Assembly (NCBI GenBank): GCA_035873375.1
Contig: JAYWMQ010000044.1
Coordinates: 1-44,697, forward strand
Direction of reading: 5' to 3'
Source of the DNA: Nitrospirota bacterium
GTDB lineage: Bacteria; Nitrospirota; Thermodesulfovibrionia; Thermodesulfovibrionales; JdFR-85
Length of the DNA stretch: 44,697 bases
Positions within the stretch are counted from its first letter, which is position 1. Each line of letters starts with the position of its first letter. The translations under genes and the position numbers were made by a program. The notes beneath the pieces were generated by a model. That model worked only from the letters and a program-made list of their open reading frames with translations. It did no database searches and had not been told where the DNA came from. Below, piece after piece: positions 1-44,697 of this stretch.

Positions 1-114
1 TATGCCTATTTGCGCTTCCTCTTTGAAGAACTGCCCGGTGCCAATACAGAGGAAGATTACAGGGCTCTTCTGCCCCAGTACGTTAATCGTGGCTCCATCG
101 TCCTTCTTGGTTAA
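1..114 (+). CDS. IS66-family transposase, C-terminal fragment (cut by window edge)
   Basis: Frame 1 is open from base 1 to the TAA at 112-114 and encodes 37 residues. It starts YAYLRFLFEELPGA and continues with TEEDYRALLPQY. This is the characteristic tail of IS66-type DDE transposases (the IS66 C-terminal region, usually a YAYLR block followed by a LLP block). The rest of the gene lies outside the window, so whether it is intact cannot be judged. The fragment is followed within 26 bp by a sequence resembling an IS66 terminal repeat. It marks the left margin of an accessory patch with cassette-like genes. Confidence 0.8.
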   Translation, partial: YAYLRFLFEELPGANTEEDYRALLPQYVNRGSIVLLG

Positions 115-140
115 TCACGTGGGGTTTATTTGACGCTTAC
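1..140 (+). mobile_element. Right end of an IS66-family insertion sequence
   Basis: The transposase tail is followed by TTTGACGCTTAC ending at 140. Read on the other strand this begins GTAAGCGTC, matching the GTAA-type terminal repeats known for IS66 elements. The next 8 bases (141-148, TGTGCAGA) would be the target duplication, but the left copy is outside the window, so this is unconfirmed. Confidence 0.6.
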
Positions 141-160
141 TGTGCAGATGGCAGACAGGT

Positions 161-361
161 GACAGGAGAAATATCAAGCATGATAGATATCCAGTTTTCT
201 GTATATCATTACAAAACGGATGATATATAACTACTGAAACACAGTAAGTACTTAGAAATCAAGAAAAAATCTGTTGCCCCTGCCTACCCGTTGACTTTTA
301 TGGTTTGATATTTTTCGTGGTGATTTTGGTTTTATACAGAAAACTGGATATTAACTGGTTA
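161..361. repeat. Repeat element 1 with 18-bp perfect inverted arms
   Basis: The arms TATCCAGTTTTCTGTATA (188-205) and TATACAGAAAACTGGATA (333-350) are exact reverse complements separated by 127 bases. The flanks GGAGAAATATC on the left and AACTGGTTA on the right recur in a second, diverged copy at 1703-1868. The element ends 13 bases before the start of the gene at 375, and the second copy likewise ends shortly before the mazEF promoter. It could be a MITE-like element or a recombination site; no coding potential is seen. Confidence 0.6.
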
Positions 362-374
362 GAGCTTAATTGTC

Positions 375-1124
375 ATGCGTGAACTATTTTTAGAAATGAT
401 CGAATTAATGGATTCCGCTCTCCAAGACTATGTAGGAGCCTTGCCCCCTCCCGCGAAGGTAAATATTGGTCCGGGATGGGTATATCGCTTTGAGAATAAA
501 GATATACACCATGCAGTGGTGCTTAAGCTTGTTTTCGTCCTTAGTTCGTTACGTGCGGCAATGACCCTGCTTGATCATGGCTATGTATGCCAACAAGCCG
601 CACTTCACCGACTAATTGATGAGGCAAACGAGGATATCCTATTCCTAGTTTACGCTGTTACAAACGATAAGATTACTGATCTGCATCAGCGTTATCTGGG
701 GGCATTCTGGGCGGAGGAATTCGCTGATCATAGTGATCTAACCGGATCACATGAAAGCCGCCCGATGATTCCTCGTAAAAAAATCCGGGCCTATTTGGCG
801 CAGATCGAGGGTCATCCGATGGACGTCAGCAGGGCTTCAACCCTCGCCAAAGTTATGAGCAAGACATACTCGGGGTTTGTACACGGCGCCGCACCGCACA
901 TTATGGAGCTTTATGGAGGTAACCCCGGAAGATTTCACACAAATGGGATGGTTGGAACTCCCAGGATTGAGGAATACGCCAACGATTTATGGAATTACCT
1001 TTATCGTGGCCTTCTTTCGTTAATCTTTGCTGCAAAGATGTTTGGTTCCCAGGAGCACGTCGATTTATTGGTTACGCGAAAGAAGCAATTTGAACAAGCT
1101 ATGGGAAAAGACTATGGGCCTTAG
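375..1124 (+). CDS. Uncharacterised protein, 249 aa, cassette-type accessory gene
   Basis: I do not recognise this protein with certainty. It is a soluble, probably all-helical protein without signal peptide or membrane segment. The stretch around residues 75-105 (LHRLIDEANEDILFLVY) and the later YSGFVHGAAPH motif loosely recall DUF5677-type proteins; this resemblance is inference. The ATG has no convincing ribosome binding site. The gene is preceded by repeat element 1 and followed directly by an attC-like hairpin, so it sits like the gene of an integron cassette. The neighbours (TIR protein, MazEF, IS66) suggest a mobile or defence context. Confidence 0.6.
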   Translation: MRELFLEMIELMDSALQDYVGALPPPAKVNIGPGWVYRFENKDIHHAVVLKLVFVLSSLRAAMTLLDHGYVCQQAALHRLIDEANEDILFLVYAVTNDKITDLHQRYLGAFWAEEFADHSDLTGSHESRPMIPRKKIRAYLAQIEGHPMDVSRASTLAKVMSKTYSGFVHGAAPHIMELYGGNPGRFHTNGMVGTPRIEEYANDLWNYLYRGLLSLIFAAKMFGSQEHVDLLVTRKKQFEQAMGKDYGP

Positions 1125-1126
1125 CC

Positions 1127-1188
1127 GCTCTAACAATGCGGCCCAGTCCGACGCGCGTACCGCGCGCGGCTGGCCTTAATCGTTATCT
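1127..1188 (+). other. attC-like recombination hairpin (candidate integron cassette site)
   Basis: The segment starts CTCTAACA, like the R'' box RYYYAAC. It contains long imperfect arms (GGCCCAGTCCG at 1140-1150 against CGGCTGGCC at 1167-1175, with GCGCG cores around a short loop) and ends CGTTATCT, like the R' box GTTRRRY. An unpaired base in one arm fits the extrahelical base of attC sites. The R' box departs from consensus. The next gene starts 18 bases after it, as in cassettes. No integrase is present in the window. Confidence 0.5.
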
Positions 1189-1199
1189 GAACGGAAGTT

Positions 1200-1556
1200 A
1201 TGAACAGTTTATTTATTAGTTATCCAATAACGGACAAAGATATTGTTGGGAACCTCCGGCATGAATTAAGCGAGTTCGGAGTCACTGCGTGGGCATATTC
1301 ATATGACAAGACGTTAGGCGAAGATGTTTGGGAGGAAATAAAAAAATTAGTAAACCAAACAAAAGTAATGGTTTTTATTGTCTCAGACAACACTCAAAAC
1401 GCAGAAGGACAAAAAAGAGAACTGGATTTATCTCTAAATAAATTTAATCTATTTCCTAAAGAATATGCTATTTTCCCAGTATTGGTTGATAACTATAAAT
1501 TTGAAGACTTGCCTAAAGAGCTCAAAAAGATAACAATTAGCTCAAGTTGGGCATAA
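1200..1556 (+). CDS. Stand-alone TIR-domain protein
   Basis: The 118-residue product is a single TIR domain. It begins with the beta-A strand SLFISYPITD, has the GEDVWEEI helix at about 40-47 and the hydrophobic strand VMVFIVSDN at 57-65. The QKREL segment carries Glu74 at the position of the catalytic NADase glutamate of TIR enzymes. TIR domains in bacterial defence usually cleave NAD+ and are normally joined to a sensor; none is fused here. The protein is short for a TIR domain (usually 130-150 aa), so the C-terminus may be trimmed. It lies just after an attC-like hairpin. A defence role is inferred from family and context only. Confidence 0.75.
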   Translation: MNSLFISYPITDKDIVGNLRHELSEFGVTAWAYSYDKTLGEDVWEEIKKLVNQTKVMVFIVSDNTQNAEGQKRELDLSLNKFNLFPKEYAIFPVLVDNYKFEDLPKELKKITISSSWA

Positions 1557-1570
1557 AAGGAAAGTGAAAA

Positions 1571-1660
1571 GGCTCCGGGGTCGCATCTTAAATATTAAGT
1601 TTTGATATTGCTGTGGGTTTCCTTACAAACAAATACTTAATATTTAATATTTGACCTGTA
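1571..1660. repeat. REP-like hairpin bounded by GGTC/GACC
   Basis: TTAAATATTAAGT (1588-1600) and ACTTAATATTTAA (1635-1647) are exact 13-nt inverted repeats. They are enclosed by GGTC (1579-1582) and GACC (1653-1656). The GCTCCGGGGTC opening resembles REP sequences mobilised by Y1-type (RAYT) transposases; no such transposase is visible nearby. Confidence 0.5.
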
Positions 1661-1702
1661 CTCTTCTGTCTTAACCAAGAGCGCATTAAAACGAGTTCTT
1701 AT

Positions 1703-1868
1703 GTCTGGAGAAATATCTATCATGGTAGATACACAGATTTCTTGTTATCATTACAAAATGCATGTTAACCAGCCTAATAAGTATAGAAAACCAACAAAAT
1801 ACTTGTCAATTGTTATTTCAATCATTTAAACTTTGTAAAAGTACAGAAAACTACATACTAACTGGTTA
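1703..1868. repeat. Repeat element 2, diverged copy of the element at 161-361
   Basis: The left part (TGGAGAAATATC, then a GGTAGATA block and TTATCATTACAAAA) and the right part (TACAGAAAACT, then CTAACTGGTTA) match element 1 in order and orientation. The middle differs, and the long inverted arms are no longer perfect. It precedes the mazEF promoter by about 20 bases. Confidence 0.55.
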
Positions 1869-1889
1869 TGGCAGAGAAAAAGGTGACAT

Positions 1890-1940
1890 TTGAGACTTCT
1901 ATACGCTATACTAATAATGTAATTACAATGTAACCACATT
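1890..1940 (+). promoter_or_regulatory. mazEF promoter and palindromic operator
   Basis: A sigma70-like pair TTGAGA (1890-1895) and AATAAT (1913-1918) is spaced by 17 bases. It is followed at once by the perfect palindrome TGTAATTACA (1918-1927) and the inverted repeat AATGT-AACC-ACATT (1927-1940). These fit autoregulation by the MazE-MazF complex, as is usual for this family. An AGGAGG site lies just before the mazE ATG. Confidence 0.6.
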
Positions 1941-1954
1941 ATAGGAGGCTTGAA

Positions 1955-2215
1955 ATGTCTACTGTCAAAACTAAAGTCATAAGGATTGGGAATTCCAGGG
2001 GAATCCGCATTCCAAAAGCAATTCTGGATCAATATCATATCAATGATGAGGTTGAGCTGGAGACTAAGGATGATTGTTTGATCATTAAATCATCTCATAC
2101 CGCAAGAGAAGGATGGGATATAGCTTTTCAGAAAATGCATAAAGATCAAGAAGATGTATTAATAATTGACGATAACATAAAAAATGAATTTGATGAGAAA
2201 GAGTGGGAGTGGTAG
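1955..2215 (+). CDS. mazE: MazE-type antitoxin, AbrB/SpoVT fold
   Basis: This 86-residue protein has the swapped-hairpin AbrB/MazE DNA-binding signature near its N-terminus (IRIGNSRGIRIPKAIL, residues 9-24) and an acidic C-terminal tail (IIDDNIKNEFDEKEWEW). In this family the tail occupies the toxin's RNA-binding cleft. A strong AGGAGG precedes the ATG. The coding region overlaps the start of mazF, giving the usual antitoxin-first translational coupling. The antitoxin most likely binds the palindromes at 1918-1940. Confidence 0.88.
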   Translation: MSTVKTKVIRIGNSRGIRIPKAILDQYHINDEVELETKDDCLIIKSSHTAREGWDIAFQKMHKDQEDVLIIDDNIKNEFDEKEWEW

Positions 2216-2532
2216 TTAATAGGTTTGATATCTATCTTGTTTCATTAGATCCGACCCTTGGAAGTGAGATCAAGAAGACAAGGCCATGTGTTGTAATATC
2301 TCCTGATGAAATGAACCATAACATCAAGACTGTAACTATTGCTCCTATGACGTCATCCACCAAGAAATATCCTACAAGAGTACCAATCGAGTTTCAAGGG
2401 AAAAAGGGACAAATTGTTCTTGATCAGATCAGAACTGTCGACAAGACAAGATTAATAAAAAAAACAGGACGATTAAAGAAGAACACATATGAAAAAGTAG
2501 CGTCTACTCTTCAAGAAATGTTCGAATTATAA
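2209..2532 (+). CDS. mazF: MazF-type endoribonuclease toxin
   Basis: The product matches the PemK/MazF fold: NRFDIYLVSLDPTLGSEI at the N-terminus, KTRPCVVIS with the conserved Arg, and the APMTSS strand with the catalytic Thr/Ser region. GQIVLDQIRTVDK follows. Family members cut mRNA at short motifs and are neutralised by MazE. I place the start at GTG 2209, giving the usual M-V-x-R-x-D-I opening; an in-frame GTG at 2203 is the alternative. It overlaps mazE by 7 bases. The length (about 107 aa) is normal and no key residue is missing. Confidence 0.87.
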   Translation: MVVNRFDIYLVSLDPTLGSEIKKTRPCVVISPDEMNHNIKTVTIAPMTSSTKKYPTRVPIEFQGKKGQIVLDQIRTVDKTRLIKKTGRLKKNTYEKVASTLQEMFEL

Positions 2533-2860
2533 GAAGCCCTAACAACAGCGTGGAGTTGAATGCAGACCAGTAGTGACTTTTTTAGGTAACAGCAGTTTAT
2601 CTGAGAACTTTCGGGACGTTGTTGTGTACTATGCAAAACTATTGACAGACAAGAAAATAAAACTGCAGGATTAAGCGGACAACGGAAGGGACATCCTGTT
2701 GACCTCGTTGTCTTCTTACTTTTCCTTGTTATTATCAGATACGGCAAAGGTAGAAACTCCTACTTGGCAAGCAACCTCTGCCACTGGGATACCATAATAA
2801 AAAATCTGTTTGACAGTAATCTATTCTATCTGATATTGTTAATCACACAATAATTGAAAG
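2533..2860. other. Gene-free stretch with a half attC-like site and a hairpin
   Basis: No convincing gene is seen. Just after mazF, GCCCTAACAAC (around 2536-2546) resembles the R'' end of an attC site, but no matching R' box was found. ACAACG (2679-2684) and CGTTGT (2706-2711) form the ends of a short hairpin. This may be decayed cassette or insertion-sequence DNA. Confidence 0.35.
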
Positions 2861-3064
2861 GAGGTGAACCGGATTGAATGCAGTCTTTGATGTCAGGATT
2901 TTCAAGACGGGTTTTGGCTGAGGTAATGTTAAAAACCTGGTCGAGGTTTTCCGGCTGACGGGACTGTGCTATCTGTTGTTCACGCTCTTTAATTACTCAC
3001 AGAACTTCTGATTTCCTCACACCTGTTATTCTCATCCTATATCTTCTGTCAGCCGGCAGAAAAA
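2861..3064 (+). ncRNA. Conserved structured leader RNA, copy A
   Basis: This segment is homologous to 44021-44238 at the far end of the window and, like it, lies upstream of a Sec-like tRNA sequence. Over the core to 2968 the copies are about 79 percent identical without a gap. A closing stem pairs CAGTCTT (2881-2887) with GGGACTG (2960-2966). In the other copy the same stem is CAGTTTC with GGAACTG, so a T-A pair is replaced by C-G. An inner stem pairs GACGGG (2906-2911) with CCTGGTC (2936-2942) and encloses the invariant TTTGGCTGAGG. A pyrimidine-rich tail ends at CAGCCGG. Its role is unknown. Confidence 0.6.
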
Positions 3065-3132
3065 CGTATCTCAATTATGAACATAATGCCGGGAACTGTT
3101 ATTTTGTTCCTTGTAACACAACTCAAACAATT

Positions 3133-3231
3133 GAGGGGTACTGAACCGGCTGTTACTCATGGTCTGCAAAAACCATAGATCAGGGCAGACAAAAACGTGC
3201 TGGCAGATTCGATTCCCCCTCCCCCTCTCCG
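3133..3231 (+). pseudogene. Decayed tRNA-Sec-like tRNA-Cys(GCA) copy
   Basis: The sequence aligns along its full length with the intact tRNA at 44398-44494. It keeps the acceptor 5' strand GAGGGGTA, the CTGCAAA anticodon loop with GCA, and TTCGATT in the T loop. The D stem has lost pairs, the anticodon loop has an extra A (8 nt), the T stem has three mismatches (GCAGA against CCCCC) and the terminal CCA is CCG. The product is unlikely to be a working tRNA. It is 99 nt against 97 for the intact copy. The upstream leader element is better preserved than the tRNA itself. Confidence 0.7.
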
Positions 3232-3258
3232 TACAAAAACGAAAAAATGGAGATATGA

Positions 3259-4263
3259 ATGAAAATAAAAACAATCATCCTGGCAATTCTTCTTTTACTG
3301 GTATCAGGTTTATCATATGCAAAGGATAGACAGGGTATCGTAACATTTAAGATAAACCTGAATGCCCAAAAGCGTTCAAACAATGCAAGGTTGTGGCTTC
3401 CATATCCACTTTCAGGGGAATATCAGAGGATTGAAAACTTAACGATTGAGGGCAACTTTGATAATTCATCGGTATATCGTGAGCCAAAAAGTGGAGCTAT
3501 CTATCACTTCAGCGAATGGCAGGGTGTTTCAGACGGTAAAAGACTGGTGATGAGTTTTAAGGTGAAGGCTGAAGAGAGAATTGTAAAGGATTTAAGGGAT
3601 ACAAATGACCCTGTGCCGGAAGAAGTAAAGAAGTATCTTAAATCGAACCGGTGGATACCAACAGATGGCAAGATAAAAGAACTTGCTGACAAAATAACAA
3701 AAGACGAAAAAGGCATCCTTGAGAAATCCAGAGCAGTCTATGACTGGGTTGTTGAAAATACACGCAGAGATCCGGGAGTAAAAGGATGCGGCCTCGGCAT
3801 AGTTGAGCAGATGATGATTAAGCGAGGGGGGAAATGTGTTGATATCAGTTCAATATATATTGCACTTGCAAGGGCTGCCGGTGTGCCTGCAAGGGAGGTA
3901 TTTGGCATCAGACTCGGTAAAAAAGCCGAGCAGGACATCACCGGGGGTTATCATTGCTGGGCAGAGTTCTTTCTGCCCGGGACTGGTTGGATACCGGTTG
4001 ATCCTGCTGATGTAAGAAAGATAATGTTAGTTGAAAACCTGAGTTTAAATGAAGCAGAAAAATACCGGGAATACTATTTTGGCGCAGTTGATGAGTTCCG
4101 GATCACTCTTGAGAGAAGTGGAAGGGGATTAAACCTTTTACCACTGCAGGAGAGTGGCCCATTGAATTATCTTATGTACCCTTATGCAGAAATAGATGGA
4201 AAACCTCTTGATTCTCTGGATCCGAAAAGTTTTAGTTACACTGTCACGTTTAAAGCTATTTGA
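3259..4263 (+). CDS. Exported transglutaminase-like cysteine protease-fold protein
   Basis: Residues 1-21 form a classical signal peptide (MKIKTIILAILLLLVSG, cleavage near SYA), placing the protein in the periplasm. A transglutaminase-like core follows. It has the catalytic triad visible as Cys193 (GGKCVDIS), His232 (GGYHCWAEF) and Asp248 (IPVDPAD). The region at 25-130 looks like a beta-rich domain preceding the core, and a helical linker around 130-170 contains the YDWV motif usual just upstream of the core. Such bacterial proteins are peptidases or amidases rather than cross-linkers; the substrate is unknown. The gene is alone on the plus strand, with a hairpin after the stop shared with the convergent RCC1 gene. 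Confidence 0.85.
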   Translation: MKIKTIILAILLLLVSGLSYAKDRQGIVTFKINLNAQKRSNNARLWLPYPLSGEYQRIENLTIEGNFDNSSVYREPKSGAIYHFSEWQGVSDGKRLVMSFKVKAEERIVKDLRDTNDPVPEEVKKYLKSNRWIPTDGKIKELADKITKDEKGILEKSRAVYDWVVENTRRDPGVKGCGLGIVEQMMIKRGGKCVDISSIYIALARAAGVPAREVFGIRLGKKAEQDITGGYHCWAEFFLPGTGWIPVDPADVRKIMLVENLSLNEAEKYREYYFGAVDEFRITLERSGRGLNLLPLQESGPLNYLMYPYAEIDGKPLDSLDPKSFSYTVTFKAI

Positions 4264-4308
4264 GCTGTCGAGATGTAGGACGTAATAGGCATGGTCAGCT
4301 CACCATCC

Positions 4309-4346
4309 GCGCCCTCTGCGGTGAAAAAGAAAACCACAGAGGGCGC
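4309..4346. terminator. Hairpin between convergent genes
   Basis: GCGCCCTCTGCGG and CCACAGAGGGCGC form a long stem with one mismatch around an A-rich loop. It lies between the transglutaminase stop (4263) and the RCC1 gene stop (4363). There is no clear U tract, so it could also be a dispersed repeat. A close relative follows the second RCC1 gene at 5960-6000. Confidence 0.5.
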
Positions 4347-4362
4347 AAAGGCGGTAAGAGCG

Positions 4363-5574
4363 TTACGGAGTTACCGGCATCGGTGAGGTCGTGAGGTCGA
4401 ATACCTGAATGGGAGTAGTGGAGCAAGGCGCATAATAGCGGGGATTATCAACACATGCTTCAGATGTCGTGACACCCAACTGGTCAAAGATGTTACTTCC
4501 CCATGCCCACACAGTGCCATCCTTTTTAAGCGCAATAGTATGACTGCCTCCACCTGCGATGGCGGCAACATCAGTGAGTCCGGTAACCTGTAAAGGCGTG
4601 ATGGAGCAAGTAGGGCCAAGCTCACATCTTTCGGTTGTTTCCGATCCCAGCTGGCCGTAGTCGTTTCTTCCCCACGCCCATACAGTACCATCGCTTTTAA
4701 GCGCAACTGTATGCTCACCTCCGACAGCAATGGCGGCAACGTCCGTGAGTTCGTTTACCTGCACCGGCATGATGCTATATATCGTTGGCCCGTCTCCCAG
4801 CTGTCCATAGTTGTTGCTTCCCCATGTCCAAATCGTACCGTCGGATTTAAGCGCAATGGTATGAAAGCTTTTGGTAGCGATAGCAGTGACGTTTGTGAGG
4901 TCAATTACCTGCACAGGTGTGGAGCTGTCTGTTTTCGTTCCGTCTCCCAGTTGGCCAGTGTAGTTGGACCCCCATGCCCATACCGTGCCGTCAGTTTTAA
5001 GCGCTATGGTATGATAAATTCCGGCAGCAACAACGGCAACCTCAGCAAGGCCGTTTACCTGCACCGGCGTGATACTGTCTAACGTCGTCCCGTCACCCAG
5101 CTGACCGGATCTGTTATCTCCCCACGCCCATACTGTGCCGTCAGTTCTAAGCGCAACTGTATGAGCATCTCCGGCTGCAACGGAAACAATGGAACATGTA
5201 ACCGTTATATCGATTATGTCCGCGCCGTTTATTGTTCCGCTGCTATTATTAACGCTGCAAATCTGGCTATCCGGCTGGGTTAAAACCGTGACATCATAGG
5301 TCTCGCCATCGGCAAAAGTGGTAGAGAAAGTGAAATCACCGTTTGCCGTAATCTCAAGATCATCCCCACCGTTGTTTTGAAGAACAACCGTTTCACCATC
5401 GGCAAGCCCGCTTACTATGCCGCCCACGTTGTAAGAAACGCCGGAATAGTGATACTTATGATGTTCCCTTTTCATCTCCTTGGAACGCGCCTCTGCAACA
5501 CCGCCGACAATCCACAAACCGGCAAAAAGAAGAACAAACAGACCTATAAAAATATTGAACCAGGTTTTTCTCAT
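4363..5574 (-). CDS. RCC1-repeat exported protein with N-terminal Ig-like domain
   Basis: I start at the ATG giving MRKTWFNIF, which has an AAGGAAGAG site just upstream; an in-frame ATG nine codons earlier lacks one. The N-terminus is a signal sequence or anchor. Next comes a beta-sandwich-like segment (VGGIVSGLADGETVVL through TVLTQPDSQ, roughly residues 45-130). Five RCC1-type repeats follow, each with DGTVWAWG and GQLGDG motifs. Full RCC1 propellers have seven blades, so this one may be short. RCC1 folds mediate protein contacts; no enzyme activity is expected. It is a paralogue of the gene at 6012-8546 and shares upstream and downstream DNA with it. Role unknown, probably cell surface. 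Confidence 0.8.
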   Translation of the reverse strand: MRKTWFNIFIGLFVLLFAGLWIVGGVAEARSKEMKREHHKYHYSGVSYNVGGIVSGLADGETVVLQNNGGDDLEITANGDFTFSTTFADGETYDVTVLTQPDSQICSVNNSSGTINGADIIDITVTCSIVSVAAGDAHTVALRTDGTVWAWGDNRSGQLGDGTTLDSITPVQVNGLAEVAVVAAGIYHTIALKTDGTVWAWGSNYTGQLGDGTKTDSSTPVQVIDLTNVTAIATKSFHTIALKSDGTIWTWGSNNYGQLGDGPTIYSIMPVQVNELTDVAAIAVGGEHTVALKSDGTVWAWGRNDYGQLGSETTERCELGPTCSITPLQVTGLTDVAAIAGGGSHTIALKKDGTVWAWGSNIFDQLGVTTSEACVDNPRYYAPCSTTPIQVFDLTTSPMPVTP

Positions 5575-5618
5575 CTCGACTCTTCCTTGGATAAAGAACA
5601 TTTAATTACAGGTGTATA

Positions 5619-5700
5619 GACTAAAGGCTGACGCACAGCGCAGGCGCTTGCGCCGCGTGAGACTGTCAGGGAATTTTGATTTGATTAAAGCAAAGACTGT
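5619..5700. repeat. Upstream-region repeat shared by the two RCC1 genes (copy 1)
   Basis: This block (GCGCAGGCGCTTGC, then GCCGCGTGAGACTGTCAGGG and a TTTGATTTGATTAAAGC end) recurs nearly identically at 8610-8703. Each copy lies shortly upstream of an RCC1 gene in the same orientation. The duplication therefore included the presumed promoter region. Confidence 0.75.
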
Positions 5701-5853
5701 GTAAGAGTCCACTCCCGGTGGCGGAGGCTCCGCTTCCATGGATGTGTGTGTCATGGGGGTTGTGGAACCCGCCCCCACGATGATATCCGAATAAACATGC
5801 TTTCCCATGCGTACAATTTGCGAATAATTGTATGTCATATTATCTTCCCGTAG

Positions 5854-5879
5854 GGGCAGGTTCCAAACCTGCCCTTTTT
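5854..5879 (+). terminator. Perfect hairpin followed by T tract
   Basis: GGGCAGGTT and AACCTGCCC form a 9-bp stem with a 3-base loop, followed by TTTTT. The form is that of a Rho-independent terminator on the plus strand, but no gene points into it. It may be a dispersed repeat within the 5602-6011 intergenic stretch, which otherwise contains only the repeat at 5619-5700. Confidence 0.4.
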
Positions 5880-5959
5880 AATAAATTCCACCCATTTAAA
5901 AACCAGCACATAAGATTTATCCTCCAGCCTAAATACCTGACTTAAGGGCTTTCTTACCC

Positions 5960-6000
5960 TATACTCCCTCAGCGGTGAAGAAAACCACAGAGGGAGTATA
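5960..6000. terminator. Long hairpin downstream of the large RCC1 gene
   Basis: TATACTCCCTC (5960-5970) pairs with GAGGGAGTATA (5990-6000), and the inner GCGGTG nearly pairs with ACCAC around an A-rich loop. It begins 11 bases after the stop of the minus-strand RCC1 gene and resembles the hairpin at 4309-4346. Transcription termination is plausible; a U tract is absent. Confidence 0.5.
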
Positions 6001-6011
6001 GGCGGTAGGCG

Positions 6012-8546
6012 TTACGGAGTCACCAACACCTGTGCAGGTATTGCGCTACAATCGTACGTCTTGTGGCATTTTTCGGTTGTTTCAACCCCCAACTGTCCGA
6101 AATCATTTTTTCCCCACGCCCACACCGTGCCATCGATGTTAAGCGCGAGGGTATGACCATATCCGGCCGAGATGGCGGTTATGTCTGCAAGATCTCTTAC
6201 TTCTACCGGGATGCTGCTACTAATGCTTGAGGTTCCATTTCCCAGTTGGCCGAAAACGTTACTTCCCCAGACCCACACCGTACTGTCGGTTTTCAGCACG
6301 ACAATATATAGCGCCGATCTTCCTCCTTGCGAAATAGCAGTGACATCCGTTAAATCGGTCATTTCCACTGGTGTATTATTCCCCCATCCCCATCTCCAGA
6401 GTGTGCCATCGGTTTTAAGCGCGAAGGTAGTGCCTCTTCCTGCAAAAATGGCGGCAACGTCCGTGATGCCGATTACTTCTATTGGAGTAGTGCTGCAAGG
6501 AGTAGAATAGGTGCATGTTTCAGTCGTTGTTAGGCCCAGCTGACCGTCTCTATTATTTCCCCATGCCCACACCGTGCCATCCTTTTTAAGCGCCACGACA
6601 TGGCTTCCTCCTACTGAGATGTCGACAATGTCCGTAAGGCCGCTTACCTGCACCGGAGTGGTGGTGATATATGTTGTCGTCCCATTTCCCAGCTGGCCAT
6701 AGAGGTTTCCTCCCCATGCCCAAAGCGTACCATCGTCTTTAAGCGCGAAGGTATTCGAAGCACCTATGCCTCCTGTAGCAATGTCGACAACGTCTGTAAG
6801 GGCACTTATCTGTATCGGGACTGGGCTGTCTATCGTCGTTCCGTCTCCCAGCTGGCCGTATTTGTTATATCCCCACGCCCACACCGTGCCGTCGGTTTTA
6901 AGCGCAATGGAATGGCTCCCTCCGGCAGCGATAACAGCAATATTTTCTATGCCGGTTACCTCTACCGGGCTGGTACTACTTGTCGTAGTTCCGTCTCCCA
7001 GCTGACCAACACGGTTAGATCCCCATGCCCACACCGTGCCGTCGGTTTTAAGCGCAATGGAATGGCGCCCTCCGGCAGCGATGGCAACAACGTCCTTCAA
7101 TATGTCTACGCATTTAATCTGTATGTCCGTTACGTCTGCGGCGTTAATCCTCCCACTGGCAACGCTGCATTTCTGGTCGAATGGTTGAGTTAAAACTGTT
7201 ATATCGTAAATGTCCAGGTCCGTAAGCTCTGTAGCGAAAGTGAACGGACCGTTTGCCGTGATCGTGAGATCGTCTCCGTCGTTGTTTTGCAGTACCAGCG
7301 TATCGGTAAGACCACTCACACTGCCGCCAACGCTATAGGTGCCGGTTACTTTGCCTTCCCGTACCGGTATAGGCGTGAAACTGCAAGATATATCATCCTG
7401 AGCACCACATGTATCAGATGCCACTGCTCCTAATTGGTTGTTACTGTTACTTCCCCATGCCCACACTGTGCCATCGGTTTTAAGCGCGAGGGTATGGGAA
7501 TATCCGGCAGCGATGGCGGCAACGGCAGTAAGTCCGCTCACCTGCACAGGTATGGTGGAACAGTAAATAGAGGAATAAGAGCGGTCGCCGCCTGATGAAC
7601 AAACTTCAGTCGTTGTTACCCCCAACATGCCTGCACCGTTAGCTCCCCACGCCCACACCGTACCATCGGGTTTAAGCGCAAGGGAGAATCCCCATCCGGA
7701 CGCGATGGCATCAACGTCCGTGAGGTCGCTTACCTGTACAGGCGTGTAGCTGTCATCTGTCGTCCCGTCTCCCAATTCTCCGAAATTATTACGTCCCCAT
7801 GCCCACACCGTGCCGTCGGTTTTAAGCGCGAGGGTATGGGAATATCCGGCCGCAATGGCTGCGACGTCAGTAATGCTGGCCAGCTGGGGACTGTTAGTGT
7901 AGATACCTCCCCATGTCCACACTGTGCCGTCGGTTGTAAGAGCGTTGGTACGACGATCTCCGGCCGAGATGGCGGTTACATCCGTAAGCACAGGTTCCAG
8001 CTGATCAATTCCATTAATTTCCCACATCGTCCCATCGGTTTTAAGCACTATGGTAGAGGACCAGCCAGCCGCGATGGCGATTACGTCCGTAAGTCCGCTT
8101 ACCTGTATCGGAGTGGTGGAGCAAGGCAAATAGGAGAAGCATGTCTCAGATGTCGTGACACCCAGTTGGCCTTTTTCGTTAGATCCCCACGTCCAGACCG
8201 TGCCGTCGGTTTTAAGTGCAACGGAATGGAGATATCCGGCCGCGATGGCGGTTACGTCCGTAAGGCCGCTTACCTGTATCGGAGCCGGGCTGTCTATCGT
8301 TGTCCCGTCGCCAAGCTGGCCGTATTGGTTACCTCCCCACGCCCACACCGTGCCGTCTGATTTGAGCTCAAGGCTATGGGAACTTCCGCCGGCAATGGCA
8401 ACTATCTCCGTCTCATCCGCGCTGTCATGATCATGCTTGTGTTTCATACCCATTGACCCTATCTCTTCAGTGCAGCCGGCAATCCACAAACAGGCAAAAA
8501 GAAGAACAAACATACCCATAAACAAATTAAACCATCTTTTTCTCAT
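6012..8546 (-). CDS. RCC1-repeat lipoprotein, two seven-repeat blocks joined by an Ig-like domain
   Basis: The ATG is preceded by AAGGAGG. The N-terminus ends in a lipobox (LWIAGC, Cys25), so this 844-residue protein is probably an exported lipoprotein. I count seven RCC1-type repeats at about 45-395, then a beta-sandwich-like segment at about 400-480 ([17 protein letters not shown]), then seven more repeats at about 485-840. Seven is the blade number of an RCC1 propeller, so two full propellers joined by one domain are likely. Repeats 2, 6, 7, 11 and 14 carry insertions with paired Cys (TTSETC then PCST). The linker domain matches the N-terminal domain of the neighbouring paralogue at 4363-5574. 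Function unknown. Confidence 0.82.
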
Positions 8547-8993
8547 CCCAAGTCCTCCTTATAATATAAAAAATATTTGAAGAAACAGAGCCAACCTTTC
8601 AAGTGGACAGACTAACGGCCGACGCTCAGCGCAGGCGCTTGCACCGCGTGAGACTGTCAGGGAATTTTGATTTGATTAAAGCTTTAATTAAAGCGAAGAC
8701 TGTCGAAACCGATACGCATTAATACAAGGCTGTTAATATACTTCAACTTTCAGCCGGAATACCTGAGGTTACAAAAAGTGAAGACACAATAATAGCTCAT
8801 CATTACCTCGCAAGTTCTATACCGTTTACGCAACTCTTTGATTTTATATGCTTTTTAGAATCTACCAGATTTCCTAAAGGAGAAAGTGTAAAGTTATCCG
8901 ACGACGTTGAGCTGGAAAAATGACAAATTATGCTTGAGCTCTCTAATGGCAAAAGGCTTATCAGTGGCTATCTATAAGACGGGTTTACCGACA
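8547..8993. other. Intergenic stretch with RCC1-upstream repeat and a possible gene remnant
   Basis: Copy 2 of the RCC1 upstream repeat covers 8610-8703. Downstream, one plus-strand frame stays open from about 8721 to the TGA near 8923. It encodes about 67 residues (including IPFTQLFDFICFLEST and FPKGESVKLS) but has no start codon or ribosome site. I do not recognise it and read it as a possible truncated gene. Nothing else is supported. Confidence 0.3.
8610..8703. repeat. Upstream-region repeat shared by the two RCC1 genes (copy 2)
   Basis: This matches 5619-5700 closely, with a small insertion (TTTAATTAAAGC) near its end. It lies about 65 bases upstream of the 844-residue RCC1 gene. Confidence 0.75.
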
Positions 8994-9677
8994 CTAAAGA
9001 CCCTTTTTCAGCAAGGCCCTCGCCTTCCAGGCCCATTTCCTGTCCAGTTTACGCTTGAAACGTGGGGCAGCTTTAAAGACCTCTATCGATTTTTTCAGAT
9101 AACGCATGCCTTCTTCCTTCATACCCAGCTTCAACTTGACAAGACCCATCTGATAAAGCCCCCTCGAACTTGAAGAGTGTATCTTCTCAAAACTCTCAAG
9201 AAGCGGCAGCGCACTGCTGTAGTCGTTGTTGTCGATAAAGACCTCGGCCATCAAAAGATACGGCTCTCCGTATTTGAGTCCTGGTGAGGCCTCCAGGGCA
9301 GCGGCAACATATTCCCAGCCCTTCCGTATATCCCCGTTTTTTGCGATCGAGACACCGTAGTAGTAGTTGAATTCAGGATCATCAGACATCTTGTTTGCCG
9401 CCCTTTCAAAATATTCGACGGCCTTACCGTATTTTTTCTTCTCGAACATAAAAATGCCGAGTTCTTTCAGAGAACGGGCATCATGAGGATTTATTGCCAC
9501 AATCCTCCGGAGTTCATTTATCCTTCCCGCTCTATTGAATGCCTTGAAAGGGTCGGGGACAAAACCGAAATAAGTCCTGTCTATAGTGAAAGATATGAGG
9601 AGTATCACCAGAAGCGCAATGATTGGGTTTCCCAGCATCCAGTAGAGGATATAGAAAAGGAAGAACTTGCTCATCAT
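8994..9677 (-). CDS. Membrane-anchored TPR-repeat protein
   Basis: An N-terminal hydrophobic region (FFLFYILYWMLGNPII and LLVILLISF, residues 5-30) anchors the protein. Residues 50-210 form tetratricopeptide repeats: the DARSLKELGIFMFEKKKYGKAV unit is clear, with further units around GDIRKGWEYV, YSSALPLLESF and GMKEEGMRYL. TPR domains act as protein-binding scaffolds. The start overlaps the stop of the U32 gene by 4 bases (ATGA), so the two are translationally coupled, but a functional link is not evident. The C-terminus is strongly basic. Confidence 0.8.
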   Translation of the reverse strand: MMSKFFLFYILYWMLGNPIIALLVILLISFTIDRTYFGFVPDPFKAFNRAGRINELRRIVAINPHDARSLKELGIFMFEKKKYGKAVEYFERAANKMSDDPEFNYYYGVSIAKNGDIRKGWEYVAAALEASPGLKYGEPYLLMAEVFIDNNDYSSALPLLESFEKIHSSSSRGLYQMGLVKLKLGMKEEGMRYLKKSIEVFKAAPRFKRKLDRKWAWKARALLKKGL

Positions 9678-10939
9678 CTGCTTTCTCCCTGGACAGGCAT
9701 TGCATTCCGCTGTGTAACACCGGTCCCTTTTTCCCTTCGTATGAGGTCGTTCCTCCTCACTCCTTCCGGAACCCTGATAATGACCACATCCCCGTTTCTC
9801 GCCGAGTTTATATCTGCCCCGTCCTTATCCTTCATCGAATCGATCTCAAAGTTTTTTTCTTCCAGTCCAGGGGAAAGGTATTCAACGGGGTCCCCCGCAT
9901 CAAGTCTGTTCCTCAGGCCAACGCTTGCGGTATTGCCGTTGATATCAAGGATAGTCCCAACAAGTTCATGGCTCATTCTATACCCCTCACCGTCAAAATT
10001 ATAATCTTCGTCCGGCTGTTTCCCAAAAAACATGCCTGTAGTATATCCCCTGCTGCTGAACATCGAGAGTTCCCTCAACCATCCCGGATTCAGTCTGTAC
10101 GCGCCGCCGTCTTTCAGGGAATCAAGTGCCTCCCTGTAAGTCTTTACAACGCCCGCAATATAGTTTATTCCCTTCATCCTGCCCTCTATCTTGAGACTGT
10201 CAACGCCTGCCTCCGCAAGAACGGGCAGGTGTTCGATCATACAGAGGTCTTTTGAACTCATTATGAAGGTACCCCTGTCGTTTTCGAATACAGGAAAGAA
10301 TTCTCCGTCTCTCTTCTCCTCCATCAGGGCATAGTTCCACCTGCAGGAATTCGTGCATTGACCCATGTTGGCGCTTCTGGATGCAAGAAAACTGCTGATA
10401 TAACACCTGCCGGAATATGATATACACATTGAGCCGTGGACAAACACCTCCAGGCCTACAGACGTTTTCCGGCGTATCTCTTTTATTTCATCTACAGATA
10501 ACTCGCGCGAAAGCACAAGTCTCCCGGCACCCATACCTTCCCAGAAGAGCGCTGATTCAACATTGGTGATATTGGCTTGTGTGCTTATGTGAATCTCTAC
10601 TTCAGGCGCCTTTTTTTTGAACATCATGAAGAGGCCGGGGTCGGAAAGGATTACTGCGTCAGGCCCTACTTCCCTGAGGAGCTCAATATGTCCCTCAAGC
10701 CCGGCCAGGTCACGGTTATGCGGAAAAATATTGACTGTTACATATACCTTTACACCTTTTTCGCGTGCATACAGAACGGCTTTCCTTAGCTCACCGTCAG
10801 TAAAATTACCAGCCTTGCCTCTCAGGCTGAACCTTGAATCCCCGAGATAGACGGCATCAGCGCCGTAATGGATTGCGGTCTTGAGTTTTTCGAAATTCCC
10901 TGCAGGGGCAAGCAGCTCCGGAATCTTCATATCTGACAT
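9674..10939 (-). CDS. U32-family protein, TrhP-like tRNA uridine hydroxylation factor
   Basis: The opening PELLAPAGNFEKLKTAIHYGADAVY is cut from the classic U32 start; PELLAPAGN and GADAVYLG are diagnostic. Conserved cysteines lie at 172, 179, 195 and 199 (GSMCIS, GRCYIS, GQCTNSC), as in U32 proteins. The C-terminal half (LKIEGRMK, then YREALD) agrees with E. coli TrhP (YegQ), which performs prephenate-dependent hydroxylation of tRNA U34. Members were long called peptidases. At 421 residues it is slightly shorter than TrhP (about 450). It lies between rnhA (gap 10 bases) and a TPR gene (4-base overlap), so the three form an operon. Confidence 0.8.
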   Translation of the reverse strand: MSDMKIPELLAPAGNFEKLKTAIHYGADAVYLGDSRFSLRGKAGNFTDGELRKAVLYAREKGVKVYVTVNIFPHNRDLAGLEGHIELLREVGPDAVILSDPGLFMMFKKKAPEVEIHISTQANITNVESALFWEGMGAGRLVLSRELSVDEIKEIRRKTSVGLEVFVHGSMCISYSGRCYISSFLASRSANMGQCTNSCRWNYALMEEKRDGEFFPVFENDRGTFIMSSKDLCMIEHLPVLAEAGVDSLKIEGRMKGINYIAGVVKTYREALDSLKDGGAYRLNPGWLRELSMFSSRGYTTGMFFGKQPDEDYNFDGEGYRMSHELVGTILDINGNTASVGLRNRLDAGDPVEYLSPGLEEKNFEIDSMKDKDGADINSARNGDVVIIRVPEGVRRNDLIRREKGTGVTQRNAMPVQGESR

Positions 10940-10949
10940 AACAGCAGGA

Positions 10950-11435
10950 TCATGAACTCTGCGGTTTATCCAGGGAAACCTTTGGGCTCCGGCACTTTTC
11001 TAACGCAAGCCTTGCAAGCTCGTCGCATCTTTCATTCTCCATATGCCCGTTGTGTCCTTTTACCCAGACCCAGTCTATCTCATGTTGCCTGGACGCTTTA
11101 AGCAGTCTTTCCCATAAATCCCTGTTGAGAACTTCCTTCTTTTGGGAGTTCCTCCAGTTCTGTTTTATCCAATTGTCTATCCATCTGGTCATTCCTTTAA
11201 CCACATAAGTCGAGTCTGTTGTGATCCTGATCCGGCAAGGCTTTTTCAGTGCCTCCAGAGCCGTAATTACCCCAAGCAACTCCATCCTGTTATTTGTGGT
11301 CATCTCTTCACAGGCGGACAATTCCCTGACTTTCTTACCTGATTTCAATATGGCTCCAAATCCTCCGACACCCGGATTACCGCTGCATGCGCCGTCAGCG
11401 TATAACTCGACAAATGGTTTCTCATCATCTCTCAT
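10950..11435 (-). CDS. rnhA: Ribonuclease HI
   Basis: The enzyme cleaves the RNA strand of RNA-DNA hybrids. The catalytic carboxylates are all visible: Asp14 ([11 protein letters not shown]), Glu52 (RMELLG), Asp74 (TTDSTYV) and Asp138 (ENERCDELA). The WVKGHNGH loop supplies the conserved His. I chose the internal ATG giving 161 residues, the usual length; an in-frame TTG at 11474 would add 13 residues and has no better ribosome site. First gene of a minus-strand operon with the U32 and TPR genes. Confidence 0.92.
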
Positions 11436-13828
<2,393 letters not shown>

Positions 13829-14944
13829 CTACTGCTTCACTGTCTCAACAGCAGGATGGGATGCAACACCTTTAAGTTCATTCATCAATTCATGTACTGA
13901 CAGAATGCGGTCTACACGATAAGCATTGGTACCCACAGTATATAGCGGCTTCTCCTTGTCAGGGTTATAGCCGGCAGAACTTAACAGCCCGTTACAGATA
14001 CAGAAGTGAGCCTCATTGCTCTCCCTTGCCGGACAGCGGGTATACCTGCCTTCCTCATCTTTTGTAAGAACATAGCCCTTATCACATTTTGGCTGACGCC
14101 CGCGCACCAGAGCTTCCTGATACATGGGTGACTGCTTAATCAACCTTATCGGTAAACCACAGGGCGAACCTGGCTTCATTGTCACAATTATATCGTCCTG
14201 ATCGGCCTGAAGCAGGGCATCCTTGTATTCAGGCGTGGCAGAACTCTCTACAGTCCCGAGAAAACGTGTGCCCATCTGAACCCCGTCTGCTCCAAGATCC
14301 AGAAAACGTTTGATATCAGCATTTGTATAAATACCACCGGCAACAATTATCGGAAAATCACCGTACTGCCTTGCTACATCCTTAACAGGGGGGAGCAGGT
14401 TCTCAAGGAGATTCTCTTCAAGGTCAATTTGCTCCCACTGGAAACCCAGATGGCCACCGGCAAGCGGACCTTCCAGCACCGCAGCATCCGGCTGATACCC
14501 CTGGCGTTGCCACCTCTTGCAGATAATCTTGAGCGCCCTGGCTGATGATACAATAGGAATCAGGGCAGTCTGTTTAGGCCGTGTAATTGAGGGCAGCGAC
14601 ATTGGCAACCCGGCACCGGAAATAATCATGTCGGCACCTGCATCAACGGCACCTCTCACAGAGTCTTCATAGTGGCGTCCGAGTGCCACCATTATATTTA
14701 TGCCTGCAATGCCGCCCTCGCTCTTGGCAAGCGAGATCTCTTCATAGACCGCCTCGTAGGTATTGTACTTCTTCCCGTTGCGCTTGGAGAGCAGCCTGTC
14801 AATAGCTGCACTGGAGATTATGCCAACCCCTCCCTCAGCTGCAACTGCACGAGCCAGTGGATAGAGGGAGACACCGATTCCCATGCCTCCCTGAATGATT
14901 GGCACATCTATTTTTTTATCTTTGATTTTCAATGGCAGAAACAT
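13829..14944 (-). CDS. Nitronate monooxygenase-like FMN enzyme (NPD family)
   Basis: A TIM-barrel flavoenzyme of the nitronate monooxygenase / 2-nitropropane dioxygenase family. Recognisable motifs are IIQGGMGIGVS at the N-terminus, GADMIISGAG, EGPLAGGHLGF with the conserved His, IVAGGIY and GADGVQMGTRFL for phosphate binding of FMN. A Cys-bearing C-terminal region (CDKGYVL, then RCPARES, then HFCICNGLL) is present, as in longer NPD proteins of anaerobes and Nitrospirota-like bacteria. The true substrate may differ from nitronates; related enzymes include enoyl-ACP reductases of the FabK type. It is convergent with the MA peptidase, with no base between the stops. Confidence 0.85.
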   Translation of the reverse strand: MFLPLKIKDKKIDVPIIQGGMGIGVSLYPLARAVAAEGGVGIISSAAIDRLLSKRNGKKYNTYEAVYEEISLAKSEGGIAGINIMVALGRHYEDSVRGAVDAGADMIISGAGLPMSLPSITRPKQTALIPIVSSARALKIICKRWQRQGYQPDAAVLEGPLAGGHLGFQWEQIDLEENLLENLLPPVKDVARQYGDFPIIVAGGIYTNADIKRFLDLGADGVQMGTRFLGTVESSATPEYKDALLQADQDDIIVTMKPGSPCGLPIRLIKQSPMYQEALVRGRQPKCDKGYVLTKDEEGRYTRCPARESNEAHFCICNGLLSSAGYNPDKEKPLYTVGTNAYRVDRILSVHELMNELKGVASHPAVETVKQ

Positions 14945-15307
14945 ATAAAATTTTCAGGTTAGATGTTGCTCAGATGCTGATGTATTTACAAGCCTTCGCT
15001 TGCCTTCTTTGCAACTATCTTATATCTAATATAATACAATCACACGTGATATTGCAACTTCTTTTTCCCCTCCCTACTCCCGAATAAATATAAACAGAGA
15101 CACAGAAACCTGAGAGCTTCTCTATCAATACATGGAGACAAATGCCCTTATCCGTTTATACCCTGAATTTATTTCAGGGGTGACAGTTCTGGACTTTTGA
15201 GGATAATTGCCGCATTTTCCTTCCAAATTGACAAAAAAAGGAGATTCTGATACCCTGAAAAACAGGACACCTGTTAGAGGGACACAAAAAAACCTGGAGG
15301 ACCTTAA
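14945..15307. other. Intergenic stretch with a hairpin repeat
   Basis: CCCTGAA-TTTAT-TTCAGGG (15161-15179) belongs to the dispersed hairpin family. AACCTGGAGGACC precedes the next ATG as ribosome site. No gene, riboswitch or clear promoter is seen in the rest. Confidence 0.4.
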
Positions 15308-16321
15308 ATGAAAAACCTTCCTGTGGGCAAACTCAAAATGGAGCAGCTTGCAGGGCTTCTCAAAAGATACAAGGGAGCCCCGGATTCATCCGTAATTGTC
15401 GGCCCTGAGATTGGGGAGGATGCAGCAGTAATAGGAATTGGTGAGAATTTTCTGATAGCAAAGACCGACCCCATCACATTTGCCGTTGACCGGATTGGTC
15501 AATATGCAATAAACATAAATGCCAATGATATCGCCTGTATGGGGGGCAGACCCCGGTGGTTCCTTGTAACAATCCTCTTACCTGAAGACCGAACAGACGA
15601 GGCACTTGTTGAAGGCATCTTTTCTCAGCTCTCTGAGGCCTGCAAACAACTTGGCATAGCTATATGCGGTGGCCATACTGAAGTGACATACGGCCTCAAG
15701 AGACCCATAGTGGTCGGACAGATGCTCGGGCTGGTTTCCAGGGAAAGGCTGATCAGGTCATCTGGGGCCATGGCTGGTGACCATATCATTGTCACCAAGG
15801 GTATTGCAATAGAGGCAACAGGACTGCTTGCCCGGGAAAAAGAAGGGGAGCTCACAAACGTCTTTGATCGTAAATTCATTGATAGGTGCAAGGGTTTTCT
15901 AAAGACCCCCGGAATAAGTGTCCTCAGGGATGCAGAGACAGCAACCGCAGCAGGTGATGTCCATGCAATGCATGACCCAACAGAGGGAGGGCTTGCCACA
16001 GGCCTTCACGAACTCGCCACCGCTGCCGGAGTCGGGCTTGAGATATGGGCAGATGAGATACCTGTTTTCCCTGAAACAAAGGTTCTCTGTGACTTCTTTG
16101 GACTGAATCCCCTTGGCGTCATTGCCTCCGGAGCACTTCTGATTGCTGCCGCCCCATCCTCCTCAGAGCAGATAATCAGCTCCCTCAGGGCAGAGGGTAT
16201 AGACTGTTTTCATATAGGTATTGTAAAGGGCAAATCCGAAGGATTAATAATGATACAGGACTCTGAAAGACTCCCTCTGCCCTGCTTTGAACAGGATGAG
16301 GTCTCAAAAGCATTCTTATAA
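15308..16321 (+). CDS. AIR synthase-related protein (PurM/HypE/SelD superfamily)
   Basis: The ATP-binding superfamily fold is indicated by GPEIGEDAAVI near the N-terminus, NANDIACMGGRPRWFL, GGHTEVTYG and DPTEGGLATGLHELA. Among members it most resembles HypE, which dehydrates the thiocarboxamide on its own C-terminal Cys during NiFe-hydrogenase maturation. True HypE ends in a PRIC-type motif; this protein ends FEQDEVSKAFL, without a terminal Cys. It is therefore a HypE-like paralogue of unknown reaction. No hyp or hydrogenase gene is nearby. It stands alone on the plus strand with a good GGAGGA site. Confidence 0.82.
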   Translation: MKNLPVGKLKMEQLAGLLKRYKGAPDSSVIVGPEIGEDAAVIGIGENFLIAKTDPITFAVDRIGQYAININANDIACMGGRPRWFLVTILLPEDRTDEALVEGIFSQLSEACKQLGIAICGGHTEVTYGLKRPIVVGQMLGLVSRERLIRSSGAMAGDHIIVTKGIAIEATGLLAREKEGELTNVFDRKFIDRCKGFLKTPGISVLRDAETATAAGDVHAMHDPTEGGLATGLHELATAAGVGLEIWADEIPVFPETKVLCDFFGLNPLGVIASGALLIAAAPSSSEQIISSLRAEGIDCFHIGIVKGKSEGLIMIQDSERLPLPCFEQDEVSKAFL

Positions 16322-16353
16322 TCCGGGGGGCATGTCCACTTTAACCTGTATGA

Positions 16354-17322
16354 TCACCGACACTCTTCGCATTTTTTTAATATTGTTCGCTTTTTTTTAA
16401 AACTGTTAACAGCACAAAAAATATGTTGACTAAACGGTAATACGGATATAACGAAAAATGCCAAAGCCTTGCAATTAAGCGGATATGCTTTAATTGCCTT
16501 GATCAGATACGGCCTCGCTCTTCCGACTTCGTTGTGTATGCATAAAAACCGCCCCATCTTCCAATAATGCAGTGACAGGGTTTTTCGACTCCGTTTGATA
16601 TCATCGAGATATTTTTCCAGGATTACCTCTCTGGACCCTATATGGGCTGATGTAACCCACCGGAAACTGTCATCAGTTACGTAGTAATTCATGAGCAGTT
16701 CCTTTATATGGTAAAAATAGAATTCTTTACTTAAACGGATAAAAAAATCAAAATCCACATAATAAGACAAACGCTCGTCAAAGAGGCCCACCTTTTCAAA
16801 ACAGGCTTTCCTTACAACAGAAGATCCAATCCCAATACCGTAAATTTGGTAGTTTAACGCCTTTCTGTAAAACTGTCCGTCTTCCGGCATAAAAGTGGGA
16901 CTCTTCCATATACGTCTTTTTCCGTTTCTCTCAATTTCGCACATATTGCTGTAGACAACCCCGACACGTTTGGAGTGGTACCGAAAGACAGCCATCTGCT
17001 TCTCCAGTTTTTCAGGCAGCCATTCATCATCGCTGTCAAGAAAAGCAATAAACTCTCCCTTTGCTGTCAGGACGCCTGTATTTCTTGCTGCTGCCTCGCC
17101 TTTATTGCTTTCATGCCTGACATACCGTATATCCAGGGCACTGAAACTCCTTACAATCTCCTCCGTGTTGTCAGTAGACCCGTCATCCACAACAATTACT
17201 TCAAAATCCCTATAGGTCTGGTTCAGGATACTCTGAAGCGCTCTGACCAACAAATGCGCCCGGTTATAGCTTGGAACAATTACACTTACTGTGGGCGTAT
17301 CTTTTTTGACGGTCATATCCAT
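16354..17322 (-). CDS. Glycosyltransferase family 2
   Basis: A GT-A fold enzyme that moves a sugar from a nucleotide donor to a glycan acceptor. The N-terminal VSVIVPSYNRA strand, the VDDGSTD motif (45-51) and the metal-binding DSDDE (96-100) are clear. A region with ED-like acceptor-site residues follows (FDERLSYYVDFDFFIRL). The C-terminal third, with LIKAIKAYPLN, resembles the tail of the neighbouring GT2 (LFLCEAIRLFPLN pattern), so the two are related beyond the catalytic core. It lies downstream of 17371-18333 with a 48-base gap, probably one operon. Sugar and acceptor cannot be assigned. Confidence 0.88.
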   Translation of the reverse strand: MDMTVKKDTPTVSVIVPSYNRAHLLVRALQSILNQTYRDFEVIVVDDGSTDNTEEIVRSFSALDIRYVRHESNKGEAAARNTGVLTAKGEFIAFLDSDDEWLPEKLEKQMAVFRYHSKRVGVVYSNMCEIERNGKRRIWKSPTFMPEDGQFYRKALNYQIYGIGIGSSVVRKACFEKVGLFDERLSYYVDFDFFIRLSKEFYFYHIKELLMNYYVTDDSFRWVTSAHIGSREVILEKYLDDIKRSRKTLSLHYWKMGRFLCIHNEVGRARPYLIKAIKAYPLNCKALAFFVISVLPFSQHIFCAVNSFKKKRTILKKCEECR

Positions 17323-17370
17323 CCTTTTCTGTCATATTTTATTTCTCTATCGTCTACTATTTCATGAAAC

Positions 17371-18333
17371 TTAACATTTCGGAATTTTTCTGAAAAATAT
17401 CCTTGGCAAAAACTTTGTTCCCCGGAAGAGCAGCTTTAAACAGCCCTTGACATTTAAAGGAAAGAGCCTTATTGCCTCACACAAAAAAAATCTTGCTCTT
17501 CTCCAGTTCCTGTCCTTAATACAATGGGGAATTCCATGAAAAAGCACATCAGACATCTCCTTATTTGTTAAATTTGGAATCTCCGTACCCAACCTCCGCC
17601 TGTATGCCTTGTACTTCGCCAGATAATATGATGATTTCATCGTACTCTTCTTTGCTGGATCGTGAGACTGGGAATCGGATAAAACCCTGTAAAGATACAG
17701 GACCTTATCTACATAAAAGAAGCCGGTTACCTCCTCCATTTTCAGGGTTAAATCCTTGTCTTCTGCATACAATATTTTGTCATCATATCCTGGAGTTCTA
17801 AAATATGCATCCTTCCTGAATGTCCTGAACGGACCAACTATATCGTATCGCAGAATCGTTCTTCTGTCAGGGATTTGAGGCAAGGCCGTGCAAAAACCCT
17901 TTTCAACCGGGTTTAAATCCCGATCGCAAAAAACAAAATTGGAATAGATGAAACCACAATCCGGATTTTTAACATGGGCTTCATACATCTTTTCAAGCGC
18001 ATCTTCGTCTAAAGCATCATCACCATCCAGAATACCTAAAATCTCTGCCCTCGATTCATTAATCAATCTTTTTAATGTCCCGATATAGCCAATATTCCGG
18101 CTGTTTTTAAAAAACCTTACCCTGCTGTCACTCAAATATGTTTTAATAATTTCCACGGATTTATCAGTAGAGCAATCATCAACTATCACCAGTTCCCATT
18201 CTTTAAACGTTTGGTTGATAACAGATTCTATTGCACTGCCAATAAACTGACCATTATTATAACTTGCCATCAGGACCGAAAACTGAGGGTTTTCATTTTC
18301 TTTTCCTTTATGTTTATACATAGAAGTCCACAT
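17371..18333 (-). CDS. Glycosyltransferase family 2
   Basis: The FSVLMASYNNGQF opening, VDDCSTD (51-57) and DGDD (103-106) are the nucleotide-sugar and metal sites of GT2 enzymes. The acceptor region has YAEDKDLTLKM. The AIRLFPLN tail parallels the neighbour at 16354-17322. The start is taken at the first ATG; an in-frame ATG four codons later is possible. No membrane helix is evident. With the second GT2, the broken membrane gene and the ABC exporter it forms an envelope glycan patch. Confidence 0.87.
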   Translation of the reverse strand: MWTSMYKHKGKENENPQFSVLMASYNNGQFIGSAIESVINQTFKEWELVIVDDCSTDKSVEIIKTYLSDSRVRFFKNSRNIGYIGTLKRLINESRAEILGILDGDDALDEDALEKMYEAHVKNPDCGFIYSNFVFCDRDLNPVEKGFCTALPQIPDRRTILRYDIVGPFRTFRKDAYFRTPGYDDKILYAEDKDLTLKMEEVTGFFYVDKVLYLYRVLSDSQSHDPAKKSTMKSSYYLAKYKAYRRRLGTEIPNLTNKEMSDVLFHGIPHCIKDRNWRRARFFLCEAIRLFPLNVKGCLKLLFRGTKFLPRIFFRKIPKC

Positions 18334-18614
18334 TATTCTGTGGTAGTGTCAGTGAAGTGTAGGGGAACTAACGAGTAGTACAAGCAGCCTGTCTCCCCCT
18401 GGATCAAGCTAACTGAATGAAGTGCTAAATTACAACAATACAAAGCTTTTATATTAATTTTAATATAAAAAAGTGGAAATAGCAAATTCTGTTTCATTTT
18501 TCAATACGAATTCAGACAGCCTTTATTAAAGGGTCTTTAACTTAAGAAACATCATATATTCTAAGCCTTGAAATTATCGGGGTAAGGAAAGAGACCTGAA
18601 AACAACGGGTTAGA
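18334..18614. other. Divergent intergenic region
   Basis: An AT-rich perfect inverted repeat TTATATTAA-TT-TTAATATAA lies at 18449-18468. Nothing else is recognised. The missing 5' part of the broken membrane gene is not found here. Confidence 0.4.
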
Positions 18615-19972
18615 TTGCATGAGAAAGGCGGCAATCAATACAACCCTGGGGTAGAAAATACCAAAAGACCGTCCGCAGCCTTGACAAAGGCTGACATGAA
18701 TGGTAAAGTTTTACCACATCTAATGTCGAAAGAAACTTTGGATAACCGGACATTTGGTTATTTTCCCCTTTACGAATACGGTGTCATAAGCAGAAACTAT
18801 TCCCTGGGCTTCCTCCTTATCTTTGCATTCTGTGCCGTGTTTCAACTATCCAGGAACAGAAACAACCTTCTTGCGCTTTCAGGTATCCTGTTTCTCCTTT
18901 CCCAGGTCCGTGCCTATGCCCTGATTATCTCAATCGTTATGGGATTAATGCTGGTTTTTGAAGCTCTCATTGATACAGATCTGAGGAAAAGCCTCTTTAA
19001 AAGGAAATGGATAGTAGTTGCCGCTATATCCATATTTGTCTTTGGTATCATAATTTCAATTCTGCAGCAACTCCTCCCACCTGATTCCAGTTCCAACGCT
19101 GCCGGAGGTTGGCGTCTTGGGATTGACCTTAAAGAGATGGGAAGAGCATTCACAATTATATGGAAGGCTTACGTTCCGATCCCAAAACCCAGACTTCACT
19201 TCTGGGGGTCTAATATAATAAGAAATCACCTTCTGCAATTTGTATTATCTTCTCTCTTTTTCTGTTATTTTATCCTGTTGTTCGTTCGAAAGCCTGCGAT
19301 ATTGTTTTTATATTCGGTTGGAACCCTCGGAATTGTAGCAGTCAGTTACGCAAAATTTTATGGTTACATACGGCAACGTGGACATTTATTTATCCTGCTT
19401 GTTGCGTGTCTATGGCTCTCCGCATATTACCCTAACAAAAAGATACGATTAAAATTTATTAACAGTTTAAGTAATTTCTGTTTAAAGTATAAAAACAGAG
19501 TCATCATATTTATTTTAGCTGCTCAACTTGTAGCCGGTATATTTGCCGGTGGTCTCGATCTGCTCTATCCCTTTTCCGGAGGCAAGGCAGCGGCAAAATA
19601 CATTAAAGATAAACAAATGCAGGATATGCTACTTATTGGTGACGATGAATCAGCCATAACCGTAGCGGGTTATCCTAAAAAAAAATCTATTATATACGAG
19701 ATGACAGGGTCGGCTCTTTTGTTACCTGGGATAAGAAGAGAGTTGCTGTCTGGGAGAAAAAGCAAAAACTGGACAGGCAGGAAGTTCTGACAATAGCAGA
19801 AGCCCAGATGAGGCGATACAAGAAGGATGTATTACATATCCTGAATTATCAACCGGCTGTTCCAGCCTCCGGACCGGAGAAAGCCGGATACCGTCTGGTA
19901 ATGATCAAGGAGGTTACCGGAAATATTGAACCCGATGAACAGTTTTACCTGTATACTCTAAAAAATGACTGA
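18615..19972 (+). pseudogene. Frameshifted polytopic membrane protein, probably glycan-related
   Basis: The first frame runs to 19790 and contains about nine hydrophobic segments (for example LGFLLIFAFCAVF, WIVVAAISIFVFGI, LHFWGSNI followed by further helices). It then meets a premature stop. From about 19705 a second frame continues to the TGA at 19972 with GSFVTWDKKRVAVWEKK and a final DEQFYLYTL. That continuation reads like the soluble C-terminal domain usual for large bacterial mannosyltransferase-like membrane proteins. A single lost base near 19703-19706 explains this. The N-terminus (first 45 residues) is polar and unlike a membrane protein start, so the 5' part may also be missing. 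Confidence 0.6.
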
Positions 19973-20070
19973 TTATGATAAAATAAACATATCAGATGCG
20001 GAAGAGGCTTCTGTTAATTGATGCTTTTTCTCCCTTCTAAAAAACCGGGAGGTAAATTTCTTATCCCATT

Positions 20071-21891
20071 ATGATTAGAAACTTCACTAAAATATTTGCA
20101 TTGTTTTCAAAGCGTGAGAGACGGCAGACCTGCTGGTTATTCTGTGGCATTTTGATTATGGGTTTGACTGAAATTACAGGCATCGTCTCCATTGCTCCCT
20201 TTATGGGGATTGTTTCAAACCCGGAGATAATCCATACAAACAAATACCTGAGTCAGGTCTACAATGCATTGGGGTTTTCCAGTTCAAACCAGTTTCTTTT
20301 TTTTAGCGGAGTAGCAGTTCTGGCAGTACTCGCCTTCGGCAATGGATTTTCATCCTTCATTACATGGCTATTATTACGCTTTACGTTTTTGCAGGGGCAT
20401 TCGCTCTCTACCCGGCTTCTTAATAAATACCTCAGCCAACCATACGTCTTTTTCCTCAATCGCAACACAGCGGATTTAAGCAAAAACATTCTCATGGAAG
20501 TTCATCGTGTAATTGGCGGAGTGCTGATGCCGGGCATGCAGGTATTAACCAAATTAGTTGTTGCGTTGAGTATACTTGGATTGTTGGTAGTGGTAGACCC
20601 ATTACTCGCTGTAACTGTAGCCGTTGTGCTGGGAGGCGCATACGCAACTGTCTTTGGACTTGTACGCATGAAATTGACCAGGATCGGCAAGACCTCTGCT
20701 GAAGCAAGAACACAGTGTTTTAAGGTTGCAAGCGAGGCGCTGGGAGGGGTCAAGGATCTAAAACTCTTTGGCCGGGAATCTGTCTTTCTCCAGCGCTACT
20801 CAAACACATCACGTCAGCTTGCAGGTTATGAGGCCACAAGTCAAATGCTGTCTCAATTACCCAGGTATGCGCTTGAGACAATTGCCTTTGGGGGGATACT
20901 GCTAATCGTGCTGTACCTGATTGGAGTGAAACAGAATGCTGGAACGGCATTACCCCTGATCTCGTTATATGCCTTTGCAGGATACCGGCTTATGCCGGCA
21001 TTACAGCGAATATTCATCGGAATGACAACTATCCGGTATAACCTCCCTGCGCTGGATATTTTACACAACGACCTTATCCAGCAGGATGCCGACTCAGGCC
21101 CGGCTTTTGATCATGCTGAAACAACGCCTCCATTGAAATTTCAAGACAGGATAGAGCTCCGTGATATCGTATATTACTACCCCAATACGTCCACACCTGC
21201 AGTTAATAACCTGAACCTTGTGATCAAGTCTAAAACAACCGTCGGATTTGTTGGGATTACGGGATCCGGAAAAACTACAACAGTGGATATTATTCTGGGG
21301 CTGCTGTCACCAACTAAAGGGCAACTTATTGTTGATGGTACCGAAATTACCCCGTCAAATCTTCGCAGCTGGCAGAAAAACCTCGGATATGTTCCGCAGT
21401 CCATTTACCTTACTGATGATACCGTTATTCGCAATATTGCCTTTGGAGTCAGAGACGAGGATATTGATAACAAAGCCGTGGAACGGGCGGCACAAATTGC
21501 GAATCTGCATGATTTTATCATGCGTGACTTGCCCGATGGTTATCATACCCTGGTCGGCGAACGGGGGGTCAGGCTGAGTGGCGGACAACGCCAGCGGATC
21601 GGGATTGCCCGTGCGTTGTATAATGACCCCGAGGTACTCATTTTTGATGAAGCAACCAGCGCACTGGACGGGATTACTGAAAATGCCATCATGGAGGCAA
21701 TACAAAACATATCCCGCAAAAAAACTATTATCATGATTGCACACCGTTTAACGACCGTTCAGGAATGCGATGTGATTTATATGCTTGAGAAGGGTAAAGT
21801 TATAGCCAAGGGAACTTATTCTGAATTGATAGAGTCGAGCTCACAGTTTCGCAAGATGGCTAATGTCACGAACCCGGGACCGGCTCTTTGA
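20071..21891 (+). CDS. MsbA/PglK-type ABC exporter (fused membrane and ATPase domains)
   Basis: This 606-residue half-transporter has an N-terminal six-helix exporter domain (about 20-330) and a C-terminal ATPase. The ATPase has Walker A GITGSGKT at 395-402, the Q loop LGYVPQ, signature LSGGQRQRIGIARAL, Walker B VLIFDEATSALD and the H-loop IAHRLTT. It would act as a homodimer flipping a lipid-linked oligosaccharide or glycolipid. The closest functional class is probably PglK/WlaB-like flippases because of its setting beside GT2 genes; this is inference. A GGGAGG lies about 18 bases before the ATG, farther than ideal. Confidence 0.88.
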   Translation: MIRNFTKIFALFSKRERRQTCWLFCGILIMGLTEITGIVSIAPFMGIVSNPEIIHTNKYLSQVYNALGFSSSNQFLFFSGVAVLAVLAFGNGFSSFITWLLLRFTFLQGHSLSTRLLNKYLSQPYVFFLNRNTADLSKNILMEVHRVIGGVLMPGMQVLTKLVVALSILGLLVVVDPLLAVTVAVVLGGAYATVFGLVRMKLTRIGKTSAEARTQCFKVASEALGGVKDLKLFGRESVFLQRYSNTSRQLAGYEATSQMLSQLPRYALETIAFGGILLIVLYLIGVKQNAGTALPLISLYAFAGYRLMPALQRIFIGMTTIRYNLPALDILHNDLIQQDADSGPAFDHAETTPPLKFQDRIELRDIVYYYPNTSTPAVNNLNLVIKSKTTVGFVGITGSGKTTTVDIILGLLSPTKGQLIVDGTEITPSNLRSWQKNLGYVPQSIYLTDDTVIRNIAFGVRDEDIDNKAVERAAQIANLHDFIMRDLPDGYHTLVGERGVRLSGGQRQRIGIARALYNDPEVLIFDEATSALDGITENAIMEAIQNISRKKTIIMIAHRLTTVQECDVIYMLEKGKVIAKGTYSELIESSSQFRKMANVTNPGPAL

Positions 21892-21911
21892 AAACATTTC
21901 TCTTCCATCGT

Positions 21912-22562
21912 TCAGCTGTCAAGGGGAGGGTTAACAATGGCACCCTCATCCTTAATCAGCCCCTGTATCCTTACAACCCTCCCTTCCACCTCAAGCCTCC
22001 CTTCAGCAAACAGCCTTATTGCATAAGGGAATATCCTGTGTTCATACTTTAAAATTCTCCCAGAAAGGCTCTCCTCTGTATCGTCGTTATAGACGGGCAC
22101 AGCAGCCTGTATTATCACAGGCCCTGTATCCATACCTTCATCAACAAAATGGACAGTGCAACCGGAGAGTTTAACACCGTAGTTGACCGCCTGTTTCTGT
22201 GCATGGAGTCCCGGGAAGGACGGAAGCAGTGCCGGATGGATGTTCATTATCCTCATTGGAAATACATCAATGAGGGGTTTTCTTACAACCCTCATAAAAC
22301 CTGCCAGGACAACAAGTCCCACACCCCTTTTTACCAGCTCATCCGCAACAGCCGCATAATATCTATCCGGCGAAGAATAATCCGCAGGCCTCATAACAAG
22401 ACCGGCGATTCCGTTATCCTCTGCCCGCTTTATTGCATAAGCAGCGGGATGGTCCGTAATAAGGACCTCAATCCTTGCTGTCAGATAACCCGTTTTGACG
22501 GCATCGATTATTGCCTGGAAATTTGAACCTCTTCCTGATGCAAGCACACCTATTTTCAACAT
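21912..22562 (-). CDS. purN: Phosphoribosylglycinamide formyltransferase
   Basis: PurN transfers the formyl group of 10-formyl-tetrahydrofolate to GAR, the third step of purine synthesis. From the ATG chosen here the catalytic residues are Asn107, His109 (NIHPALLPSFPG) and Asp145 (DEGMDTGPVI). The phosphate loop ASGRGSNFQAI is at 8-18. A GTG three codons upstream is an alternative start. The length of 216 is normal. It ends the run nadE to purN on the minus strand, 14-23 bases after the holin-like gene. Confidence 0.95.
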   Translation of the reverse strand: MLKIGVLASGRGSNFQAIIDAVKTGYLTARIEVLITDHPAAYAIKRAEDNGIAGLVMRPADYSSPDRYYAAVADELVKRGVGLVVLAGFMRVVRKPLIDVFPMRIMNIHPALLPSFPGLHAQKQAVNYGVKLSGCTVHFVDEGMDTGPVIIQAAVPVYNDDTEESLSGRILKYEHRIFPYAIRLFAEGRLEVEGRVVRIQGLIKDEGAIVNPPLDS

Positions 22563-22585
22563 GGATAACACCCCGTAAAAAAGCC

Positions 22586-22834
22586 TTAACGAGCAATTTT
22601 ATTGTATATCCATCCAATCAGAAAACCACTTACCAGGCCATCCAGGAAACCGTAGACAAGGCCGATAAAACTGCCCACCGGTGAGATTGAATAACCTGGA
22701 TAGATCGACTCTGCAAGGGTCTGAAGAAAAAGCCTTCCATACCCGGTGTGGTAACTGATCCATGTGGTAAAAAAGAGCGCACCACCCCATACAACTCCAA
22801 GCGCCACACCAAGTGCAAGGGGTTTAAGCTTCAT
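22586..22834 (-). CDS. Small holin-like membrane protein
   Basis: An 82-residue protein with two hydrophobic helices (LALGVALGVVWGGALFF at 6-22 and FIGLVYGFLDGLVSGFLIGWIY near the C-terminus, here cut into its parts) and glycine-rich packing. Similar short proteins in many bacteria are annotated as bacteriophage holin family, though no phage genes are nearby and a lytic role is not supported. Its start overlaps the end of rsmI by 11 bases, so it is translated from the same message. Confidence 0.7.
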   Translation of the reverse strand: MKLKPLALGVALGVVWGGALFFTTWISYHTGYGRLFLQTLAESIYPGYSISPVGSFIGLVYGFLDGLVSGFLIGWIYNKIAR

Positions 22835-23660
22835 CTTTATCCTCCGGCCTTAAACTCTCGTCATAAAGGGCCTTTTGACTAAGACCATACTGTTGCGCTA
22901 TCGTCCTTGCCGCTTCTTTGCGTCTCAGCCCCTTCTTCATCAAACTCCATACCTCAGGGATTGCGTCTTCCACTGTGATACCCTCCACCACTTTACCCTC
23001 AAGCACCAGCACATACTCACCAGCGATAACCTTCTGTTGAAGTTCCTCGATCAAAACGGATAACTTCCCCCTCAATACCTCTTCATTTAATTTGGTCAAC
23101 TCATGACAGACGGCACAGTACCTGTCTCCAAAGACCTCATAAATATCGTTTAACGAGTCCAGCAATCTGTGAGGGGCCTCGTAAAAGACAATGGTCCTGT
23201 GTTCAAGCCTGAGTTGCTCAAGCATCTTTACCCGCATATTATGTTTTGGCGGCAGGAAACCCGGATATACAAACTCCCTTGCCGTTATCCCTGATATTGA
23301 AAGGGCCGCAATTAAAGCGGAAGGACCCGGCACTGCAACAATATTCAGCCCCTCATCTATTGCCGCTCTTATCACCACCTCACCGGGATCGGAGATACCG
23401 GGGGTCCCTGAGTCTGTAACAAGGGCAACATCCTGCCCCTCTTTGAGCCTTGCAATCACTGCTTCCGCCTTTGCCTTCTCCTTGGCCCCCCAGTAACTGA
23501 TAAGCTTCTTTGATATGCCGTAACGGCTAAGCAGTTTTCTTGTATGTCTTGTATCCTCTGCCGCTATAACATCCACCTCTTTTAATATCCTCAGAGCCCT
23601 TAAAGTTATATCCTCAAGGTTTCCTATCGGTGTTGCAACTATATAAAGTATACCATTCAT
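22824..23660 (-). CDS. rsmI: 16S rRNA (cytidine-1402-2'-O)-methyltransferase
   Basis: RsmI methylates the ribose of C1402 in the ribosomal P site using SAM. Diagnostic motifs are VATPIGNLEDITLRAL at the N-terminus, AAEDTRHTRKLL, VTDSGTPGISDPG and VPGPSALIAALSISG. A C-terminal helical segment (RKEAARTIAQQYGLSQ) matches the family. The length of 278 is standard. It is 175 bases downstream of the ferritin-like gene, so it may have its own promoter, and it overlaps the holin-like gene. Confidence 0.95.
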   Translation of the reverse strand: MNGILYIVATPIGNLEDITLRALRILKEVDVIAAEDTRHTRKLLSRYGISKKLISYWGAKEKAKAEAVIARLKEGQDVALVTDSGTPGISDPGEVVIRAAIDEGLNIVAVPGPSALIAALSISGITAREFVYPGFLPPKHNMRVKMLEQLRLEHRTIVFYEAPHRLLDSLNDIYEVFGDRYCAVCHELTKLNEEVLRGKLSVLIEELQQKVIAGEYVLVLEGKVVEGITVEDAIPEVWSLMKKGLRRKEAARTIAQQYGLSQKALYDESLRPEDKDEA

Positions 23661-23835
23661 TTTCTATCAATCTTCCAGCCACAAAGCTCACAGAGAGCTC
23701 AGAGAAAAGACATCGGGATTTTAAAACCAGTTTCATTAAATATCTGCGTTTATCTGCGAAAATCTGCGGCTAACACAGTCTTGATTTCTGTTTTTTTCCA
23801 AACCCTGTATCCCGGTTAAATAATGTCGTAATTAT

Positions 23836-24312
23836 TTATTTTAAAAATCTGTCCTTAAACCTGTTCAGCCACATAATATGGCTCTGCTCCTCGTCTATTA
23901 TTTCATCAACAATCCCTTTTTCCTTAACGCTCTTTCTCAAACCAAGAAAATAGAGCAGGGTCTCTTTTTCAAAGGCCAGGGCAAAGTCAACCGCATCCTG
24001 AATACTCTGTATCTCCTTCATCCTTACAAGGGCCTTGTCTGACCCGAGAAAGAAACCCGACTCCACAAAGGCTCTCATATACTCGGATACATCCTCCCAC
24101 CCCTCTGTCTCCTCATCGCCAATACTCTCCTGCAGGCTTTCAAACCTCTGTTCGTGTATCCGTTCCTTTTTGGCAAGGGTTTCAAAGAGGTCTTTAAGTT
24201 CTACCCTGTCTTTAAACCTTTCAGCCATTGACGAATAAAAATCATATCCCAGTTTTTCAGTCCTTACGGCCTGCTCAACAATCTCCCTGACGGAAAAACC
24301 CTCTTTTCCCAT
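23836..24312 (-). CDS. Ferritin-like (rubrerythrin-type) di-iron protein
   Basis: A four-helix protein of 158 residues with the spaced metal ligands of the rubrerythrin group: EKLGYDFYSSMA, KKERIHEQRFESL (ExxH), AFEKETLLYF and DEEQSHIMWL (ExxH). There is no rubredoxin domain and thus no FeCys4 centre. Such stand-alone domains are linked to peroxide or iron handling, but the activity here is not known. It follows the lipoprotein gene by 22 bases, in the same direction as nadE. Confidence 0.82.
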   Translation of the reverse strand: MGKEGFSVREIVEQAVRTEKLGYDFYSSMAERFKDRVELKDLFETLAKKERIHEQRFESLQESIGDEETEGWEDVSEYMRAFVESGFFLGSDKALVRMKEIQSIQDAVDFALAFEKETLLYFLGLRKSVKEKGIVDEIIDEEQSHIMWLNRFKDRFLK

Positions 24313-24334
24313 AGCCTGTCCCTCCTTTAAATGT

Positions 24335-24670
24335 TCATTTCTGCAAACTGTTCAGATTAGCCTCTCCTTTTTCATCATTATCATTTTCAGACAAATATCT
24401 CCTTAATCTTTTGTCTACACTGATTATATTCCCGGCATCATCCCCCCTCAGCTCCCAGGTATAATCACCCCTTGACGTCCTCTTCAGGACAATCCTTACA
24501 GGCTTTTTTGGCGTAAGCTGGATAATCCCGGGATTGACGGTTTTGGTGAAGGGACTCTCTGATTCAGAGCTGTTCCGGCTGCATCCGGGGAAGAAAAGAA
24601 TCAGAGCAATACAAAAGAGCAGAAACTTTAAACCCGGGATTTTAAACCTGCGACTTTCAATATCTGCCAT
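24335..24670 (-). CDS. Small putative lipoprotein
   Basis: After a basic N-region a hydrophobic segment (FLLFCIALILFFPGC) ends in a lipobox with Cys30. The mature part is about 80 polar residues with RIVLKRTSRGDYTWELRGD and an acidic tail. I recognise no domain. The start codon overlaps the nadE stop by one base, implying co-translation. Confidence 0.65.
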   Translation of the reverse strand: MADIESRRFKIPGLKFLLFCIALILFFPGCSRNSSESESPFTKTVNPGIIQLTPKKPVRIVLKRTSRGDYTWELRGDDAGNIISVDKRLRRYLSENDNDEKGEANLNSLQK

Positions 24671-26397
24671 CAGTAGCTCCTGTATTTATTCGTGATCGGG
24701 AACCGTCTGTCACGGCCAAAGGCCCTTGGTGTAATCTTTATACCAGGGGGTGCCTGCCGCCGTTTATATTCACTCCTGTCAATCATGTCAATAACCCTTT
24801 TTGTACACTCCACCTCGCAGCCAAGGTTTATAATCTCATCAAAACTCCTGTCCTCCTCAATGTAGGCCTTAAGGATCGGGTCGAGCACCTCGTATGCAGG
24901 AAGGGTATCCGTGTCCTTCTGCTCAGGCCTTAATTCAGCAGATGGCTCCTTCCACAGCACCCTCTCGGGTATAAGTGCCTTTCCAGCCTTCTCATTTATC
25001 AACTTCGACAGTTTATAGACAATGGTCTTCGGGACATCTTTTATTATTGCAAATCCGCCCGCCATGTCACCGTAAAGTGTTGCGTAACCAACAGACATCT
25101 CTGATTTATTCCCGGTTGTCAGGACAAGCCATCCAAACTTGTTGGACATGGCCATGAGGAGGTTCCCCCTTATCCTTGCCTGAATGTTTTCTTCTGCGAC
25201 ATTGGGGGGCAGGTCTTTAAAAAAAGCGCTGAGTACTTTGAGGTAAGACTGAAATATTTCGTCTATCGGGATCTCCGACACCTCTATGCCAAGGTTTTCT
25301 GCGAGCTTGAAAACATCCTCCCGGCTCTCCCCGGAAGTATAAGGTGAGGGCATAAACAATCCTTTTACCTGTTTTTTCCCAAGGGCCTCCACTGCAATTG
25401 CTGCCACAAGGGAAGAATCTATCCCCCCGCTCAGACCTATTACAATGTTTTCAAAACCGTTCTTCCGCACATAATCCCTTGTACCAAGAACAAGTGCAGA
25501 ATAGACCTCTTCGATCTCGCTGCAAGGCAATGACGGGCTATATTTGTACTTCACGCTCCTCTGTATAACCCTGTCATGTACAGGCATGATAGAGACGGTA
25601 TCCTCGTGGAGGGCAAATACCTCCTGACGCCTTCTCGGATCATGAAGTCTCCTCATGAATACGGCATCAAGGTTCAGGTCTATTATTATCAATTCCTCGT
25701 CGAACTGCCTCCCCCTGAAGAGCAGGTTCCCACACTCATCAAATATCAGGCTATGACCATCAAATACAAGTTCATCCTGTCCACCGACCATATTCAGATA
25801 TGCAATGATTACAGAGCTGTCCGATGCCCTTGTCGAGAGCATTTTCTCTCTGAAACCTGCCTTGCCAATATGATACGGTGAGGCGTTGATATTCACTATA
25901 ACCTCTGCGCCTGCAAGTGCCTGTGTCCTTGAAGGACCGTCAGGATACCATATGTCCTCGCAAATATTGACCCCCACAAGGGTATCACCAAGCTTGTAGA
26001 CCGGGGATTTGTCACCAGCCTGAAAATATCTCATCTCGTCGAAAACACTGTAATTCGGGAGATACATCTTGTGATATACATGGACAACCTCTTTATTGTG
26101 TACGATAGCGGCGGAATTATAGATATCAGATGTCCTGTCAACAAAACCCACAACAGCCACTATATCCCCGACTGAACTCCTGATCTCGTCAAGGGCAGAC
26201 AGGTTATCATCAATAAATTTGGGTTTCAGCAGAAGGTCCTCAGGAGGATAGCCTGTGACGGCCATCTCTGGAAAAGCCACTATATCCGCTCCAGCCTCCG
26301 CTGCCTTCTGAATATTACGGACGATCTTCCCGGTGTTACCCTCAAGGTCACCGACAGTGGTATTAATCTGTGCAAGGGCCAGTCTTAAAGTTTTCAT
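24670..26397 (-). CDS. nadE: Glutamine-dependent NAD+ synthetase
   Basis: This enzyme amidates nicotinic acid adenine dinucleotide, the last step of NAD synthesis. The N-terminal nitrilase-type glutaminase has its triad in AFPEMAVTGY (Glu), YHKMYLPNY (Lys) and VNICEDIWY (Cys). The C-terminal synthetase has the PP-loop IGLSGGIDSSLVA and TTGNKSEMSVGY. I start at the ATG giving MKTLRLALAQ (575 aa), which matches the family; an upstream in-frame start adds 27 residues without homology. The gene is divergent from the histidine kinase operon. Confidence 0.95.
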   Translation of the reverse strand: MKTLRLALAQINTTVGDLEGNTGKIVRNIQKAAEAGADIVAFPEMAVTGYPPEDLLLKPKFIDDNLSALDEIRSSVGDIVAVVGFVDRTSDIYNSAAIVHNKEVVHVYHKMYLPNYSVFDEMRYFQAGDKSPVYKLGDTLVGVNICEDIWYPDGPSRTQALAGAEVIVNINASPYHIGKAGFREKMLSTRASDSSVIIAYLNMVGGQDELVFDGHSLIFDECGNLLFRGRQFDEELIIIDLNLDAVFMRRLHDPRRRQEVFALHEDTVSIMPVHDRVIQRSVKYKYSPSLPCSEIEEVYSALVLGTRDYVRKNGFENIVIGLSGGIDSSLVAAIAVEALGKKQVKGLFMPSPYTSGESREDVFKLAENLGIEVSEIPIDEIFQSYLKVLSAFFKDLPPNVAEENIQARIRGNLLMAMSNKFGWLVLTTGNKSEMSVGYATLYGDMAGGFAIIKDVPKTIVYKLSKLINEKAGKALIPERVLWKEPSAELRPEQKDTDTLPAYEVLDPILKAYIEEDRSFDEIINLGCEVECTKRVIDMIDRSEYKRRQAPPGIKITPRAFGRDRRFPITNKYRSY

Positions 26398-26598
26398 ACT
26401 GAAAATAATTATAGTCTTTGGGACAGGCTTTTGGCAATCGAAAACCAGCACCCTCAAGAACAAAAACAGCCCCGGCATGATGACACGGAGAATCTGGATA
26501 CAGGCAACGTTTGGTTAAAAAGAAAGGTTTGTTGTAAAATAGTAATTTGGAATATCTCCTGATAAAATAACAATGTTCATCATAGTGGCAAGGGATAC

Positions 26599-28125
26599 AT
26601 GAATAGCTTCCTCAGTATACTCAGAAACAAGTGGAATGTGGTTGAAAGGGAATCGGAAATTTCAGACCTCGGCTTTCTGATTCTCAGGGTCATTGTCCTT
26701 GCTGGCGGGTATGGCTGGCTGAAATTCTCAGAGATACACGAAGAGAACATCGGGATATTTTCCTCAATACTTAAATATTTTATTGCATACTGTTTTTTGA
26801 TTTATCTGCTGTTATTTCTGAAATTTGAAAAAAAAAGGGCAATCTATGTCCTCTCACTGGTCTTTGACCTCTCATTTGTTTATCTCCTGACAAAATATTC
26901 CGGAGGGTTTGGCAGCAGCTTCTTCATCGGATTTTATCTCCTGACAGCCCTTCACTCTTTCTATTATGGATACCTCTTCGGCCTTGGGGTTGCCGTCATA
27001 TCAACCATCACTTACATGTTCAGCGGCAATTTTGACTTCACCGCCCTGCACTGGACCGAGTTTTCCTTGCGGGCATCTTTCCTGTTCCTGATAGCATTGC
27101 CCCTCGGCCTGCTGTCAGAAAAGTTGAGAAGGGACAAGGAAGAGATTGAAAAACTGAACCGGGAGCTCCTCAAATCAATTGACGAACTGAGAAAGTTGCA
27201 GCATAAACTCATAGAGGCTGAAAAACTCTCTGCACTCGGCAGGCTCACCGCCGATATTGCCCATGAAATAAGGAACCCCCTGACCGCCATCGGTGGTTTT
27301 GCAAGAAGACTCGAGAAACGCATAAAGAAAGGCACAAAGGAAGAGGAATACGCAAGGTTGATATCCTCGGAAGTGGAAAGGCTTGAACGGATACTGAAGG
27401 ATGTGCTCAGTTTTTCGAGAGAGGCAAAATACCATCTGAACTACGAGAATATCAATAACATCGCATCAGAGACTCTAAAAACCTTCCAAGATTTATGCAA
27501 GGAACGCGGTGTTGAGCTAAAAAGCGAATTAGCTTCAGACCTGCCAAAGATCCTGATAGATAAAGATCAGGTCATACAGGCCCTCAACAACCTTGTTATC
27601 AATGCCGTTGATGCAATGCCAAAGGGAGGCACCCTGACGATCAGAACGCGCATGGAACAAAAAAACTATATTAACTATGTAGTTTTTGATATAATCGATA
27701 CTGGTAGTGGTATTCCCAAAGAGAAGCTGGAAAGACTTTTTGAGCCTTTTTATTCAACCAAGCAGGTTGGACAGGGTACGGGGCTGGGGCTCTCCATATG
27801 TAAAAAGATTATGGATGAACACAGGGGTTTTATAAAGGTCTCCAGCACAGTCGGAGAGGGATCAATCTTCAGCCTCTATTTTCCGTATGTGCCGGCAAGT
27901 GATGCATTCAAGACACAATGCTGGGAATATAACAAATGCGGGGTTGATAAAGCAGGGGATAGCGATGAGAGTGTCTGTCCGGCTTATCCTAATTACGGAA
28001 GGATCTGTTGGGGGGTGGCAGGAACTTTTTGCGAGGGAAGAGCCAGGGGCATATTTGCGCAGAAGATAGGTGATTGTAAAAAGTGTGAATTTTATAATAG
28101 AGTTGTTACAAGAAAGGATCTTTAA
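26599..28125 (+). CDS. Membrane sensor histidine kinase with C-terminal two-CW domain
   Basis: Residues 25-175 contain about six membrane helices with little periplasmic sequence, so the signal is probably sensed in or near the membrane. A coiled-coil linker (about 175-210) leads to the dimerisation domain with the phospho-acceptor His222 (DIAHEIRNPL). An HATPase domain follows (NNLVINAVDAMP, DTGSGIP, GTGLGLSIC). The last 75 residues hold paired cysteines: QCWEYNKCG, CPAYPNYGRICWG, FCEGRARG and CKKCEFY. This is the two-CW arrangement, thought to bind metal or a cluster. No response regulator is adjacent. It is the first gene of the trehalose operon and overlaps the next start by one base. Confidence 0.88.
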   Translation: MNSFLSILRNKWNVVERESEISDLGFLILRVIVLAGGYGWLKFSEIHEENIGIFSSILKYFIAYCFLIYLLLFLKFEKKRAIYVLSLVFDLSFVYLLTKYSGGFGSSFFIGFYLLTALHSFYYGYLFGLGVAVISTITYMFSGNFDFTALHWTEFSLRASFLFLIALPLGLLSEKLRRDKEEIEKLNRELLKSIDELRKLQHKLIEAEKLSALGRLTADIAHEIRNPLTAIGGFARRLEKRIKKGTKEEEYARLISSEVERLERILKDVLSFSREAKYHLNYENINNIASETLKTFQDLCKERGVELKSELASDLPKILIDKDQVIQALNNLVINAVDAMPKGGTLTIRTRMEQKNYINYVVFDIIDTGSGIPKEKLERLFEPFYSTKQVGQGTGLGLSICKKIMDEHRGFIKVSSTVGEGSIFSLYFPYVPASDAFKTQCWEYNKCGVDKAGDSDESVCPAYPNYGRICWGVAGTFCEGRARGIFAQKIGDCKKCEFYNRVVTRKDL

Positions 28126-28820
28126 TGGAAACCATGAATAATGTAAAAAACAGGGCAAAGCCGTTTGAGTTCATGCAGTGCATAAGTATCCTGAAGTCAA
28201 CAGCAAAGAGGGCAAAGAACCTGCGCGAACTGAGAGACCTGATTGCTACTGTCAGCGAAGAATCAATATTTCATCATACCTGTCAGTACTTTCTGAAGGG
28301 TAGGATACGTGAATACACAAATGATTTTGCTCACTGGGTAGGTGAGTCCCTTGAAGAGAGCGCACTGGCGGAACAACTCTCAAGCATTGACCCCTATGAG
28401 TTCAAAAGCATCTCTGAACTAAGAACCGCCATCCTTACTGTAATAGACAATTACCTGGAAAATTTTCCGGAGCCAAGGGAGGCCCTGGCCGGAGAAGAGT
28501 TCTATTTTAATGAAACCATTACCATTGTCTTCCCCGCCCACATAAGGGCAAGAAATCTCGCTGAGTTCCTTATTGCAATCAGATACATTGACGGCGCATC
28601 TATTTACTATCACTTTCACGAGGCAAGGACACGTCTTGGCGGAGGGATTGATGACTTTTCAAAATGGTTTGATGAAGTGCTGGGTGAACAGGAACTTGCA
28701 AAAAGACTGTGGGCCATTGACCCGTTCATGCATAGCATCGAAGGGATCAGGGAGCATATAGTGGAGATCGTTAATGAGAAGGTTAAAAAGGATATGGAAA
28801 TTACGGGAGTTGAGGAATGA
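28125..28820 (+). CDS. DUF5752-type protein with two homologous halves
   Basis: The protein has two related halves. NLRELRDLI, SIFHHTCQYF, DFAHWVGE and IDPYEFKSI in the first correspond to NLAEFLIAI, SIYYHFHEAR, DFSKWFDEV and IDPFMHSI in the second. It is soluble and helical, without known catalytic motif. I recognise the DUF5752 pattern, a family of unknown function that tends to sit beside trehalose synthase genes (from memory). It overlaps the kinase stop by 1 base and the treT start by 4 bases. A regulatory or assembly role for TreT or OtsAB is possible but is inference. Confidence 0.72.
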   Translation: METMNNVKNRAKPFEFMQCISILKSTAKRAKNLRELRDLIATVSEESIFHHTCQYFLKGRIREYTNDFAHWVGESLEESALAEQLSSIDPYEFKSISELRTAILTVIDNYLENFPEPREALAGEEFYFNETITIVFPAHIRARNLAEFLIAIRYIDGASIYYHFHEARTRLGGGIDDFSKWFDEVLGEQELAKRLWAIDPFMHSIEGIREHIVEIVNEKVKKDMEITGVEE

Positions 28821-30049
28821 TAGCTAAATATGCCGGAATAGCACCAAAGGGCGATTTAATCCTTCTGCAAAAGCTGGGAGAAATATTCCGAGAAAAGTCT
28901 TTTCTGCATATAAATTCCACACGTACTGGTGGTGGTGTTGCCGAGATACTGCAACGGATGATACCGATACTGAGGGACCTCGGCATTGATGCAAGGTGGG
29001 AAATAATAGAGGGTGATGAAAGGTTTTTTGATATAACAAAAAAGATTCACAATGCCCTTCAGGGCAACTTTGAGGCCATAACGGATGAGATGTGGCAGTA
29101 CCACTACGAGGTCAATAAGAGGAACGCCAAAAAGCTCAATCTTGAAGCAGATGCTGTTCTGATTCACGACCCACAACCTGCTCCACTGATTGAATTCAAG
29201 GTTCAGGATTACTCCGAATCCGACAATGTTCCATGGCTGTGGCGATGTCATATTGATGTCTCAAATCCAGTGCAGGAGGTTTGTGATTACCTCAGGCAAT
29301 ATTGTGAAAAGTATGATGCTGCCATCTTCTCCGTCTCAAAGTTTGCAAGGTCAATGTCAATAGATGAGTTCATTATTCCCCCATCCATTGACCCGTTAAG
29401 CGAAAAAAACAGGGACCTGACTGAGGACGAAATAAGGGAAACACTTGAAAAATATAAAATACCGGCTGACAGGCCGATAATGCTGCAGGTATCAAGATTT
29501 GACAGATTCAAGGACCCCATCGGGGTTATAAAGGCATACAGGATCGTCAAAAAATACAACGACTGCATCCTGATTCTCGCAGGCAGTCCTGCAAGTGATG
29601 ACCCCGAGGGAGAGATCGTCCTGAACGAGGTCCGGGAATATGCATCCAATGACCCTGACATACACATACTCCTGCTTCCGCCATTCAGTGACAGGGATAT
29701 AAACGCCTTGCAGAGAAGTGCAACCGTGGTATTGCAGAAATCACTCAAGGAAGGCTTCGGGCTAACGGTCTCCGAGGCAATGTGGAAGGGAAAACCGGTG
29801 ATAGGAGGGGCTACAGGTGGAATACCCCTGCAGATTGTGCATGGGTTTACCGGTTTCCTCGTCCATACATCAGAGGGAGCAGCGTTCAGGGCAAGGCAGT
29901 TCCTGAACAACCCGGAAATGGTGAAAAAGATGGGTGAAAGAGGTAAAGATTATATAAGGAATAACTTCCTTATAACGCGGCAGGTACGCGATTATCTTTC
30001 CGTCTGGTATGCGATTAAAAACAATGAAAAATCGGTTCTTGAACTGTGA
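28817..30049 (+). CDS. treT: Trehalose glycosyltransferring synthase (TreT-type GT4)
   Basis: TreT makes trehalose from NDP-glucose and glucose and, in some organisms, runs in reverse to use trehalose. The N-terminal TRTGGGVAEILQRMIP loop, DIDARW-like GIDARWEIIEGDERFF and HDPQPAPLIEF are typical of TreT. The GT4 C-domain shows LQVSRFDRFKDPIGVI, LPPFSDRDINALQRSA and the donor-site EGFGLTVSEAMWKGKP. The length of 410 fits. It is coupled to neighbours on both sides by 4-base overlaps. Nucleotide preference (ADP, UDP or GDP) cannot be read from sequence. Confidence 0.88.
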   Translation: MIAKYAGIAPKGDLILLQKLGEIFREKSFLHINSTRTGGGVAEILQRMIPILRDLGIDARWEIIEGDERFFDITKKIHNALQGNFEAITDEMWQYHYEVNKRNAKKLNLEADAVLIHDPQPAPLIEFKVQDYSESDNVPWLWRCHIDVSNPVQEVCDYLRQYCEKYDAAIFSVSKFARSMSIDEFIIPPSIDPLSEKNRDLTEDEIRETLEKYKIPADRPIMLQVSRFDRFKDPIGVIKAYRIVKKYNDCILILAGSPASDDPEGEIVLNEVREYASNDPDIHILLLPPFSDRDINALQRSATVVLQKSLKEGFGLTVSEAMWKGKPVIGGATGGIPLQIVHGFTGFLVHTSEGAAFRARQFLNNPEMVKKMGERGKDYIRNNFLITRQVRDYLSVWYAIKNNEKSVLEL

Positions 30050-32268
30050 AATCCAAAAGGTTAAGGACATTTATAGAAGATAATTTCATAGACAAGGGTC
30101 TTTTTATTATCTCAAACAGGGAACCATATATTCATAAAAAGACCCTTAAGGGCACTAAAGTGGATAAACCCGCCGGGGGGCTCACATCAGCCATGGATGC
30201 AGTTCTGAAGGCAACCGGAGGCACATGGATAGCATGGGGCAGCGGCAGCGGGGATAAAGAGGCGGTTGATGAAAAGGATTGCATTGCAGTCCCTCCGGAA
30301 AACCCATCCTATACGCTTAAAAGGGTCTGGCTGCCCAAAAGGGTATCAGAGAATTACTATCATGGCTATTCCAACCAGGTCCTATGGCCCCTCTGCCACA
30401 TCGCTCTCGACAGGGTCTACTTCAGAAGGAGATTCTGGGAGGATTATGAAAAGGCAAACCACCTGTTTGCTGAAGCCACCCTTCAGGAGGTTGAAGATGA
30501 TTGCGTTGTCTGGATCCATGATTATCACCTCTGCCTCGTCCCACGAATCCTGAGAGAGAAGAAACCATCACTCACAATAGCCCATTTCTGGCACATACCG
30601 TGGCCTGACTGGAGTGTATTCAGGGTATGTCCTCAATCCACACAGATACTGGAAGGCCTGTTAGGTAATGATATTATCGGGTTTCAGATACCCTTATTTG
30701 CCAAGAACTTTATGGACTGCGTAAAAGAGACCCTTGATGCAGAGATCAACTATGACGAATCAACCGTTATATACAGGGGACAGACCACAAGACTGAAGGC
30801 ATTTCCGATAAGTATTGATTACGATAGATTCAATTCAACAAGCCATTCAAAAAAGGTCACTACTTTAATGAAAAAACTGAGGACAAAGTCCAATCTGCCT
30901 CAATACACAGGGGTCGGTGTGGACAGGCTTGAATATACCAAGGGTCTGATAAAGCGGCTGCAGGCGTTAAGCCTCTTTTTTGACAAATACGAGAGATACA
31001 GAAAAAAATTCACCTTTCTGCAGATTACGGTTCCGACAAGAATGAAGGAACCCTACATCAGTTATCAGAGAACTGTAGAGAAGCTGATAGAAAAGATAAA
31101 CAAAAAATATGCAACCGATGACTGGAAACCGATTATCAATATCAATAAAAAGCTTGATCATACGGAGCTTGTTGCATATTACAGAATGGCCGACATTGGC
31201 CTGATCAGCTCGATATACGATGGGATGAACCTCGTAGCCAAGGAATACATAGCCTCTCAGGCCGATGAAAAAGGCGTGCTTATACTGAGCGAATTTGCCG
31301 GAGCAGCAGATGAACTGGAGGGCGCTATCCTTGTAAACCCCTATGACATAGAAAACTTTGCAGACAGCATAAGCAGGGCTTTGAAGATGCCGGAAAAGGA
31401 AAAGAGAGAGAGGATGAGGCTCCTGAGAAAACAGGTGGAGGAACACGATATATACAAATGGATACTTGACATCTTCCATGAGTTGACGATCATATCCTCA
31501 ATGAAACACAACCAGTGTCAATACCTCTTTGACCACGGCAGCCTGATAAAAGAAAAACTTGCCCGTCATAAACTCTTTCTCTTCCTCGACTACGACGGAA
31601 CCCTGACCCCTATAGTTGAATCCCCTGAAAAGGCCGTTCTCCCGGAAGAGATACGCTCTCTTATTGTGAAGCTGAAGGAACGGTTTCCGGTTGCCATAAT
31701 AAGCGGCAGAACACTTCAGGACGTCAGAGAGCGGGTCGGCATCGAGGGACTGGTTTACGCAGGTAATCACGGCGCAGAGATATGGGATGGGGAAAAGACG
31801 TTTATCAGCCCTGAGTTTTCAGTCAACAAGGATCAACTGAAGGATTTCTTAAACAGGTTGAGTGAGGCACTCTACCATATTCAGGGTGTTTTAATAGAGG
31901 ATAAGGGTATCACTGCAAGCATACATTACAGGAAGGTAAGGATCAAATACCTGGGAGAGTTTCTGAATATATTCTGGAGTATAGCAAACGATTACAAGGA
32001 TGTATTCAGGATTACTTCAGGCAAGAAGGTCTTTGAGATAAGACCGCTTAACGCTTGGAACAAGGGCGATGCAGTCAGGTGGATATGGGAGAATCTGGGA
32101 AAAGAGAGACTGCCGGTCTATATAGGTGACGACACCACGGATGAGGATGCCTTCAGGGTATTAAAGGGCAACGGTATCTCCGTCTGTATCGGCTGCAGTC
32201 CTGAGGCCGACTATTACCTGAAGAGCCAGAAAGATGTAAAGGAGTTTCTACAGTTTTTGCTGTCATGA
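30046..32268 (+). CDS. otsAB: Bifunctional trehalose-6-phosphate synthase / phosphatase (OtsA-OtsB fusion)
   Basis: Residues 1-485 form a GT20 synthase: FIISNREPYIH, PAGGLTSAM, VWIHDYHLCLVP, GVDRLEYTKGL and YDGMNLVAKEYIAS. Residues about 505-740 form a HAD phosphatase with DYDGT (Asp515 and Asp517), IISGRTLQDV, AGNHGAEI and GDDTTDEDAF. The enzyme would make trehalose-6-phosphate from a nucleotide glucose and glucose-6-phosphate and then dephosphorylate it. Such fusions are known in eukaryotes and some bacteria. It starts with GTG, overlapping the treT stop by 4 bases. Confidence 0.93.
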   Translation: MKSKRLRTFIEDNFIDKGLFIISNREPYIHKKTLKGTKVDKPAGGLTSAMDAVLKATGGTWIAWGSGSGDKEAVDEKDCIAVPPENPSYTLKRVWLPKRVSENYYHGYSNQVLWPLCHIALDRVYFRRRFWEDYEKANHLFAEATLQEVEDDCVVWIHDYHLCLVPRILREKKPSLTIAHFWHIPWPDWSVFRVCPQSTQILEGLLGNDIIGFQIPLFAKNFMDCVKETLDAEINYDESTVIYRGQTTRLKAFPISIDYDRFNSTSHSKKVTTLMKKLRTKSNLPQYTGVGVDRLEYTKGLIKRLQALSLFFDKYERYRKKFTFLQITVPTRMKEPYISYQRTVEKLIEKINKKYATDDWKPIININKKLDHTELVAYYRMADIGLISSIYDGMNLVAKEYIASQADEKGVLILSEFAGAADELEGAILVNPYDIENFADSISRALKMPEKEKRERMRLLRKQVEEHDIYKWILDIFHELTIISSMKHNQCQYLFDHGSLIKEKLARHKLFLFLDYDGTLTPIVESPEKAVLPEEIRSLIVKLKERFPVAIISGRTLQDVRERVGIEGLVYAGNHGAEIWDGEKTFISPEFSVNKDQLKDFLNRLSEALYHIQGVLIEDKGITASIHYRKVRIKYLGEFLNIFWSIANDYKDVFRITSGKKVFEIRPLNAWNKGDAVRWIWENLGKERLPVYIGDDTTDEDAFRVLKGNGISVCIGCSPEADYYLKSQKDVKEFLQFLLS

Positions 32269-33611
32269 AAAAAACTGTCATGAAAAAGACAAAAAAAATT
32301 TCAACAACGGCATATCCGTGGTATACAGACCATTATCTGTTCGTAGTTTTGGGGTATTCCGTATTACTGCTCCTCTTGCTGCCGCTGCTTGCCGGCTGTG
32401 TATCAAAAAAGGAGCCCTCAGGAGACGGGATGACCACGATTGTCTTCAAGCACGGCAAGATCGCAGGCGACCCCGCCCTCTTCAGGAAATTAATAGAGAG
32501 GTTTGAGGCCCGTAACCAGGATATAAAGGTAAAAGACGAGGCCCTTCCCGCATCCACAGACGAGCAGCATCAGTTCTACGTAATAAACCTTGAGGGCAAG
32601 AGCTCGGACTTTGATGTCCTGAGCATGGATGTCATCTGGGTGCCTGAGTTTGCAAGGACCGGCTGGCTGAGGGACCTGTCAACCCTTATCCCCAAAGACA
32701 AACGGGATGAGTTCTTCCCCGGGCCCATGCAGGCCGTTACCTACAAGGGCAGCATATATGCCATACCCTGGTATATTGATGCAGGCCTGCTCTACTACAG
32801 AAAGGACCTTCTTGATAAATACGGTTTTTCGCCACCGAAGACCTGGCAGGAACTCGTAAAGACCGCCCGCAGTATCATGGAGAAAGAGCCTCAGGTATAC
32901 GGCTTCATATGGCAGGGCAAACAGTATGAAGGACTCGTCTGCAATGTCCTTGAATACTTCTGGAGCAACGGCGGAGATGTGCTGAAAAACGGCAGGGTGG
33001 TTATCAACAGCCCTGAAAATATAGAGGCATTACAGTTCATGGTAGATCTGATAAGGAAATACAAGGTCACTCCTCCGCTTGTAGTCACTGCAATCGAGGA
33101 GCCCACAAGACATATTTTCGGCAGTGGCAGGGCACTCTTTATGAGGAACTGGCCCTATGCCTGGAACATCTTTCAGAGGGAGGACTCCGCAGTCAGGGGA
33201 AAGATAGGGGTATCAAGGCTGCCGTCATTTCCCGGTAAATCCTCTGCATCAACCCTTGGCGGGTGGCAGCTCGGGATAAACAGGTATTCAAAAAACCCGA
33301 AGGCCGCAGAAAGGTTTGTTAAATTCCTCACATCCCCTGAGTCCCAAAAGACCCTTGCCCTCACAATCGGCTACAAACCTACAAGAAAATCACTGTACAG
33401 AGATGCGGACCTGATAGCACAGCAGCCCTTTATTGCAAGCCTTTACGATATATTTATGACGGCAAGGCCAAGACCCGTAACACCCTACTACATGCTTATC
33501 ACCCAAGTGATGCAACCCGAATTCAGCGCTGCCCTCTCCGGCATAAAGACCCCTGAAGATGCATTAAAAACAGCCCAGATACAGATCGAGCGAATACTCG
33601 GAGCAGAATAA
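32265..33611 (+). CDS. Sugar ABC transporter substrate-binding lipoprotein
   Basis: A family 1 (MalE-like) solute-binding protein. The signal ends in the lipobox LLAGC (Cys45 from the first ATG); an in-frame ATG at codon 6 would shorten the unusually long N-region. Typical segments are FEARNQDIKV, SDFDVLSMDVIW, WYIDAGLLYYRKDLLDKYG and FSPPKTWQELV. LGGWQLGINRYSKNP follows later. The operon suggests trehalose or a related alpha-glucoside as ligand, like mycobacterial LpqY; this is inference. It overlaps otsAB by 4 bases. Confidence 0.88.
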   Translation: MKKTVMKKTKKISTTAYPWYTDHYLFVVLGYSVLLLLLLPLLAGCVSKKEPSGDGMTTIVFKHGKIAGDPALFRKLIERFEARNQDIKVKDEALPASTDEQHQFYVINLEGKSSDFDVLSMDVIWVPEFARTGWLRDLSTLIPKDKRDEFFPGPMQAVTYKGSIYAIPWYIDAGLLYYRKDLLDKYGFSPPKTWQELVKTARSIMEKEPQVYGFIWQGKQYEGLVCNVLEYFWSNGGDVLKNGRVVINSPENIEALQFMVDLIRKYKVTPPLVVTAIEEPTRHIFGSGRALFMRNWPYAWNIFQREDSAVRGKIGVSRLPSFPGKSSASTLGGWQLGINRYSKNPKAAERFVKFLTSPESQKTLALTIGYKPTRKSLYRDADLIAQQPFIASLYDIFMTARPRPVTPYYMLITQVMQPEFSAALSGIKTPEDALKTAQIQIERILGAE

Positions 33612-34462
33612 TGCGCGATGAGGAAAGGGGAAGATGGTTCGTAATGCCTTCTCTTGTCCTGCTCTCCATTGTCACGATATATCCCCTGATATATGTACTG
33701 TACCTGAGTCTTCAGAGGAGACTGCTGATATTCGATGTCTCAAGGTTTATAGGTATTGATAATTATCTCTTTCTCCTCAAAGACGACAGGTTTTTTAATG
33801 CCTTTAAAAACACACTGTACTTTACAATAATGTCGGTTACACTGGAGCTGTTGCTCGGCCTTGCAATAGCCCTCCTCATCAACAGGTCCTTCAGGATGAA
33901 GGGTCTGATACGTGCAATTGTCCTCATCCCGTGGGCAATACCCACGGTTGTTTCTGCAAAGATGTGGGAGTGGATTTACAATACGGACTTCGGGATACTG
34001 AATTATCTCCTGGGTGTAAAGATAAACTGGCTCGGAAGTCCCTTCTGGGCCATTAATGCAGCGGTATTCATGGATGTATGGAAGACCACACCCTTTGTGG
34101 TAATCCTCCTTACCGCAGGACTTCAGGTCATACCAAAAGACCTCTACCAGGCCGCCAGGGTGGATGGAGCAGGAAGGTGGGACATTTTTACAAGGATAGT
34201 CCTGCCGCTCCTTAAGCCCGTAATTCTGGTGGTCCTTATATTCAGGACACTCGATGCCTTCAGGGTCTTTGATGCCATCTATGTACTGACAGGGGGCGGT
34301 CCGGCCAACACAACCGAGACCCTGTCGATATATGCATACAAGGTCCTCTTTCAGACGCTTCAGTTCGGCTATGGCTCCACCCTTGCCGTAGTAGTCTTTC
34401 TCTGCACAGGGGGGATCAGTATATTTTACATAAGGCTCCTCAGCAGGGGGGTCAAATTATGA
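33611..34462 (+). CDS. Sugar ABC transporter permease (MalF/SugA type)
   Basis: Six membrane helices, with the first at VMPSLVLLSIVTIYPLIYV. The EAA loop that contacts the ATPase reads AARVDGAGRWDIFTRIVLP. Downstream YVLTGGGPANTTETLSIY is the usual MalF-class motif. The length of 283 fits the short MalF form. It starts one base before the stop of the binding protein ends and overlaps the next permease by 4 bases. Confidence 0.9.
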   Translation: MRDEERGRWFVMPSLVLLSIVTIYPLIYVLYLSLQRRLLIFDVSRFIGIDNYLFLLKDDRFFNAFKNTLYFTIMSVTLELLLGLAIALLINRSFRMKGLIRAIVLIPWAIPTVVSAKMWEWIYNTDFGILNYLLGVKINWLGSPFWAINAAVFMDVWKTTPFVVILLTAGLQVIPKDLYQAARVDGAGRWDIFTRIVLPLLKPVILVVLIFRTLDAFRVFDAIYVLTGGGPANTTETLSIYAYKVLFQTLQFGYGSTLAVVVFLCTGGISIFYIRLLSRGVKL

Positions 34463-35271
34463 GAAGAGCCCTCTTCTACCTCCTGATAATCCTTCTGGCC
34501 CTTTACTGCGCGGGCCCACTTCTGTGGCAGTTTATTACAAGTCTGAAGCCTGACACTGAACTGACAAAACTCCCCCCTATCCTGCCCACCTCCTCGACAA
34601 TGGATAATTACATCTCCATCTTTAAGGGGAACCCCTTTTTAAGGATTATCCTCAACAGTGCAATCGTTGCAGCATCAACCACCACGCTCTCCCTGATCCT
34701 CGGCTCCCTCTGCGCATTCGGCCTTGCAAAACTCAGGATCGGTTATAAGGGCCTGATCCTCGGGTTTGTCCTTTCAGTCTCCATGTTTCCGCCGATAGCA
34801 ACAGTGAGTCCACTCTATCTCATAATCCGGGCCCTCGGTCTCAGGGACACGCTCTTTGCATTGATAATCACCTATACCACGTTCTCCCTGCCCCTGGCTA
34901 TCTGGGTGCTCACAAATTTCTTCAGGGAGATTCCTGACGAGATATACCTTGCTGCCCGGGTGGATGGATGCACACCGTTTCAGGTCTTCTACAAGATCAT
35001 GCTGCCACTTGCAGCGCCCGGCATCTTTGCAACGGCAATACTCGTATTTATATTCTCATGGAACGAGTTTCTCTTTGCCCTCACATTCACATCCACTGTT
35101 GCGTCAAGGACAATACCGGTAGGGATTGCACTCTTCCCGGGGCTTCATGAAGTGCCGTGGGGCGACATTGCAGCCGCCTCGGTAGTTGTCACCATCCCCC
35201 TGATAATACTCGTATTTGCATTCCAGAAGAGGATTATCGAAGGACTCACAGCAGGCTCGATCAGGGGATAG
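34459..35271 (+). CDS. Sugar ABC transporter permease (MalG/SugB type)
   Basis: The second permease, 270 residues and about six helices. The EAA loop reads AARVDGCTPFQVFYKIMLP, and SWNEFLFALTFT is the MalG-class signature. KRIIEGLTAGSIRG is the typical end. It closes the operon; no ATP-binding gene follows before the convergent typA gene 35 bases away. The transporter must borrow an ATPase encoded elsewhere, as MsmX does for several importers in Bacillus. Confidence 0.9.
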   Translation: MRRALFYLLIILLALYCAGPLLWQFITSLKPDTELTKLPPILPTSSTMDNYISIFKGNPFLRIILNSAIVAASTTTLSLILGSLCAFGLAKLRIGYKGLILGFVLSVSMFPPIATVSPLYLIIRALGLRDTLFALIITYTTFSLPLAIWVLTNFFREIPDEIYLAARVDGCTPFQVFYKIMLPLAAPGIFATAILVFIFSWNEFLFALTFTSTVASRTIPVGIALFPGLHEVPWGDIAAASVVVTIPLIILVFAFQKRIIEGLTAGSIRG

Positions 35272-35305
35272 GCCCGGAGCGGCATCACACGGGACGGTAC
35301 AACCT

Positions 35306-37132
35306 CTATGACCTGAACTTCGGTCTCTTGCCGGCCTCAAGAACTTTTTTCCGCAGCCTCACGGATTGAGGGGTTATCTCCACTATCTCGTCTTCCTTGA
35401 TGAATTCTATGGCCTGCTCAAGGCTCATCTGCCTTGGCGGGACCAGTTGCAGTGTATCATCAGCAGCAGCGGCACGCATATTTGTAAGCTTCTTTTCCTT
35501 TGTGATATTCACATCCATATCATTTTCCCTCGAATTTTCACCCACAACCATACCCTCGTAGACTTGGGTGTTTTCCTTGATAAAAAGGGTTCCTCTGGGC
35601 TGTATGTGAAACAGCGCATATGGGGTAGCCCTTCCCGACCTGTCGGCAACAAGTGCACCTGTCTTTCTTTTAGTTATGGGACCATGCCACGGTTCGTATC
35701 CGTCAAACAGATGGTTGGAGAGGCCTGTCCCCCTTGTGTCCGTCAGGAACTGGGATCTGAACCCGATCAAACCCCGGGAGGGAATCCTGAACTCAAGGAC
35801 GGCCCGGCCATGTCCATTATTCTGCATCTTCAGCATCTTGCCCCTCCTTATCCCGATCTGCTGGGTCACCACACCGACAAACTCTTCAGGCACATCTATT
35901 ACGAGCAGTTCCATCGGTTCATGCAGGACACCGTCAATATCTTTTGTTATGGTCTCAGGCATTGATACCGAGAGCTCATATCCCTCTCTCCTCATCATCT
36001 CTATAAGTATTGCAAGCTGCAGTTCTCCACGCCCCATCACCCTGAAGGAATCGGGATTCTCAAAATCCACCTTTATGGATACATTGTAAAGCAGTTCCTT
36101 TTCAAGGCGCTCCCTCAGTTTTCTTGACGTAACATACGTGCCTTCCTTGCCGGCAAAAGGAGAGGTATTTACGGAAAAGGCCATTGATATGGTCGGTTCA
36201 TCCACCTTTATTCTCGGCAGAGGCTTTGGTCTCTCTATATCCGTAATCGTATCACCTATGGTAATCCCCTCTATCCCGGCAAGCGCGACTATATCGCCGG
36301 CAGTGGCCTTTTGTGTCTCCACCCGGTCGAGTCCATCAAAGGTGTAGATAGAGGTTATCCTCGTCTTTACCGCCTCGCCCCTGTTATCAATCATGGCTAC
36401 ATTATCTCCAACCCTGACAGTGCCTGAAAAAACCCTCCCAATGGCAAGCCTGCCAATATAATCGTTATAATCAATATTGGTTACAAGGAGCTGCAGGATA
36501 CCTTCGCTGTCACCTTCCGGAGCAGGAATTGTCTCAAGAATAAGGTCAAAGAGCGGCTTCAGGTTTTCTGATTCATCATCCATGCTGAGCTTTGCAATCC
36601 CGTCCCTGGCAATTGCGTACACAACCGGAAAGTCCAGTTGATCTTCCGAGGCATCCAGGTCAATAAACATATCATATATCTCATTTAAAACTTCCTGAAT
36701 CCTTGCGTCAGACCTGTCAATCTTGTTTACAACCAGGATCGGAATCAGTTTAAGTTCGAGCGCCTTTTTAAGAACAAACCTGGTCTGCGGCAGTGGTCCC
36801 TCTGATGCATCAACCAAAAGCAATACCCCATCCACCATCTTCAGGATTCTTTCAACCTCGCCACCAAAATCAGCATGTCCGGGCGTGTCAACGATATTTA
36901 TGATTGTGCCGTTATAATCGACAGCAGTGTTTTTGGCCATAATGGTAATCCCCCGCTCCCTCTCAAGGTCAATGTTATCCATAACCCTTTCGCGGACCTT
37001 TTCGTTGGCTCGAAATACACCTGCCTGTCTTAGCATTCCGTCAACAAGGGTTGTCTTGCCATGATCAACATGTGCAATAATTGCAATATTTCTTAAATCT
37101 TCACGTTTCATAATCCTGTCCTTTATATCCAT
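35306..37132 (-). CDS. typA: Translational GTPase TypA/BipA
   Basis: BipA binds the 70S ribosome and helps 50S assembly, mostly under stress or cold. The G domain shows [13 protein letters not shown] (G1), the RGITI switch, [11 protein letters not shown] (G3) and NKIDRSDA (G4). Later RGRGELQL-like [18 protein letters not shown] and the C-terminal [11 protein letters not shown] and [10 protein letters not shown] are BipA-specific. The length of 608 is standard. I keep the first ATG; an in-frame ATG seven codons on (MKREDLRN) has an equally good AAGGA site. It is about 200 bases after tsaD, with a hairpin repeat between. Confidence 0.95.
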
Positions 37133-37230
37133 ATCTTTAATCCTCTTCCTTTTATGTTAAATTTTTTCTTCTTCAAACCATTCCGAAAACATTCAATGCA
37201 CTTTTAAAAAACTCAACTTTTCTATCTGTC

Positions 37231-37255
37231 ATTCCGGCAGTCCTTAAGCCGGAAT
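37231..37255. repeat. Dispersed hairpin ATTCCGGC...GCCGGAAT
   Basis: An 8-bp perfect stem with a 9-base loop between tsaD and typA. A close relative lies at 43982-44005. It could terminate or attenuate transcription, but there is no T tract. Confidence 0.5.
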
Positions 37256-37332
37256 CTGTTCTTTGGTAATGCTTTCCGGATGCCCTTAACGCTTCCGGCG
37301 CATGACGACAAAAAGACATTTATGCACAAACC

Positions 37333-38340
37333 CTATACAGGCAGATATGCCCTTGGGTTCAGCTCAAGCCCGGCTATGTCTCCCTTCGTATAATGAAGAT
37401 ATCCTGCAGCGGCAATCATTGCAGCATTATCCGTGCAGAGTGCAACCGGGGGGACATAGAGCTCTACCCCTGTCCTTTCCGCCATCTCTTTCATCGCAGC
37501 CCTGAGCTGCCGGTTTGCAGCCACACCACCTGTCAGGGTTACGCTTTTTATGCCCTCCTTTTTAACAGCATCTTCCGCCTTTTTAACCAGCACATCCACT
37601 ACAGCCGACTGAAAAGACGCACAGACATTCTGTATAAGAGACTCGTCTGAAGAATTATTCAGAGAAACCTTTTCTATATAATTCCTGACAGCCGTTTTGA
37701 GTCCACTGAAACTGAAGTCATAAGTCCCTGGAATAAGCGCCCTTGGGAATGGTATTGACTCCGGGTCCCCCTTCCCTGCAAGCTCATCTATTAACGGCCC
37801 CCCTGGATAACCGAGCCCGAGCAGCTTTGCAACCTTGTCATAGGCCTCACCGGCAGCGTCATCCCTCGTCCTGCCGAGCTCCCGGTAAGAGCCAAACCCA
37901 TCCACCCTTATCAGGGAAGTATGTCCTCCGGAGACTATAAGACTGAGAAAGGGAAAGGCCGGTCGCTGCTCAAGGAGAAAGACGGAAAATATATGTCCTT
38001 CAAGGTGATTCACACCGATAAGGGGAAGCCCCTTTGCATATGCAACTGCCTTTGCAAAGGAACACCCGACAAGGAGAGAGCCTATCAATCCAGGGCCCTG
38101 GCAGACAGCAATGCCCGAGAGGGTCTCAAGCCTGACAGAGGCCATCTTCAGGGCCTCATCTACCACAGGCCATATCATTTCAATATGGCGCCTTGATGCA
38201 AGCTCAGGTACTATACCGCCGTACTTTTCATGTATCTCTGCCTGTGAAGAGACCAAGTTGGACAGAATACGACTGCCATCAACCACTACGGAAGCAGAAG
38301 TGTCGTCACAGGAAGTGTCTATGCCAAGAATATATGTCAT
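37333..38340 (-). CDS. tsaD: tRNA N6-threonylcarbamoyladenosine transferase subunit TsaD
   Basis: TsaD transfers the threonylcarbamoyl group to A37 of ANN-decoding tRNAs, with TsaB and TsaE. It has the ASKHA fold with LGIDTSCDDTSASVV at the N-terminus, metal-binding histidines in NHLEGHIFS, SLIVSGGHTSLI, GEAYDKVAKLLGLGYPGG and LTGGVAANRQLR. DNAAMIA with metal-binding Asp is near the end. The length of 335 is normal. It follows lolA by 22 bases. Confidence 0.96.
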   Translation of the reverse strand: MTYILGIDTSCDDTSASVVVDGSRILSNLVSSQAEIHEKYGGIVPELASRRHIEMIWPVVDEALKMASVRLETLSGIAVCQGPGLIGSLLVGCSFAKAVAYAKGLPLIGVNHLEGHIFSVFLLEQRPAFPFLSLIVSGGHTSLIRVDGFGSYRELGRTRDDAAGEAYDKVAKLLGLGYPGGPLIDELAGKGDPESIPFPRALIPGTYDFSFSGLKTAVRNYIEKVSLNNSSDESLIQNVCASFQSAVVDVLVKKAEDAVKKEGIKSVTLTGGVAANRQLRAAMKEMAERTGVELYVPPVALCTDNAAMIAAAGYLHYTKGDIAGLELNPRAYLPV

Positions 38341-38362
38341 CCAGTCATTATGTCTTAACCCC

Positions 38363-39019
38363 CTACTGCCTGATTATTACCGTTCCTGCAGGCGGAGTAA
38401 ACAGGAATATTGAATCCTCCAGAACTCTATTAATCTTTACATCCATAAGTATAATCTCTGTTTTGTTGCCATATCGGTCAAGAAATCTTATCTTCTCCAG
38501 TGGAAATTCGTTCTCTGAAAGTACTAATTCTACGGATTCAACAACCGTTTTTTTCCCCTTTGGGGTCATAAAAATATGTCCCGTCCTGCTTTTCAGATCG
38601 AAATTATTCTCCAGTTCATCAAGGTCCAGCAGTATTTTCAAGGGAGAACTGCTCAAGCCATAACCACCCATTGCTGAGACAAATGCCTGGGATTCGGAAG
38701 GCTGTGCAATAATCATCTCCTTACCTGTTAAATAAACCTCATCCGTACTTCCTTTCGTATACTTCCATCTCATCCTGTCAGGGATTTTCAGATAAAACAT
38801 CCCCTCAAAAATCTCTTCTTTTTCAAGGTCCTTTATATATGTAACCTGTCTGAATCTGCCCTCAAGTGTCCGGAGATCTTTATAAACAGCCTTCAGCTTT
38901 GTTAACGGCACCCCGTCTGCAGATATCGCAGGGAAAGGCAAAATCAAGGAGACGGCCATAAAAAATGTAATGTACCTGACAGTATGCAGACAATGCCTCA
39001 TTATCCCTTCCGTCCTCAT
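38363..39019 (-). CDS. lolA: Outer-membrane lipoprotein carrier protein LolA
   Basis: LolA ferries lipoproteins across the periplasm from LolCDE to the outer membrane. A signal peptide (ITFFMAVSLILPFPAISA) ends near residue 34. The mature part has the LolA pattern: LRTLEGRFRQVTY, GMFYLKIPDRMRW, SSPLKILLDLDEL and the terminal FLFTPPAGTVII. Two ATGs, at 39019 and six codons later, both have GGAG-type sites. Its presence supports a diderm cell. Operon with tsaD. Confidence 0.88.
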   Translation of the reverse strand: MRTEGIMRHCLHTVRYITFFMAVSLILPFPAISADGVPLTKLKAVYKDLRTLEGRFRQVTYIKDLEKEEIFEGMFYLKIPDRMRWKYTKGSTDEVYLTGKEMIIAQPSESQAFVSAMGGYGLSSSPLKILLDLDELENNFDLKSRTGHIFMTPKGKKTVVESVELVLSENEFPLEKIRFLDRYGNKTEIILMDVKINRVLEDSIFLFTPPAGTVIIRQ

Positions 39020-39059
39020 AATAACTCCAATGTAACGAAAAAACTACGGGAAGACGAGA

Positions 39060-39193
39060 AAGGTTGACAGGATTGAGTCTGAACGATTTTCAGAATTACA
39101 TAAGACTCATCCGGATGATGAGGCGTAATACTGTCCTCGGAGCCGGGCTGGACGCCCGTCGAGAATGAGTGAAGACTCAATCATGTCAACCTT
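39060..39193. repeat. Element with 21-bp terminal inverted repeats
   Basis: AAGGTTGACAGGATTGAGTC(T) at 39060-39080 and its near-perfect complement at 39173-39193 (one mismatch) enclose 92 bases. The interior holds a small hairpin CTCATC-CGGAT-GATGAG and no open frame. No target duplication is evident at the ends. A MITE-like element or a structured RNA are both possible. It lies between divergent lolA and rmlA. Confidence 0.6.
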
Positions 39194-39234
39194 ACAACCG
39201 CTCCATTTTGTTTTTCGCTAACAACTTCCCGGGT

Positions 39235-39263
39235 TTCATTAATAAATGGTATATATGTATAAT
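39235..39263 (+). promoter_or_regulatory. Candidate rmlA promoter
   Basis: A perfect TATAAT (39258-39263) lies 17 bases after TTCATT (39235-39240), a weak -35. It is about 50 bases upstream of the GTG start of rmlA. GTGAGGGG precedes the start as a possible ribosome site. Confidence 0.4.
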
Positions 39264-39311
39264 ATCTGAAATGCTGCAAAAATAAAAAGTGAGGGGTTTT
39301 TAAATAAACTC

Positions 39312-40379
39312 GTGAAGGCACTGATCTTGAGTGGGGGCAAGGGAACAAGACTCCGTCCACTTACACATACCATGGCAAAACAACTGGTACCCGTAGCCGG
39401 CAAACCAATACTGGGTTACGTCCTTGAGCATATAGCAGCTGCAGGGATAAAGAGTATCGGCGTGATTATATCTCCTGAGACCGGGGAAGAGGTAAAAGGT
39501 TACATCGGCACCGGCAGAAAATGGGGAGTTAAGATCACATACATCCCGCAGACTGCTCCCCTCGGCCTTGCCCATGCAGTAAAGACAGCAGAGGATTATC
39601 TTGGCAGGGAGAGCTTTGTAATGTATCTTGGCGATAATCTCCTGAGTTACGGGGTAGCCGATGCAGTAAAGAGGTTCAGGAAGGAACAGGCAGATGCCCT
39701 TATCTTCCTTAAGGAAGTGGAGAACCCCAAACAATTCGGAGTAGCTGAACTCAGTGCTGACGGAGGCATAAAGAGGCTGATAGAGAAACCATCAAACCCT
39801 CCTTCCAACCTTGCCCTTGTCGGCGTATATATATTTACTGAAAAGATACATGAGGCCATAGCCGGAACCAGACCATCCGACAGGGGAGAGCTTGAGATAA
39901 CTGATGCCATTCAGGAACTTATACGTATGGGCTGTCCCGTCAAAAGCGAGATACTCGACGGCTGGTGGCTCGATACCGGTAAGAAGGACGACTTGCTCCA
40001 GGCAAACTCCATAGTCCTTGATGAATACATAAAGCGCTCCTTAAGGGGTAAAGTTGACACCAAGTCCCAGATAGCCGGCAGGGTTGATATCGCTGAAGGC
40101 ACTGTCGTAAAAAACTCCAGAATCAGGGGACCCGTACGGATAGGAAAGAAGAGCATAATCGAAAACTCCTTTATCGGGCCATTTTCAAGCATTGGTGACA
40201 GGGTAAGGATATACAATTCCGTCATAGAACATTCCGTTATCCTTAACGATTCAATTTTAGAGGGAATCGAAAGGCTTGAGGACAGCCTTATCGGAAGGGG
40301 CACCAGGGTTTTACACAGCAACCAAAGGCACAAGGCACTGAGATTAATGGTTGGTGACGACTCGACGATAGAGATATAG
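39312..40379 (+). CDS. rmlA: Glucose-1-phosphate thymidylyltransferase, long form
   Basis: RmlA makes dTDP-glucose from dTTP and glucose-1-phosphate. The signature LSGGKGTRLRPLTHTMAKQL is at the N-terminus (residues 4-23), followed by MYLGDNLL and FGVAEL. Residues 250-355 form a left-handed beta-helix-like tail (SRIRGPVRIG, SIIENSFIG). This is the long RmlA type of 355 residues, as in antibiotic and rhamnose clusters of diverse bacteria, rather than the 290-residue enteric RmlA. It starts with GTG. First gene of rmlA-C-B-D, only 2 bases from rmlC. Confidence 0.92.
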   Translation: MKALILSGGKGTRLRPLTHTMAKQLVPVAGKPILGYVLEHIAAAGIKSIGVIISPETGEEVKGYIGTGRKWGVKITYIPQTAPLGLAHAVKTAEDYLGRESFVMYLGDNLLSYGVADAVKRFRKEQADALIFLKEVENPKQFGVAELSADGGIKRLIEKPSNPPSNLALVGVYIFTEKIHEAIAGTRPSDRGELEITDAIQELIRMGCPVKSEILDGWWLDTGKKDDLLQANSIVLDEYIKRSLRGKVDTKSQIAGRVDIAEGTVVKNSRIRGPVRIGKKSIIENSFIGPFSSIGDRVRIYNSVIEHSVILNDSILEGIERLEDSLIGRGTRVLHSNQRHKALRLMVGDDSTIEI

Positions 40380-40381
40380 CC

Positions 40382-40855
40382 ATGAAATTCGAGGAAGGCT
40401 CAATAAAGGATATAATAATAAAACCCCTTAACGTCTTTACCGATCAGAGGGGATGGCTCACTGAATTATTCAGGGATGACGAGCTGCCAAAAGGGTTTCA
40501 ACCTGCCATGGGTTACGTATCTGTCACACATGCAGGCGTGACAAGGGGCCCGCATGAACATATCGAACAAACAGACTACTTCTGCTTCCTTGGCCAATTC
40601 TCCCTCTACCTCTGGGATAACAGAAAAGACTCTACAACATATTTGAGGAAAATGATAATCGAGGAGACCCGGAACAGGGTGATTATCGTTCCACCGGGTG
40701 TGGTACACGCTTACAGGAATACAGCAGATGAAGACGGTCTTGTCCTTAACTTCCCTGACAAGCTTTATGCAGGCCGGGAAAAGAAGGAGAAGGTTGACGA
40801 GATAAGATTTGAAAATGATCCCAAAAGTCCTTTTCAGGTATGGAGTGTGAAATGA
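40382..40855 (+). CDS. rmlC: RmlC-like dTDP-4-dehydrorhamnose 3,5-epimerase, short variant
   Basis: A cupin of 157 residues in the RmlC position of a complete rml set. The N-terminus has the RmlC pattern NVFTDQRGWLTELFRDDELP. The catalytic His of the usual RGLHYQ motif is matched by RGPHEHIEQTDY, so His is kept but the following residues differ. PPGVVHAYRNT corresponds to PPGFAHGF, with Tyr/His near the active site. DNRKDS replaces DLRKDS. The protein is about 25 residues shorter than most RmlC. Context makes epimerase activity likely; a sugar-ketoisomerase-type cupin is the alternative. Confidence 0.78.
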   Translation: MKFEEGSIKDIIIKPLNVFTDQRGWLTELFRDDELPKGFQPAMGYVSVTHAGVTRGPHEHIEQTDYFCFLGQFSLYLWDNRKDSTTYLRKMIIEETRNRVIIVPPGVVHAYRNTADEDGLVLNFPDKLYAGREKKEKVDEIRFENDPKSPFQVWSVK

Positions 40856-41859
40856 AGATCTTTGTGACAGGCGGATGCGGATTTATCGGCTCCAACTTCA
40901 TCAGATATATTTTAAAAAAATACCCGGACTATGAAGTGGTGAATCTTGACGCCCTCACCTATGCAGGAAACAGGGAAAACCTGAGGGATATTGAAGCAGA
41001 CCAGAGGTATCAATTCATCCATGGAAGGATAGAAGATACCAAAACTGTTTCAGGTGCACTGAAAGGCGCTGACCTTGTCGTTAATTTTGCAGCAGAAAGC
41101 CATGTGGACCGTTCCATCATAGACACCCAGCCCTTCCTCATGACCAATATCGTCGGCCTTCAGGCACTTATTGACAGTGTCAGAAGAGCAGGCATACAGA
41201 AATTCATCCACCTCTCCACTGACGAGGTATACGGCAGTCTGGAAACAGATGACGGCATCTTTACCGAGGAGACCCCCCTTGCCCCAAACTCCCCCTATTC
41301 TGCTTCAAAAGCTGCCGGCGACCTCCTTATACGTGCCTGCGTCAAGACTTACGGATTTCCCGCCATCATAGTCAGGCCATCAAATAATTACGGTCCCTTT
41401 CAGTACCCGGAAAAACTGATTCCACTCATGGTAACCAACCTGATGGATAAAAGACCGGTACCTGTGTATGGAAAAGGTGAAAACATCAGGGACTGGCTCT
41501 ATGTTGAGGATACATGTACGGCCATAGACACGATTATGCACAGGGGAAAGGCCGGAGAGGTATATAATGTAGGCGGCGGAAGCGAGAAAAGGAATATTGA
41601 AGTGGTAAAAAAGGTGCTCTCCCTCATGGAGATGGGGCAGGAATATATAGAATTTGTTTCTGACAGGCCGGGGCATGATTACCGTTATGCCATTGACTAC
41701 TCAAAACTCAGGAATGAACTCGGATGGACCCCTGAGGTTGATTTTGATATTGGCATTGAAAGGACCATCCTGTGGTATATGGAGAACCAGTGGTGGTGGA
41801 GACCGCTTAAAGAGAGGCTTTCAGATGAAAGCAAGGGATTCTGGAGTGGTCAGGGATGA
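40852..41859 (+). CDS. rmlB: dTDP-glucose 4,6-dehydratase
   Basis: RmlB converts dTDP-glucose to dTDP-4-keto-6-deoxyglucose using tightly bound NAD. The Rossmann loop TGGCGFIGSNF opens the protein. HLSTDEVYGSL gives the Thr-Asp-Glu catalytic group, and YSASKAAGDLL has the Tyr and Lys. RPSNNYGPFQYPEKLIP is diagnostic. I start at the ATG overlapping the rmlC stop (ATGA); an in-frame ATG four codons earlier is less likely. The length of 335 is typical. Confidence 0.95.
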   Translation: MKIFVTGGCGFIGSNFIRYILKKYPDYEVVNLDALTYAGNRENLRDIEADQRYQFIHGRIEDTKTVSGALKGADLVVNFAAESHVDRSIIDTQPFLMTNIVGLQALIDSVRRAGIQKFIHLSTDEVYGSLETDDGIFTEETPLAPNSPYSASKAAGDLLIRACVKTYGFPAIIVRPSNNYGPFQYPEKLIPLMVTNLMDKRPVPVYGKGENIRDWLYVEDTCTAIDTIMHRGKAGEVYNVGGGSEKRNIEVVKKVLSLMEMGQEYIEFVSDRPGHDYRYAIDYSKLRNELGWTPEVDFDIGIERTILWYMENQWWWRPLKERLSDESKGFWSGQG

Positions 41860-42725
41860 GGGTCCTTGTCACCGGTGCAAACGGGATGCTTGGAAGAGAC
41901 CTCATGGCCGTGCTTGAAAAAAGACACGAGGTCATATCCCTTGACCTTGAAGGACTTGATATAACAGACAGGGAGGGGACACATCACACCATCTTCTCCA
42001 TCAGACCGGATATCGTGGTAAACTGTGCAGCCTACACAAACGTGGATATGGCAGAGGATGAAAAGGAGACGGCCTTCAGGGTCAACGGCCTTGGGGTACA
42101 GAATCTCGCCATTACCTGTAATGAACTGAAGATCAGGCTCTGTCATATAAGCACGGACTATGTTTTTGACGGCACAAGCACAAGACCATATACCCCCCTT
42201 GACAACACATCAGCCGTAAATGCCTACGGTGAGACCAAGCTTGCCGGAGAACGGTACATCCAGTGGCTGATGCCCGAGTTCTATATAATCAGGACAAGCT
42301 GGCTCTACGGCCAACACGGCAATAATTTTATCAGGACAATTCTGCGGCTATCCGGCGAAAGAGACGAGATAAAAGTGGTTTCCGACCAGAAAGGCTCACC
42401 TACCTGGACCGTAACCCTCTCGGAAGGCATCTTGAAGGTTATTGAATCAGAAGTCTTTGGAATACATCATATAACCGACAGGACAGCAGGGGGTATCAAC
42501 TGGTATGAACTTGCCGCTGAGATTATAAGGCTTTCAGGTGCTTCCGTAAAAGTTATTCCCATATCAACAGATGAATATCCAACCCGCGCAAAACGTCCGT
42601 CATATTCAGTCCTTGATACGTTTCACACAGAAGTCTCCACAGGCTTCAGCCCCCCGGACTGGAAGACGTCACTCGAAAAATTCATTCACATCCTTAAAAA
42701 CCAGTCAGATGTTTCCTCTTCCTGA
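41856..42725 (+). CDS. rmlD: dTDP-4-dehydrorhamnose reductase
   Basis: RmlD reduces dTDP-4-keto-rhamnose to dTDP-L-rhamnose. The motif VTGANGMLGRDLM (residues 5-17) binds NAD(P)H. VNCAAYTNVDMAEDE, STDYVFDGT and YGETKLAGE (Tyr and Lys) are family signatures. RTSWLYG and the terminal RPSYSVLD region bind substrate. The length of 289 is normal. It starts inside the rmlB stop and ends 40 bases inside the antisense gene at 42686. Confidence 0.94.
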   Translation: MRVLVTGANGMLGRDLMAVLEKRHEVISLDLEGLDITDREGTHHTIFSIRPDIVVNCAAYTNVDMAEDEKETAFRVNGLGVQNLAITCNELKIRLCHISTDYVFDGTSTRPYTPLDNTSAVNAYGETKLAGERYIQWLMPEFYIIRTSWLYGQHGNNFIRTILRLSGERDEIKVVSDQKGSPTWTVTLSEGILKVIESEVFGIHHITDRTAGGINWYELAAEIIRLSGASVKVIPISTDEYPTRAKRPSYSVLDTFHTEVSTGFSPPDWKTSLEKFIHILKNQSDVSSS

Positions 42726-42916
42726 TAAACCAGATACTCAAACCCCTCAGGGTCCTGCAGCCTGAAGTACCGCCGCCTCTTTCCTGTATTAAAATCCTCT
42801 GTTACCCACTTCTCCATAACCTCTACTTCTATGACCCTGTCATCAACATGGAGTGTAAGAGGCCTTTCGTCCACCTTGCCGCCTGAATATGCAGAGACCC
42901 TGATTTTCCTGTCCAT
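42686..42916 (-). CDS. Small uncharacterised protein overlapping rmlD antisense
   Basis: A soluble protein of 76 residues from the ATG chosen here (a TTG seven codons upstream is possible). It shows a beta-rich pattern (RKIRVSAYSGGK, ERPLTLHVDDRVIEV, RRRYFRLQDPEGFEYLVYQ) like short conserved proteins of unknown function in Nitrospirota-like and delta-proteobacterial genomes; that recollection is not verified. Its last 40 bases overlap the end of rmlD on the opposite strand. The codon pattern is regular and I consider it real. Confidence 0.65.
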   Translation of the reverse strand: MDRKIRVSAYSGGKVDERPLTLHVDDRVIEVEVMEKWVTEDFNTGKRRRYFRLQDPEGFEYLVYQEEETSDWFLRM

Positions 42917-43001
42917 ATAACTATTGTACCCTTTCAACCCCTAAAATGAGTTAGAGCAACCTGACGGCCGTTTCATCCCTCTTTTTCGCTAATCCCCTGT
43001 A

Positions 43002-43030
43002 TTGACAAAGCGTTAGGCTTATGTTATTTT
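43002..43030 (+). promoter_or_regulatory. Sigma70-type promoter of htpX
   Basis: A consensus TTGACA (43002-43007), a 17-base spacer and TATTTT (43025-43030) lie 46 bases before the htpX ATG. A GGGAGGAAA ribosome site precedes the ATG. No heat-shock (CIRCE or sigma32) sequence was noticed. Confidence 0.6.
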
Positions 43031-43075
43031 AAAATTTAAATACAGGAAGAACAACACTGGGAGGAAACACTTAAA

Positions 43076-43921
43076 ATGAACACTGTTAAGACATTTATGC
43101 TGCTGACCATAATGACACTCTTCTTTGTCTGGATCGGCGGCTTTTTAGGTGGCAGAACAGGAATGACCTTTGCCATCATCTTCGCTGCAGGGATGAACTT
43201 TTTTGCATACTGGTTCAGCGACAAGGTTATCCTCAAGATGTACAAGGCACATGAAGTTAGCGAGGCAGAGGCCCCTGAGCTTTACTCCATTGTCAGGAGA
43301 CTCACGCAGAAGGCGGGAATGCCCATGCCAAAGGTCTATATTATCGATGCAGATCAGCCGAATGCCTTTGCAACAGGGAGGAACCCTAAACACGCGGCCG
43401 TGGCTGTAACAAACAGTATCATGAGACTCCTGAGTCGTGAGGAACTGGAAGGTGTGATCGGGCATGAGCTCGCTCATATCAAACACAGGGATATACTCGT
43501 CAGCAGTGTTGCTGCAACCATTGCAGGAGCCATAAGCTATCTTGCCCAGATGGCACAGTGGGCTTTCATCTTCGGTGGTTTCGGGCGTGGCAGTGACGAA
43601 AGGGGCGGAAATCCATTTGTTGCACTGATAATGATGATCGTAGCCCCAATTGCTGCAATGATAGTGCAGATGGCAATATCGAGGTCAAGAGAATTTGCCG
43701 CTGATACCGGTGGTGCAAAAATAACAGGCAATCCGAGGTATCTCGCAAGTGCGCTGAGAAAACTTCATATGGCATCAGAGCTGATTCCGATGAATGCAAC
43801 CCCGGCCACCTCACACCTTTTTATTGTAAATCCACTCTCTGGAAAGAAGGTTGCAAAACTGTTCAGCACCCATCCCCCGGTTGAAGAGAGGATTGCACGC
43901 CTTGAGGCCATGAGTCTGTAA
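43076..43921 (+). CDS. htpX: Membrane zinc metalloprotease HtpX
   Basis: HtpX is an inner-membrane M48 protease that degrades misfolded membrane proteins. Two N-terminal helices ([18 protein letters not shown] and [18 protein letters not shown]) are followed by the zinc motif [11 protein letters not shown] with His130, Glu131 and His134. The third ligand Glu is in [14 protein letters not shown]. Two further helices lie between. [17 protein letters not shown] is the family terminus. The length of 281 is normal. It has its own promoter and is followed by a 24-base palindrome. Confidence 0.95.
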
Positions 43922-43934
43922 ACATCTTTTTGTC

Positions 43935-43958
43935 ATACCCCGAATGCATTCGGGGTAT
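43935..43958. terminator. 24-base perfect palindrome after htpX
   Basis: ATACCCCGAATG and CATTCGGGGTAT are exact complements with no loop base between. It lies 14 bases after the htpX stop. No T tract follows, so it may be a dispersed palindromic repeat as well as a transcription stop. Confidence 0.5.
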
Positions 43959-43981
43959 CCTGAAAGCATTTAAAAGATGAG

Positions 43982-44005
43982 ATTCCGGCTTAAGAATTGC
44001 CGGAA
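43982..44005. repeat. Dispersed hairpin ATTCCGGC...GCCGGAA
   Basis: Same family as 37231-37255, with stem ATTCCGGC and GCCGGAA. It sits directly upstream of the structured leader element, copy B. Confidence 0.5.
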
Positions 44006-44020
44006 AGACAAACTAAAGAG

Positions 44021-44238
44021 GAGATGACCCAGATTGACTACAGTTTCTGATACCGGATTTTTCAAGACAGGCTTTGGCTGAGGAGAGGCCATAAACCTGG
44101 TCCAGGTTGTCCGGCTGACGGAACTGTGATCCCTGCTGCTCACTCTCTTTAAACCTTCACGCTGATTCTGTATTTTTTCACATCTGTCTTTACCCCCATC
44201 ACAGATATTGCTGCAACAATCCAGCAGCCGGGAAAAAC
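44021..44238 (+). ncRNA. Conserved structured leader RNA, copy B
   Basis: Homologous to 2861-3064. The closing stem is CAGTTTC (44041-44047) with GGAACTG (44120-44126), with exactly the same 79-base spacing as in copy A. The inner stem GACAGG (44066-44071) can pair with CCTGGTC (44096-44102), enclosing TTTGGCTGAGG. An alternative hairpin AACCTG-GTC-CAGGTT would compete with it, so two-state folding is conceivable. The element ends at CAGCAGCCGG. It is 160 bases upstream of the intact Sec-like tRNA, with dispersed hairpins between. No known riboswitch class fits fully. Confidence 0.6.
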
Positions 44239-44324
44239 CCTGTCTTAATCTTTGTCTGTCCATAAACTCACTTATTCCGTCATTCCCGCAAACAGGCGGT
44301 GTCACACTTGTCACCGCTATGGAT

Positions 44325-44340
44325 TCAGGGCATGCCCTGA
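44325..44340. repeat. 16-base perfect palindrome
   Basis: TCAGGGCATGCCCTGA is fully self-complementary. It lies between leader copy B and the tRNA, in a stretch absent from copy A. Confidence 0.6.
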
Positions 44341-44352
44341 TACTTGTTTATT

Positions 44353-44379
44353 GTCATCCTGAACTTGTTTCAGGATCTG
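44353..44379. repeat. Dispersed hairpin repeat variant
   Basis: The core ATCCTGAACTTGTTTCAGGAT forms a stem of 8 bp. It is a variant of the family at 11490-11523 and 44567-44600. Together with the palindrome at 44325 it accounts for most of the extra length between leader and tRNA in copy B. Confidence 0.6.
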
Positions 44380-44397
44380 TTTGAAACGTAACATTTT

Positions 44398-44494
44398 GAG
44401 GGGTATGGAACTGGCTGTTCCATCTGGTCTGCAAAACCAGGATCAGGGCTAAAGAAAATGCCCTGGTGGGTTCGATTCCCACTACCCCTCTCCA
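44398..44494 (+). tRNA. tRNA-Sec-like tRNA-Cys(GCA) with 8/5 acceptor branch and long variable arm
   Basis: All arms pair. The acceptor is GAGGGGTA with TACCCCTC (8 bp). The D stem is TGGAAC with GTTCCA (6 bp possible) around TGGCT. The anticodon stem is CTGGT with ACCAG around CTGCAAA, giving anticodon GCA at 44431-44433. The variable arm is CAGGGC with GCCCTG, and the T arm GTGGG-TTCGATT-CCCAC (5 bp). The discriminator is U, followed by encoded CCA. The 13-bp acceptor branch, long D stem and long arm are hallmarks of bacterial tRNA-Sec. GCA and U73 are the identity elements for CysRS; tRNA-Sec has UCA and usually G73. Charging with Cys is therefore likely but unproven. Confidence 0.82.
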
Positions 44495-44697
44495 TATATT
44501 AAACCGGCAAATAAATACAGAATTTTTAGCTGGTTAAAAGTTTGTTGCACAAACAGAAAAAAAACGATATATGTCATTCTGAATTTATTTCAGAATCTCT
44601 AAGAATCGATGACTTATGAGACGCAGTCTGTTCGCCTTGCCAAGCCTGAAACAATACTGAAACAAGTTCAGCACATGGTTCAGAGCCTGCCCTGAAT
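44495..44697. other. Region after the tRNA, repeats only
   Basis: No clear terminator follows the tRNA. The hairpin repeat lies at 44567-44600, and the last 60 bases contain degenerate CTGAAAC/GTTCAG motifs. No gene is seen up to the window edge. Confidence 0.4.
44567..44600. repeat. Dispersed hairpin repeat, copy 2 (inverted)
   Basis: Exact reverse complement of 11490-11523 over 34 bases. Perfect identity at 33 kb distance points to recent spread or gene conversion. Confidence 0.7.

Follow-up and report, generated by a model that had tools for sequence, protein, structure and literature searches.

A Nitrospirota tRNA with tRNA-Sec architecture and cysteine identity, assigned from its sequence to the selC*/tRNA-ReC class

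The tRNA gene and its genome

The stretch of DNA analysed here (the window, 44,697 nucleotides) is the entire contig C44 of a Nitrospirota genome of 2.67 Mb, which is 99% complete and divided into 63 contigs. ARAGORN finds a single tRNA gene in the window, a tRNA-Cys(gca) at 44398-44494, and the single Rfam match is the tRNA-Sec model RF01852 (58.2 bits, gathering score 47, E 2.3e-9). A preliminary description had read this gene as a tRNA with tRNA-Sec architecture but cysteine identity and had suggested running a Sec covariance model; both programs and the complete pairing of all arms confirm the reading. The features of the window are collected in Table 1.

Table 1. Features of the tRNA gene and related elements in the window
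Feature	Position	Strand	Basis
Second, decayed copy of the tRNA gene	3133..3231	+	R1 35.7 bits; 78% identity to 44398-44494
Gene for a transglutaminase-core protein, next after the decayed copy	3259..4263	+	Pfam PF01841
tRNA-Cys(GCA) with tRNA-Sec architecture and encoded CCA, selC*/tRNA-ReC type	44398..44494	+	ARAGORN; RF01852 58.2 bits; R1 104.4 bits
Acceptor stem, 5' strand, 8 nt, partner 44483-44490	44398..44405	+	8/8 pairs; covariation in 6/8 pairs, 15 homologues
D arm, 6 bp and 5-nt loop; 5-bp core kept family-wide	44406..44422	+	Parsing script; covariation
Anticodon arm, loop CUGCAAA, GCA at 44431-44433	44424..44440	+	Hand reading, ARAGORN
Long variable arm, 6 bp	44444..44465	+	Hand reading, parsing script
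T arm, 5 bp without bulge; the tRNA-Sec of the same genome has an identical one	44466..44482	+	Hand reading; comparison; parsing script
U73 discriminator and encoded CCA	44491..44494	+	Both invariant in 27 sequences
Dispersed repeat copy of about 170 bp, starting 7 bases after the tRNA	44501..44671	+	Genome copies at 90-98% identity

Read by hand and by script, the stems contain zero mismatches: 8/8 pairs in the acceptor, 6 in the D arm, 5/5 in the anticodon stem, 6 in the variable stem and 5/5 in the T stem. The acceptor strands are GAGGGGTA (5') and TACCCCTC (3'), the latter followed by T and CCA. The D arm is TGGAAC-TGGCT-GTTCCA, with a single T after it; the anticodon arm is CTGGT-CTGCAAA-ACCAG, then GAT; the variable arm is CAGGGC-TAAAGAAAAT-GCCCTG, and the T arm is GTGGG-TTCGATT-CCCAC. 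With its 8/5 branch and a variable region of 25 nt (by script), the tRNA departs from the ordinary tRNA-Cys form, which has a 7/5 branch and a short variable loop; with GCA and U73, it departs from tRNA-Sec identity (UCA, Ser/Sec, G73). A scan for the sigma-70 consensus upstream of the gene found no promoter.

A genome lacking an ordinary tRNA-Cys(GCA) would, as the preliminary description pointed out, make this gene simply the main tRNA-Cys; the description also proposed an inventory of tRNA-Cys, selA, selB and selC. The ordinary 7/5 tRNA-Cys(GCA) is present as a separate gene at C4:25927 (L009), among 43 matches to the general tRNA model, and the true tRNA-Sec(UCA) lies at C61:21617 (L001; RF01852 73.5 bits). 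The genome also encodes SelA, one SelB and one CysRS. Its SelD has one in-frame TGA at the active-site position (KAAG-U-AGKLGPGD), and short hairpins are predicted after this TGA. A protein encoded in the window at 15308-16321 matches SelD weakly (98.9 bits, cut-off 125) and has no in-frame TGA; it is not the genome's SelD.

Compared with these two relatives in its own genome, the tRNA is a mosaic: the T arm is that of the tRNA-Sec, and the anticodon loop and inner stem are those of the tRNA-Cys. Nineteen consecutive bases, GGTGGGTTCGATTCCCACT, covering the whole T arm and its edges, are common to the tRNA and the tRNA-Sec. GGUCUGCAAAACC in the anticodon arm is the same as in the ordinary tRNA-Cys, with which GGTCTGCAAAACC is also held in common. 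At the acceptor-T junction, in bacterial tRNA-Sec the region that repels EF-Tu, the tRNA also agrees with the tRNA-Sec of its genome: A-U is the final acceptor pair in both, and G-C and U-A begin the T stem.

The decayed second copy keeps the GCA loop, has an extra A after the anticodon and is broken in the T stem and CCA; an intact close relative of it is found in MAG SZUA-77 (L170). In several relatives, the family of the transglutaminase-core gene that follows the decayed copy is found directly upstream of the intact tRNA gene. Since positions 2859-3026 also resemble 44019-44187 (75% identical), a larger segment was probably duplicated.

The 29-bp core motif of the dispersed repeat has 11 copies genome-wide vs 0 for a reversed control, and selC and the tRNA described here are each followed directly on the 3' side by a copy of the repeat. 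A hairpin 3' of both genes, considered as a shared selC-specific terminator, belongs to this repeat. The contig ends inside or just beyond the repeat, which is probably the cause of its end.

Conservation and relation to known classes

Relatives were searched with RF01852, and loci were fetched from its second tier of matches. GCA, U73, CCA and an unbulged 5-bp T stem are found in all 27 parsed sequences (the window's and 26 from relatives); all eight acceptor pairs form in 24 of these, with seven in L104 and L108 and six in L112. All arms are kept in 15 aligned homologues, with compensatory changes (two-sided and pair-keeping) in 17 of 30 pairs. In L114, L103 and their relatives, variable regions reach up to 55 nt, and the whole tRNA is about 119-132 nt long.

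A covariance model, R1, was built from aligned members of the selC*-type tRNA. Its scores are 69-105 bits for selC*-type tRNAs, 48-60 bits for true selC and no more than 34 bits for other tRNAs. Across 396 sampled genomes of the phylum, R1 gives 67 matches of at least 69 bits, spread over 63 genomes and all belonging to the window's class; no match falls between 60.4 and 69 bits. The kept arms, the compensatory changes and the separation of classes by R1 argue against a chance fold; the tRNA is real, conserved and, judged from its pattern of change, functional.

Among the 63 carriers, true selC is found in 57 and SelB in 59; SelB is present in almost every genome of the order, so the latter count does not show dependence by contrast. 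SelD with UGA is found in 28 of the 31 carriers tested. The six carriers in which true selC was not detected (G023, G047, G154, G247, G276, G364) were considered as readers of UGA as cysteine only. SelA is present in each of the six, which makes missed genes or gaps in the assembly the likelier explanation. G023 and G035 are nearly complete and have SelA and SelB while true selC is not detectable; G023 has the Cys version alone. G046 (99% complete) and G234 (96%) carry selC and selC* (two copies in G234) and a UGA-containing selD, with no match to SelA or SelB.

The tRNA-Sec-like tRNA-Cys(GCA) of Desulfotomaculum nigrificans is of the tRNA-ReC type (Vargas-Rodriguez et al. 2018, RNA Biol). It shares with the Nitrospirota form the GCA anticodon, the tRNA-Sec-like body, cysteine identity and coexistence with true tRNA-Sec and tRNA-Cys; it differs in coming from another phylum.

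The selC* tRNA-Cys are known from Firmicutes, Thermodesulfobacteria, Nitrospirae and Proteobacteria, and in some deltaproteobacteria have selB* and cysS* as partners (PMC7609411). Their hallmarks, as reviewed, are U73, GCA or UCA, and a modified 8/4 branch with an unpaired A51a bulge (Mukai et al. 2017, NAR, via the review PMC7609411). The Nitrospirota tRNAs resemble them in U73, GCA, a tRNA-Sec-like fold and, in some lineages, a second selB downstream. Unlike the described bulged 8/4 form, they are unbulged 8/5 in 27 of 27 sequences, and the selB duplication found here belongs to a Nitrospirota family and clades with that family's SelB.

Owing to its unbulged GTGGG/CCCAC T stem, the tRNA is filed as a selC* variant and not as the described bulged form. 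On sequence grounds, it is a Nitrospirota variant of the already named selC*/tRNA-ReC class and no singular oddity. The kinship first suggested, with minor Cys tRNAs reported by the Soell group and described as 8/4, is borne out (PMC7609411).

Two other tRNA types are close in form. Bacterial tRNA-Sec has the same 8/5 branch, long D stem and long variable arm, and the T arm is that of the genome's own selC; in contrast to the tRNA described here, it has UCA, G73, seryl identity and another gene neighbourhood. The allo-tRNAs (8/4 or 9/3 Ser-type, PMC7609411) share a non-canonical branch and a long variable arm; they have Ser identity and a 12-bp branch, whereas the present tRNA has Cys identity and a 13-bp branch.

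A pattern scan of named genomes, which includes chance matches and gives examples rather than a census, has among the matches listed the bulged 8/4 form in Desulfacinum (L169/L174, GGAGG/CCCC). Some Firmicutes among the matches listed have 8/5 or bulged 8/5 forms, and the Nitrospirota among them show the clean 8/5 form, as read from their sequences. In a Chloroflexota MAG (L220:2979-3619), a selC*-like tRNA-Cys(GCA) is directly followed by yedF; Chloroflexota is not among the phyla with selC* in the reviews used.

Gene neighbourhood and duplicated selB

Downstream of the tRNA, about 200 bp remain before the contig ends, so the neighbourhood was read from relatives. At 48 selC*-type loci, surveyed out to 1.5 kb, the genes found are LysR_Sec_metab (NF040786; 12 genomes), yedF (11 genomes), split-Soret cytochrome c / C_GCAxxG_C_C protein (8 genomes) and transglutaminase-core protein (7 genomes). 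These neighbours are mostly on the same strand as the tRNA gene and often only a few bases away. At 30 true selC loci, none of yedF, LysR_Sec_metab, split-Soret, transglutaminase-core or downstream SelB genes is found.

In one family (f10), a second selB gene (selB*) starts some 20-45 bp after the tRNA at six loci in five genomes. In G055, Se_S_carrier, yedF and an aminotransferase class V gene face or neighbour selB*; in G294, selD(UGA), Se_S_carrier and yedF do so. The six SelB* proteins form one clade (95/93) nested with the SelB of f10 and apart from the sampled deltaproteobacterial ones, so that the duplication looks independent. SelB* retains the C-terminal winged-helix region, except for the G296b copy, which is cut short. 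Loss of Sec-pocket segments was expected in SelB*; the IDR and AGQR segments, which we take to line the Sec pocket, are kept. PMC4150793, searched for the usual residue numbers of these segments, makes no mention of them.

Four carriers (G055, G204, G294, G042) encode a short second CysRS-like protein without the anticodon-binding domain (L306:4361-5602, L307:4510-5772, L308:4245-5531 and L309 about 4325-6193). It matches TIGR00435 at 321.7 bits (cut-off 340) and MshC more weakly. In three of the four, the translations place it near ribD-like and phosphoglucomutase-like genes. It was rejected as a CysRS*, being absent from this genome and from most tested carriers and unlinked to the tRNA.

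Proposed function and alternatives

The tRNA is probably charged by CysRS and delivered by SelB to UGA/SECIS sites, as a low-selenium fallback of the selC*/tRNA-ReC kind. U73 and GCA are Cys identity elements, through which the cell's CysRS would charge it with cysteine. The 13-bp acceptor-T branch would bar EF-Tu and make the tRNA a substrate of SelB. SelB, which in one family is duplicated and encoded right after the tRNA, would bring the Cys-tRNA to SECIS-marked UGA codons, and GCA would read UGA via a third-position mismatch. Cys versions of selenoproteins would result, with Cys in place of Sec when selenium is short.

SelD may be the most rewarding target, letting selenophosphate synthesis restart after selenium starvation. 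As SelD is itself a UGA selenoprotein, a starved cell without a fallback would be unable to produce the enzyme needed to begin using selenium; the presence of UGA in the SelD of nearly all tested carriers suggests why a fallback would pay. For the Nitrospirota members, we infer that the tRNA is charged with cysteine, is delivered by SelB, decodes UGA and serves when selenium is low.

The nearest reported case points the same way. According to the review PMC11415595 (citing Vargas-Rodriguez 2018), the Desulfotomaculum nigrificans GCA member is delivered by SelB, does not interact with EF-Tu and recodes UGA as Cys. For the Desulfobacterales system, a review names scarcity of selenium as the circumstance proposed for its use (PMC9437257). 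By analogy with the D. nigrificans member, the earlier suggestions of failure in normal EF-Tu use or of delivery by SelB were probably right in direction. Counting against UGA recoding, GCA cannot pair normally with UGA, the sigma-70 consensus scan shows no promoter upstream, and most carriers, including this genome, have a single SelB, which would need to handle both the Sec and the Cys form.

A more specific version of this reading is tentative, and its details may well not all hold. In Thermodesulfovibrionales-type bacteria, it has an unbulged 8/5 Cys-tRNA(GCA), linked to LysR_Sec_metab/yedF, that would natively read SECIS-marked UGA by a planned mismatch. Cys forms of selenoproteins, above all SelD, would let selenium metabolism restart from zero, and one family would have evolved a dedicated SelB.

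The preliminary description had offered SelB delivery to UGC/UGU codons as one possibility. In this alternative, SelB brings the Cys-tRNA to UGU/UGC before SECIS-like hairpins, bypassing EF-Tu, as a regulatory or pausing device. In its favour, none of the 27 inspected sequences departs from the UGY-pairing GCA, and SelB* mostly retains its C-terminal winged-helix region; against it, the same genome's ordinary tRNA-Cys already reads UGU/UGC. The route reported from experiment for a GCA relative (PMC11415595) is insertion of Cys at UGA, which leaves delivery to UGC/UGU less well supported and, on balance, unlikely.

It is still less likely that the Cys-tRNA has a non-translational role, as a cysteine donor or as a sensor controlling selenium/sulfur genes such as yedF and LysR_Sec_metab. 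Such a role could account for the close association with yedF, LysR_Sec_metab and split-Soret cytochrome genes, most of them on the strand of the tRNA, and for the Se_S_carrier genes nearby in two genomes and the aminotransferase class V gene in one. However, the partner gene in one Nitrospirota family and in deltaproteobacteria is that of an elongation factor, selB, and the 13-bp branch, which is what matters to SelB, is kept throughout. Nothing found favours a purely non-translational role, which had also been raised at the outset; the selenium genes and the duplicated selB linked to the tRNA point to recoding.

Conversion by SelA of the tRNA-bound Cys into Sec, which would place Sec at UGY codons, is very improbable. 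In its favour, the tRNA is like tRNA-Sec, a SelA substrate, in its long D arm and 13-bp branch; SelA is present; and Aeromonas salmonicida is reported to place Sec at UGC via a tRNA-Sec(GCA). U73 and Cys identity speak against seryl charging, and SelA is known with Ser-tRNA as its substrate; nothing here supports Cys in that role. Equally improbable is a functionless selfish or decaying selC duplicate: the decayed second copy and the dispersed repeat beside the intact gene would suit it, but it is opposed by compensatory changes in 17 of 30 pairs and by the invariance of GCA, U73 and CCA over many families.

Cys recoding of SECIS-marked UGA is thus the preferred reading. The selC*/tRNA-ReC kind is already known and was reported earlier from Nitrospirae. 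As far as checked, the new points are these: Nitrospirota have, as a rule, the unbulged 8/5 form; its genes, in clean contrast to selC, have selenium genes as neighbours; selB appears to have been duplicated independently in Nitrospirota; and there is a link to SelD.

If the preferred reading is true, one UGA codon would mean Sec or Cys according to selenium supply, by way of a tRNA with a non-matching anticodon. Its selenium-gene neighbours place the class in a physiological context, with LysR_Sec_metab as a candidate regulator and SelD as a biologically sensible candidate target. That selB was duplicated separately in Nitrospirota suggests more than one origin of the Cys/Sec split at the level of the elongation factor.
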